Assembly (NCBI GenBank): GCA_950295325.1
Contig: OX485809.1
Coordinates: forward strand, 41,759,081 to 41,823,080
Reading direction: 5' to 3'
DNA length: 64,000 bases
From: Polytrichum commune
Taxonomy: Eukaryota > Streptophyta > Polytrichopsida > Polytrichales > Polytrichaceae
A program made the position numbers and the translations under genes. The notes below the pieces were generated by a model that saw nothing but the letters and a program-made list of their open reading frames with translations, was not told the origin of the DNA and searched no databases. This document shows positions 1-64,000 of this stretch, piece by piece (position 1 is the first letter of the stretch; the number at the start of each line of letters is the position of its first letter).

Positions 1-440
1 TATGAAATGAGGGTATTTTTTGAGGGTTTGGGTAAGGAAAACGTTACCTTAAGATTTGTCATTGGATGTGTGGACGTGGGGAAACAAATTCTTAAATTTG
101 ATTGTTTCACAAAGGGGATTCCCAAGTCATTTTGTGGAGGCCAATGGGTAGGCATTTAGGGTTGACCACTAATAGGCTCGGGCTTAAATCTCCCCAACAT
201 TCCCTGGGAAAGATTTTCCCAATTCAACAACTCAATACAGGAAATATGTACCACTAGTAGTGGATTTTACCTTATTGGTGGCACGTATGTAAAATACTCA
301 AAATAATATTCAATCACTCAAGTGTCCCGATTAAAAAAACAAAAAACAAAACAAAACAAAACAAAACTTATATGTGTCCACTAGTATGGATGGGCAAAGG
401 TGGTTGCCCGAACAAAAATATCCATCACAAATCTTAAGGA
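1..440. other. gene-free repeat-type DNA
   Basis: AT-rich sequence with no coding signal that I recognise. An A-rich (AAAAC)n-like stretch lies near 333-366. Nothing else is supported here. Confidence 0.4.
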
Positions 441-444
441 TGAA

Positions 445-785
445 AGCATGTAGCCATGTTGTGGGCATTTTCAACTCCGCACACAATTTTGATTGTTGAT
501 TGGGTTGGGAATTGTCTCATCATGTTAGCAATTGTGAATTACTTAAGATTGTCATTTCAAGTTCCGTAATCGGAATTGGGTTGCAAAAAACATAAAAGGT
601 CAAAGTGGATATTCTCTTTCTTCTTTAAGTGAACACACAAGTGTTCCTAATTGTGTTAGCTATTGATTTTAGAGCAATGCCTTCATTTTTAACACATGGT
701 CCAATGTAACTGTAGCATGTGTATTTTTGTGTTCATTCATAACTACAAGGCTATCAATATACCATACATATATAGGTGTCCAAAT
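445..785 (+). repeat. dispersed repeat family R370, copy 1
   Basis: About 340 bp that aligns by eye, in the same order, with 37,993-38,347, 38,398-38,765 and (end part only) 44,336-44,476. Shared landmarks include a 'guttural' series: a block around 'gttagcaatt', then 'gtcatttcaag', then 'cataggtgtccaa'-like ends (here 'tataggtgtccaa'). The copies are clearly diverged. No terminal inverted repeats or coding potential were seen, so the class is unknown; it may be part of a decayed LTR or a non-autonomous element. Confidence 0.6.
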
Positions 786-1915
786 ATGTAGGGTGAGCAC
801 ACAAGGTCCACTTACCTTATCCCTTAGATGTTGAAACGCTCTAAATTTTCAAATAGGGTTTATCTTGCTCCAAAGTTGGTGATTCTTTACCAATGTAGGA
901 TGCTTTCCATGCATAGCTATTGAGTATTTTCTATCACCTCTGATGGTTTGATGGCAAAAGAACAATTGATGCTCATCCTCTAAGTATTCCTCGCGAAGAG
1001 TTGCCTCACAAGACATGTTGACAAAATTTTCACTTGATAAACACATAATATTTGCAACATATCATCACTCTATGGTGGTTTTGCAAATTAGGACCAAAGG
1101 CATCCCTTGTGTTTCCACCATGTCCTAGTTTTCACCAATTTTTCCTTAATACTATCGGTTTACATTGTGTTACTTGTGTAGTATTAGTTCAATGCATATT
1201 GCTTCAAGCTACAAGTAACACTCAAGCTTTAGATGCACCTATTTTATTATGTACTTTTAGTTCGGTTTATACTACTTCAACCCATAGTCGGCACTTTGAC
1301 CCTACTAATCAACTGTGTATTTTTTCAAGGTTTTATGCAATTACGGTTCATAGTTAAGTAATTTAATGTTGCATCCAAAAATCTCTTGTATGAAATTGCA
1401 AAGTTGTGCAACTCAAGATACAAGCACCTAATTCCGTTCGTAATTTAAATGCAACCCTTATGTTTACCCCAAGTTGGGCACTTACATGCTCCAAATGAAA
1501 CACCTAACGCCATGCATTTAGAAGGACAACACTCAACACTATCCACTTTTGAGGGGCCTTCATAACAATTTTAGATCACAAAACCAACTTGATTTTCAAT
1601 AATCGCATCCAAATCACACAATGGCAAAAGTTATGCATTCTATTGCACTAACATTGAAGGATACATAGGGTCAATGTATGACACATATAGACTGTTTACA
1701 CATGTTTCAACAAGTTTATATACATTTTTCATATTTAGGGTTCGAGCTTTATTTTAGTACTTTGTCTTATGTCAATCATAGAACATAAATATGTTCACGT
1801 GTGACATCGATGACCATAATACTAAATGTGTACTTGCATCCAAGAGTAATCAAGCCATGTATTTGAGCACAAATCTTCAATATGATTAAGATATTCAACC
1901 AATTAAAAAAGTGTG
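786..1915. other. gene-free stretch
   Basis: Short open frames of up to about 100 codons occur, for example 1,052-1,357 on the plus strand. None resembles a known protein or shows splice context. I see no RNA gene and no terminal repeats. Confidence 0.4.
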
Positions 1916-1920
1916 CATGA

Positions 1921-2178
1921 AAAATTGAGTTGATTGTAAAGAGGATCACTTTTGACACAATCAACTAATAAAGAAAGATGTAACTCAAATACACGTGTTT
2001 TGTATGCGGAGAGGCCTACATTGAGCCTTTGAGACAATTAAGGGTCAACCCTTAAGTGTATGAGAGACCCAAATTGGGCTCTCCATGCACAAAACATGTA
2101 TTTAACCTACACATTGTACTTTCATTTTTAGCTAATTATGTCAAAAGTGACCCTATTTAGAATCAACCCAATCTTCAA
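1921..2178. repeat. long fold-back (imperfect inverted repeat) element
   Basis: Two arms of about 115-125 bp pair with each other around the perfect palindrome 'ttaagggtcaacccttaa' at 2,038-2,055. Arm matches visible by eye include 'gatcacttttgac' (left, from about 1,943) against the complement of 'gtcaaaagtgacc' (right), 'ttgagttgatt' against the complement of 'aatcaaccc', and 'aaatacacgtgttttg' against the complement of 'caaaacatgtattt'. No clear target duplication was seen. A transcript would form a long hairpin, so this is either a fold-back MITE or a source of small RNA. Confidence 0.75.
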
Positions 2179-2179
2179 G

Positions 2180-5100
2180 TGAACTTTTTGAAGTTACTCA
2201 CATTGTATTTTGATCATCATCGTTTCGTATGAATGTTATTTTTTATTTTACTAGAAAACTATAAAACAAACAAACTATTGTGCCTCCTCCCCAATAAAAT
2301 GGGAACTACCCCCTTTTCTGCACCCCCAGAGCCCACCTCCCAAAGGAGGCATAACACCTAATACTGCATCACGGTATCCGTGATCAGCATCAGGTTAACG
2401 GGCTCAACTTCATGCCGAAACTTACGTACATGCGTTATCTTTTGTTTTGTTTTATTTTATATTTTCTCCGTAACATAAGACAATGTCTAAAACAATACTT
2501 CGAACCCATAAATACATAAAATTATGATTTACAACTTCAATGGGGCCCATGTGAATCGTGTAATTGGGCATATATCACAATGGGACCCCACGTCCTTTAA
2601 GGCTTAACATCCTTACGAATTTTAGATTTCAATAAGAGAGTTGTAAGAGTCTTTGAGCATGACATTATGGGGCCCCCAAGTGATTACAACACCCCTTCAT
2701 AGGCGCTCCTACATCATCTCAGGTAAGTAGAGTAGAGGTGCCTATAACCAATCACTCGAGAGTTTTGTGCCAAATCTGGAGAAGCATAAAGCGATGCAAA
2801 AGTATCCTCTGTAGGAAGATAGAAATTAGGTGGATTGGGATTTTGTGGGTAATATCATACCCTAAACTAAAAATACCATGATTTTTTGAAGCCAAAAATT
2901 GACATGAACATATTACCAATGTCTAGAGTCTGTTGCAATTACTTATTGTAATTGTCCATTTTCTTTTCACCTTGACACCCTAAAACTAGGACATGTGTCA
3001 TTGGCATTATTGATTCCGGCTTGATCGACATTCTAGCTAGTACTCTATTGATCGGGAATAGGTGCCCCTAGTATAGTCTCTTACATGGAGATCCGGGGAG
3101 ATCAAAGCATGAGCACCAACCACATTCCTTGGTTGAATGTTTCCATTGGGAAAGTACATGCCAACTGACATTCCTCGGCTTCCAAGTACCTCCTCAAGCC
3201 ACGCGTTTCTATGGCACTCCCAAAACCACCACGGAAACCGCATGCACAATGCCACTTTACTTATGCATTCTAATTATACACACTCTTATGTATTTTTTAA
3301 TAATTGAGTCATTAGTTCGTACATAAGTTTTGAGATGCTTTGTCACGCCGTGGCCTAGCTCGGGATATCTATCTCTCTCTTGCTCGCTCTCTCTTTGTGG
3401 AAACTCTCTAAATTATACTTGTGCCAACAAGTGTCTTTCGATTGATTGGACTCACAATGACGAGCTCGGAACTACTCTCACCTATCTTCTATAATGGACA
3501 CACAAAGTACCAAATCATCTCAAAATCCGGAGAACGGGACGCACGTACACCCAACACATTCCGGTGGGTACAATGCTAATGACTCCGGGTCCATGATTAC
3601 ATACGAACTAGGTGACTTAGTAGTAAGCTACCCCACCCTCTCAAATTTAGAAAATGGGGAGTCACATGGGGAAATCGTAAGGAGATCATCGATGTGTGAG
3701 TTATCGTAGGTGAGAAGCATGTTTGACCCAAATTAATCTAAGTTTCGAGCAAAGTGTCGCGTGTTGTTTTTCCAAGAGGCTGACCCCTTTCAAAAATGTC
3801 ACCTCATCATTTTACCATTTTGGCATCAGGATGTCAAACCGCTTGTTCACCTACAATTTTTTCTTTTCGATCTCGTTTCATATGTGTTGGAGTTCTCCCA
3901 ACCCAAAAAACATATGTGCAAGGTTGCATTACTACATGAGAAAATGCTAGCAAGACACAAACGTGGTGCCAACATGAGGTTGACGCGAACGAGATAGACT
4001 TGACCTTTTGAGACATGTATATTATTACCTCGTATTTGTGGGGTGTTCTCTCTAGACAAAAGAGAGCAATTATGGGTTTTTTTTTGGGGGGGGGGGGTGG
4101 GGGTAATTTTGATGGCATGAGATTTACGGTATTTTTGTTTCATGTACATTGGAGTTGTGTGCCTCTAAGTGACGAAGTGTTGGCGAATGGCTACATCCTC
4201 GGACGACTTAATGTTGTAATTGAAGAGAGACGGATATCACACTTAATTTATCAACATGAACTTGTGGTGAGGTGTTTTAGTGCAACAAGATCAATATGTT
4301 TCATTGTTGTGAGGGGGATGTAGAGTTGACGATAGAAGGATCCATGTGCATGTCATCTTTGACCCTTGTTATGATGATAGTAAGGGTGCCTACGAATGTT
4401 TGATAGTTTTGTTTTCGTGTGTACTACATCACAAGGGCCTACGTCATGGCAATTCATGATTTCACTATAGTTGGATAATGTTGGTGTTCCGTTTGGTTTT
4501 GGTAGGGTGGTGCCAAAAGCTTGTATATATGTGTGGCATATGAAATTTAAGAATCTTGTCTTGGTGAAAGAAATATGTAAACCTATCATTATGACATGTT
4601 TGTAATTTTTTTCAATGACGCAAGGCAATCACCCATGACCCATATGCTTGCAATGTTTTCAAAACAAACATACACTTGAAATACCAAAGGTCTAATTGAT
4701 GTCTCACCTAAAGTGCAATACCTAGATATGATGTAATTTGGTGTAGCTATATCAAGTGCAAAAATTGTTCTCGCACATGGACATGTACATGGAGAAGAGG
4801 CAAATAGAAGTCGCAAATCAACTGCATTATTTTTAATATTTAATGTCACGTACACTATTTGCAAAGGGCCTAAGCTAGGTGCCTAAAGGCCTCAAAATGT
4901 CATGTCTACTACTTGCCAATATTATATCGATTGTCAACATAAGTATATTTTAAAGTGGAAATATATTTATATTATTACATATAACGTAGCACATTGGGAT
5001 ACTTGAGACAATAGTTATGCAATTTAATATACGAGGCAAAGATATTATTGAGTATACTAATGGCAAGTATCATATGTGTGCACTTTAGTCAACTTGTGGA

Positions 5101-5600
5101 CCATTGTGACATAGGGATACACCTCATAACATTATTGAGCATACTCATGCCAAGATATAAATAAACGCATTTGAATGCCAAGTGTCATGACTTGACACTT
5201 ATGTTGAAATTGTTAATCTATGGTGTAACTTAGCAGACACCTCAAAATAGGGTAAGTGACACTATTATGCACATGACACTAAATACCATAAATGATGTAC
5301 AGTAGTGGTTAGTTGGAAATTTGTGAAAAAATGACATTTGGCTTGAAAATAATTCAAACTTTGGCAAGCAAAGTGCTTGAATTAGTAAGGTTTTGCATGT
5401 ACTCGTCACTCAAAACATAGGATAGCATAATTGTAAAGAGCATGCGTCACTTGCCCATACAACCAACCAAATAAACAGCAGTAGAGCTTAGTTGATATCC
5501 TTGTCACACACTTCGTGAAGCATTTCAAGAGCATTTCATCCCAAGGTGAAACAAATAAAATTTCACTTTCTACGCAAGTATTCTTACCTGATCCTTGGCC
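2180..5600. other. gene-free stretch with decayed repeats
   Basis: No supported gene. The stretch holds a short inverted pair 'gtgcctcct'/'aggaggca' near 2,281-2,351, a CT-rich tract near 3,370-3,392, a pure G run at about 4,086-4,098, and fragments resembling the TA-flanked MITE ends near 5,250-5,310 ('gacactaaatacc'). A 71-codon ATG frame at 3,494-3,709 has no family likeness and is not called. Confidence 0.45.
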
Positions 5601-5617
5601 ATTGCAACCTAACCACA

Positions 5618-5655
<38 letters not shown>
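5618..5655. repeat. (ATT)n microsatellite
   Basis: An uninterrupted ATT trinucleotide tract of about 12 units. It directly abuts the tail side of a SINE copy, so it probably grew from the SINE's 3' tail. Confidence 0.9.
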
Positions 5656-5656
<1 letters not shown>

Positions 5657-5760
5657 GGGAACATAGGAGGCACATAGCCACCTAGCTAGTTCTTCCGTCA
5701 AGAAGAGAGAAGATTTCACAGCTGGGAATCGAACTGCCAATCATTTCATTCAATTTTTGG
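5656..5760 (-). mobile_element. tRNA-type SINE copy (diverged)
   Basis: Read on the minus strand, this contains 'cagttcgattcccagc', a good match to an RNA polymerase III B box. It is followed by 'tgtgaaatctyctctc'-type sequence and 'ccaggtggc'-like sequence in the same order as the copy at 12,892-13,022. The tail runs into the ATT microsatellite. The upstream limit, and any A box (possibly near 5,800-5,860), are uncertain. Confidence 0.6.
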
Positions 5761-5874
5761 GTACCTCTCCAATATCATCGGGTAGTTTGGGGTCATCTCG
5801 GACCGTAAACCACCTGATATCAAGAGCTTCCACTTGCACAACACACCGTTGCCATGTAGTAGACAAAAATGGTA

Positions 5875-6100
5875 CACTAATTATCCCAAGTAGTGTAGTG
5901 TGTGTTATAATTATTATTTGGAGTTACGCATTGCAATAACATCTTACTCTAGAGTTCAATTCTTACTAATGAAAGTTCAATAGGTTGTTTAGACATTGTA
6001 GAGGATAGTTGAATTTGCTTGGTAAAATATTGAATTCTCAATAAATAGTCATAGCATTGCGTACTAGTTGGTAGTAACACGCACTAAATGGAATACAAAC
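5875..6100. mobile_element. TA-flanked MITE, diverged copy
   Basis: The left end 'tacactaattatc' is followed by 'ttatttggagttacgcattgc'-type sequence (the family signature is TATTTGGAnTTACnCAnTGC). The right part holds 'caataaatagtcatagcattgcg' in the order seen in the copies at 54,553 and 63,301. The right terminus is poorly preserved. Confidence 0.6.
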
Positions 6101-6163
6101 CGGACATATCAATTGACCAAGGTGGTTGTTTGAGATTGTGTTGTTTGTGCCATTTGTTTCTAC

Positions 6164-6370
6164 TACAATAAATATTGTATTTAGTGTCACCTATTCTTTG
6201 GAATTACACATTGCTAAAACTATTAACCGAATATCTATTTTTTCCACAAAAAAAATCAAATTGGTAATTTGGACATTCTAGAACATTATACATCTATACT
6301 TGGTTAAAAAATAGCATCAATACTAAAAATATATATAGCAATGTGTAACTCCAAATAGCATTAATACAAT
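6164..6370. mobile_element. TA-flanked MITE, diverged copy
   Basis: The left side carries 'attgtatttagtgtcacc' then 'ttggaattacacattgct'. The middle has 'ttggacattctagaac'. The right side has 'agcaatgtgtaactccaaat', the inverted form of the left end. The extreme right terminus is eroded. Confidence 0.65.
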
Positions 6371-6579
6371 AGCTAATGCAGTGATGGATGCAACACAAGC
6401 ACTCTACAACTCTTTTGAAGGTGACCAACCCAACACTTACATGATATGCACATTTTTCCATAATTCTATTAATGCACATGAAGTTAATGACCATATACAG
6501 CTTTGCTAAACTTGAGTTTTGGTAGTGTAGACTATGCACTACATTGACCCCGCAACATCTTAAGGCTTGGAATATAATG

Positions 6580-6940
6580 GATTTACACTAGGGTCCAAGA
6601 CCAAATAAATTCTAGAACTAAGATATCATATTAGTCAAGAACAAATTTTTGGACCCAAAAAAATTAGACTAGGGTCAAAGCTCAAGACATGGAACCTAGA
6701 AAGTGATGTGGCCGCCTCAGAGGTTGGCATTTCGGGAAAGGCCTACAAGCCTCCTCTTCGAAGATGTAGTGACGTTAATGCGACATTGCCATCATGCCAA
6801 ATGTTGGCAGTACCCACTTAAAAAAATACTACTCTAAGGAAAGCTTGAATTCAATTTTCCAATGTTGAGTCCAAAAAGAACATCCATTAAGGGGTGGGTG
6901 TTTTGGAGCCCAAGTTTCTAGGACCCAAACCCTAAGTGAA
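6580..6940. other. gene-free stretch
   Basis: No gene. The block 'ttacactagggtccaaga' resembles sequence near 38,860-39,030, suggesting another degraded repeat family. Boundaries cannot be set. Confidence 0.3.
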
Positions 6941-6949
6941 CTGCCCTAA

Positions 6950-7400
6950 GGGCCACCTTCACACAAAGACGGAGGGCACGTGATCATTGCACTTCAAGCA
7001 CTCTCGTTGGTGGAAAGGGCCAAGCAAGTCCAAGTCCGCTTCACACTATGCTTGAGGGATCAATGGAGTAAGTGAATGCACGATGGATGTAAAGTGTTCG
7101 TGGATTCATACATGACCTCAAATGGATCGTGTGTGATGGTCACTTAAAGTATTTTCAATAACCACCTCTTGGAGGTAGGCCTAACACAAATTTGAGAAAC
7201 CACACGGCACTCCAAAATCTCACAACCGTTGGTTTATTCTATTTTATCATATGCGAGGACCCGCATGAATAAAAATACATTGAGATATCACTTGGTTGAG
7301 GGCCTGATCACACATGACTTCACACTACACTTGAGGGCCCGTGACCACACTACATGATTTTGGAAGTGCCTTGGGACAACCTTCCATACTCGAATGGAAG
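6950..7400 (+). mobile_element. TIR element family H529, copy without nested insertion (3' truncated)
   Basis: It starts 'gggccaccttcacac' after TAA. Along its length it aligns, in reverse orientation, with 42,653-43,538: 'gcacttcaagcactctc', 'ccacctcttggaggtagg', 'gaggacccgcatgaat', 'gtgaccacactacatga'. At about 7,224-7,236 ('accgttggtttattc') it is continuous where the other copy carries a 353-bp MITE, so it is the uninterrupted form. The right terminal repeat seen in the other copy is not recognisable here. Confidence 0.75.
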
Positions 7401-7734
7401 CCAAGTTGTTGTCACTTGTGGAAACATAAGGCCGAATAGAACATTGGATTGAGTGTGAAGCTGACTGAACATACTACTACTAGCGTATCTTTTGAGTCTC
7501 ATGTGGACAAAGGTTGAGATTTATAAGTACTTATGACGCATTCAAGAAGGCTGAAAGGGAAGCACTTGGCACTACCTAGAGGTTAGTACACCTAACACCT
7601 TATACAAATTGTCAGAATAAATTGCAGAAAGATCTTTTATTTGGAAATGTAAAATAAGAAAATCACAATCAAGGAAACCCCCAAGACTAGGACTCGGCTC
7701 TTCCCGGACAAAACCCAATTGAACATTTGCCAAG

Positions 7735-8060
7735 AGACAAGTAAACTGCTCGTATGATCAATAAGGTATGCGTGTGTTATTCGGTTATTTCTCTTATTCA
7801 TACACCTATATTTGAATGATGTGTGGATCTAAGGACAAGTATCATGAAGACACACATGTTTAAAAGAGATTGGACTACATCTTTAGATTTGATTCACTAC
7901 TTTATACTCGACAATGGACATAATTGGGAGGACATATGTACTCACTTGATGAATCAACGTACATACACTTCCAATAGCCATGACTAGATTAGGCGAGGAT
8001 TGAGTTCCAATATGATTTTTGTCGATGTTTCATCATACATATGCTAATGGAACATGAATT
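7735..8060 (+). repeat. dispersed repeat family S350, copy 1
   Basis: Aligns by eye with 17,310-17,640 and 37,620-37,965. Shared order: a 'ttatttggttatt'-like block, then 'tatttgaatgatgtgtgg'-like sequence, then 'cacatgttyaaaag', 'attcactactt', and a 'tgtttcatcata' block before the end. No terminal repeats or coding potential. Class unknown. Confidence 0.5.
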
Positions 8061-9665
8061 TCAAGAGCTATAATTGATCAATAGAGGATGGAGAACAAGA
8101 AAAACTAGCCACTTAACACCAACATATCTTAACACTTTTTACACAAATAAGAGAGTCCCACATATCCATGATGCCATGGTGCGTTCTCCATCTTGGGTTT
8201 CTACCAATACAACCTACCATATAATGCACAACGAACATTTGTTGTTGTTGTTGTTTAACGGATGAGCGTTGTGGTTGAACAATACTAACAATTATGAGGA
8301 AGGGTTGCTTGTTACGGACGTACTAATAAGTATTGCAAATAGAGAGTAACATAATGTAAGAGGACTTTAATCCAATTCAAAGCATGGTACTTTGAATGAG
8401 CAATGATGAGAAGCAATGTCAAAAGTTGAGTTGAGATTCATGGTTTCAAAGTGACTTCGAACTAATATATGGATGTCAAGTTGCTATATTAAAATTGGGT
8501 GGCTATATCAATTGGGGATGTTGTTCTTAACATTGAGTTATATTGAGTTGCTCTAACAATGTTTGAGATATGTTTTTTAAAATTGAATAATAATACATAC
8601 GCAACCCATCATTTCTATGTATGAGACTTTGTCAATTTTGGTTACAATGCAACCTAAATGGAAGATAAACATGGTGGGCGGTGTCACATCCAATGCCTCA
8701 ATGTGTCCATGTACACGGAGTGGCTACATAAATCCACTTTTACGTTTGGTCACCAAATTGACTTCATCCCGCACAAGGAAAACATAGACGGTAACGAGCC
8801 AAACAAGACCACGGTCCAACTCGCTCTACCGTCTGCAAGAGAAACCATAGCTCAAAATGTCCAAGCCGTGAACAATGCCTTGGCATTCACATTAATTAAT
8901 ATCGATAAAGTCTTTACAATAACCATGAAGGAATCGGAGGACGCGGTGGATGGGAAGCTCGCAACACTCGCCAAGAACATCAACCTCGACACATGTAGAA
9001 GAATGAAGGAATCAACAAAGACTCTCACATATCATGCATGTAACATGCCTGGGACACTTGTATCATGCTTCCAACTCTCTAGCCATTGCATTCATGTCAT
9101 CATGCAAAACACTCGCTACCATTGCCTTGAAGCTCCTCCACAAGCCACCAACGTCCAACAAGGTCCAAACACCACCAACAACAACATAAGCATGGGACAA
9201 CACGCTCCTTAACTTCAAGCACCACCATGCTTCCCCAACATCACTCACCACAACCCATCAACAAGCCACCACCAAGACCATCAATCGTATCATGGGTAGC
9301 ACCACAATAGTCTACTCACTATGAACCATCTACTTAATTATTGTACTCCATACCTTCTTATAAATGGAGACTACAAGCTTATGCTTTGATTTTTTGCAAT
9401 TCTCCCAAAAAAATGTCTACACTTCAGCAACATACATAAAAAAACAAACCATTCACAACATTCTACGAAGGCACCATCCAATAAAATCCCAATAACAAGC
9501 AAGAAATCACATTAAAAATACACAAAAATACACAACAACACCAACTAAAGCAAACCCCGCAAATCACAAGACGCCCCATGCCTCTTTAAAATCCCTCACA
9601 CTCCACAAAAAAGTCTTCTACTAATTAGCACCATTAGCACCATCATTAAAAACACGAAAAACTTT

Positions 9666-9730
9666 CCGAACCCCCCCCCCTCCCCCCCCCCCCCCCCAAA
9701 AAAAAAAAAACACACACACACACACACACA
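9666..9730. repeat. poly-C / poly-A / (CA)n low-complexity tract
   Basis: Nearly pure C (about 32 bases with a single T), then a run of about 14 A, then roughly nine CA units. Confidence 0.9.
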
Positions 9731-11326
9731 TCCTCTTACATACAACTCAAATACATAAACAACATATTACCCACACACAACCATTCGTGGTATAGTTTTG
9801 AAGTCATCATGACCATTTGCAGCGCATGTCCTAATATGAGCATCACATCCTCACATACGTGCTCTTAAGTGTTCAACAATAAAACAACTAAAACCATGTT
9901 GCTTTTAATAGGGACATTCATGCTTTCAATTGAGGTTGCTACATCTTACCTTAGCACTCTACACTCAATAGCACTATTAGGAGAGGGGGGGGGGTGTATC
10001 AATGGTATTAGCATTGATAAATGGACTACATATCCTTGGTCCACTGATTATCAACATCGGAGCATTGACAATTTTGCATTTATGTAAGACTATACTAACT
10101 TCCCATACCGGTTACTCCAAAGAGGAACCATGAGGGGAAATTTACTTTAATGTGGCCATTTTCTCAACAACAAATATTTACACACTAAAACATACTTTCT
10201 AACCATATGTTATAATATTATTATTAGGATTTTTTTCATGTAAGGTCCCATTTTTTTATATGTTCATGTAGTTCATTTTCACCCATTTCACATTTTCATC
10301 GCAATCTAGATTGTTAGTGTCTCAAGGGCAAAGTATTTGTAAGAAACAAGAAACGCCTCTGTCAACCATCTTGGTATTTTTGTCATTAGCTTCTAGGCCA
10401 CTTTGTATGTGACCCTCCGAGCATTTCCCTCAATATAATATGGCTCTGCACAAACATTAATATTAACCCACCCCAATTGCATCAAAAGACATAATAACAT
10501 CATAAATAATCTTCAAAACCTAGTTTGGGAATCATCAAACATTTATAAGCATATAAATCATGCCTACTAAATTGGATTATTCTATATTCTTATTTTAAGT
10601 GTCTTTCATACTATATTTTAGTTTTCAATTAGTTTTAATAGCTTTGACATTTGAAAGTGTGATTTGACCTTCTCAATTCTTTAGACACAAAATGTTATGC
10701 ATCTCAAAACCTCCACTTCATATTTTCAAAAGCTTCCCAATAACCTAACCTCTCCAATATTAATGCAATCTCAAAATTGTGAAGTTAGTGAAGTCAACCA
10801 TTTAGTTCCCCGTTTGGTTTAAAACTCCTCGTTGTTTGAATGTACCAAATCATCTATTCATCATATTGATTTGTAAGCGTAAGTGACGTGTAGAAACATG
10901 ACAATGTGACATTATACATGCCAAATACAAATACACCTTCTTCAAGTTGAGCCTCCAAGGCCACGGGGTTTAGGGTTTCGTCAAATAGATTCGAATGCTT
11001 CATCTATATCACTGTGACATCATGGGAAAAGTTGAGTACAATGATTCACACTCTTGCCTTTCTTTTTATTGAGGCACATAGCATGCAAAATGTTATCACA
11101 TGTCAATTGTTTCATCACTATGCATAACTTCAACTTTGAACTTTGTTATGATTGTCATCAGTCATACCTCGTTACATAGTTCACACCTAACCTTGGGTTC
11201 ATTCACTCATATGTATCCTCACTTTTGACTGGCTCCTTGTTCATGTACGGGAAGCACACGTGTGGTGGAAGGAGCAAAGAGATGCATATGCACAAATGGG
11301 ACAAAAATAAATAAACAAAAGTCTTA

Positions 11327-11859
11327 GGGCCGCTTTACACCTAGAGGCCGGGCCAATTTCCCTTGAGGCCGATTGCACAAAATTTCAGCCTTTTTTGGGT
11401 TGGAGGCCGGCCTCTACTACACATTATAATAAGATTATACCGGGGGCCAATTTTCCCATATGTAAAGGCCCTCGGGCCAAGAAGCCAAGTTGATTCAAAA
11501 AAATTAGCCTAATCCAACGGATGTAGCATAATCTAAGATAGAGCCTTTAGATTCCACATAATCCAATGGATCTAGTTCACTTTAAAAAATTATACTTTAT
11601 TTAAGAAGATTTTTTTAGTGGAATATGACATTGGCCTCTAGGCCAAGAATTGGCCTTCCATTTTGGGTGCACCCAATTCAATGAGCTCGGGCCGTGTCAT
11701 AACATACATTTTTTAATTTAAAAAATCATACCACCAAATCGGCCCGGCCTCTAGATGTAAAGGGGTTGGGGCCGATTTGAGCCTTTTGACCAATCACAAA
11801 TGAGGATTTCAAGCCTCTTACACAACGAATTGGCCCGGCCTCTAAGTGTAAAGCGGCCC
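11327..11859 (+). mobile_element. PIF/Harbinger-like MITE, 533-bp family, copy 1
   Basis: The terminal inverted repeats begin 'gggccgctttacacctagag' and end with the complement, 'tctaagtgtaaagcggccc'. The element is flanked by TTA on both sides (11,324-11,326 and 11,860-11,862). A 3-bp TTA/TAA target duplication with GC-rich ends starting GGGCC is typical of Tourist/PIF-Harbinger elements. There is no transposase, so it is non-autonomous. The same length and about 98% identity (about eight differences by eye) are found at 15,121-15,653. Confidence 0.93.
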
Positions 11860-11862
11860 TTA

Positions 11863-12830
11863 GTTACACACAACTAAAATACGTTGGCGTTTGAATTTCA
11901 AAGAAGCCCTCCAAAAATTTCCAACTACAATCAAACAAGGGGCCACTAGGTGATTACGACCCCATTTCATCCCCGTACTTTGTAGTTAACTCTGAAATTT
12001 CCTCATATCATAACATTACTCAACACTCAGTGCTCGTTCAGTTGGCCTTGGAGTATAACAGTTGGATGCTTTGAAAGTTGTGCAAGGAGACTTAGATTTC
12101 GATTGAGCTCCTCACATTTGACTGTTATGTTCCAAGGGCCCGCATTGATGAGTAAGGTTATGATGTTCAACGCTTAGTCAAATAATCTAATTTATGGGGA
12201 ATATGGTATGCAACTAGAGTACCATATCTCACAATGGTAAGTACTATGTAAGCCGTGTTCTAAAATCTATCCGGTTTGGAATGGGAGAAACATATGGAAC
12301 ATAAAACTCTTGAACGGACTGCTTCTAGGATCTAAAATAGCTCACCTTCCGGAATATGGATAAGTTTCCATAACCAAGTGGACGCTTTGACTTGAATCCA
12401 ATGAACCTCGACATGCATACGTTGAAGACCGTGTAGTAGAGACCAAGCGTAGGGATTAGAATTCTTATTTTATCAAGTGTTTTAATTTCATATTATATGA
12501 AGGGGAATAGGAAGCGTCTTAGGATTGCCATTTGCAATGCCTATAGTGATAGATGGACATAAACACGAGCTCCCGATGGAGCAAGGATGAATGAAAAAGC
12601 TTCTCCGCTCTCGGGCTATAGTCCTCGGGTGCTATTTAAAGTAACAAAATCAATTATTGGCCGGGGTAGTCTTGGCCAATTGGAGGTGGTGGATGTTAAG
12701 CATGGGATTTCATGTGTGCTTGGACACCTTGGCAAGTATAGTGTGTTCATTTGGTCCTAAGACCTTGCATGCACCAAGATTATGACCACAAGCAGTGGTT
12801 ACTTGGGCCATTGGATAACTTTATTTTATT
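11863..12830. other. gene-free stretch
   Basis: I see no gene, RNA or recognisable repeat here beyond general repeat-type composition. Confidence 0.35.
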
Positions 12831-13083
12831 CTATTTTCCACAAACAATTTGGATTTGCCCACAATAAAAGGGGCGAATTGTTGCATGATTTTTAAAAAAA
12901 AAAATTGAGACAGAAGGCTGACAGTCCAACACCAAAGCACAGGAGGCAGTTGACCACCTGGCAAGTTTTCCATCAAGTAGAGAGGAGATTTCACAACCGG
13001 GATTCGAACCGCCAACCTCTTCCTATTTTCCACAAACAATTTGGATTTGCCCACAATAAAAGGGGCGAATTGTTGCATGATTT
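12831..13083. repeat. 61-bp perfect direct repeat flanking a SINE
   Basis: The 61 bases at 12,831-12,891 recur without a mismatch at 13,023-13,083. They bracket a 131-bp insert (12,892-13,022) that is a SINE in reverse orientation. A target duplication this long would be unusual, since SINE duplications are normally below about 20 bp. Confidence 0.9.
12892..13022 (-). mobile_element. tRNA-type SINE, 5'-truncated
   Basis: The minus strand contains 'ggcggttcgaatcccggttg', which includes a near-perfect polymerase III B box. The body is about 110 bp, ending in an oligo-T tail (an A run on the plus strand at about 12,894-12,904). There is no room for an A box between the B box and the flanking 61-bp repeat, so the 5' end is missing. 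A related copy lies at 5,656-5,760, with a possible fragment near 23,540-23,600. Confidence 0.75.
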
Positions 13084-13089
13084 GAGTTG

Positions 13090-14285
13090 TGACACCGGAG
13101 TGTATATTGTGGAATGACAAAACCCCATCAACTCCGTGAAACCGAAGTTCGAAGCGAGTGGTTGGTGTGTCAAACCTCCCCCAATTAAGCTCTATCATTA
13201 TCAATTGTGTCAATTGTTATAATGTGTGCCAAGTGCAACCCTCTCCAAGTTATGACGTATAAGTAGTTTAAATGCGTATGAAAACTTTGTGAAAGTAGAA
13301 GATATTAAATAAAAGATTATAATATTGAACATACTAGAAGTGAAACATCAAAATTTAATTCCATTTTAAGAATGACAAAGACACTTTCAATGCCAAGTCA
13401 CACAAATCATAACCTCGGTGCTAATAGGGTTTTATAGTATTTTTGACTTCCAAGTTATTTACATACTTTAATGGTTGTTTCACTTTGAAAATGAAATCCC
13501 AGTCAATTGCTTATTTACTCAATGAAAGTGAACATATATATTGGACTTTGGACCTTGAAGGTGAAGTGCACTCAATATGGGATTTGTACATAAGTGGTCT
13601 TCAAGAATGCAAGGGCAAATGGTTTTTTCGAAGTCGGGCAAGTGGGCAACAATTTTTGGTCGGGCTAGAATTTTTAGCCGGGCGGCTGCCCTTGTCCGAA
13701 TCTACCTCCCCTATAAGTTCGTGGGGAGAACTTTAACGTCCCCCCCCCCCCCCAATGTAGATGGCTATGTTTTGTTGGTGTGCATAGAAACGCTTGGTGT
13801 ATTTTATTTTATTTTTGGCACAAATTGAAAATTCAATTGCAAGGAAAGGACCCAACGAACGCTTGGTGTATCAAGAAATTACCCCAATGCCATGCATTGA
13901 TGACCTTGCTTGTTTGTATTTGAACGCATGAGGAGGCTCTAGTCTAGGTGCCACATTTAGGAAAGGGTAAGGCACGTGTTTAAAGGATAATAGAGTGGGT
14001 GCTCAAAACACAATGATCATTCTAGATTTAGTTGTGAACATAAATGAAAGGACTTGTATGATCATTTAACGAGCACAAGAATCTTCACTTTGATAATGAA
14101 TAAGGTATTCTTATGACCTCCAAAACTTATGACAAAAGTAGGTATGGCCTCGATTTGGATTTGGTAACCATCTTGTAACAATAAGGTTAACCAAAGTCAC
14201 GGTATTTGATTTGACCCTCACGGGAGCTTAAGAACGAGACGTTGATTTTATGATGATTTGCCACACACAAATCAATTCAATGGGC
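13090..14285. other. gene-free stretch
   Basis: Contains a pure C run at about 13,740-13,753. Open frames of up to 97 codons (13,443-13,736) show no family likeness. The last few hundred bases may be decayed upstream LINE sequence, but I cannot read conserved protein there. Confidence 0.4.
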
Positions 14286-14289
14286 TAAG

Positions 14290-17024
14290 GAGTCACGTTT
14301 TCTTAGATTTTAGTAAAGCCTACGATAGAGTTGACTAGATGTTCATTTTCAAAGTAATGGAGAAGATAGGGATGCCTCACTCCTTCATTAATATGATTAG
14401 AATGTTGTTCCAAGATGTGGCCATTTCAGTCAACATTCATAATTAAGTGACAACCCCCTTAACCTTCATAAAGGTGTTTGACATGGTTGCCCCTTAGCTC
14501 CATATATGCTTATTATCGTTGCAAAAACATTGAATGTTGCTATAGAAAATGTAGTGAGGACTGGCCTTATTTAAGGAGTTTCTCTTCCTCGATGCAACTC
14601 CCAACAAATAATTGGTCAATATGCTGACAATATGTCCTTTATTGTGAGAGTGGAGAATGTTAGTGTGGATAACATGGTTGCTATCCTTCAAAACTTTGGG
14701 ATTGCTTCCAGATTGGAAATTAATCGGCATAACAATGTGGCATATCGTTGTGGCTGGGGAATTTGTTCAAGCTGGGTGGAGAAATTCCAAAGGAAGTGGG
14801 TTGCAAATGGAGATACTTCCAAGTTACTTGGCACCCTTTTTGGTCTTCATTTGGAGGTGCAAAATGTGGGCAAATTTCTTATTAACATGGTCAGGGCGAA
14901 ACTTAGAAATTGGAGCTCCACATATTTGTCACTTCCTAGCATAACACTCATTGTGAATCAAGTGTTGACTACTACATTGCAGTTTGGGCGGGCTCAAAGA
15001 AAGTATTGGGGAAGTTTAAGGCTTTGCTTCATAACTACCTTTGGTTGGGCTCAAAAAATATGACAAGAATTTGGGTCAGCTAGGGCGACTGTACGTTGCC
15101 TACGAAAGTTGGCGGTCTAAGGGCCGCTTTACACCTAGAGGCCGGGCCAATTTCCCTTGAGGCCGATTGCACAAAATTTCAGCTTTTTTTGGGTTGGAGG
15201 CCGGCCTCTACTACACATTATAATAAGATTATACCGGGGGCCAATTTTCCCATATGTAAAGGCCCTCGGGCCAAGAAGCCAAGCCGATTCAAAAAAATTA
15301 GCCTAATCCAACGGATGTAGCATAATCTAAGATAGAGCCTTTAGATTCCACATAATCCAATGGATCTAGTTCACTTTAAAAAATTATACTTTATTTAAGA
15401 AGATTTTTTTAGTGGAATATGACATTGGCCTCTAGGCCAAGAATTGGCCTTCCATTTTGGGTGCATCCAATTCAACGAGCTCGGGCCGTGTCATAACATA
15501 CATTTTTTAATTTAAAAATTCATACCACCCAATCGGCCCGGCCTCTAGATGTAAAGGGGTTGGGGCCGATTTGAGCCTTTTGACCAATCACAAATGAGGA
15601 TTTCAAGCCTCTTACACAACGAATTGGCCCGGCCTCTAAGTGTAAAGTGGCCCTAAGCCTTACTTCTCGATATGATGCTATGAGAGCACTCATGAGCAAG
15701 TGGATTATTCAAGTGCTTATCTATGGTCAGTTGAATATGCAAATCCTTTTAAGGTACCACATCACGCAATTGCAACCGTCTGGTCAAGGCTCTTAGGGTC
15801 CCTCCTCTATTTGGTTGTTTTTGCCCAATTTCTCTATCAAAGGTGGTTCTAAAGTATGGCATCATATTGCCCAATTGTGCAAGGTGATGGCATGCTCGTC
15901 TACCTTTCTCTTTCCGTCATGCTCGGAGGATAGTTTGCAGCTCAACCTTTGGTGGCAAATGGAGTACCAATGCCTCTATTTTGGAATCACCGTGAATAGG
16001 GTTTTTGTTCTCTACACTAATAGGGCACTTTCCCTAAATCTATTGTTGGGTCGCAATATTCTACCCTTACAGAGGTGAAGCCAAATACGAGGATTGCGGT
16101 ACCTCCTATGGCTTTCTCCAATAGGATGTCAAGGGTTAGGGTGGATAGATTTTCCCGTGGATGTGTGCAAACCCAATTCAACTTGCTCTTTGGAAAATTG
16201 AATCAACTTTTCTTCGACCTGATACGGTGGTGTTGACCCGAAGTTACACATTGCTTGCCACAATTGGCCAAGCTTGGCATGACGTGGATTACTACCCAAG
16301 TGGCTCTTAAAAAGTCGATCCCAAATGAGTGGCTAACTAAAATCCCCTCTTTGTTTCCCTCAGATGGAACATCATATGGCATAAACACAAGGTACATATG
16401 GAAGCGGCTTTAGTTTGGTCAATTATCCACAAGGTGGCGGCGGTGAACGAATGGCATGGGAAGATCTCTATTGAGATGGACAAAACTTTTCCTCGTTGTG
16501 GTTCTAGTGCCATGGAATCGGTGAAGCGTAGATTCTCCAATTTCATGTTAGCTCAACAAGTGTGGCGCTATGCGGCTAACATCACGCAACAATTCTTTGA
16601 CCCTCATAAGTCTTTTTTCATTGACGCAATGCCGCTTTGATCAATCATTGCACAAACCTTTGAAATTTTTAAGTAGTCTTTGGTTCTCCTTGAGAAGTGG
16701 TATGCCATGGATCATTGGGTGTTAATGTAATGATTTGGTCTTCAATGCTAGTCAGTGGCCTTTGGATAAGACATACCAAGTGATGTGTGGGATTCCTTAA
16801 TTGACCATGATAGATTGGAATGGCAACAAACTCTCTATGACTTGAAAAAAATTCTAGATGTTCCCTACAAGGATGTGCTTAACCAATTTGACTCAGTTTG
16901 GTGTGTCAAAGGTCTTATTGTTACTCGTAGTAATTTGTCAGTTACTTGGAAAATATTAGCATTATTTCTTGAGTCCCCTCGGTCTGCGCTGTTTAATCCA
17001 AGGTGGTTGTGTATTTTTCCTTGA
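14290..17024 (+). mobile_element. LINE (L1-like) ORF2 relic: reverse transcriptase and C-terminal zinc-knuckle region, broken
   Basis: Read across several frames, the plus strand encodes the standard order of a plant non-LTR reverse transcriptase. 'FLDFSKAYDRVDW'-like sequence begins near 14,302. A 'GCPLAPY' block lies near 14,483-14,503. The catalytic box reads YADN instead of YADD (14,620-14,631). Next come 'LGTLFG'-like and 'VGGL' blocks. A late 'CGSSAMESV' cysteine region near 16,497-16,525 is followed by 'QQVW', as in the zf-RVT domain of plant LINEs. Many frameshifts and stops make it non-functional. The endonuclease region and most of the 5' half are missing. A 533-bp MITE sits inside it at 15,121-15,653. 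Confidence 0.88.
15121..15653 (+). mobile_element. PIF/Harbinger-like MITE, 533-bp family, copy 2, inserted in the LINE
   Basis: Same length, ends and interior as the element at 11,327-11,859. It is flanked by TAA at 15,118-15,120 and 15,654-15,656. Removing the element and one TAA rejoins the LINE frame through '...VGGLSLTSRYDAM...', so this is a genuine insertion into the LINE and is younger than it. One terminal-repeat mismatch (aagtggccc instead of aagcggccc) distinguishes the right end. Confidence 0.95.
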
Positions 17025-17029
17025 AATTG

Positions 17030-19810
17030 AATTTGTTTTCAATTTGTGCCAATAAATAAACATACTTTATGTTTTGACATTTCCTGTATCCCAAGTGCAT
17101 AGAACGGGTCTACCATGACTGGGTTTGTCATTTACCTAGCCCATAACTTTGAAGAAGCTTCTAGAAGCCACACTAGCAAAGACTTTAAGTAACATGTAAC
17201 GACAAGTATAAACCGATTACATTTATTCTTAATTCAATTTCACCCAACTTGACACGTGGATTTTAAAGCTAGGGAACATGACACTTCATGTTGGAGAACA
17301 AACCATCAAGATACGCGGACCTTATTTGGTTATTTATCTTAATTGAACACCTGTATTTGAGTTGGGGTGTGGTTACATTGGGTTTGAGAATGAAATTCAA
17401 CAAGACGTGTGTTTTAAAGAGATAACATGATCTCAGTTCAAAATTTATTAACTATTCTAAATCAATATCAAAACACATATGGAGGTACCTAGGTATTCAT
17501 TGAAAGGATCAACACACGTGCACTCTTGATAACCATAACTCAATTAAGAAGATATGATTTTCAATCCAAGATTTTTTATGATGTTTTATCATAACTTTTA
17601 CTATGCAACACATGTTTTGTTACATAACTTGGAGAACATGAAAAATGAACACTTAACACACACACACATATATTGTACCTTATCCTCGACAATCCTTCTA
17701 TCCTAAGGGTGAGTGATTGGTAACATACAATGACTTACGATGATTTCTTGCAATAACTATACATCCAAGTAGCGGAAAAGCACATCTATGAAAGAAACAA
17801 TTTAAGGTAATCGAGAAGTACCACTTTAAGACTTCAAAACATATTCATGTTGTTTTGAATGTACCACAAACAATAAGGATGTTATAAATAGGGGGTTGTT
17901 AAATTAACCACATATTGATAAATGACTGTAGAGACGTGTCGCACGATCACATGACTTGTCGAAAGTTGAACAATTATTGTTGTAAGCTCAAATGTAAAGG
18001 AAGAGAAAGCAAAGTTGATACGTTGCTCCTCTTTGTGTGAGCATGCGACATGTCTACGTGGTCGTTAACAAACTACATGGTCGATTTAACAATCTCCTAT
18101 ACATATAGAAACCATTCACATAACTTCAAAGTGAGTTTGTGTGGATGAGTCCAACATAAGCACGTATAAGTTGGAGGTAATTGTCCAATTTGTAGCAAAA
18201 AATGAAAGAAAGAAAGAGTTGGAGGTGTCGATTTTAAATCACTTACCTACTTACTATGTTATACAATATCATACATGTAGTTATTGGGGTTGGATCTTGG
18301 GTGGATGAGAGGTACGCTCGTATACAATAATTCTCTCACTCCATGTCTCTTGAGCATAATATGTTAACTCTCAAGGTTAACAACATGTTCACACTTTATT
18401 AATACACACACCTCTAAATCCTTGCCACCAATCGAACTGAGACTTTTAACAATACATGCTCTCTTGCGTTCTCATTATGTATCATCATTTAGAGGTGCCA
18501 TCTCCCCTCTAAAGTCTTATGCCCCTTTTAAATATTTAACGAGGGGTGAGTTTTAACTCGTTTATAAGAGAATCAACTATTAATACCTCGCAAGCTTTGA
18601 CCGAATAGAAATCGTAACTTCAACTATTTCTATTTCTATGTAAAGCATTGTGCATCCTATGATATTATTTATGACCTTAAGACTCACACTTTATAGAACT
18701 CGTATGGAGTGCACATGCAAAACATATAACGAGACTAGCTCTCCTCTACAATAAGAATACATGATTTAACACCCTTTGTGTTAGCGTTTGATGTATGAAG
18801 TGTCCTCATCCTCTAAGCATTTTGGAAGGCCTATGTATTCACAACACCATGCATTGAGGTGGACATTTTTCCCTTTTGTTGACTTGTGTCAAAATTAACC
18901 CCATATTATGTATCCCATTCAACAAGTGCACTTCTCCAATTAGTTGAACAATGAAGACTCATAATCAAAATACAATTCTTGAGTGCCCTTGAATGTAAAT
19001 ATACTCTAAGTGTATTGATTATCAATGTCACATATGACTATAGATATAGATATAAATATATTTCTCATTGACATAAAGACAACACACTAATCTAAGTTTT
19101 AAACCTATAACATGAAATCTATGATCTTACAACTTGGTGAGGACTTGCAAATTTTGTAAATAGAGGTTGTACATTGGGCTCGAGGTTCTTGACGTATATT
19201 TAAATTCATCCATTGTGGATAAAGTTGCTCTAGCAAACTAAATCCACTGCGTGTTGAAGGCCAATTTATTTCAACTTGACTACACTACACCAAAGAGCGT
19301 TATTAGTGTGATCTTTTGGATAGAGTGACTATGTGCGTGACTTGCGGTTCTAAAGTACTAAGATAAGGTGAACTTCACTTTTTGACTTGTGGAGACACGT
19401 GGAGTTGTGAGGGTATATCTTCTTACTTATTAAACACAATAATATACTCTCTCTAGTAATTGTGGTCCAATATCAAAGTTATTACCATAGTGAAAAGAAG
19501 TATTGTTTAAATGAATTGTTAGAAAACATTGTGTTAGTTGCACCAATGACCCTATTTAGGGTAGACTAATTCAAGCCTTTTGAAGCCATTTCATAACCAA
19601 ATAATATAAAAATAATAATTTCTAGGCTATAAAATATATCAATGCAATTTCACCTTCCTTACATATGAGTTTGCATGGACAACAAGAGAATCGCAAGGTA
19701 TTGGACATGTAAAGGCTTAACACATAAAATTGTGCATTGAAAGCTCTATTGGATCCACTTGACTTAGTTGCAATGATTATGGACTTTGGGCATTGGAGCC
19801 AAGTTCACTA
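17030..19810. other. gene-free stretch
   Basis: No gene. Apart from the S350 copy at 17,310-17,640 I recognise only short (CA)n-like sequence near 17,658-17,670 and general AT-rich DNA. Confidence 0.4.
17310..17640 (+). repeat. dispersed repeat family S350, copy 2
   Basis: Aligns in order with 7,735-8,060 and 37,620-37,965. It ends with 'ttggagaacatgaaaaatga', which is shared closely with 37,953-37,970 ('ttggagaacatgaaaaac'). Confidence 0.55.
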
Positions 19811-19816
19811 CACTTA

Positions 19817-20328
19817 GGGGCGGTTTACACTACGGACCAAGAGCCACGACCAAGAAAATTAAATCATTTTCATGGTCACAGCTCTTGGCCAAGAGCCGTG
19901 ACCATGAAAAATCAAAAATGGATTTTTGAGTGGCTTGGTCACTCTTGTAGTGTAAAGTGGATTTGGACCGGGACAACTTTGGGCTGATTTTTTAAATTTC
20001 TATCCCAACGATCTACAGTAACGTCAAAAAAAATCGGGAAAAAAAATATTAAAAAAAAAAATCGGCCAATGGCTGATTTTCAGCCTTACGGCTCCCTTGA
20101 TTTCCGTTGAGTCAAGCATTTTGCCTCGCCTCAACGGAAAACCCGTTGGACCATGGCACATTATCCAAATGGCAGATTTTAGTAGTTTTTGGGGACCTCA
20201 AAGTTAGTGGTCATTCTCCTTTTTTCAAGGTAGTGTAAAGCCAAATGGGATCAAGAGCACTTTACTCTCCAATCACAGATTTTAGAATTTCATGGTCATG
20301 GCTCTTGGTCCATAGTGTAAACCGCCCC
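19817..20328. mobile_element. PIF/Harbinger-like MITE, 512 bp
   Basis: The left end 'ggggcggtttacactacgga' is the inverted form of the right end 'tccatagtgtaaaccgcccc'. The terminal repeats extend about 35 bp, through 'ccaagagccacgacca'. TTA flanks both sides (19,814-19,816 and 20,329-20,331). There is a second internal inverted pair around 'ttcatggtcacagctcttgg'/'ccaagagccgtgaccatgaa' near the left end. No coding capacity. Confidence 0.93.
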
Positions 20329-20331
20329 TTA

Positions 20332-21470
20332 AGTACTCCTACTAGTGTGGGCCACATGAATTTTGTAAAACCCACATTAATTTTCAATCCATGTCAAGTT
20401 TACAAGTTACATATGGTGTGCACCATAATAATTGGTTGGTTAGAAAATTGATATGAGTGACTATTTATTGGCTTTGTCCCATTATAGGCAGATACTATGC
20501 GATCACTTTTGGTTGTGGTCAATGATGCTTTAGGATGAATGTAGTGAATGGATGAGAAAAATATCATTGAATGATTTTTTTTGGCTCAAAAGTTTGTCCA
20601 TGGATGGATGAATACATATGGATGAAAGTGGAAACTATATAATCAATGTAGATGAAACTAAGTTAACTCTAGATGACTAAAAATTCATGTAATAAGCTAG
20701 ATAAAGCTATCTAGAACCTAAGTTAGCTCCCACTCGGAGAATAAGGCTATAGACTATAGCTAAAAACGATATATGAAGAGAGTTCAACAAACTACAACAC
20801 ATATACTCGTAACCAATCATGAACTCATCCAAAGGACATAGCTTATGTGCGTAGCACCTTGTTTTATGCTACTTTGGTTCTTGAACGAATATTCAAGGGG
20901 TTGGTCGGAAGTCTCTAGGACAACTTATGAGAAGATTCACATTATCTCCACCACGATGAGACAAACAATGTGGCCCACATTAACTTTCCACCCACATTAA
21001 TAGGACTAAGGTAGAGAGTAGTTAAACTAACATTTTAAGCTATTGCACGTACACATGGCTGCGAGGTTGTCATGAAATGTATATTCATGTTGGCCTTTGG
21101 GTTCATAATAGGTGTATAGAAAGAAGAAACTAAAGGGTGCAATATAACATTTGTTGAATATTCAAATTAAAAACAAATAATTCCTTTTATCCACTACTTG
21201 GACCACACTAATGATGTGTTTGCAAATGCCAAGGACCAAGTCTTTGATTAACTAGCCTCAACCCAATCTAGTTGGGTACTAGATGTGAGTGCCATCAAAG
21301 CCCAACTTAATCACATGCACCAAAGCCTTATGGCCACCTCCTCGTTGCAAAAGTGAGGTTCATATCCCCATGTATTGACTTACTATCCTAATAAATCATG
21401 ACCTCCTAATGTCGGGGTACTAACTGTATCTAGTTCATAGTTGACGCCCTTTGTGCATGGAACAACCCCT
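20332..21470. other. gene-free stretch
   Basis: No gene recognised. The right part (after about 21,240) may be decayed 3' sequence of the transposase relic on the minus strand, but I see no conserved protein there. Confidence 0.35.
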
Positions 21471-21479
21471 TGGCTTTGT

Positions 21480-22990
21480 GGGCCTACCTCATCGGGTCCA
21501 AATATTCCAATATATTTTGAACATTGTCTTAAGCAATTTGCAAATACTCACATCCAACGGCTAGTTGCCATGTGATGCGTGATTAGGAATGGTTAAGACA
21601 TCTAGACACGTTTTTTGGGTTGTGTGCACAACATCTAGGGTGGCATGGGAGGTGTGCCCATCCATTATGAGTACATGCCATTAGAAATGCCATACATTTT
21701 ACCAATGTGGAGCAAGAAGTAATTAATCCACTCATTGAATAGTGCTCCCATCATCCAAGCCTTCTTTTGCATGGCCATACAAACCCTCTCTTGGCACCTA
21801 ATTATGGAATTCCATCCAAATGATCTACATTTAAATTAAAAAAACGGGGATACTAGAGCTTGACGCTTTGATGCAAAACAAGGCAAACAACCATTCTATC
21901 TCGTTTGGCATGACCATATGCATGCTATGTACCTCCCCTCCTTGTCAAAATGTTGCCTTCACCATTCTGCCCTATTTGGGCCCTGGACTCATCACAATTA
22001 TAGATGTGAGTGTACGGGGAATTGTGTCTATAGTAGATATCCAATAAGTTCCAATAAGTTGTCATATAAAGATGCAACATTCTTAGGGTATAAACCATTT
22101 GCCTTGCCTTGCTCCAAACCTTGCACAACTTTAAGTGTCAAGGTGGAGTTCCTAATTTTGAAACACTTTGGCCACCTTGGTTCATGAAATCCCTTTGTAA
22201 AGGGCGTGTCATGGTCCTAGGTGATCTCAACCACCTTGAAACTGCATGGACTCAAATTAATTAGATGCCTTGTCTTTGCATTTTGAGAATCCATTTTACA
22301 AGTTCATTTTCCTCCTCAAATGAAAGCACCCTTGACATGCCACGTTTCCTACATATAGTTTTCCCAGTAACACGGTCTTGCAAAGACATTGTGGGTCTTC
22401 CATAAATTTTAGCCATTCTTTTTATAGGAGCCCAACCATCAATTACAATAAGGGTTGCATGTAGTTGTTTATATGTCTAGTTCTCATTTTTTCCAAGTTT
22501 TTTACTTGAGCATTCATAACATTGCCATTCATATTGACCACCTCAACACCCTCTCGAATGTTCTTTGCTTCATGATGTGTGTTGTGTGAACGTGTGTTGT
22601 GGAGTGGGTTGAAGCCATTAAAATGGCCACATAATGCACTAATGTGATATGCTTTAGCCCTAGTTGCATTAAACCCAGGGGGGAGGCCATCATTATTATG
22701 AGATTGAGTTCCTTTTTAACCTACCACTACATGGGCCCTTAGACCACCAAGATGCCGACTTCTAGCAACCAACATCTCATGGGACACCATGACACCCTCC
22801 TTGATAACATTGATAGTCTCTATTTTCAATACATTCAAACTAGGGGTAGGCTCAGGGAGCTATGCAAACTTAGCAAAACAATCTTTGTTGCGTGCATGAA
22901 AATCATAGTCTGCCCCACTCTCAAAGTCCTTCAAGTCAATAAATGGTTTAATTGCAACTTGGGAGTTTTGAATGCGATCTAAGAATTACT
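21480..22990 (-). pseudogene. pogo/CENP-B-type DDE transposase relic
   Basis: On the minus strand, read across several frames, three conserved parts occur in the correct order. First is a psq-type helix-turn-helix ('IKRMAKIYGRPTMSLQDRV', about 22,370-22,430) followed by 'VLSFEEENELVKWIL'. Second is 'IYNCDESRAQIGQNG' with 'LTRRG' (about 21,930-22,010), which includes the first catalytic Asp of the DDE_1 domain. Third is 'LIMDGHTSHATLDVVH' and 'IPNHASH' then 'PLDVS' (about 21,540-21,670), which holds the second Asp. An open stretch with two stops continues upstream to about 22,990. Stops and frameshifts make it inactive. Such proteins bind terminal repeats and cut DNA at TA target sites. Neighbouring sequence at 23,235-23,340 resembles one end of the local TA-flanked MITE family. 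Confidence 0.85.
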
Positions 22991-23234
22991 CACTCAGATC
23001 GTCCAAACTTGTGACATAGTCCTTTGCATGTGACCTAGCCCCCCTCATCGTTGCACTCAATAAACTCATAGCATTATTGAAAATTCTATGTTATGTAAGA
23101 GTGTTTGGTTGCCATAGCCTTAATCATGGATAATTAATTTAGCCACAATTGAATTTGAGCTAATAACTTGAGATGCATATTGTTGAAGTATGAGTTGACT
23201 TGCACATGGCATTTGATTAGGGGCATGTCCTTAC

Positions 23235-23340
23235 AACCAATTTGACCTTCCTTGGCAAAAAATGAGATACATTGTAAATAGTCATAGCATTGCACAATTC
23301 CAAACACTAAGTGACACCAAACATAATCAATATTATAGTG
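23235..23340. mobile_element. right-end sequence of the TA-flanked MITE family beside the transposase relic
   Basis: 'aaatagtcatagcattgcac' followed by 'aagtgacaccaaacataat' and 'attatagtg' follows the same order as the right ends of the MITEs at 54,553-54,773 and 5,875-6,100. No matching left end was found within a few hundred bases, so this is either a solo MITE half or the terminus of the former autonomous element. Confidence 0.55.
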
Positions 23341-23344
23341 AACC

Positions 23345-24000
23345 TAACCTCTCCAACAACAATGATGGTACCAACATCAACGACCATGACCAACTTCGTG
23401 TTAGCAATGTAGCATACCCGAGCCCAAACCAACAACATCAATGACCGTGCCCAACGTGAAAACCAAGAGACCAAGAGTAAAAAAATGCCCCCTTCATGTA
23501 GTGTAGATGTCCGTCTTCGTAACCCTAATGGCAAGCTGAATATTAACAAGCCACCTGGCAACCCAACTGAACCAACTTGAGATTGGAATAGAACTGCCAA
23601 AACTAATTGCCGCAACCTACAAGTTGCAAGGCATTAAACCCCTTAAACAAAGCAGAAGTAATGGAGGCCCGGGTATGAGGTGGCACCACTAATGGCAACC
23701 TATCCTGGCGCTCCAGGGGCCCAGGCATGTGAAGACCATGGGGACCGGTTCAATGGTAATAGGTGGTGGCGGTCGGGAGCGGGTATAGGAGGGGGTTTAG
23801 GGTGGGTCACGGGATTAGCACCTCTACCTTACTATTTAGTGTAGTGGACCCGCTAGAGGCGGACTGCCAAGGCTCAAGGCTCAAGCTTCCTTGTTTGGAA
23901 AGGAGGCAGTCCGTACGGAAGGTCAGGTCGGCAGCTAGACTGGTGGGCACCAAACTAGGCCTCCAAGGTTTGAGGGGGCGCCGGACGATATTCCAACTTT
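23345..24000. other. transition from repeat DNA to gene flank
   Basis: Composition rises from AT-rich to GC-richer. A possible SINE fragment lies near 23,535-23,600: 'ccacctggcaac' plus 'ggaatagaactgcc' on the plus strand resembles the complement of the SINE body. There is also a solo 'tatttagtgtagtg' motif near 23,832. No gene is supported. Confidence 0.4.
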
Positions 24001-25902
24001 CCGTCGCTTCCAGTGTAGTCATGAACGTGAAAGGGACGTGCAGTGACGAGCGTGGACGATAACGAAACGAGGAAATGAAGGGCACGTGTGAGGGTTTGTG
24101 CGTTTGTGCGTAAGGGAGGGAGGGCTGCCTGGGGTTTGTTTAGCTTTAGCCTGGTCTTTTCCAGCCCGGCGCCCAGATTGCGCGCAGGAATCCTTGCGGC
24201 TCCCCCGATCGAGCGCGTGGAGCTACGCGTCACAGGTTTCCGGGCTCCGCCATCGGTCTGTAGCCGCCGACCAGGGCCGAAATCATCGAAAACGGCCCGG
24301 AAATGAGCTGAAACGAGTGGAAAATTGGAGGACTGGGAGAGATATTATTGCGTCCGGGAGTTTCAGCTGTCCGTTGCTGCTGTTCATTTTGTCAAGTGAA
24401 GTTAGGATCAGTAGAGTCGGCCTTCTTGAAGCAATCTCTCTGTCTTTCTCTGCTGTGGCGGCTAACTGCTCCTGTTCGTGTGGATCCGGCTCGCCGCTGG
24501 CATTGCTGGTTGAAAGTTGCAGAGAGCGAGGTTGAAACTGAGGAGTTCGCGTACTCGGGAAATGTGCAAATGCGGCAAAGCTCTGGTGGTTACACGGGGC
24601 TTCGTTACGTGCAAGTCGCCACTACTTATGCTACAAGGAATTTCGCTACCTTAGGACAGTTAGAGTTTCACCCGGGCTTCCATTCAAAGCCTACAACATT
24701 TCTCATTGCCGCTGTTTAATGGGGCTTCCATTCGAAACCTATTACATTTCTTCTTGCCTCTCTACCTGGATGGCCTTGGTTTGAGAGGAGCGTCAGGAAC
24801 CACCGAATGTAATAAGTTAGTGTTATGGACTTCGCATTGCTGCTGGAGCTTGTCTTGCGGCTTTCTTTGTCGGACTCCTATCCTAGGTCTTTGCGGTGAA
24901 TTTTCTTGTGGAAGTGTGACCTTGTTCCTTGCACTCCATACCAAGCACTAAAGGAAACCAGCGAGGACGAGGAAATGAGTGTTATGGACTTCGTAGTGCA
25001 GGAGCTCTTTCTTGCGGCTTTCTTTATCGGACTCCTACCCTAGGTCTTTTCGGTGGAGCCTTCTTGCGGAGTAACCTTGTTCCTTGCACTTGTCACCATG
25101 ACTACTCATGGAAATACGCGATGAAAATGAAGAAACGAGTTCCTCTTGAGCTCTTAGGGTATGTATCTTCGTCTCTCCGGTTCTTTGTGTAGTGCTGAGG
25201 ACTTCAGGAAGCGGAGGTTGAAAGCGCTCTGTGACGGCTGCTACTGTTCGTGGATCCGGGGCTCCAGCATTGCTCAGGAGAGTGAGGTGGAGAGTTGGAA
25301 TCGTGAAATGCGCAAATGCGGCGCTCTGGTGGTTTCGCAGGACTTCGTATAGGTCTCTCTCTGCATGGCCTTGGTTTGGGAGCACCAGGAGCCACCGTAT
25401 GTAGTGTTATGGACTTCTCAGTACTGGAGCTTGTCTTGCGGCTTTCTTCGGACTCATATCCTAGGACTTTGTGGTGAAGCTTCTTGTGGAGAGTGACCTT
25501 GTTCCTTGCACTCCTCATTTACTACTGAAACAATGAAATGACGAAATGAGTTCCTCTTGAGCTCTTAGGGTATGTATCTTCGTCTTTCCGGTTATATGTG
25601 TGGTGCTGAGGACTTTAGGAAGCGGAGGTTGAAAAGGGGATTAAGGCATCCAGCTAGGTATGGAGGACGATAACAGGTTAATGGCTAAGGTGTGTGCGTA
25701 CTCTGTTTTGAGAAGAACTCGTGATCTGTAGCTCAGGATCGGGAATGTGACATCCTGACATTGTTTATTCCGACTGTTATCGGGTCGGTTTTGGTCTGAG
25801 AAGCGTGGAATGCAATCAAAAACTTCCACAGGGACGGAGATGGTCCTGTTGCTCGGGCTTTCTTCTAGACGTGGAGAATAATAGGCTAAAATAGGGATCT
25901 AA
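24000..25902 (+). promoter_or_regulatory. promoter / 5' leader region of the NDR kinase gene
   Basis: This is a GC-richer block immediately upstream of the kinase start. It lacks any frame with protein family likeness, though many short ATG frames occur. It most likely contains the promoter and a long 5' untranslated region, possibly with introns. The transcription start and a TATA box could not be placed with confidence. The stretch is built from tandem-duplicated segments (see the repeat entry). Confidence 0.5.
24456..25640 (+). repeat. imperfect tandem duplications in the kinase leader
   Basis: Three segments recur in the same order. 24,456-24,612 resembles 25,224-25,352 ('cttgttcgtgtggatccgg'-type, then 'gcaaatgcggc' and 'ctctggtggtt'). 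24,764-24,960 resembles 24,975-25,100 and 25,362-25,530 ('cttgcggctttctt', then 'cctaggtctt', then 'accttgttccttgcact'). 25,122-25,224 resembles 25,531-25,636 ('gagctcttagggtatgtatc', spacing about 410). A small pair also occurs at 24,675-24,711 and 24,721-24,757. Confidence 0.8.
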
Positions 25903-33190
<7,288 letters not shown>

Positions 33191-34360
33191 TAGATTCAAT
33201 CCTTCCCTTTTTTGGCTCTTGCATTCATTTATAGCATTGCGCAAATATCAGAACCCCCAAGTGACACGATCACGAGGTTTGTTTGTTCTCATCTGCCCTT
33301 TCATACCTTGTTCCCAAGAGGGCGTACTATGGGGCTGATGTAGAGATGTATTTAAAGAACTTTCGATGATTATTGTAAGCCGTGCACATTGACTGGCATT
33401 AGCTGCACACAGATACACACCACCTCTTCTAGTTGATTTAATTCTAGTGGATTATGCTCTTGAAGTTCTGGCCAGGACAAATAAATAAAGTGCATCAAAA
33501 ATAGCTGCAGGACAGTGCAGCTTTTGTCCACACTTACCCTCCAATATGTTGCAGCAAGTCGGTTGAGTTTTCCTCCTGTGTCTGCTCTTCAAGTGTCCCC
33601 TTTGCTTGCAACCTTCATCCCTACCTACCTGTGCAGACCACATCCTGTATATCAGATCTGACAAGCCTCTTTCAGTCATGACTGCGATTTGTGTCATGGC
33701 TTTTTGTGTATGCCAATACGTACTTTTTCATCTCTGTGATCTCTTAATTCTGAGGATTTGTTTACCGAGAGATGGCAACTTATCCAAGGATAACAGGCTG
33801 AGTTTCTTGACATGCTTCATATAATCCACTCCAGATTACCGGGAATGTAGAAAGTGGACACTTGGTTGTAAAGAGCATACATGATTCATGTCTTCCATCA
33901 CTTTGTGCACAGGGGTCCAAAGATTACTAACTTACGATTTATTTTGGAAGCAGTCTACTGGTTCATGATTATAATTTTTTTGAATTTATCAAGGAGAGCT
34001 TGTATATGTTCAGCTTCCACAGTGAGATTTCTGACATTGGCCTCTACATTCCAATTGTTGCATCTATACTGTTTCCTAATCACGCTTTGTGGGTCATGTT
34101 TACAAGGTGACTCTGGAGAAGGCAAATTTGGTACTTTTCAGTGTTCTGAGGCCACCTCCTCTCACAATTCAAAGGAAGAATGTGACCACATAACTTGGTT
34201 TTTCTGGGAAAGAATGTGCACTGCAAGGAGGGAGATGCCTAATACTTCTATCTGTTAAAAAAGAATACATGTTAATATTACCCATATACCTGTACATATA
34301 CCTAGTTTTTGAACTCCAGTTACTGAACCTTCCATAAATATCAAACTTCTTTCCATGTAG
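33191..34360 (+). other. 3' untranslated and downstream flank of the kinase gene
   Basis: The composition is like that of the kinase introns (T-rich, mixed), not repeat-like. No frame with family likeness was seen. The first 300 bases are probably 3' UTR. The remainder may include an additional spliced 3' UTR or a fragment of another gene (see the possible exon at 34,361-34,436). Confidence 0.45.
33480..33489 (+). terminator. candidate polyadenylation signal of the kinase gene
   Basis: Two overlapping AATAAA motifs lie about 290 bases after the stop codon. The position suits a plant 3' untranslated region. No transcript evidence is available, and other signals are possible. Confidence 0.35.
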
Positions 34361-34436
34361 AAACCTGGACTTCATGGAAGGTTTGGTGGCTGGAGCAAGT
34401 GCCATCTCGCTGAATGTGAGCGAGCTTCCACATGAG
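34361..34436 (+). other. possible orphan exon
   Basis: 76 bases bounded by a good acceptor (pyrimidines, then 'ccatgtag') and a donor ('gag|gtaatg'). They encode an open peptide containing 'LDFMEGLVAGASAISLNV'. I do not recognise the protein and found no partner exons. It could be chance, a captured gene fragment or a non-coding 3' exon. Confidence 0.2.
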
Positions 34437-35050
34437 GTAATGAAACCACCTCGCAAGTACCTCTTTGGGGAGTTGTGAAACTACATTGATTATCCTGATT
34501 AGTCTGTTTTACTAGTTGTCGTTACACAGTGCTATTAACTATTTAATGAGAATGTAATATTTTACCAAGCAAAGTCATTTCTGTTCTATAATGTTCGAAC
34601 AACCTATCGAATGTTCGTGGTAAACATTGAACTCCTGAGTAAGACGTTATTGCACTGCATAACTCAGAGTAATAACGCACACTCATTGGGATAATGAGTA
34701 CTGTAATACATTGGAATCCTAAGTAGTGTAATTATCAATGAGGTGGCTGATGCTCACATTGTGACTTGTATAGATCCAATCTTGGAATTAGTGTCTTGCA
34801 AATTTCAAACTTTTTTGATGTTTATAATGCAGTTAGTTACACACGATATGATGAATATTCTGAAATGATCCATCATGCAGATTGAATGCAAGAGCAAACC
34901 TCCACATGCAGTAATGAAACCACCTCTAAGTCGGAGGAGTGAGGGATTGTGAAAACAGCCTAAGTACATTTATAATCCAAGAGGTTGCTGGTGCTCAGGA
35001 TACAACTTATATAGGTCCGAGCTTGGAATTGGTAGCTTACAAACAAATGC
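34415..35050 (+). repeat. diverged direct duplication downstream of the kinase
   Basis: 34,424-34,480 ('cttccacatgaggtaatgaaa', then 'ccacctc' and 'ttgtgaaa') matches 34,899-34,955 ('cctccacatgcagtaatgaaa'). 34,735-34,805 ('gaggtggctgatgctca', then 'ccttggaatt'-type sequence) matches 34,980-35,045 ('gaggttgctggtgctca'). The second copy is shorter. No coding sequence. Confidence 0.65.
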
Positions 35051-35078
35051 ATCAGTGCATCTGATCGAGTTAGTTATG

Positions 35079-35178
35079 GCATGATATAAGAAATGTCTTG
35101 AATCAGCCTACCTTCTTGGGATGGTGCTGATTGACCACCTGCGATGACAAGAAGGTAGGCATGATATAAGAAATGTCT
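35079..35178 (+). repeat. 22-bp direct repeat around a small inverted-repeat insert
   Basis: 'gcatgatataagaaatgtct' plus 'tg' occurs twice (about 35,079-35,100 and 35,158-35,179). Between them, 'cctaccttcttg' and its complement 'caagaaggtagg' face each other. This is either a tiny TIR insertion with a long flanking repeat or a replication-slippage product. Confidence 0.7.
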
Positions 35179-35179
35179 T

Positions 35180-36325
35180 GCATGAGCTTCGATTCAAACA
35201 ATGGCCTCCTCGTAATTAGCACCTAATAATTATGTTCAATGCTTCTGGACTTTTAGCTTGTTCATATAAGTTGAAATCTAGGAGTGTTGTAGATGACTTA
35301 GCCATTTCAAAACAGTGTTTATTCAAGGTTGACACGCCTTAGTCCATAGTCGCACATAGGGTTGCAATCCTATCTCGTCGACATGTATGAGGACTTCATC
35401 ACAAAAGTTTTCTAGAAAGTCAGGAAAAGTGGATCATCACTTTTCGAAGCAGAATTTGAATTTGTTGTTGGGTTGTCTTAAGATTGGTGGGGTGGGGGAG
35501 TAGAAATTAGGTTTGTCCATCCAACGAAACATCGGTTACATTGGTGACTTGTCATTTGGGCATCATATGAAACGTCTTGGAATCTATTGACTTTTTTGAG
35601 GATCCATCAACAATTCATGACACTTTTGAATACAACATGATATTTGTGACAATTTGTATTTTAAATGAATGAGAAGTGGGTGGTCAAAGGTGAATCCAAG
35701 AGCAATGTTAAGAAGGGGGATACAAGCAAATAAATTCCACAAATGAATGGTTTGACAACTAAAAGCCCCTCTCAAATCCTTTATGAAGGTGTGAATAAAA
35801 TAAAATAAAATGAATGTTAGTGTTTTAAATTGATGTGCAATGCTTGTTCACCACCTCCTATCCATGTCCAAGTGGGGATGATGAGTGTGGAGGTGGCTTT
35901 TGAAGGTGTGGGAAATGATTATTTCCAGTATCAAGATTGTATCATTAAACAAGTGATTACTCTTCGTCAATATGTGACATGTTGTCCATTCTCATTGACT
36001 TTTCAAGCAAAGTTTGTGAAATGGACCCGGATCTTTTAGGATTAGATTAATCTTGCTATCCAGGGTAGACCCATATATGAAACACTTTTTAAAGTTGGAA
36101 AACAAATTTCAAGATGATTTTTATTATAACATGTTTTGAAAGCAACAATTTTTTGCCTAAACAAGCAAAGGTCCACAACCCCATTTTGCCCTTTAGCAAC
36201 AAATGGAAAAATGGAAAAAAAAACAAGTTTGTATTGTCAATGTTTATAACAACATTTTTCCCTACACTGAGCAATCTAGACAAAACCAACATAGTTAAGA
36301 TAAACCCCCAACAAACTTAGACCAC
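35180..36325. other. gene-free stretch
   Basis: No gene. The segment near 35,790-35,885 ('ataaaataaaataaaatgaa', then 'ttcaccacctcc' and 'catgtccaagtggggat') resembles 42,140-42,230, another dispersed repeat. The rest shows nothing recognisable. Confidence 0.4.
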
Positions 36326-36330
36326 AAAAA

Positions 36331-37136
36331 ACTAGATTCGATCTTAACGTGTCTCTCCATTAATCTTATTCTATCAGATTCTAAAGGCGGCCTCAAACTA
36401 GCTCAAGAACTTTTTGATTGTGATGATGACAAATTCCAAGAATTTAGTCACCTTAGAGTGGTTGTGGCATCTTCAGCTTCAATGTGGGGCCAAAATAAGG
36501 CAATTAATTGGTAAAGTAGATTCAATCTTCATGCGTAACTCCTTTATTCTTGTTGTAATGGGTTTCGAATTCATTTAGGGTTGGCCTCGTAAGGAACATA
36601 AGAACATTATGGTTGTGACGATGACAAATTCCAATAATTTAGTCAAGTAGAGTGTTGGTTGCCTTATCTTTAGCTTCAAATTGGTGTTAAGAAAAGAAAA
36701 GAGAAAAAAATTGTCCAAAAAATGTTGATGAACTAGATTCAAGCTTAATGCATATGTCCATTATTCTTGTTGCATTGATTTTGAATTCATTTAATGGTGG
36801 CCTCATAAGAAACTTAACAATTATATTATTGCGATTATGAAAAATTCCAAAATTTCATCAATACACCATGTAGGGTATTTATAGTGTCACTTACTATTTG
36901 GAACCATGCAATGCAATAACTTCTTGTTCATGACTCTAATTTTTACTAGCAAAATTTACTTGGTAAAATGTTACATACTCAATAAATAGTTACAACATTG
37001 TTGTGTGACTCCAAATTGGTAAGTAAGTGATACTAAACACCATACACGGTGTAGTCGTGGCATCTTCAACTTCAATTTAGAGGGTTAAAAAAAAGGGGAG
37101 GTTGTCCAAACAAACAAAAAAAAAAGGTGTTGATGA
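36331..37136 (+). repeat. three-unit tandem repeat, third unit interrupted by a MITE
   Basis: Units begin near 36,331, 36,515 and 36,732 with 'tagattcnancttnatg'-type sequence. Each continues through 'ttattctwrttg', 'ggcggcctca'/'ggtggcctca', 'gatgacaaattccaa' and 'tcttcagcttcaa'. The unit length is about 185-217 bp. In unit 3 a 188-bp MITE (36,864-37,051) separates 'tttcatcaa' from 'gtggcatcttcaacttcaa'. Confidence 0.75.
36864..37051. mobile_element. TA-flanked MITE, 188-bp copy
   Basis: The ends CACCATGTAGGG and its imperfect inverse CCATACACGGTG are flanked by TA. The internal signature 'agtgtcacttactatttgga' on the left and 'ccaaattggtaagtaagtga' on the right matches the family at 54,553 and 63,301. 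It is inserted in the third unit of a tandem array. Confidence 0.75.
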
Positions 37137-37139
37137 AAG

Positions 37140-37620
37140 CAAGGAGGTTGGTCGATCGACATACACTTCATGTAAGCATATTGGCCCCTTTTGTGCTTTG
37201 ATGACTCGGATTTTAGGATTGGGAAGGGGAGGGGGATTATATTAGAGACCCGATTAATTTATGTTGGTGGGGGGGGGGGGTGGGCAGTCAAAGGGACTAG
37301 AAGTGAAGGCATTTGTGGCTTTTGTTAGGTTAGGGCAGGCAAGCAGCCCGGATTGGGTGGGAGCCCGAATCTTGGTGTGAATGTCAAACATTCATATCTT
37401 CTCCCTTTCCTTTGTGACGGAATTCAAAAAGGTTGAAAAAGCTGCCCCGCTTGTGCTCGAGAGTGGGGATGGGCGATCCCTTTTTCGCCGCATGTCATGC
37501 CATGCCATGCCATGCCTCCTAGACCGAGGGCAAGCCCGCCATGGAATGAAGGTTTTTTTTCCCCCTCTCCCAACACATTAAAACCCTAAAATCACAACAA
37601 GATTCTAGTCTATGCTATGC
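37140..37620. other. low-complexity stretch
   Basis: Contains a G run at about 37,267-37,280 and a short CATGC array at about 37,492-37,517. No gene is supported; a 66-codon frame over the array is not convincing. Confidence 0.5.
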
Positions 37621-37965
37621 GGGTGTTATTTGGTTTTTTTTCCTCAATTGATTGGGCACTTATATTTGCTCGGTGTGTGGTTCGGTGAGCATCGAAGAAC
37701 AAACATCGTAAAGACACATGTTCAAAAGTGATTGCCATGTGTTTTCAAACTTTATTCACTACTTCATACTCAACATTGGGCACAACTCGAACTTGGGAGG
37801 ACCTGTGTATTCAATTTAAGGAATGCACAAACATGCATGTCCGATATCCACTTCTAAATGAGGGGAGGTTTGGTATTTGCTTATGTTTCATTATAGATTT
37901 GCGAGTGTGACATACGTTTCATTATGTAGATCTAGTTGGTAGAAGTTGGAGAACATGAAAAACAA
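37620..37965 (+). repeat. dispersed repeat family S350, copy 3
   Basis: Aligns in order with 7,735-8,060 and 17,310-17,640 ('gttatttggtt', 'ttatatttg', 'acacatgttcaaaag', 'attcactactt', 'ttggagaacatgaaaaac'). It directly precedes an R370 copy, so the two may be parts of one larger element. Confidence 0.55.
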
Positions 37966-37992
37966 ACAAAATAACACCTGCATACCTTGAGG

Positions 37993-38347
37993 GTGAGCGG
38001 CCCCACGTGTTGTGGGTACTTCCAACTCCACGAGCAGTTTTAGTCCTTAGATCGGATTGGAAATTGTTTCATGCGGTTAGCAATTGAGGGTCACAAAAAT
38101 TTTCCATTTCAACTTTTAGAACATAGTTGAGATGCGAAAGTCAAAAGAGGTCAAAGTGGAGATTATATTTCCCTTCATGTGATCACATAGGCCCTTTCAA
38201 TTGTGTGAATTGTCGAACATGGAATGGTGTTTATATTACAAGCACGTAGTCCAATTTCGTTGTGACATGTGTCTTTTTAATGTCCGTTTTTAACTACAAG
38301 CAATTGTGTCATACATCACTTACGTATAGGTGTCCAATTAAAAAAAA
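37993..38347 (+). repeat. dispersed repeat family R370, copy 2 (tandem first)
   Basis: Shares ordered blocks with 445-785 ('gttgtgggtacttccaactc' versus 'gttgtgggcattttcaactc', then 'ggttagcaattg', 'gtcaaagtgga' and 'tataggtgtccaatta'-like). Followed after about 50 bp by another copy in the same orientation. Confidence 0.65.
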
Positions 38348-38397
38348 ATTGATCATATAAGGCCCAAACACCTTACTACATTTGGGATTACATCAAG

Positions 38398-38765
38398 GTA
38401 TGTGTCCATGTTGAGGGCGATTCCAAATCCACAAACAAATGTGACCATTGGATCCACATGAGAATGAATTGTCTTGTTCGGTTAGCAATTCCATGTCATT
38501 CAAAATCTCAATGCAAATTGTCATTTCAAGTTTAGAATCGGAATTTTGATGCACATTTTGTAGGAGGTTACACTACATATCTTCTCTCTCTTTGAGTAAT
38601 CATGTAGATCCTCCCAATTGTGCTAACAATTAAACATGCAATGATTAATATATTATGAGCACATAGTCCAATCTCAATGTAACACGTATGTTTTTAGTTT
38701 CCATTCTTAACTCCATGCCTTGTCATAAATCCCTGAAATATAGGTGTCTACCAATTAAGAAGAGT
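38398..38765 (+). repeat. dispersed repeat family R370, copy 3 (tandem second)
   Basis: Same order of blocks: 'gttagcaattcc', 'tgtcatttcaagttta', 'gagcacatagtccaatctca', 'ataggtgtctaccaattaag'. Head-to-tail with copy 2. Confidence 0.65.
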
Positions 38766-38769
38766 ATCT

Positions 38770-41700
38770 ATATGAGGCATACATACATTTGGGGTCCAAG
38801 ATCAAAAAAATCAAGGTCCATAACACCACTTAACAAACTTTTTTTTGAACTTAAGATCGGACTTACACTAGATATTCCCCAAAAAAATGATTTTTGAACG
38901 AGCCCCACTTTGTTATTCATACTTTGGACTTGGAATCTACAATCTACTCCCTAGGTCCAAATTTAAGCCCTTGACAAATAAGATCGCTTAATTTTGGAGT
39001 TCATTTGATCTTGGACCATAATGTAAGTCCACTCTTAATATTACGGTGAAGACATTATAATTGGGAGCCTTAAGTGGAGGCCACACACATACATTATGCT
39101 TGAAATGCAAATGGTTTGAACATGAGAGACTAAGGCCACACCTATAATCAACACTTTGAACATTCGTACACTATTCATGTGGTATCCAAAAACTAAAGAC
39201 TAGGATGTGATGATGTTCTCTATAACCCATTGATAGAAGCCATCATGATGCAAGGATGGCAAGTCAACCTCCTAAAAGTACTAGCACTTGACACTAATCA
39301 CATAATTTATCAATGCATTTGACATTGTTCATTGACAAGCATGTGGACACACTATAATCACAAGCACGCTTCAATTTTCTTGAATCTACGGTAAATGAGC
39401 ATAGAATTTACCGTCTTCGTGAATTCAATATCACTTTGTAGCAACAACATTCCTCAACAACTTTGAGATTTGGCTAGATTGTGCGTGTGACTCAAATTAG
39501 TACCACCCTCGTTAATCGGTATATTTAGTGTAGTGATCATGTGCTTAGTTGTTAAAAAAAAGACAAGTATATGTATAGAAACTATACTTTGTAGTGGAAA
39601 TCAGTTGCAAGTAAATTGATAAATGCAGATAGAATCAACTACCAATAAAGAACTTCCTAATTCATTGTTTTATGCCAAACTATAAATTCCATGTGAAATT
39701 TGAGTGGGTCCAAAGCACTATAAAACTACTATATGACATGATTGGAAAAAAAGACAAAAAATCATATATATATGAAGGTGTGTGTTCGAAGCACTCTATA
39801 ATAGTTGTCATAATGTTTCTTGAGGTGAGATTGTGGTCATGTGTTCTTGCCTATTCTCCCTTGGCAATAAACAACCCATCTCAATTTCAACCCTTAAAGC
39901 ATGAAGATGGCTCCCCAAGGGTGCCCAACACAATGCTTGTGCTCACGGGTCAAAGATAGTATCCATTCTAGCCATGTCTACCTTAGCAACACAAATAGTC
40001 CGTTGTCTATTTGAGCTTGACATTTGCCCTAGTCAAGAGCTTAAAATTAAAGAAACAATTTGTTGTGCTAGACTTACACTCTTTTGCGTTGGTGTGGACG
40101 GCAAGCCAAGTGGCAAAGTGGGGAAGACTAAAGTCCCTCGCTAGTGAAAAAATCCATGGTCAACAGGTAGGGGAACGACCCCTTCGGGATTGCATCAAAT
40201 ATTTATATGGTTGGGGGAGCTTTGGCAATTTCAATGCCGCATAAACTTTACCTTCGGAAAAAGGAGAGAAATAACACACGCATCTACTTAAGTCACGTGA
40301 CCTCCTTTTCCCTCTATGTAGTTAGTTAGCAATATAACATACTCGAATTTGTCATCCTAACTCGTGGTTCAATGATTCAAAATCGGGGAAAACCCATGCA
40401 TTCAAAGTCCTCATTCAAAATTGATTCATTCAAGTTTCCGTTGGGGGGGGGGGGTGGATTATGTGGCTTCGTGTATTGCCTTTGACCTTGAATTGTCTAC
40501 CTATTTGGATGAAGACCCATTTTTTTGTTACAACGAATTCCCTCGACATTGGTTGTGCTCCTTCTTGGTGTGCACTTCTAGATTCTAGAGAATTGAATAC
40601 ATGTATCTTTTAAACAAAATAATCCATAATGAAAATCTGGAACACTACCAACACATGAGTCGAGGCAATCGTCATGCATGAGTGGGAGAAATATGTGAAT
40701 CTCCCACTATTATGGATTTACATGTTTTTCGATGACATAGGATAAGTCTCAGTGACACATGTCAATTGTCCAGGACTCGTATGCTTGTACAACAATGTCA
40801 AACACACAAAATTTGGGAGAACGCCACGATGCAACTTACACATGGTTGAATCTAATTTTAGATCGGTAAATGTTTTAATAGGTAGAGTATAATAATACAT
40901 TACAACAAATCGAGACTTAGCAACCGACACTTGCATGGAAATGTTCCTTTTCAATTAATTTGAAAATGTTGTTAAAGTTTAGTATAAAGCTCAAATTCAA
41001 ATGCGGCGTTCAGAAATAGTGTTGTAAGTGACATCAATGTACTTGGAACCGATCAAATGTTTATGAACAACCTAACGAACTTCATGGTATGATTTGGCAA
41101 TTCAAAAGTAGGTGCAAAGGCTGAGTCAAACAACATGCCTTAACAATACTACCAAGCTAATAGGCTCCCAATCATCCACCAAATTCGGCCGAGATGAACT
41201 CAAGGAATGATGGGAACTATGACATGATCACAACCCGCTTACTATAACTCATCGAGCTCTTGAGTTTTAGAAAAGAATATTCACAAGTTACCCCTCTATT
41301 ACTTTAATCTAGCAACACTATTGACAACCCGGTGTGTTGGTTGGTATGACTTACTTTGAAGGCTCCTAGAGGTCCAAAAGTTTGACGTGAGCTCCACAAG
41401 CGTATGAATCCTAGACAATTGTTCTACATCGGCGAGAGAACAATGCAAATCTTTGACCCTTGTAGATTTGTAGATTTAACAGTGACGTAGGACACGTTTG
41501 CAGTGATGCATGGTAGTTGTCCATGATTTGCATGTTTGTAGTCAATTAATAAATAATAAACAAAACAACCAATCTATTATATGTTGGTTTGGAACAAGAT
41601 AGATGGATTATGAGGCGTCGTTCATAAAGCAATACATGAACAACTACTTAATTTTGGAAGCGCACAAATTAGTGAAGAAATATTCAATAAAAAAAGAGGT

Positions 41701-42640
41701 GAAAATCAAATAGTTACATATGTAACTTCCTAGATGTGTACCTTTTAAAGGCCCAAGCCTTTGTCTCAGTGTAACCCACATTGTTTATTTGCTATGAATT
41801 GAAGATCGCAAGCTTTTTAAAACTAAAAACTTTGTAAAACAAATTTGTTGGTCTTCGATTCAAATCGCACATCTGTACAATTGGTGTCTTGAAACAAAAA
41901 TTTGATAAACTCGGTGTAAGAAACGAATGCCATCCTATTTATACATAACCAAAAAAAAAACCGAACAAAAGGACTATATAATGATTATCATTGTATAGTC
42001 CTTATAGAGTAATATGATAGAGAGGCTATATATTCAAGCCTTATCATATTATTACTCTATATGGACTACATATTATGATAGAGAGTGACCCCATAGCGAC
42101 GGCGAGATAGAGTTGCCATGCAAGTATTGCTTATGATTCCAATAAATAAAATAAAATAAACGTCGATGTTCTCATACAGTGACGTACGAAGTCCATTCAC
42201 CACCTACTCCTCATGTCCGCGTGGATATTGATGTGATTCCAACAACAATTATGGGTAGTAATAAGCCATATCAATTATGGGTCCATTTCCGAAAAGCTAA
42301 GATGTAGATTTTTGAGGTGCCACATGAGATTTGGCAACGTTACAACCTATGCAAAGAACGCGGCCGCTTTCAATGTGAGACCCACCTACTTGGGCACCAA
42401 CCGCTAGTTACTAACTCGGTTACTAACCGGAACTGGTGGAAGGTGAAGACGTTTGGGAGAACTGCCAATATGTTAGACGAATCTAGTATAGAACACATAT
42501 CGAATTATTATATAAAAAGAAAAATCGAAGGATCATCTGCAACAACATGTAAGCGGTGGGAATTGGAAAACAGTTGGGTCTTGACCGATGATGCCCACAA
42601 ATCTTCCGGGACACAGCTACTTGGGGTTAAAGAAGGGGGG
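38770..42640. other. gene-free stretch
   Basis: No gene. A small pair 'ggacttacact' (about 38,859) and 'aatgtaagtcc' (about 39,020) in inverse orientation may mark a decayed 170-bp TIR element. A G run lies at about 40,442-40,453. Hairpins at 41,971-42,062 are listed separately. A frame at 42,317-42,763 lacks an initiating ATG at its start and overlaps a transposon, so it is not called. Confidence 0.4.
41971..42062. repeat. two adjacent hairpins
   Basis: 'ggactata...tatagtcc' pairs at 41,971-42,001. Directly after it, 'tatagagtaatatgata' (42,003-42,019) pairs with 'tatcatattattactctata' (about 42,043-42,062). The 'tatagtcc'/'atggactaca' context continues to the right. This may be a compact fold-back element. 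Confidence 0.7.
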
Positions 42641-42652
42641 TTATGGTGCTCA

Positions 42653-43538
42653 TGGCCACTTCTTCACACACGAGCCCAGAGCCGTGACCGTGAAATTGTG
42701 AGAGCCCAAAAGAAACAAAAGTGTCCAAAGGCCGTCCCAACACACACCTCCCAAATCATGTAGTGTGGTCACGGACCCTCAAGTGTCGTGTAAAGTCATA
42801 CGTAGCCGGGCCCTCCACCAAATGTTATTTCAAGGAATTTCGATTCACGTGGGTCCTCACGCATGATGAAATAAAATTAGGGCCGGTTCACACTATGGCC
42901 AAACTTCGAGAGGAGAAGCGTTTGGACCAATGAAAATGCAGAAATGTCCAAAGTCCGTCCTCTCGGCCTTCACATTAGAGGCCGAAGTCCAAAGGACGTC
43001 GCCTCCAAAAGAGCCTAGGTGGCAACACTTTTAGGAAGTTATGGCGCCAAGAGTTCAGCCTCTCGAGCCAAGTTTGGGTCGAGCAAAATGCTCGACCCAA
43101 ACTTCCGTCGAGAGGCCGAACTTTTTTTTCATTAAAATATTATAAATCTGAATATAGCTTCTCCTCTCGACATAGTTTGGTCTTGAAAAGTGACGCTTCT
43201 CCTCTGGACTTGGGCATAGTGTGAACCGGCCCTTAGTCAACGGTCGTGAGCGTTCAGAGTGCCATGGTCTCCCGACGGTTTTGTGTGAGACTTACCTCCG
43301 TGAGGTGGTTTTTGAAAATAGTTCAAGTGACCATGAAGCATGATCCATTCATTGGATGCCACGTAGGAATCCATGTCGACTTTACATTGCATCTTGCATT
43401 CACATACATACTCCGTCGGTCCCTTGAGCGTAGTGTGAAGAAGCGAACTTGGACCACCGGCTCCACCTTCTCCTCCACCAATGAGAGTGCTTGAAGTGCA
43501 CCGGTCACGGGCTCTCAGTCTCGTGTGTGACGTGGCCC
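42653..43538 (-). mobile_element. TIR element family H529, copy with nested MITE
   Basis: The left end 'tggccacttcttcacacacg' and the right end 'cgtgtgtgacgtggccc' are inverted repeats, extending through 'agcccagagccgtgacc'/'ggtcacgggctct' for about 37 bp. TCA flanks both sides (42,650-42,652; 43,539-43,541). Without the 353-bp insert and one TTA it would be about 530 bp. The interior aligns in reverse with 6,950-7,400. The 3-bp duplication and GGGCC-type ends suggest the PIF/Harbinger group. There is no transposase. Confidence 0.85.
42880..43232. mobile_element. PIF/Harbinger-like MITE, 353 bp, nested in H529
   Basis: The left end 'gggccggttcacactatggc' and the right end 'gggcatagtgtgaaccggccc' (inverted) are flanked by TTA at 42,877-42,879 and 43,233-43,235. 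'gaggagaagcg' near the left and 'cgcttctcctct' near the right extend the pairing. The H529 relative at 6,950-7,400 lacks it at the equivalent point. Confidence 0.95.
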
Positions 43539-43544
43539 TCAATC

Positions 43545-44330
43545 AAAAGCAAGCAAGCAAGGGAGGGAGGGAGAAAGGTGTGGAAGGAAGGAAGGAAGGA
43601 AGGAAGGAATACATAGCCACCCACCCCGGCCGGGAACACAAAGGGGAATGGTAGGCGTCCTCCCTCCTTCCCTCCCAACCCACGTGTAGTCTAAAATTAC
43701 GCCATTTGTCCCCCCCCCCCCCCCCCTACAACCACCACTTCCACTGCCTAATTTGGCACATACAATTTCCCACGTTGATTGGGTCGTCGACGAATCTCAT
43801 GGCACCCCCAAAAAAGAACCCTAACAATACTACTAAAGAAACCCCGTATTGACTTTGGAGGGTTGAATTTACAACACACACACACACACACACACACATC
43901 CAACAAGCGAATGGTGTCACAGGATAAGGAAGGAGGATAGCAGTGCATGTGCGGGGAATGGGGGTTTCCATGTCGGATGCAAGCGGCCGTGGCACACTTG
44001 GAGGGGAATATTCCTCCTTGTGTCTCGAAATAGAAGAGCCCCTTTCCGGTGACTTCGGTTGCTATTGTAGCCTTCTTCCCGACCCATGCCTTCTCTAAAG
44101 TTGTTTTAGTTGGTTACTTTTCCTTCTCCTCCTTCTTCTTCCAAAGAACCCACGTTTCTCCGAGGATAGGATAGGAAACATGCGATTTAGTACGAGCTAG
44201 TCGGCAAATCGAAGTCGAAGCCGTAGCCACTTTCCTCATAAGTTTTAGAGATCGTGTGAATTTCTTATTCAATATCAAAGTCAATATTATCATGGCCATG
44301 TAATCCCCCTTCTTTCTCCCCCGCTATTAT
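43545..44330. other. gene-free stretch with microsatellites
   Basis: Holds (GGAA)n at about 43,579-43,608 preceded by AAGC and GGGA units, a C run at about 43,710-43,726, and (AC)n at about 43,872-43,899. No gene is supported. Confidence 0.5.
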
Positions 44331-44335
44331 GTTGA

Positions 44336-44476
44336 CTATTGAACCTGGAATGATTAACATATTTTGAGCACATTAGTCCATTTTTTTTTAAACCTACGTT
44401 TCTTTTGGTACCATTTTTAAGAGCCACATCTAACCACATGCCACTCAAATGTAGGTGTGCAATTAAGAGAAATAAC
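44336..44476 (+). repeat. dispersed repeat family R370, partial copy 4
   Basis: Matches the last third of the R370 copies: 'ggaatgattaacatattttg', 'gagcacattagtcca', 'aaatgtaggtgtgcaattaa'. Confidence 0.55.
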
Positions 44477-44479
44477 CAA

Positions 44480-45345
44480 ATTAGACAAAGTCGCCCTTAA
44501 TAATGTAAACAATATCCATGATCAACACATTACCACTCCAACAAAATACGTAAACGCCACCACCATCATAGTCCACACTAACTATAGATTAGGCCACGTT
44601 CACTTCCAATTTGTTCCAAGCCCAATACCAAGATGATTCTACAAACAAATGAAATTCAACCAAAAGGACCCCCACCCCCTCTCAACCCCAAATCGTGGAA
44701 ATCAATCATCCAAAAAGAAAGATCACACCGATGAACATCAAGGAATTAATACGAGGCTTCTCTCTCTTTTAGACACTCGAGCTTGGGCTTTATGGCATCC
44801 AGGTAAAACCCACCCATTGTGGATGAAAACTTCTAGTGAAAAACGAGCCAGCATATAGAAGTGTGTTTTAAGTAATCTAGACTTGTATATGAATTATGGA
44901 CCAAATGAAATTCTATATGTGCACTTTTATCAGTGAACTTTATGATAGAAATGGCAGCAAATAATTCTAGACGTGGACTGCATTTTTGTTGTTGTTGTAG
45001 CACGTGTTAATTAGTTGCATGCCCACTATGTTATTTGTGACTGGTTGAAGTTCAAGATTTCAAGAAATTTACCGATTGTTTTAGAGCAATTTATGGAATA
45101 TACCTCGAATTAATGAAGAAAGTCTGAGATATTGCAACATGTGTCTGGTTGGACTTGGAAACACTAGGATTTTAACTAGTTTAGCCCAAAATCCTCCCAG
45201 GGCATTGGTGATATGTTAGAGTTATAAGCAAATTCATCGTTGAATCTAGCCTCCCTAAGGAATATTATCATCGGCATTATCTCCAAAAGTTGTTATGAAA
45301 ATGCAAGTTGACAAATGTTCACATAGCAATCGGGTTATGTTATGC
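44480..45345. other. gene-free stretch, possible LTR body
   Basis: No gene. It may be the upstream part of the LTR-like repeat that becomes recognisable at 45,350, but no copy of this part was found elsewhere in the window. Confidence 0.35.
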
Positions 45346-45349
45346 ATAA

Positions 45350-45750
45350 GGTCAAGGCATCCATAGTCGACCATGTCCATTTAACCACTTACTTAGAATC
45401 ATGTAATGTTGACATGGATGAGCACTGTATTTTTAAGGTGAACAAAGTTGAGGTTTATGTGGTGGGAGCTTGTGATTGATTGCCCTCATAAGAGTTTTGG
45501 CAATTGTCGTAGCCAAGCGTTAACATTTAGATAAGTGGTTATGGGTTAAACCTATAGATTGAATATGTGTTACCCTAACTTTGTCACTTTGAAAATTGTA
45601 GCAATTTCCATATTCATGAATTATTTTATTATTTTTCATTCTACTTAGAATTTGTTTCTCTTCACAAGAGAAATAATTCCCTACTATTACTCCTCTTTAA
45701 AAAAATGAAAACCTTCTTACTCTATTCGTTATAGATGCCTCAACCTTATA
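45350..45750 (+). repeat. LTR-like dispersed repeat, copy A
   Basis: About 400 bp aligning in order with 50,906-51,307 at roughly three-quarters identity by eye: 'aaggcatccatag', 'tccatttaac', 'gtgattgattgccct', 'gtgttaccctaactt', 'tagaatttgtttctc', 'gatgcctcaacctt'. The composition and layout resemble the promoter-to-end part of a plant LTR. No internal retrotransposon genes lie between the two copies, so they are probably independent solo pieces. Confidence 0.6.
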
Positions 45751-45958
45751 CTACTCAAAAATAGGTGTCCAAGTCTTTGTCAGTCTCTAGCCTAGTCCCC
45801 TTTGAGCACGACTCTAATTAGGGTCATGTTCTTCACGGTTGTATTTTGTCCTCCTATAATGGTAACATTTGTCTAAAAAGAAAAGGGAAAAAAAACATTA
45901 GAAAACGAGCACATACAAGCCTTCGTACTTTCGGGCTTGTGGGCCCAAGATCAATGAA

Positions 45959-46378
45959 GGTGAGTTTCCATGCAGGCCGCTCACCCACTAGATCCTAGAT
46001 AACAGTGCTTCGGAAGCCTTCGCATGTAGTTAAGCACAAGCCGCCATCCAATCACATTAAGGTGGTCTGCTAGAATGTGGAGGCCCGTGAACACAGACCA
46101 CTAGACTTCCATGCGCCCACTAGAGAATCTTTAACCTACAAGTGCCGGTCACCAAGAGATGAAGACTCATTGCAAACTCAAGAACACCAGTGTTGGTCTA
46201 GAACCCCATCCTTGATAACCGAGAGGAGGAGGTTAGTAGGTGGACTTGGATTTGAGAAGATGGGAGTAACTAGTTGGCACATATGAACCCTACCCACCAG
46301 ATTCCCTCTACATTTGGACGGGTTTGTCCTTATTCACACTAGAAATTGGTGGGTGAGCGGCCTACATGGACCCTCACC
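45959..46378. mobile_element. TIR element, about 420 bp (GGTGAG ends)
   Basis: The left end 'ggtgagtttccatgcaggcc' plus 'gctcacccacta' is the inverse of the right end 'ggtgggtgagcggcctacat' plus 'ggaccctcacc'. The inverted repeats are about 38 bp. The target duplication is unclear. Its right half recurs inverted at 63,706-63,900. Superfamily unassigned. Confidence 0.75.
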
Positions 46379-46518
46379 CTTAGAGCATTATCCCAAACCC
46401 AATAACATAATTAACATAATTTATTATTAGAAACGGTGTGGCTTTGAGCTAGTTGTTACCAGCTAGTAAGAAGAGGTCCATGAACTACTATAGTCTAGGA
46501 AGGACTGAGTGTGAGCTA

Positions 46519-46909
46519 CACTAAATATGATATTTAGTGTCACCAATTCTACATGTATTGCTCAATACTGATTGTAAACCAAGGTGTAGTGTCACCAACA
46601 CCAAATGTTAACCCAACGTTATTTGTCATTCCTTGTAGATTTAAAAAAAATTAAAAAAATTGGAGGGGGGATTATTGATTTACAGTGTTGCAATTATTGT
46701 CACTTACCCGGTGACTTTCATCCAAATTTCAATCATCCATGATAATATTTCATCACAAGTTGATGACAAGATAAGGTAGGGTTTTGGCCAATGGATGAGC
46801 TCATCCATCATCCCTGACAGTATTTGTTTACATATTCATAAGAAACGTCATCCACAAAATGACCATAGTGACATAAAATACCATATGACATAAAATATTA
46901 TATTTAGTG
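46519..46909. mobile_element. TA-flanked MITE, 391-bp variant
   Basis: The left end 'cactaaatatgatatttagt' and the right end 'attatatttagtg' are flanked by TA. It is longer than other copies, with unrelated interior sequence including a second 'tgtagtgtcacc' block, so it may be a compound or a related subfamily. Confidence 0.65.
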
Positions 46910-46911
46910 TA

Positions 46912-47035
46912 GTACCGACTAGAAATGGGATATGTGAGCCGACTGCTTCATGGCATGCTCCATTACATTTGTTCACGATTTTCGTTTTTTGAAAGAGAAC
47001 ACAACGTACAACCTTAGTAAGGTCATGAGATGAGA
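46912..47035 (+). repeat. fragment of interspersed repeat family T230
   Basis: 'gggatatgtgagccgactgc' and 'cgtacaaccttagtaa' match in order the blocks at 49,880-49,965 and 50,500-50,590. See the T230 entry. Confidence 0.5.
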
Positions 47036-47088
47036 AGTGTCCAATTAAGAAGAAGAATGCCCCCACATACTAAAGGCCTAGCTGCACT

Positions 47089-47107
47089 TTGGGGGGGGGG
47101 GGGGGGG
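47089..47107. repeat. poly-G run
   Basis: About 18 uninterrupted G in AT-rich surroundings. Confidence 0.9.
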
Positions 47108-47185
47108 CATCCCGGATTTAACCCTGTCACCGGCCTGAATAGGGTAACGTCGTTTGCACATGAAGGTTGCATAGTGGGGGCATAA

Positions 47186-47560
47186 GAGCATCTCCACCCT
47201 TGGGCAGAAAGGCAGGCTCTCGAAATGCGCTTTGAAGGGCTCCAAGCATGCACTTAATTTTTTTAGGGTGGCACTCCCCCACCGTAACTTGCATACTAGC
47301 TCTTCAAGCCAAAAAATTGTCAGGAATATTTCATGTATTCCCAAAAGTGGCACGATTCATTGAATCGCAAGTGGATGAGGCCCCGGAATGTGGGCGCAGC
47401 AAGAGCAACGCTCACCCGCGAGAATAGTGAGTGGAGCCGGAAGTTTGAAGAGCCCTGGCAATCAAGGCCTCGGTGTTGGGGAGGGGTGGGGCAGGTTTTT
47501 CTCCAAGGCCGCATTAAAGGGCTTGCCAAGTCCCTTTAACGCGGCAGGGTGGAGATGCTC
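47186..47560. mobile_element. Harbinger-like MITE with GAGCATCTCC ends, 375 bp
   Basis: The ends 'gagcatctccaccct' and 'agggtggagatgctc' are perfect inverted repeats. TAA lies at 47,183-47,185 and 47,561-47,563. The GAGCATCTCCA terminus with a TAA duplication is a widespread plant MITE type. No coding capacity; short open frames inside are incidental. Confidence 0.92.
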
Positions 47561-47564
47561 TAAG

Positions 47565-49675
47565 ACCTATATCCACCATAGTTGCTTGCACATTGCGAAG
47601 CATCTCCTACTCACAAGCAACTCCGACACAATTGTTCGGAAGGAATGGTTATCATCCTCGGCACAACGACATCCATCCATGCCGAACGCCCAAACCTTGG
47701 GTATTTGAGGACGGTGGGAGATTGGGATCTTCAACAACTTGTGGACATTTTAAGGGAGCCTTAACATGTCGATCAACTTTGTCACAAGTCACAAGAGGAG
47801 AGATATCTGAGTTTGTTGGTCGCCACTGGGATTGCAGGTTGCAACAGGTTGCATTGATATGCTCACTATCACAAGGTTACAATTGGGAGAGAGGTCAAAG
47901 GAACCATGAAGTCGGGAGGAGGCGACTGTGGCACACATTTTGCGAAGAATTATTGCTTTGTAATCAGGAAGCAATATGGGCGACGAATGAACAACCTTAC
48001 AATGCTACGTCCTCGCCCAATCCGTGTTTGCAAGTAAGATTTTTCAACATTGTAGTCCCCACTACAATTGTTATTTGCGATTGGTTGCATTTTCCTAGGT
48101 ATGGCTTGCAATGTCATATCCCGATGTTAATGATTGTGGAATGAGGTTTGGATGTCAAGAGCGATGTTTGGATCGAAGTAAGCCACAACGAAGTTTAGAT
48201 GTTGGGTCAATCTTTCATGGTGTGGGGTTTCAATCTTGAGGTGGCAATTGTGGTTGTGATTTAAGTGGCATGTTTTTGTAACTTGCGCATGGATTGATGT
48301 TGGGATTGTAGACCACCCATCCCAACCTTGGATTGCATGTAGTTTCAATGATTTGAGGTCATCATGATGCCTCCATCTCATTACTTTAAGTATTTGGTTA
48401 AATCGATTCATGTCTCGGACATGTGAGTTGCCATGTGCATGAATATATGCACGGGACATCAATTTGTGAAGCGAAAGTTGTAGCCTCCTCTTCCAAACTT
48501 TTTGGTGTGTGATAGGATTTAGGCTTGAATCAATGATATGAGTTTGTGTGTGAGTTCACATGTCAAGTGTCCTTGCTCCCAAGTTCCCAATAAGCTCCAA
48601 CAATCCCAAGTATAGCCACAACAATGGGGTCAGTTGGCAAACATGTGGACATAAAAACGTTGGCAATGTTGGATGAAATACCCGTATGCCAATACATAGT
48701 CGTTGGTGCGGGCTCCATCTTGCCTCCCTCCCCCTCAACCTTGGCTAGTCCCGCGGAGTAGCGCTCACAATCCATGTGGGAGAGGTAAACATGAGAGATG
48801 AAGCCCCTGAAAGTCCTCTAGTATGTATTTGTAAACCATTCTTTTAAAATTTTGATCTTCTTTTTTGCCATAGCTTGGTTGAAGTGGGCAATTCTCAAAT
48901 TCTAGTGGATTTCATCCAATATTCAGTAGTTAAAGTCTCATTCATGATAGGATTAGAGGCTATTGTTGTGACAAGTTGGTTATTGTTTGTAAGCACCTTC
49001 TCCTTGCCTTTGACTCAATAAGGAGAAGGTTGGCCAAGGTAGAACGAGGTTTTTTTTGGCATTTGGAGAATCATGCATACTCTCATCATAGTAAAGCAAT
49101 AGGATTACTAAACCCCGAATTTCAATGATTGAGATTGGTGGTGTAGTCGACAGGGTTAATCCCAAGTAAAAACTTGAGGATAGACGTAGTCTAATGGAGC
49201 CGAGTGATTTGGACTCCAAAACTTTATGATTGAACCTTGACATGAGAGCGAATGAATGGTGTTAATTTTGCAATTATTTGGATGCATGGAATGCCAATTG
49301 TTGAACTCTGCAATTGGAATTGAGTGAAGTTGTGGTATGTGTAAAAGAGAAGGCTCTGAGCATTGAGTTATGCGAGTGAGCTTTTGAGGCTTGAGCAAAG
49401 TACTTAGAAGCTGCTAAAATTAAAGTTGATTATAGTCAAGTTAATCTAAGGCAATAATCAGAAGGAAATATTAAGTGGGAGAGTAGTGGCTATCGCCTCG
49501 TGTCTACGTCGAATTGTTAACATTATGTAAGCTTCTACAAAGTTAGAATGTACCATAATTTGACAATTAGAAAGACATTGACGGAATTGTAAGCTAAACT
49601 ACCGGAAAGATGGGTCTAGTGGTTTCAAAATAGCATGGCATCGATTTCGAGAACGACTTTGTGCCAGACTGGCTA
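47565..49675. other. gene-free stretch
   Basis: A plus-strand open frame of 183 codons (47,593-48,144) and a minus-strand one of 111 codons (48,127-48,462) were inspected. Neither shows a recognised motif nor a plausible intron structure. They may be decayed transposon coding sequence. Nothing else is supported. Confidence 0.4.
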
Positions 49676-49689
49676 TCTAGCTACAATAT

Positions 49690-50595
49690 AGTGGTCCACA
49701 AATTGCATGTTTAGAAAAAGAACTCAAGATACAACCTTAATTAGTGTCACAAAGAGGCTTTCCACTTACCCACCCCCTCATCCGTTTATCGAAACCCAAC
49801 AACCCAACAAGTTCCATTACGTAACTTAGGCGCTTGTTGGGAATTCACTGCTCCATTGGTGCCATCTAGGAAAGGCATATGCAAACCGATGGGCCTCATT
49901 ATTTTGGTTTACACTTTTCATTTTCAGAAAAACAAGAATCCAAAGTACAACCTTAGCCATGTGACAAGAGGTTTTAAATCATCCACCCCCCCCCCTCACC
50001 CCGGTTACCAAATCCCAACAACCACGTGGAAGTCACTTTGTTGTCAAGTTCAACACCACATGCGAACAAAGTTTGCTACCTCTGTATTACATGCCATAGA
50101 TAATTTTAAAATTTAAGATATTTTTTCTACATATACATAATCATTGATAATATTTATATATATTTATATATTTAAATGAGTCGTCTTCATTTTGTAGTTA
50201 ATTTTTGTAGTTCAATTATGCGTTATTCTAGTTAGAAACCCTTTCTTTAAAAAAAATCATCAGATTTAGTTACCATTTTTTACTATGTAATAGGTACCGT
50301 GTATATTTTCTCATTATTTTTTTTTGATAAAAGTTTGACCCATTTTGGTGATGCTTTATGTAAGAAGTATGATTTTTTACATGTAAAGTGTTTGCACGTG
50401 GTTGTTCAACTTTACAATGGAGTGACCTCCTCGTGCCAACAACCAAACGAGTTCCACAGCGTGACTTGCGCACCCCAATGAAATTACAAGCCAACTAGGA
50501 AAAGGATATGCGAGCCGATTACTTTTGTGGAGGGGCCCATTGTATTTGCATTTAAGAAAAAGAACCCGAGATGCGACCTTGGTAACAAAGATATT
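49690..50595 (+). repeat. interspersed/tandem repeat family T230 cluster
   Basis: A unit of roughly 230 bp recurs: 'accttaattagtgtcacaa', 'ccaccccctcatccg', 'acccaacaacc', 'agttccattacgtaactt', 'ccatctaggaaaggcatatg', 'aaaaagaactcaagatacaa'. Starts are near 49,730, 49,960 and (partial) 50,410. Related pieces lie at 46,912-47,035 and 55,110-55,210. The copy at 55,192 carries 'cggttgcgaatcccc', which is B-box-like, so a tRNA-derived SINE is possible but unproven. Confidence 0.6.
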
Positions 50596-50905
50596 CAAAG
50601 AGTAAAGCAAATGAAACGATGGGTTTAGTTCCAAATTTTGGGTTTAGGAGAAATAAAACAAAGTCGTCCAACTTTTCTTAGCTTACATTATCCTACACAA
50701 AGAGTGTGGTCAGTCTATACAAAGTTGGTTTTCTAGCTTGTCCTATTGGGATGGGTGGGCCGAGCTAGCTTTGGCATAGGCTGGGATTTAGGACATCAGG
50801 TCCTATGTGCATACCTTGTTTCAAGAACCTAAATTTTTCTCAAAGTTTGAGAGGTGGAAAGAGGAGGTCCCATAGAGTTTCACCCAACTTTCAAATAGAT
50901 CTTGA

Positions 50906-51307
50906 GGTTAAGGCATCCATAATCAACTAAGTCCATTTAACTGCTAAGTAGGATCATGTAATGCCAACAAGGATGAGATTTATATCTTTTTAAGCGAATG
51001 GAGTTAAGGGTTATGTGGTGGCCACTTGTGATTGATTACCCTAATAAGAAGTTTGACAACTGTTGTAGCCAAGCATTAGAGTTTAGATGAGCGGTGTTGG
51101 GTTAACCTATAAATAGACTTTGTGTTACCCTAACTTTACTACTTCAAAGTTTATAGCAATTTCCATGTTCATGATTTTATTTATCTATTTCGTTTTTGCA
51201 TCCTTGTTAGAATTTGTTTCTCATCACAAGAAAAATAGCGTCACATTGTTACTCCTCCTAAATAGATGCAAGCCCTCCTATTTTATCGTTTAGTGATGTC
51301 TCAACCT
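50906..51307 (+). repeat. LTR-like dispersed repeat, copy B
   Basis: Same order of blocks as 45,350-45,750. This copy has 'cctataaatagac' near 51,106, a good TATA box, followed by 'gtgttaccctaactt'. That supports an LTR promoter origin. Boundaries are not defined. Confidence 0.6.
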
Positions 51308-51309
51308 TG

Positions 51310-54300
51310 ATATGCATTAACAAAAAATTGGATATTGAGACCATCCATAAGTTGCTTATTTGAAGGTTGACATGTATTATGAAAGGGGGGGGGCAATTTA
51401 AATTGTCCCCTACATGTTCAGTTAAGAAATCATTTGCATAATAATAAAGATAAAGATAATAAAGATGATAAAGATGATGATGATGATGATGATAATAATA
51501 ATAATGTTTCATGAATTTATTTTGTATGAACTCAAATGAAAGAATTTAGGGGTAAAACAACCGTTTAAGAGTGTTGGGGTTTCAAGTCAAATTAAAGACA
51601 TATTATAATGTAAGACCCATGGTCTCGTCCTTTAGCTCAAGACAACAAGTATATTCAATTGTGTCCACTAACAAAACATTAAAATATCTAGCATTCTTTT
51701 TCTTGTGGTTGCACAAATCCATACACACACATGCACAAACTGATGATAAAAAGAGGGAGGTGTGAAAGTTATATCACAATTTGTGCAGGGAATTAAATTT
51801 TCAAGGACATACAACTATATGCTAAGTTACCACATAAAATTTGAGATTGCACAAAATTGTCAATTTTCATAGCTTGATGTTAAAACTAATGCTTAACATT
51901 GACTGACGACACTATATTTTAATTTGATTAATATTATCAACTCAACAATCGAGAGGAGATGCAAACATGGTGTTAGTATCTTACTCATTGATATTGAAGA
52001 ACACACGATTACTTCATTGCATACATCAACAACTTGGGAATGGCTTTCAACAACACATAGGTATGCTTTGGGACTCTAAATTAGAGGTGGAATTTGCAAG
52101 CTACACATTGTCTTGAACGACGCATTAGGTAATGTAGGCAACATAACTTGCAGCCACACGTACATGAAAGCATCAATTCATAGTTTGCACCACCATTCTT
52201 CTCTATCTTCAAAACTACAACTTTGACTTCATAATTAATCTTTAACCTTAAACACTAAAAGTTTGAGAAACATACCTTGATGTCATGGTCAACAAAAAGG
52301 TTTCCCCTATGGCCAATTGTTTCCATCATTATATTCATGTTCATGGAATCTTTGCATACAAAATAATCTACAAACCTATCATCATTGATAGGATTTCTTG
52401 TTAGGTACCTCAATCCGAATATTATTAGGTAGCTTATCAACACCTTCTCAACAAATAAATGACATGATTAGGGTCATTGAAGAGCTTAAAAAAATTCTTC
52501 ACAAATGACAAGTTGAATAACAATAGCTCAATATCAAATACTAGTACCATACAAAGGTGCATTCAACATTTGTCAATGTAGTGAGCAAAGTTCTTTGCAT
52601 TCAATCTCGACATTAGAGATTCATGCTTCGGTCTTTAAAATGCAATAAACACTTTTTGTTTTCTTTGACTTAGAGAGAAAGAAATTATAGTATTTATCTA
52701 AAAAATGTTGATCCTATAGATCCATGATTCAAACATTGGCTAAATCTACAATTTTTTTTGCTTACATATTTTCTTACAAATTGGTATAAGTCAAATTGAC
52801 ATATTGACATATTGGTATCGTGACAAAATACGCACTCAAAAGAAATGCAACACCTTACTCAAGATCTTAGGAAAAGAAGAAAATGCAAGCCCATGTTGAG
52901 TACGTTGTGCCATATAAGAAATAAACAATGTCCTAGTATCCCCTCACTTGTTGTGAGTCCGTAACAAACAACCCTCCTCAAAAAAATTATGTTGTCTCAA
53001 CCACTTTGAACTCTGCAGTCCGATCACATTTGAAACTGAAAGAAGAAAGCACCTACAAGCACGTTCATTTGATGACATTTAAAGAATAACACCAACATTA
53101 AGATAAACAACCCTTGACCTTTAAGGTGCCCCACAAAGGAACGACAAAGAAAATTTGGATGGAAAAGTGTTGTCCAACATTTCAAACATTTGCAATGTAG
53201 GAAAAATAATAGAAAAAATTATATCAAGACTATTAGTTGAATAACAATCGCAACATCCAAATATCCCCCATCATTTTTATTTTTTTATTTTATTTTTTGC
53301 TTATAAAGAACTACAAAAGTTGAAAAAAATCCTTGAAGATTTGATGTGAGATTCAAAATTCTTGGACACAACCAAACAATTGTTGCTATAGGCCTAATAT
53401 CTATTTTCTTTCAATCAAGAGATTGCCCACAAACCTTTTGGACAAAGTCCAAGACGTAAAACTCCATTGCATAGACCTTGTATGCATTCACTTGATTTTG
53501 ACATAATCTAAAGGGTTCCTCACACATTCCATCCAATTGTTGTCTACATGCAATTAGACTAGATTTTGCGCAAAGCCGACTACAATCGCCACCTACACTG
53601 CTGCATAAACCTCGATGACAATGCATGCAAAGCTCCAAAAACATAAGAAGACCCCATACTTGCCCTAACCCTAACCTACACCTAATCTCACCTGACCCTC
53701 AAAAGAGATGTGGCCATTAACAAACGTTTGTATGATAAATATCCATCATGAGCAACAAAGGAAGATATGTCCTAATCTAGAAGAAATTCGGTTTTGATAT
53801 GTAATCGTAAACATATTCATCGCAACAATTGATTGGACAATATCCTCAAGGACGTTTTCTCATTTTTCTTCCCAAATCTTTGTAAGAATGGAAGTATTCA
53901 CCTATATTTTAAGACAATGCATATTGATTGCATATATGTACCCGTGTTGTTGTGTGGCATCAATTAGATCACATGCACGATTGTGTTGGTGCTCACCGTA
54001 TTCCTCTTGTGAAAGCATTCTCCGGTGCCTTTCCAACAATTTGGAAGGAAGTCCGTCCGTCCGTCCGTCCGCCCGTCCTCATCCAACTCTTGACGAGCGG
54101 AATAAAGTCAAACGGAGGTGATGTGATCGGCTTGCTCTACATCCAGAAAATCGGATACGCTCAACTGTGGAGATTATTAAAAAGTACCATAGGCAAGCAA
54201 TGAATGATGTGTTTCCTAACCGACAAGTATATTCAAGGAAGTATATATATATATATATATATATGTGGAAACATGAAGGCTTGCATTTCTCATTTCAAAA

Positions 54301-54545
54301 TATATTTCCTTACCAATATGGTTGGGACATGATGCGTGGTACTTCCCTCTCGTTGAGCATACCAAATCACCTCCTTCACTTCCTCACCCGTCCCATTATG
54401 TGCGCAATCAACAAAGGTCTTGATGTTCTTGATGCAAAAATAGGTTCATGGCATGCCTTTATGTTTGAGGAACATATGTGGAAGTGATCCAAACATCAAC
54501 AGAGGATAAGAGTTGAGAAAACAATTGTTTTCAAGGGTAAAGTTT
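51310..54545. other. gene-free stretch
   Basis: Holds a mixed (GAT)n/(AAT)n tract at about 51,445-51,505, a CCGT/GTCC array at about 54,050-54,077 and (TA)n at about 54,243-54,264. Frames of up to 106 codons near 53.9-54.5 kb show no convincing family likeness. No gene is supported. Confidence 0.4.
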
Positions 54546-54552
54546 AGACTTA

Positions 54553-54773
54553 CACTAGATGTGATATTTAGTGTCACTTACTATTTGGATTTACATAGTG
54601 TTATATCTTTTGATTATTGATGTAATTTTTTTTTACCAAGTCAAGTTGTTAATGTTCTATAATGTCCACATTATCAATTTCACATTTGTCAGTAAATATA
54701 TGAGATGTAGAGTATATAGACATAGCATTGCGTAATTTCAAATAGTAAGTGACACCGAATATTATATTTAGTG
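54553..54773. mobile_element. TA-flanked MITE, 221-bp copy
   Basis: The left end 'cactagatgtgatatttagt' then 'gtcacttactatttgga' and the right end 'caaatagtaagtgacacc' then 'attatatttagtg' are inverted repeats of about 50 bp flanked by TA. Close to the copy at 63,301-63,523 in length and interior. Confidence 0.85.
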
Positions 54774-54779
54774 TACTTA

Positions 54780-55105
54780 GATTCCAATGAATGCATAAGC
54801 TACAATGTGGCCCTTGCATCATTATATGATTATGATTCACTGAGAATTTCTTTCTTGCATGCACAACGAATTTGAAACCGACTCGACCCATACTCAACCC
54901 ATCCTCCTCTTCAGTTAGGACATTGAGAATGTACATGTATAAAACATGTATGTATATAGAACATCCAACAAGTTGAAATGTACGCATGTGAAATAAGATG
55001 TCCAAAAACGAAACGATGGTTGAAACTTCAATGGTTGAGCACTTGAGAGCTCATCACAAAAGGCCCGCCGTAAACCAAACCATCTCCGACTTCAGGCCGT
55101 CAGGG
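54780..55105. other. gene-free stretch
   Basis: Nothing recognisable. It lies between a MITE and the leader region of the phosphatase. Confidence 0.35.
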
Positions 55106-55109
55106 GAAT

Positions 55110-56028
55110 TAAAAAGGGGTTGCCAAGCCACCCCGTAAGCCCGGTTACCAAACCCCAGCAGCCAAGCGAGTTCCGTTACGTGACCGGGCGCCGGTTGCGA
55201 ATCCCCTGCAACGACTTTGGACAGCGGCCGAAGACTAACTTACTGCTGCCATGGCCAAAGCGCACAAGCTGGCAGGCACGGCTCCCCTTGCTTCTCTCCT
55301 CTCTCTTCTCTTCCTGCTCTTTCGTTCTCTCGGTCTTCTCATATTCCTCGCCTGAGCCGTTGCACAGAAGCAGAGAGGGGAAGAGCCGTTGCAGCAGCGC
55401 AAGAAGAAAGGAGGTCCAGCCGAGATTGCTGCAACCCACCAACTTCGTAGACAAACAACCGTCGCTGGCGCTTCCATCTTCTTGTTGCCCTCCATTCCGA
55501 GCCACAGCCAGAACCGCGGGACCTTGCATATCAAAGCAATCGGTGCATGCCACCGGGGTGGCAGCAGAAGCTTTCATGTAGGGTTTGCAGGGCAAGGGTT
55601 TCGGGCTCGGGGAGGTCAGAGGGGGCGGACTTGGAGATCTGAAAGGACAAAGGCGTTAGTTGCCAGGGGATGGGATGTGGCGTTTGTGTTGACAAGTGTG
55701 TGATGTGTGGTCTGTGATGTGTTTTGTGATGTGGGGATGATGATGTGTGAAGAATGTATACAGTGGCGGATGAGGGAGGAGGAGGAAACAGGAAGGGTTA
55801 GGAGGGGCACCAACATCATCATTTGTTGTGGGTGAGATGAGTTGTTCGGGGGCGAGGGATGAGGGTGGTAGAAGAATTAGTTGTAGTTGTTGTAGAGGTA
55901 GGGAGGGGAAGAAGAATAATATGGAAGAGGGACAGTGAGTGAGACATCAAGAAAAGGAAAGGCAAAGGCAAAGCAAAGCATGCAGGAGGAGGAGGTTGAA
56001 GGGAGAGAGGGGAGACATCATAAAGGCC
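55110..56028 (+). promoter_or_regulatory. 5' leader / promoter region of the MKP1-like gene
   Basis: A GC-richer block upstream of the coding exon, with a T230 fragment at its left edge, a CT-rich tract near 55,283-55,345 and a long purine-rich tract at 55,740-56,020. Several upstream ATGs occur, including a 34-codon frame at 55,251-55,355 and a 15-codon cysteine-rich frame at 55,670-55,717. Pyrimidine tracts are common at plant transcription starts, so the mRNA may begin near 55.3 kb. Confidence 0.5.
55251..55355 (+). CDS. candidate upstream ORF, 34 residues, hydrophobic
   Basis: The ATG has a strong plant initiation context (gccATGGcc). It opens a 34-codon frame with a basic start (MAKAHK) followed by a leucine-rich hydrophobic stretch, ending in TGA. 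If transcribed with the phosphatase mRNA it could act as a translation-attenuating upstream ORF. It may instead be untranslated leader or promoter DNA; there is no homology support. Confidence 0.25.
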   Translation: MAKAHKLAGTAPLASLLSLLFLLFRSLGLLIFLA

Positions 56029-58932
56029 ATGGTTGCGTGTGTGCAGCAATCTGTGAGTAGTAGCAGCCACGCCGTGTGTGACAAGAAGAACTTCAATCCT
56101 AATCCCGGGAGGACCGTGTTGCTGGATGGGCGCACCGTAGCTCTTTACAGTAGCAGTAGCGGTAACAGGAGCAGGATCAGTAGCAGGAGTAGACATCACC
56201 ACCCATTGCGTGACATCACTGCTTCCATGAGGCTTGCGGACGGCGAGAGGGGGTTAGTGGTAGTGCAGCAGCAGGATGGGGAAACCACCACAACAGGACT
56301 AGCAGGAGGAGGCGGAGGAGGAGGAGGGCATCATCATCGTCATCATCACCACGATGCATCATCGTTGTTATGTGATGTTGAGAGTGATGAGAGAGGGTCG
56401 TCATGTGTAGATGGTGGGGGAGGGGGTAGGTTTGCAAGGAAGAATTTCTGGAGAGCAGCAGGGTGGCAATCCCTCTCTGCTCCACCCAGTCCTACACCTT
56501 TACCCATGCAAGGCTCTGGGTTTGGTGACATTAGGAAAGCATTTCCACTCACACCGAGAGTTCAACCACAAGGAGGTGGGGTTAAGGTTAGGCCACCTCC
56601 ATTGCAACCACCAAGGAGGAGCACGGATGGGAATGGGATGTTTGATGAGGGAAATAACACGCAATGGCTACCTCCCACACCTGGGGGTAGGAGAGACATT
56701 CGAGGGATCATAGGGCCGGAGATGAAACTGGATTTGGGGGCTGTGCAAAGGAATCGGGATGCATGTGAGCCAACTGAAATGCAGCTGAAGAGGGACAAGT
56801 TTGCGTTTTTTGATAAGGAGTGTTCTCGAATTGTGGAGCATATCTACTTGGGGAGTGATGCTGTTGCGAGGAACCGGGATACTCTTCGAGAGAATGGGAT
56901 CACACATGTGCTTAACTGTGTTGGATTTGTGTGCCCTGAGTACTTTCCGAAGGAATTGAGCTACAAAACGTTGTGGCTGCAGGATAGCCCTTCTGAGGAC
57001 ATCACGAGTGTGTTGTATGACGTGTTCGACTACTTTGAGGAGGTTCATGAACAGGGTGGGAGAGTTTTTGTGCATTGTTGTCAGGGCGTGTCTCGCTCTA
57101 CCTCTTTGGTCATTGCGTATCTTATGTGGCGGGATGGAAGAAGCTTTGAAGATGCGTTTCAAGATGTGAAAGCGGCCAGAGGTGTGACTAACCCCAACAT
57201 GGGGTTTGCTTGCCAACTGCTCCAGTGTCAGAAACGAGTGCATGCTGCACCTGTGAGTCCTAATTCTGTGTTAAGGATGTACAGGATGGCTCCTCATTCC
57301 CCTTTTGACCCTCACCATCTTGTGCCCAAGACAGTCACTCACCCTGGGGTTGGTGCACTGGACTCCAGAGGGGCCTTTGTTATACATGTCCCCAATGCTC
57401 TCTATGTATGGGAGGGGGCTAAGTGCGACGCCGGCATGGTTACTGCTGCACAACATTTCACATTGCAAGTGGTCAGATATGAGAGGGCGCAAGGCCGCAT
57501 TGTCAAAGTCAGTGAAGGTGAGGAGACAATTGAGTTTTGGGATGCCTTGAAGAAAGGTGACTCTCAGGGTAGCAGAAGCAGTTTCAGCTTCCATCATCAT
57601 GAGGCGGGTGTGGGCAAGGAAAATGGGTCTCCCAAAATTGGGAGGGTTAGTGATTCAGGGATGGAGAGTGGGGTTTTCTCCCCGAGGAAAGTCTTGGGGT
57701 ATGACAAAGATTTTGAGACATACCTGAAAGCCAAAAATGGGCTTCCTCCACCTCAAGTGGCAGAATCAGGCCTCCCAACAACCCATGTCCCAAGGGACAG
57801 TGGCTGGAGTCGCTTGAAGAAGAAGTTCATGTCTGGGCCTGGTGGTAAGTTGAAGCAAGAGCGAGAAGGGTCAGATGCTGGAGCTCTGAAGCCGAAAGAT
57901 AGGGCACCCGCAGAGAAATCGCTCCTAGAAGCGCAGGCCGAGGAGGGCTGGACTGCAGGGTCAAGGCCTTTGTCGTCTCCGGATGCTTCACAGTGCTCCT
58001 CTGCCTCACCATTCTCGTTGCATTCATTTTCTTCACATTCCTCGCAATCGCCCCCTTTCATGACATCCCCATGCATGTCACCTCCTCCTTCGCCATCCCC
58101 TTCTCTGTCCCACACTCCCTCCCCAAATTCTTCAGCATGGTCCCCCACATCCTTCCACACATCCTTCCCATCGCTTGATGCTCTGCCCAACCCACTGGAT
58201 GCGAAGCAATCTCGATCTTCACCCTCAAAGGTACTGGCTCCATCCCTCGCAAAACGAAGGGGCAGTGTGTTGCCCTCGCTCAGCGTACCCAACCCTGTGG
58301 ATGAGCCTCCTTCAACTCCAAGGAAAAGCCCGGAGCTCTCTTCTACCTCTACCAAACATTCCAAGGAGCGAGATCCTCAGGCAATACCTGAATCTGGCAA
58401 TGTTGGGTGTGGTGTGGATGCACTAAACACATTAAGAAGGCAAGGAGGATCAGCTGGCTGTGAACAAAGTGCAGAGGGCTGTGGTGCATGGGCTTCTTCT
58501 TCGTCAAGGCCCTGGTTTGGGCACCAAGCAGAGGAGGACATTGCTGAGAGTTCATGTGATCGAGGAAGAGAATCGTTGAAAATTGAGGCGCGTGTGCCCT
58601 GCCTTTTTGAGTGGCCACAGCTGGTGAAGATTGAAATGTTTGATGCTGATGACCTCCATTCCGGCGCAGCCTTTGTCCTGCTGGTGCCGGATGCATCTGA
58701 TGGGAGAGGAGGCCAATTGTATCTCTGGGTGGGCCTCCAGAGACGGAATGACCAAGATTGGCAACATATTGGGGCGGAATTGGCTCAGCTCTTAAATCTC
58801 CGCCGTGACATCCCTGTTAAGGTCCACTCTCACATCTTTCCTTGGGAAGTTCTTTCTTCTACCTTTTTCAATCCACTTCTGGGCACCATGGAAGCCAATG
58901 GTCCATGTTCATTCTGCCTGTCTTGCAAGTGA
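56029..58932 (+). CDS. MKP1: MKP1-type MAP kinase phosphatase (dual-specificity phosphatase with gelsolin-like regions)
   Basis: One uninterrupted exon of 967 residues. I chose the ATG at 56,029 (gccATGGtt context); the frame is open further upstream but has no earlier in-frame ATG. Order: a low-complexity N-terminus (Gly run about 93-100, then His-rich); the MKP1-typical 'KNFWRAAGWQS' motif (F140, W141); a dual-specificity phosphatase domain at about 266-405, with general acid Asp319 in WLQDSPSED and the active-site loop HCCQGVSRS (Cys350, Arg356); a gelsolin-like region from about 445 ('DSRGAFVIHVP...YVWEG'); a Ser/Pro-rich linker; and a second gelsolin-like segment from about 858 ('GGQLYLWVG'). 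In plants MKP1 dephosphorylates stress and immunity MAP kinases. It is longer than Arabidopsis MKP1, mainly in the N-terminus and linker. The last about 35 residues after 'RRDIPVKV' do not look conserved, so a missed 3' intron is possible. Confidence 0.93.
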   Translation: MVACVQQSVSSSSHAVCDKKNFNPNPGRTVLLDGRTVALYSSSSGNRSRISSRSRHHHPLRDITASMRLADGERGLVVVQQQDGETTTTGLAGGGGGGGGHHHRHHHHDASSLLCDVESDERGSSCVDGGGGGRFARKNFWRAAGWQSLSAPPSPTPLPMQGSGFGDIRKAFPLTPRVQPQGGGVKVRPPPLQPPRRSTDGNGMFDEGNNTQWLPPTPGGRRDIRGIIGPEMKLDLGAVQRNRDACEPTEMQLKRDKFAFFDKECSRIVEHIYLGSDAVARNRDTLRENGITHVLNCVGFVCPEYFPKELSYKTLWLQDSPSEDITSVLYDVFDYFEEVHEQGGRVFVHCCQGVSRSTSLVIAYLMWRDGRSFEDAFQDVKAARGVTNPNMGFACQLLQCQKRVHAAPVSPNSVLRMYRMAPHSPFDPHHLVPKTVTHPGVGALDSRGAFVIHVPNALYVWEGAKCDAGMVTAAQHFTLQVVRYERAQGRIVKVSEGEETIEFWDALKKGDSQGSRSSFSFHHHEAGVGKENGSPKIGRVSDSGMESGVFSPRKVLGYDKDFETYLKAKNGLPPPQVAESGLPTTHVPRDSGWSRLKKKFMSGPGGKLKQEREGSDAGALKPKDRAPAEKSLLEAQAEEGWTAGSRPLSSPDASQCSSASPFSLHSFSSHSSQSPPFMTSPCMSPPPSPSPSLSHTPSPNSSAWSPTSFHTSFPSLDALPNPLDAKQSRSSPSKVLAPSLAKRRGSVLPSLSVPNPVDEPPSTPRKSPELSSTSTKHSKERDPQAIPESGNVGCGVDALNTLRRQGGSAGCEQSAEGCGAWASSSSRPWFGHQAEEDIAESSCDRGRESLKIEARVPCLFEWPQLVKIEMFDADDLHSGAAFVLLVPDASDGRGGQLYLWVGLQRRNDQDWQHIGAELAQLLNLRRDIPVKVHSHIFPWEVLSSTFFNPLLGTMEANGPCSFCLSCK

Positions 58933-61900
58933 ATTGTAACGAAAGGTGTAGGTTAATTGGCCTGATACATTCATTCACATCAATCTTTTCTCACATTGAA
59001 ATCATAAAAAAGCGTTCTTATCTAGAAGATTTGAAGTCATCAGTAATGATACTGATGAAGCTGACATTAATTGCATTTGGAGTTTGGAAGGGCACACTGG
59101 TCAACGGTCTTCAATATCTGGGACAAAGAGTGTCATGGAACAGATATTCCAAGGTCTTGTCTCATGTAGGAATTCTATTATGATAAGTATATTTCCACAG
59201 GAGCTCGTGTTGTAGCAACCAGAGCACATTGATTATTGGCATAACCGCGAAGTTCAGCAGTGGAGATGTGCCTCAACCAGTCATACTGTAATCATAACCT
59301 AGTTTATGTGCGCCAAACTATTTTCCAACATTTGCAGAACTTCTTTGTGGTCCTTGTAAGCATGAAGCTTCTCTTGATGGTTGAGGTGATCTGTCCAACT
59401 AACAGCGCACCCTAAACAATGATCTCTTCAAAACTTCTAGGGTGACCTTGAAAGTCAAAATTTAAAAAGAGATCTTCCTTAGAGCATGTTCAATATTTGC
59501 ATTCAGTTGGTGGACCTCGAGCTCAGCTATCTGGACATGGTGTTAGGAATGCTAGCAGAGGAGTCACTGACTTCTACCACAGTGTATTTAAGGTTCGTTA
59601 GGTTGGTAAAACAGCTGGAGGATCAACTATAGGAAGTTATACAGTTTACTAACCAAAGAAATTGAAAAGAGGCGAACTCTATTGGATCCATAAATGGGGA
59701 GGTCCATATTTGTATGAAATCAGGTGCAGCTAACATAAATGTAGCCAGAGTGGCATACTGAACATTGACCCAGATGCCATGAATAGTGGTGGGATACAGG
59801 AATTATGACTATTTGAAACCTTCTAAATGTATAGTACACGCGTATGTGTGGAATGTACTGCACTTTGGTCTTGACTACATGACCCCTGGGCTGAAGAAGA
59901 TTTGTCACTGAATGTGCAGGTAGTATCAGACGGACATGAGCCAAATGAGTTTTGGGACAACTTTATCAATGGATGACTGCTGAACCTTTATTGGTCAACC
60001 TTGTGTACTGGGGCTTCAACTACCCTTTTCCCATCAACCAACCTTGCAGCAGAGCTTTATAAGCCAACTGAAGCGAGTTAACTTGTGATCACTTTATGTG
60101 GGAGCAGAGCACCCTTTATCTTGCAATATGGCTTGTTAATCACAAGTTGGGATATAAATGATTCCATCAGGACTGAAGAACATGTATCACCAGCCATCCC
60201 GAGGTCATGTTAGAGTGACCCTAAATGCAACAGCAGGATCAACTTTGGACCCTTGAATGCCGTTGGGGCCAAAGGAGAGACCACGTGAAGAGGAGGCTGG
60301 TCTTTCAAAGCAACAAGTTCTGTGTAATTTGCAAGGTGGTCCAGTGGGGAGCTTATCCATTTTTCCGAATGTAACCGCATCCATGACAGCATTCAGAAGG
60401 GGAGCTGTGCTCTTTGAGAGATAGTGCATGCGTGCCTGCCTGGGTTACAAACCTTGTGCATAGAATTTTTTGGGTGCCCATTTTTTACTTTGTACCATAA
60501 ACTCATTCATTTCGTAGTGGCAATTTAGCAGTAAAACCTAGCTTTTACCAGGTGTCAGAAACAAGTGTGCAGCGGCAACTCGAAAGCTGAAATTTACATC
60601 CAAGCGTTTTTCATCAGCCAGAACCTCTGTTTCTTGGGGAACAATTTGAACATCATGATGATCATATGAATTGAGTAAATGGATGCAGACTAGGGTCCTA
60701 TGTGCAAAATGAGTCCAGCCTCTCCACATGAAAAGATAATGGAAGTTTTCTTGCGAGGTTTGTATGGGTAGCCTCCTATGACTGACCAACGCAAATGCTG
60801 ATTGGAAACTACATCAAAAGTAGTCCAAAGCCCTCAATCTTCTGTACTATGTGCAGCAGGAGGGTGACTCCTCGGAGACTGAGCCAGTAAGGTACCTTTG
60901 TCCTTGAAAATCATGTATCATGCTATGCAATACATGTATTCAGGAGTTTAGTAAATGTCAGACACTCCTGGCATTGGTCATGTTCATAGTATCAGCGAGC
61001 CAGTCAATCAATCCTCGTGTCCTTTTTAGCACTCCAAGCAACCCCCCACCAAGTAAAGTCAAAGTCAAATGAGTGCTTGCATGTACCAAGCAGAGTCAAG
61101 GATGCTAATTATTCCCTCGACCCACAAATCTTGTCGCTCTCCACAGGAATATATATGTTCCAAGCAGCAAAAGGGGTAACAGTTTTGTTTAAAGATAAGT
61201 GCACGTCTGTCTTCCTATCCTCTTGGAACCAACTTCTCTTTTACGATTTACAACATCTAACTTATCCTGTTTGACTCTCACTTCCTATGAATAGATTCGC
61301 ATGAGAACCCAGTAAGTTAAGTTATTACCATTCATATGAAGACAACACTTAAACATTGTGTGGACTCCGGAGAGAGGGAATTATTGCATAGAAGTATAAA
61401 TCTCATTCCTCCAGCACAAAAGCCCTCAAATAGAATGTAGTAGCCTGGATGTTGCTATCTTTAGCTTATTTGACATAGGAATAAGGTTCAAAGACCCGAA
61501 TTAGTATAGTCCAAGTCACTTGAGATGAATCGGCCACAAACTTATAAGAGATCAAGTTTTTATGTTGAATGCATGAGAGGTACGTTTGTGTGTGATAATC
61601 TCCTCTCTCCACACTCTGCAATGCAAGGGCGAGAGGGAATTCTTGTATGTGATGGTAACTCATTCACTTTTAGTATAGTAACGTCTTAAAATACTTTGTA
61701 GTTCAGAGGGTTTCTATTTTATTTTTATTCAACATATTTTTCCAATAAAAAATCACAAATCCATATGTTTTGTTTTACGTCGTTTGCTTTAGATACGATC
61801 TATAACAAGCATGTGTTTTTTGTGCAATCTAAAGTGGATAATGTTGAGTGTTGACTTTTTGTGTCATTCAACCTTAGAGGCGTGCTACATTTTTTGGGGT

Positions 61901-63290
61901 CCTTAGAATACTACCATTTGTGTATAATTTAGAAAAAAAATAGTTGCCCACTTTGGGGAAAAGAAGAGGTGACGGTATTTGGCAATTGATGAAATTACAA
62001 TGCTTCTACATCAACCACGTCCTTTTTAGTACGTAGCTCTACCGGTGGGACGGGAGAAAGGTTTGAGTCTTTTGTCATAGTTTTGTCATGGTGACATCAA
62101 TATGTGACGTCATGTACAATGGATAACATTCTAGTGAGTGCCTTTCCAAAGCAAAATGAAAGCGGACATGCCTTCCATGTGTTAATTGCCCCACTTGGTG
62201 GTAGCTTTGGTTCCATATGAATGTTCCGACATGGAAATGATCGTTGAAACATCTTTATATTTGATTTCAAAGATATAAAGGAGACAATTGTCTTCATGTG
62301 CCTTCTAAGTCTCGTAATGGCCATTACATGATTACATATAGACTTAGATGCAAATGTACATATGAACTTGGTTAGGGTATGTTTGCGATGTTTACTCCTG
62401 TTAGATTTCTTTCACACATCTTTCCGTCCCATCAAGGATCGAGGCTTGGTGTTTAGCACGTTTGAGCCTATATTCACTTGGGCTCCAACCTTGATCAAAT
62501 TTGCAAGGTACTTCTCCATTTTCAATATGCCCCATAACATTACACCACATCCATGTGTTGCATCCCTACTTTATTGAGGGCTTAGAACTAAGAACTAAGA
62601 ACCATAACATACCTTGCCTTTGTCGTAAAGACGAGGTTCAATGATGGCCAACAATGTCGATCCCACACCATGGTTGAGTATAGGCCCTTTACAACCCATT
62701 TATAGCATGACCCTAGGCTGACCAAGTTGGCAAGCATGCCGTTGGCTAAACCTAGACCTTGAAGAGCCGATAGATACACCCATTGAAGAGGCCAATTGCC
62801 AAAAGCTATTATACTCAGGTTGAGTGTCCTTAAAATACAAGTACCCCCGAATATACAATGGAGTTGAATTATGTTATGCCTTGTTTAAGAAGTTAACCAA
62901 AATATGAAACCCAACTAGGATTAATCACGTATAACACCGCTTTAGACCACATACCCTTACAAAGCAACTATTTTCATATTAATGGTGGGGTCCCATCCTC
63001 AAGATTCAAGTCATTCCCGAGCAACTTGTATGTTTAACATATTATTGTTAGAAACACTCCTCACATGTTGAAGGTTTGAATGCATAAAGCCAGTCCAGTC
63101 CATCCACTTCTTTAGCAATTGCCCCAATTGGAGGGCATGTGACATATTAAATTGATAAACACACCTAAGCATGGCGGCAACTTGACTATCCTTTGTTTTA
63201 TCCCTTACGACTCATTGTACCTCCTTATAAGTTCCCACACATTTTGGACAACCCGTTGACCCAATGACCCATACTATAGTTGGGTAGACT
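58933..63290. other. 3' flank of the phosphatase gene and gene-free DNA
   Basis: 58.9 to about 61.3 kb has mixed composition unlike the repeat-rich parts and probably includes the 3' UTR and downstream flank. I saw no frame with protein likeness. 61.3-63.3 kb is AT-rich repeat-type DNA with nothing recognised. Confidence 0.4.
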
Positions 63291-63300
63291 ATAGTAGGTA

Positions 63301-63523
63301 CACTAATATATGATATTTAGTGTCACTTACTATTTGGAATTACACAATGCTGCATCTATTTATTGTATATCTCATATTTTACCAACAAAATGTCAAACTA
63401 GTTGTTTGGACATTATAGAACAATCACAACTTTACTTGGTAATGTTTACATCAATAGTAAAAAGGTATAGCATAGCATTGTGTAAATCCAAATAGTAAGT
63501 GACACTAAATATCATATTTAGTG
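63301..63523. mobile_element. TA-flanked MITE, 223-bp copy (best preserved)
   Basis: The left end 'cactaatatatgatatttag' then 'tgtcacttactatttggaat' and 'tacacaatgc', and the right end 'gtgtaaatccaaatagtaag' then 'tgacactaaat' and 'atcatatttagtg', are inverted repeats of about 50 bp flanked by TA. Each end is itself close to a palindrome (cactaaatat/atatttagtg). Confidence 0.88.
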
Positions 63524-63705
63524 TAGTACTACCGAGGATAGTTTGGTGGGAAATGGTACCACACCATTTGAGATGCAACACACATGTGTTAACTACTCAA
63601 ACTCATCCTGCTTTTATGTTTACACAACATGCACATGCTTAGCAAATTTAAGACCGGATATCATATACATAAGCAGAGTTGCACTCAAACAAACCAGCCC
63701 CCTAT

Positions 63706-63900
63706 GGGTGAGTTTCCATGTAGGCCGCTTGCCCATTAGATTGTAGTGGGAATAAAGACAAACTTGTCCAAATGTAGATGGAATATGATGGGGTAGGGTT
63801 TGTATGTACCGACTAGCTACTCTTATCTTCTCAAATTTGGGTCCACCTACTAACCTCTTCCTCCAAGGCACCCAAGATAGACCTCGTCCATCAATCCTTC
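63706..63900 (-). mobile_element. partial copy of the GGTGAG-ended TIR element
   Basis: 'gggtgagtttccatgtaggc' followed by 'aaacttgtccaaatgtagat' and 'cacctactaacctcttcctc' is the inverted form of the right half of 45,959-46,378. The far end is not resolved; it may continue to the window edge. Confidence 0.7.
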
Positions 63901-64000
63901 GGTGATGGAACCGCCACTCAAATCATCTCCAAGTGACAAAATCTTACCCTCATTCAAAAGAGGGAAATATACCTACTCAAATTATCTCACAAACCTTTAT

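Follow-up and report, generated by a model that had tools for sequence, protein, structure and literature searches.

A pogo-like transposase relic beside one arm of a TA-flanked MITE family in Polytrichum commune: a candidate source element

Elements of the pogo superfamily combine a DDE_1 transposase, with an N-terminal helix-turn-helix of psq, CENP-B_N, Tc5 or similar type, with inverted repeats at both ends and a duplication of TA (TAA, TAAA). The Lemi1/Emigrant system of Arabidopsis is reportedly a case in which a plant pogo element was proposed as the source of TA-flanked MITEs. The Stowaway/mariner MITEs of plants are likewise short, flanked by TA and bounded by inverted repeats, but they belong to another transposase family and their terminal sequence is other than the one described below.

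In the available portions of the published surveys, pogo elements are reported to be scarce in land plants, one survey recording only Lemi, in 23 eudicots. According to the same partial sources, Lemi binds DNA through HTH_Tnp_Tc5, in some cases accompanied by HTH_ABP1_N, and has a catalytic spacing of DD29-42D. The accessible text of one paper assigns DD30-32D to groups 52 and 53, of which 52 is a dicot clade, and DD35D to groups 33-40, including two Selaginella sequences that make up clade 38 (PMC7325037); that paper adds these two sequences to the record and calls for work on early plants. DD35D also occurs in Passer and in Fot/Fot-like elements, the latter with HTH_psq and/or HTH_Tnp_Tc5, and the excerpts describe published pogo elements with TA duplications, DD35D and repeats of ~100 bp, the latter mainly in FotC. 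The available parts of four other papers (PMC12550479, PMC12868710, PMC9033089 and PMC10952607) are silent about pogo elements in non-seed plants, and a search with most subscription journals outside its range returned no published title on a DD35D pogo element with long arms and MITEs in plants.

We analyzed a window of 64,000 nucleotides from the P. commune genome (contig OX485809.1, forward-strand positions 41,759,081 to 41,823,080; positions below are those of the window). It resembles the Lemi1/Emigrant case in that a plant pogo element is the proposed source of TA-flanked MITEs. It differs in its long arms and in a DD35D spacing that lies inside the DD29-42D of Lemi and outside the DD30-32D of dicot clade 52, as these ranges appear in the partial sources; the relic is set beside Lemi by description only. 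With Fot/Fot-like elements the likeness extends to DD35D, to the HTH_psq of some members, to TA in FotC and FotD and to the ~100-bp repeats, as far as the available excerpts describe them, but Fot is mainly fungal and the proposed psq motif of the relic was recognized by eye only. Selaginella clade 38 (PMC7325037, available in part) is comparable as a non-seed land plant within the DD35D groups, a likeness that is again one of description only; the excerpts mention neither ends nor MITEs for these sequences.

A transposase relic on the minus strand

The initial annotation had described a minus-strand, pogo-like relic with a psq-type helix-turn-helix followed by IYNCDES and LIMDGHTSH blocks. 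A broken transposase indeed extends on the minus strand from about 22,487 to 21,480, and the two blocks occur in that order, IYNCDES in frame 0 and LIMDGHTSH in frame 1. Its catalytic part (21,482-22,020, minus strand) is interrupted by stops and frame changes. With X at the stops, the frame-1 stretch containing LIMDGHTSH scored 28.2 bits against Pfam DDE_1 (E 1.7e-6), a family with a curated cut-off of 22 bits. Pieces joined from three frames reached 46.5 bits over profile positions 8-137 of 177 (E 3.9e-12), although these pieces were put together by eye and selecting the frames in this way biases the score upwards; taken one at a time, the open pieces of the relic gave no DDE_1 match in Pfam. 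The proposed first aspartate was placed by eye at codon 21,991-21,993, inside IYNCDES. The second (21,660-21,662) and third (21,552-21,554) acidic codons are separated by 35 residues in one frame with one stop among them, equivalent to DD35D. Because the match exceeds the curated threshold and the spacing is DD35D, the relic is best read, from its sequence, as a pogo-type (DDE_1) transposase, an assignment that we regard as supported.

Its frame changes and stops indicate that the gene is dead. An estimate of the age of this decay from stop counts was set aside, because the reading path had been picked to avoid stops. No further transposase copy was found in the 64-kb window, and the DDE piece retrieved nothing relevant from PDB sequences. 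Three collections that do not consist of plant genomes, so that a blank in them means little, also yielded no relative: plasmids had none, viral contigs gave three pattern matches to the transposase, and prokaryote genomes gave 86 pattern matches to the HTH piece.

The proposed helix-turn-helix, psq-like and then CENP-B-like, occupies 22,264-22,487 on the minus strand, with a proposed start methionine at 22,485-22,487 (MRTR). Between it and the catalytic part lies a middle piece in frame 2 (22,028-22,213, minus strand), which was included in the joined query; both pieces were read by eye. The psq-type motif is visible by eye only, and neither HTH_psq nor CENP-B was matched in this part by Pfam, PDB sequence or fold. 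A single-sequence model of it had a pLDDT of 66, and its best Foldseek hit (E 0.64) included nothing relevant.

A coding-like open stretch with few stops and a codon-position signal (22,444-23,087, minus strand) continues in the same frame as the proposed start. Across 22,444-23,090, an interval chosen for its openness, this frame has 3 stops in 215 codons, the remaining minus frames having 17 and 24, and in 1.6% of shuffles (P 0.016) the most open of all six frames matched it. When the interval was widened to 22,490-23,220, the same six-frame shuffle test gave P 0.308. Among 1212 segments outside the region, 0.9% had as strong a codon-position signal, and equally few stops were present in 196 of 7272 segment-frames elsewhere, genes included. 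No Pfam family matched the stretch at its cut-off. It is possibly an N-terminal extension, or the first ORF, of the element.

The MITE family and other features of the window

TA-flanked MITEs had been noted at 5.9, 54.55 and 63.3 kb; these proved real, and more loci were found at 6,164, 34,480 and 36,862. A profile built from the 54.5- and 63.3-kb copies was run over the whole window and returned seven family loci below E 1e-10 (5.9, 6.2, 23.2, 34.5, 36.9, 54.5 and 63.3 kb), two of which are the seeds themselves. Six of the seven are two-armed. The seeds (54,551-54,775 and 63,299-63,525) are full copies with TA on both sides, as is found also at 36,862-37,055, a copy with an internal deletion (E 6.9e-16). 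The copies at 5,872-6,097 (E 3.3e-12, aligning on both sides of the axis) and 34,480-34,705 (E 2.5e-14) are diverged, and that at 6,164-6,379 (E 6.1e-24) has one far end degraded. TA flanking thus holds on both sides in 3/6 two-armed copies, with one side unclear in the other three. All four non-seed two-armed copies align across the axis (82/114 + 87/114, 79/113 + 70/111, 82/121 + 65/115 and 66/103 + 87/130).

The 224-bp consensus forms a single long inverted repeat whose arms agree at 95 of 113 positions, and at 49 of the outer 50, a figure to be read with the fact that a consensus made from both orientations favours symmetry. Arm-to-arm identity in the single seed copies is 78/115 and 89/121. 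The ends of the family (CACTAAATAT) begin with CACT. Short, built as an inverted repeat, present in several copies and bordered by TA, these sequences are TA-flanked MITEs. No transposon paper was among the literature matches listed for the end sequence, and Rfam returned nothing on the whole window. MITE DNA was absent from a plasmid collection and the end pattern from viral contigs, neither of which represents plant genomes, so that these blanks mean little.

A different short element at 46,517-46,911 (395 bp, TA on both sides) has only its tips in common with the family, at 27/27 positions on the left and 23/26 on the right, and has an interior unlike the relic and the rest of the window. 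Apart from the seven loci, its tips were the only sequences in the window to score below E 0.3 with the profile. A hairpin fold of its left tip has a z of -5.7, the values for the other two of the three tips tested being -2.5 (63.3 kb) and -1.9 (54.5 kb).

Other elements and genes were also observed in the window. Two 543-bp copies (11,321-11,863 and 15,115-15,657) are 98.2% identical and have inverted ends of ~36-40 bp (GGGCCGCTTTACAC...) with TTA or TAA alongside; we take them to be a PIF/Harbinger-type MITE, by its appearance recently active. Because of these ends and flanks, the idea that the pair (11.3 and 15.1 kb), which lies in direct orientation, consists of LTRs was dropped. An element of ~512 bp at 19,817-20,328, with inverted ends of ~47 bp (GGGGCGGTTTACACTA...) and TTA on both sides, is similar in style. 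An open stretch at 14,575-15,063 resembles by eye the end of a LINE reverse transcriptase, although Pfam gave no match at E 0.01. Protein kinase exons at 27,233-29,256, about 1-5 kb from the one-armed MITE locus described below, match Pfam Pkinase in two of three stretches and appear by eye to be of NDR/AGC type. Lastly, an intron-free open stretch of 997 aa at 55,939-58,932 carries DSPc and MPK1_gelsolin_C domains, a layout that is presumably that of plant MKP1, making this an MKP1-like phosphatase gene of a land plant.

One arm of the family beside the relic

The initial annotation had also placed a MITE end at 23,235-23,340, next to the relic, with its flanking TA lost and the opposite end missing. 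Each of these observations held, and the first could be sharpened to a single outward-pointing arm that ends at the MITE axis (23,225-23,340), proposed here as the 5' terminal inverted repeat of a pogo element. The seed profile detects it at E 3.5e-15, and 23,225-23,327 aligns without gaps to consensus positions 112-214 at 75.7% identity. Past 23,327 an insertion disturbs the tip, of which the outermost TAGTG ends at 23,340 and is followed by AA in place of TA. The half arm is closer to the right arms of the MITEs (86/121 and 88/121) than to the left (80/130 and 82/127), and its tip points away from the transposase gene.

Similarity breaks at the axis of symmetry, consensus position 112 of 224, where identity drops from 15/20 to 4/20. 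In one register, successive blocks of 20 bases hold 15, 13, 15, 17 and 16 identities on the way out from the axis, compared with 4, 8, 9, 6 and 4 on the other side. Local alignment revealed no second arm left of 23,225: of 300 shuffles, 115 attained the score of 32 and 205 that of 29. The 23.2-kb locus is the sole one-armed member among the seven in the window.

Searches for an opposite end, with arm queries, end queries and the whole-window profile, all came back without a match. At 20,200-21,600, the scores of four arm queries in the outward direction were reached by 60, 18, 99 and 41 of 100 shuffles, and over 17,000-21,450, where seven end queries were run in both directions, 6 of 60 shuffles attained the best score. 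The control for the latter search was weak: two tip queries gave the known right end itself scores of just 29 and 23, so that an equally worn left tip could escape them; arm-length queries and the profile do detect the right arm.

Origin of the MITEs

We consider it plausible, and favour the reading, that this element or its family was the source of the MITEs. The locus would then represent the remains of one DD35D pogo-superfamily DNA transposon in a land plant. From the arm side, its anatomy would consist of a terminal inverted repeat of ~115 bp (23,225-23,340), a short leader, and a minus-strand coding region comprising a possible N-terminal extension, the helix-turn-helix part and the DDE_1 domain, with the 3' end lost. 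An intact transposase would bind the ends, excise the element and reinsert it at TA. An internal deletion joining both arms would generate MITEs of ~225 bp, which the same enzyme would mobilise in trans.

Relic, half arm and MITEs are all established as features of this DNA, and from them we infer the link between end and transposase, and that this transposase family moved the MITEs. Half arm and transposase are read as one element because of the position of the arm, its direction and its break at the axis, and also because a coding-like stretch runs between the two. When a half was placed at random, 0.7% of trials put it within 900 bp upstream with its tip outward, and 1.4% did so if either side was allowed; this figure is conditional on the half existing and was computed after the observation. 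The suggestion that the MITEs derive from the relic is accordingly one that the DDE_1 match and the outward arm at the axis make plausible, set against evidence from one locus and one end, with the opposite end not found and TA lost.

The same features could arise if a MITE had landed next to a pogo relic of separate origin and one of its arms had since been lost, the MITEs having been moved by another TA-using transposase, an account that we find possible but somewhat doubtful. Seven family loci within 64 kb would make chance neighbours common, and the missing opposite end and missing TA fit such a history. It sits less well with the half being the only one of seven to have lost an arm, and with its outward direction. 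The position of the break at the axis also counts against chance, but breakage and sequence loss in long palindromes tend to fall at the centre, so this too would be expected of a MITE that had inserted independently. Were the neighbourhood due to chance, the locus would be an ordinary relic beside an ordinary MITE. We think it improbable that the MITEs stem instead from a Tc1-like or mariner-like TA-using family, the pogo relic being a bystander irrespective of whether an older element includes the half arm. The available portions of published work do describe Tc1-like elements with TA duplications in moss and angiosperms, and PlantMar in angiosperms; in the same sources, however, the moss Tc1-like ends start with CAGT rather than the CACT seen here, and DDE_1 was the only transposase detected among the selected pieces and ORFs of the window.

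Returning to the favoured reading of a pogo source, a further possibility, somewhat doubtful, is that this land plant harboured a pogo lineage of DD35D, psq type, separate from the eudicot Lemi clade and with inverted-repeat ends of ~115 bp. Its joined ends would have given rise to the MITE family, while the same 27-bp palindromic tips would also serve another element, unrelated in its interior, as a putative double transposase binding site. Pogo-derived plant MITEs are already known as a kind, and a plant DD35D element with long arms would be no more than one further member of it; the less usual point may be that this DD35D pogo differs from the Lemi clade of plants. If the link is true, the source of a MITE family would be named, and a DD35D pogo element tied to that family would represent another pogo lineage active in plants.
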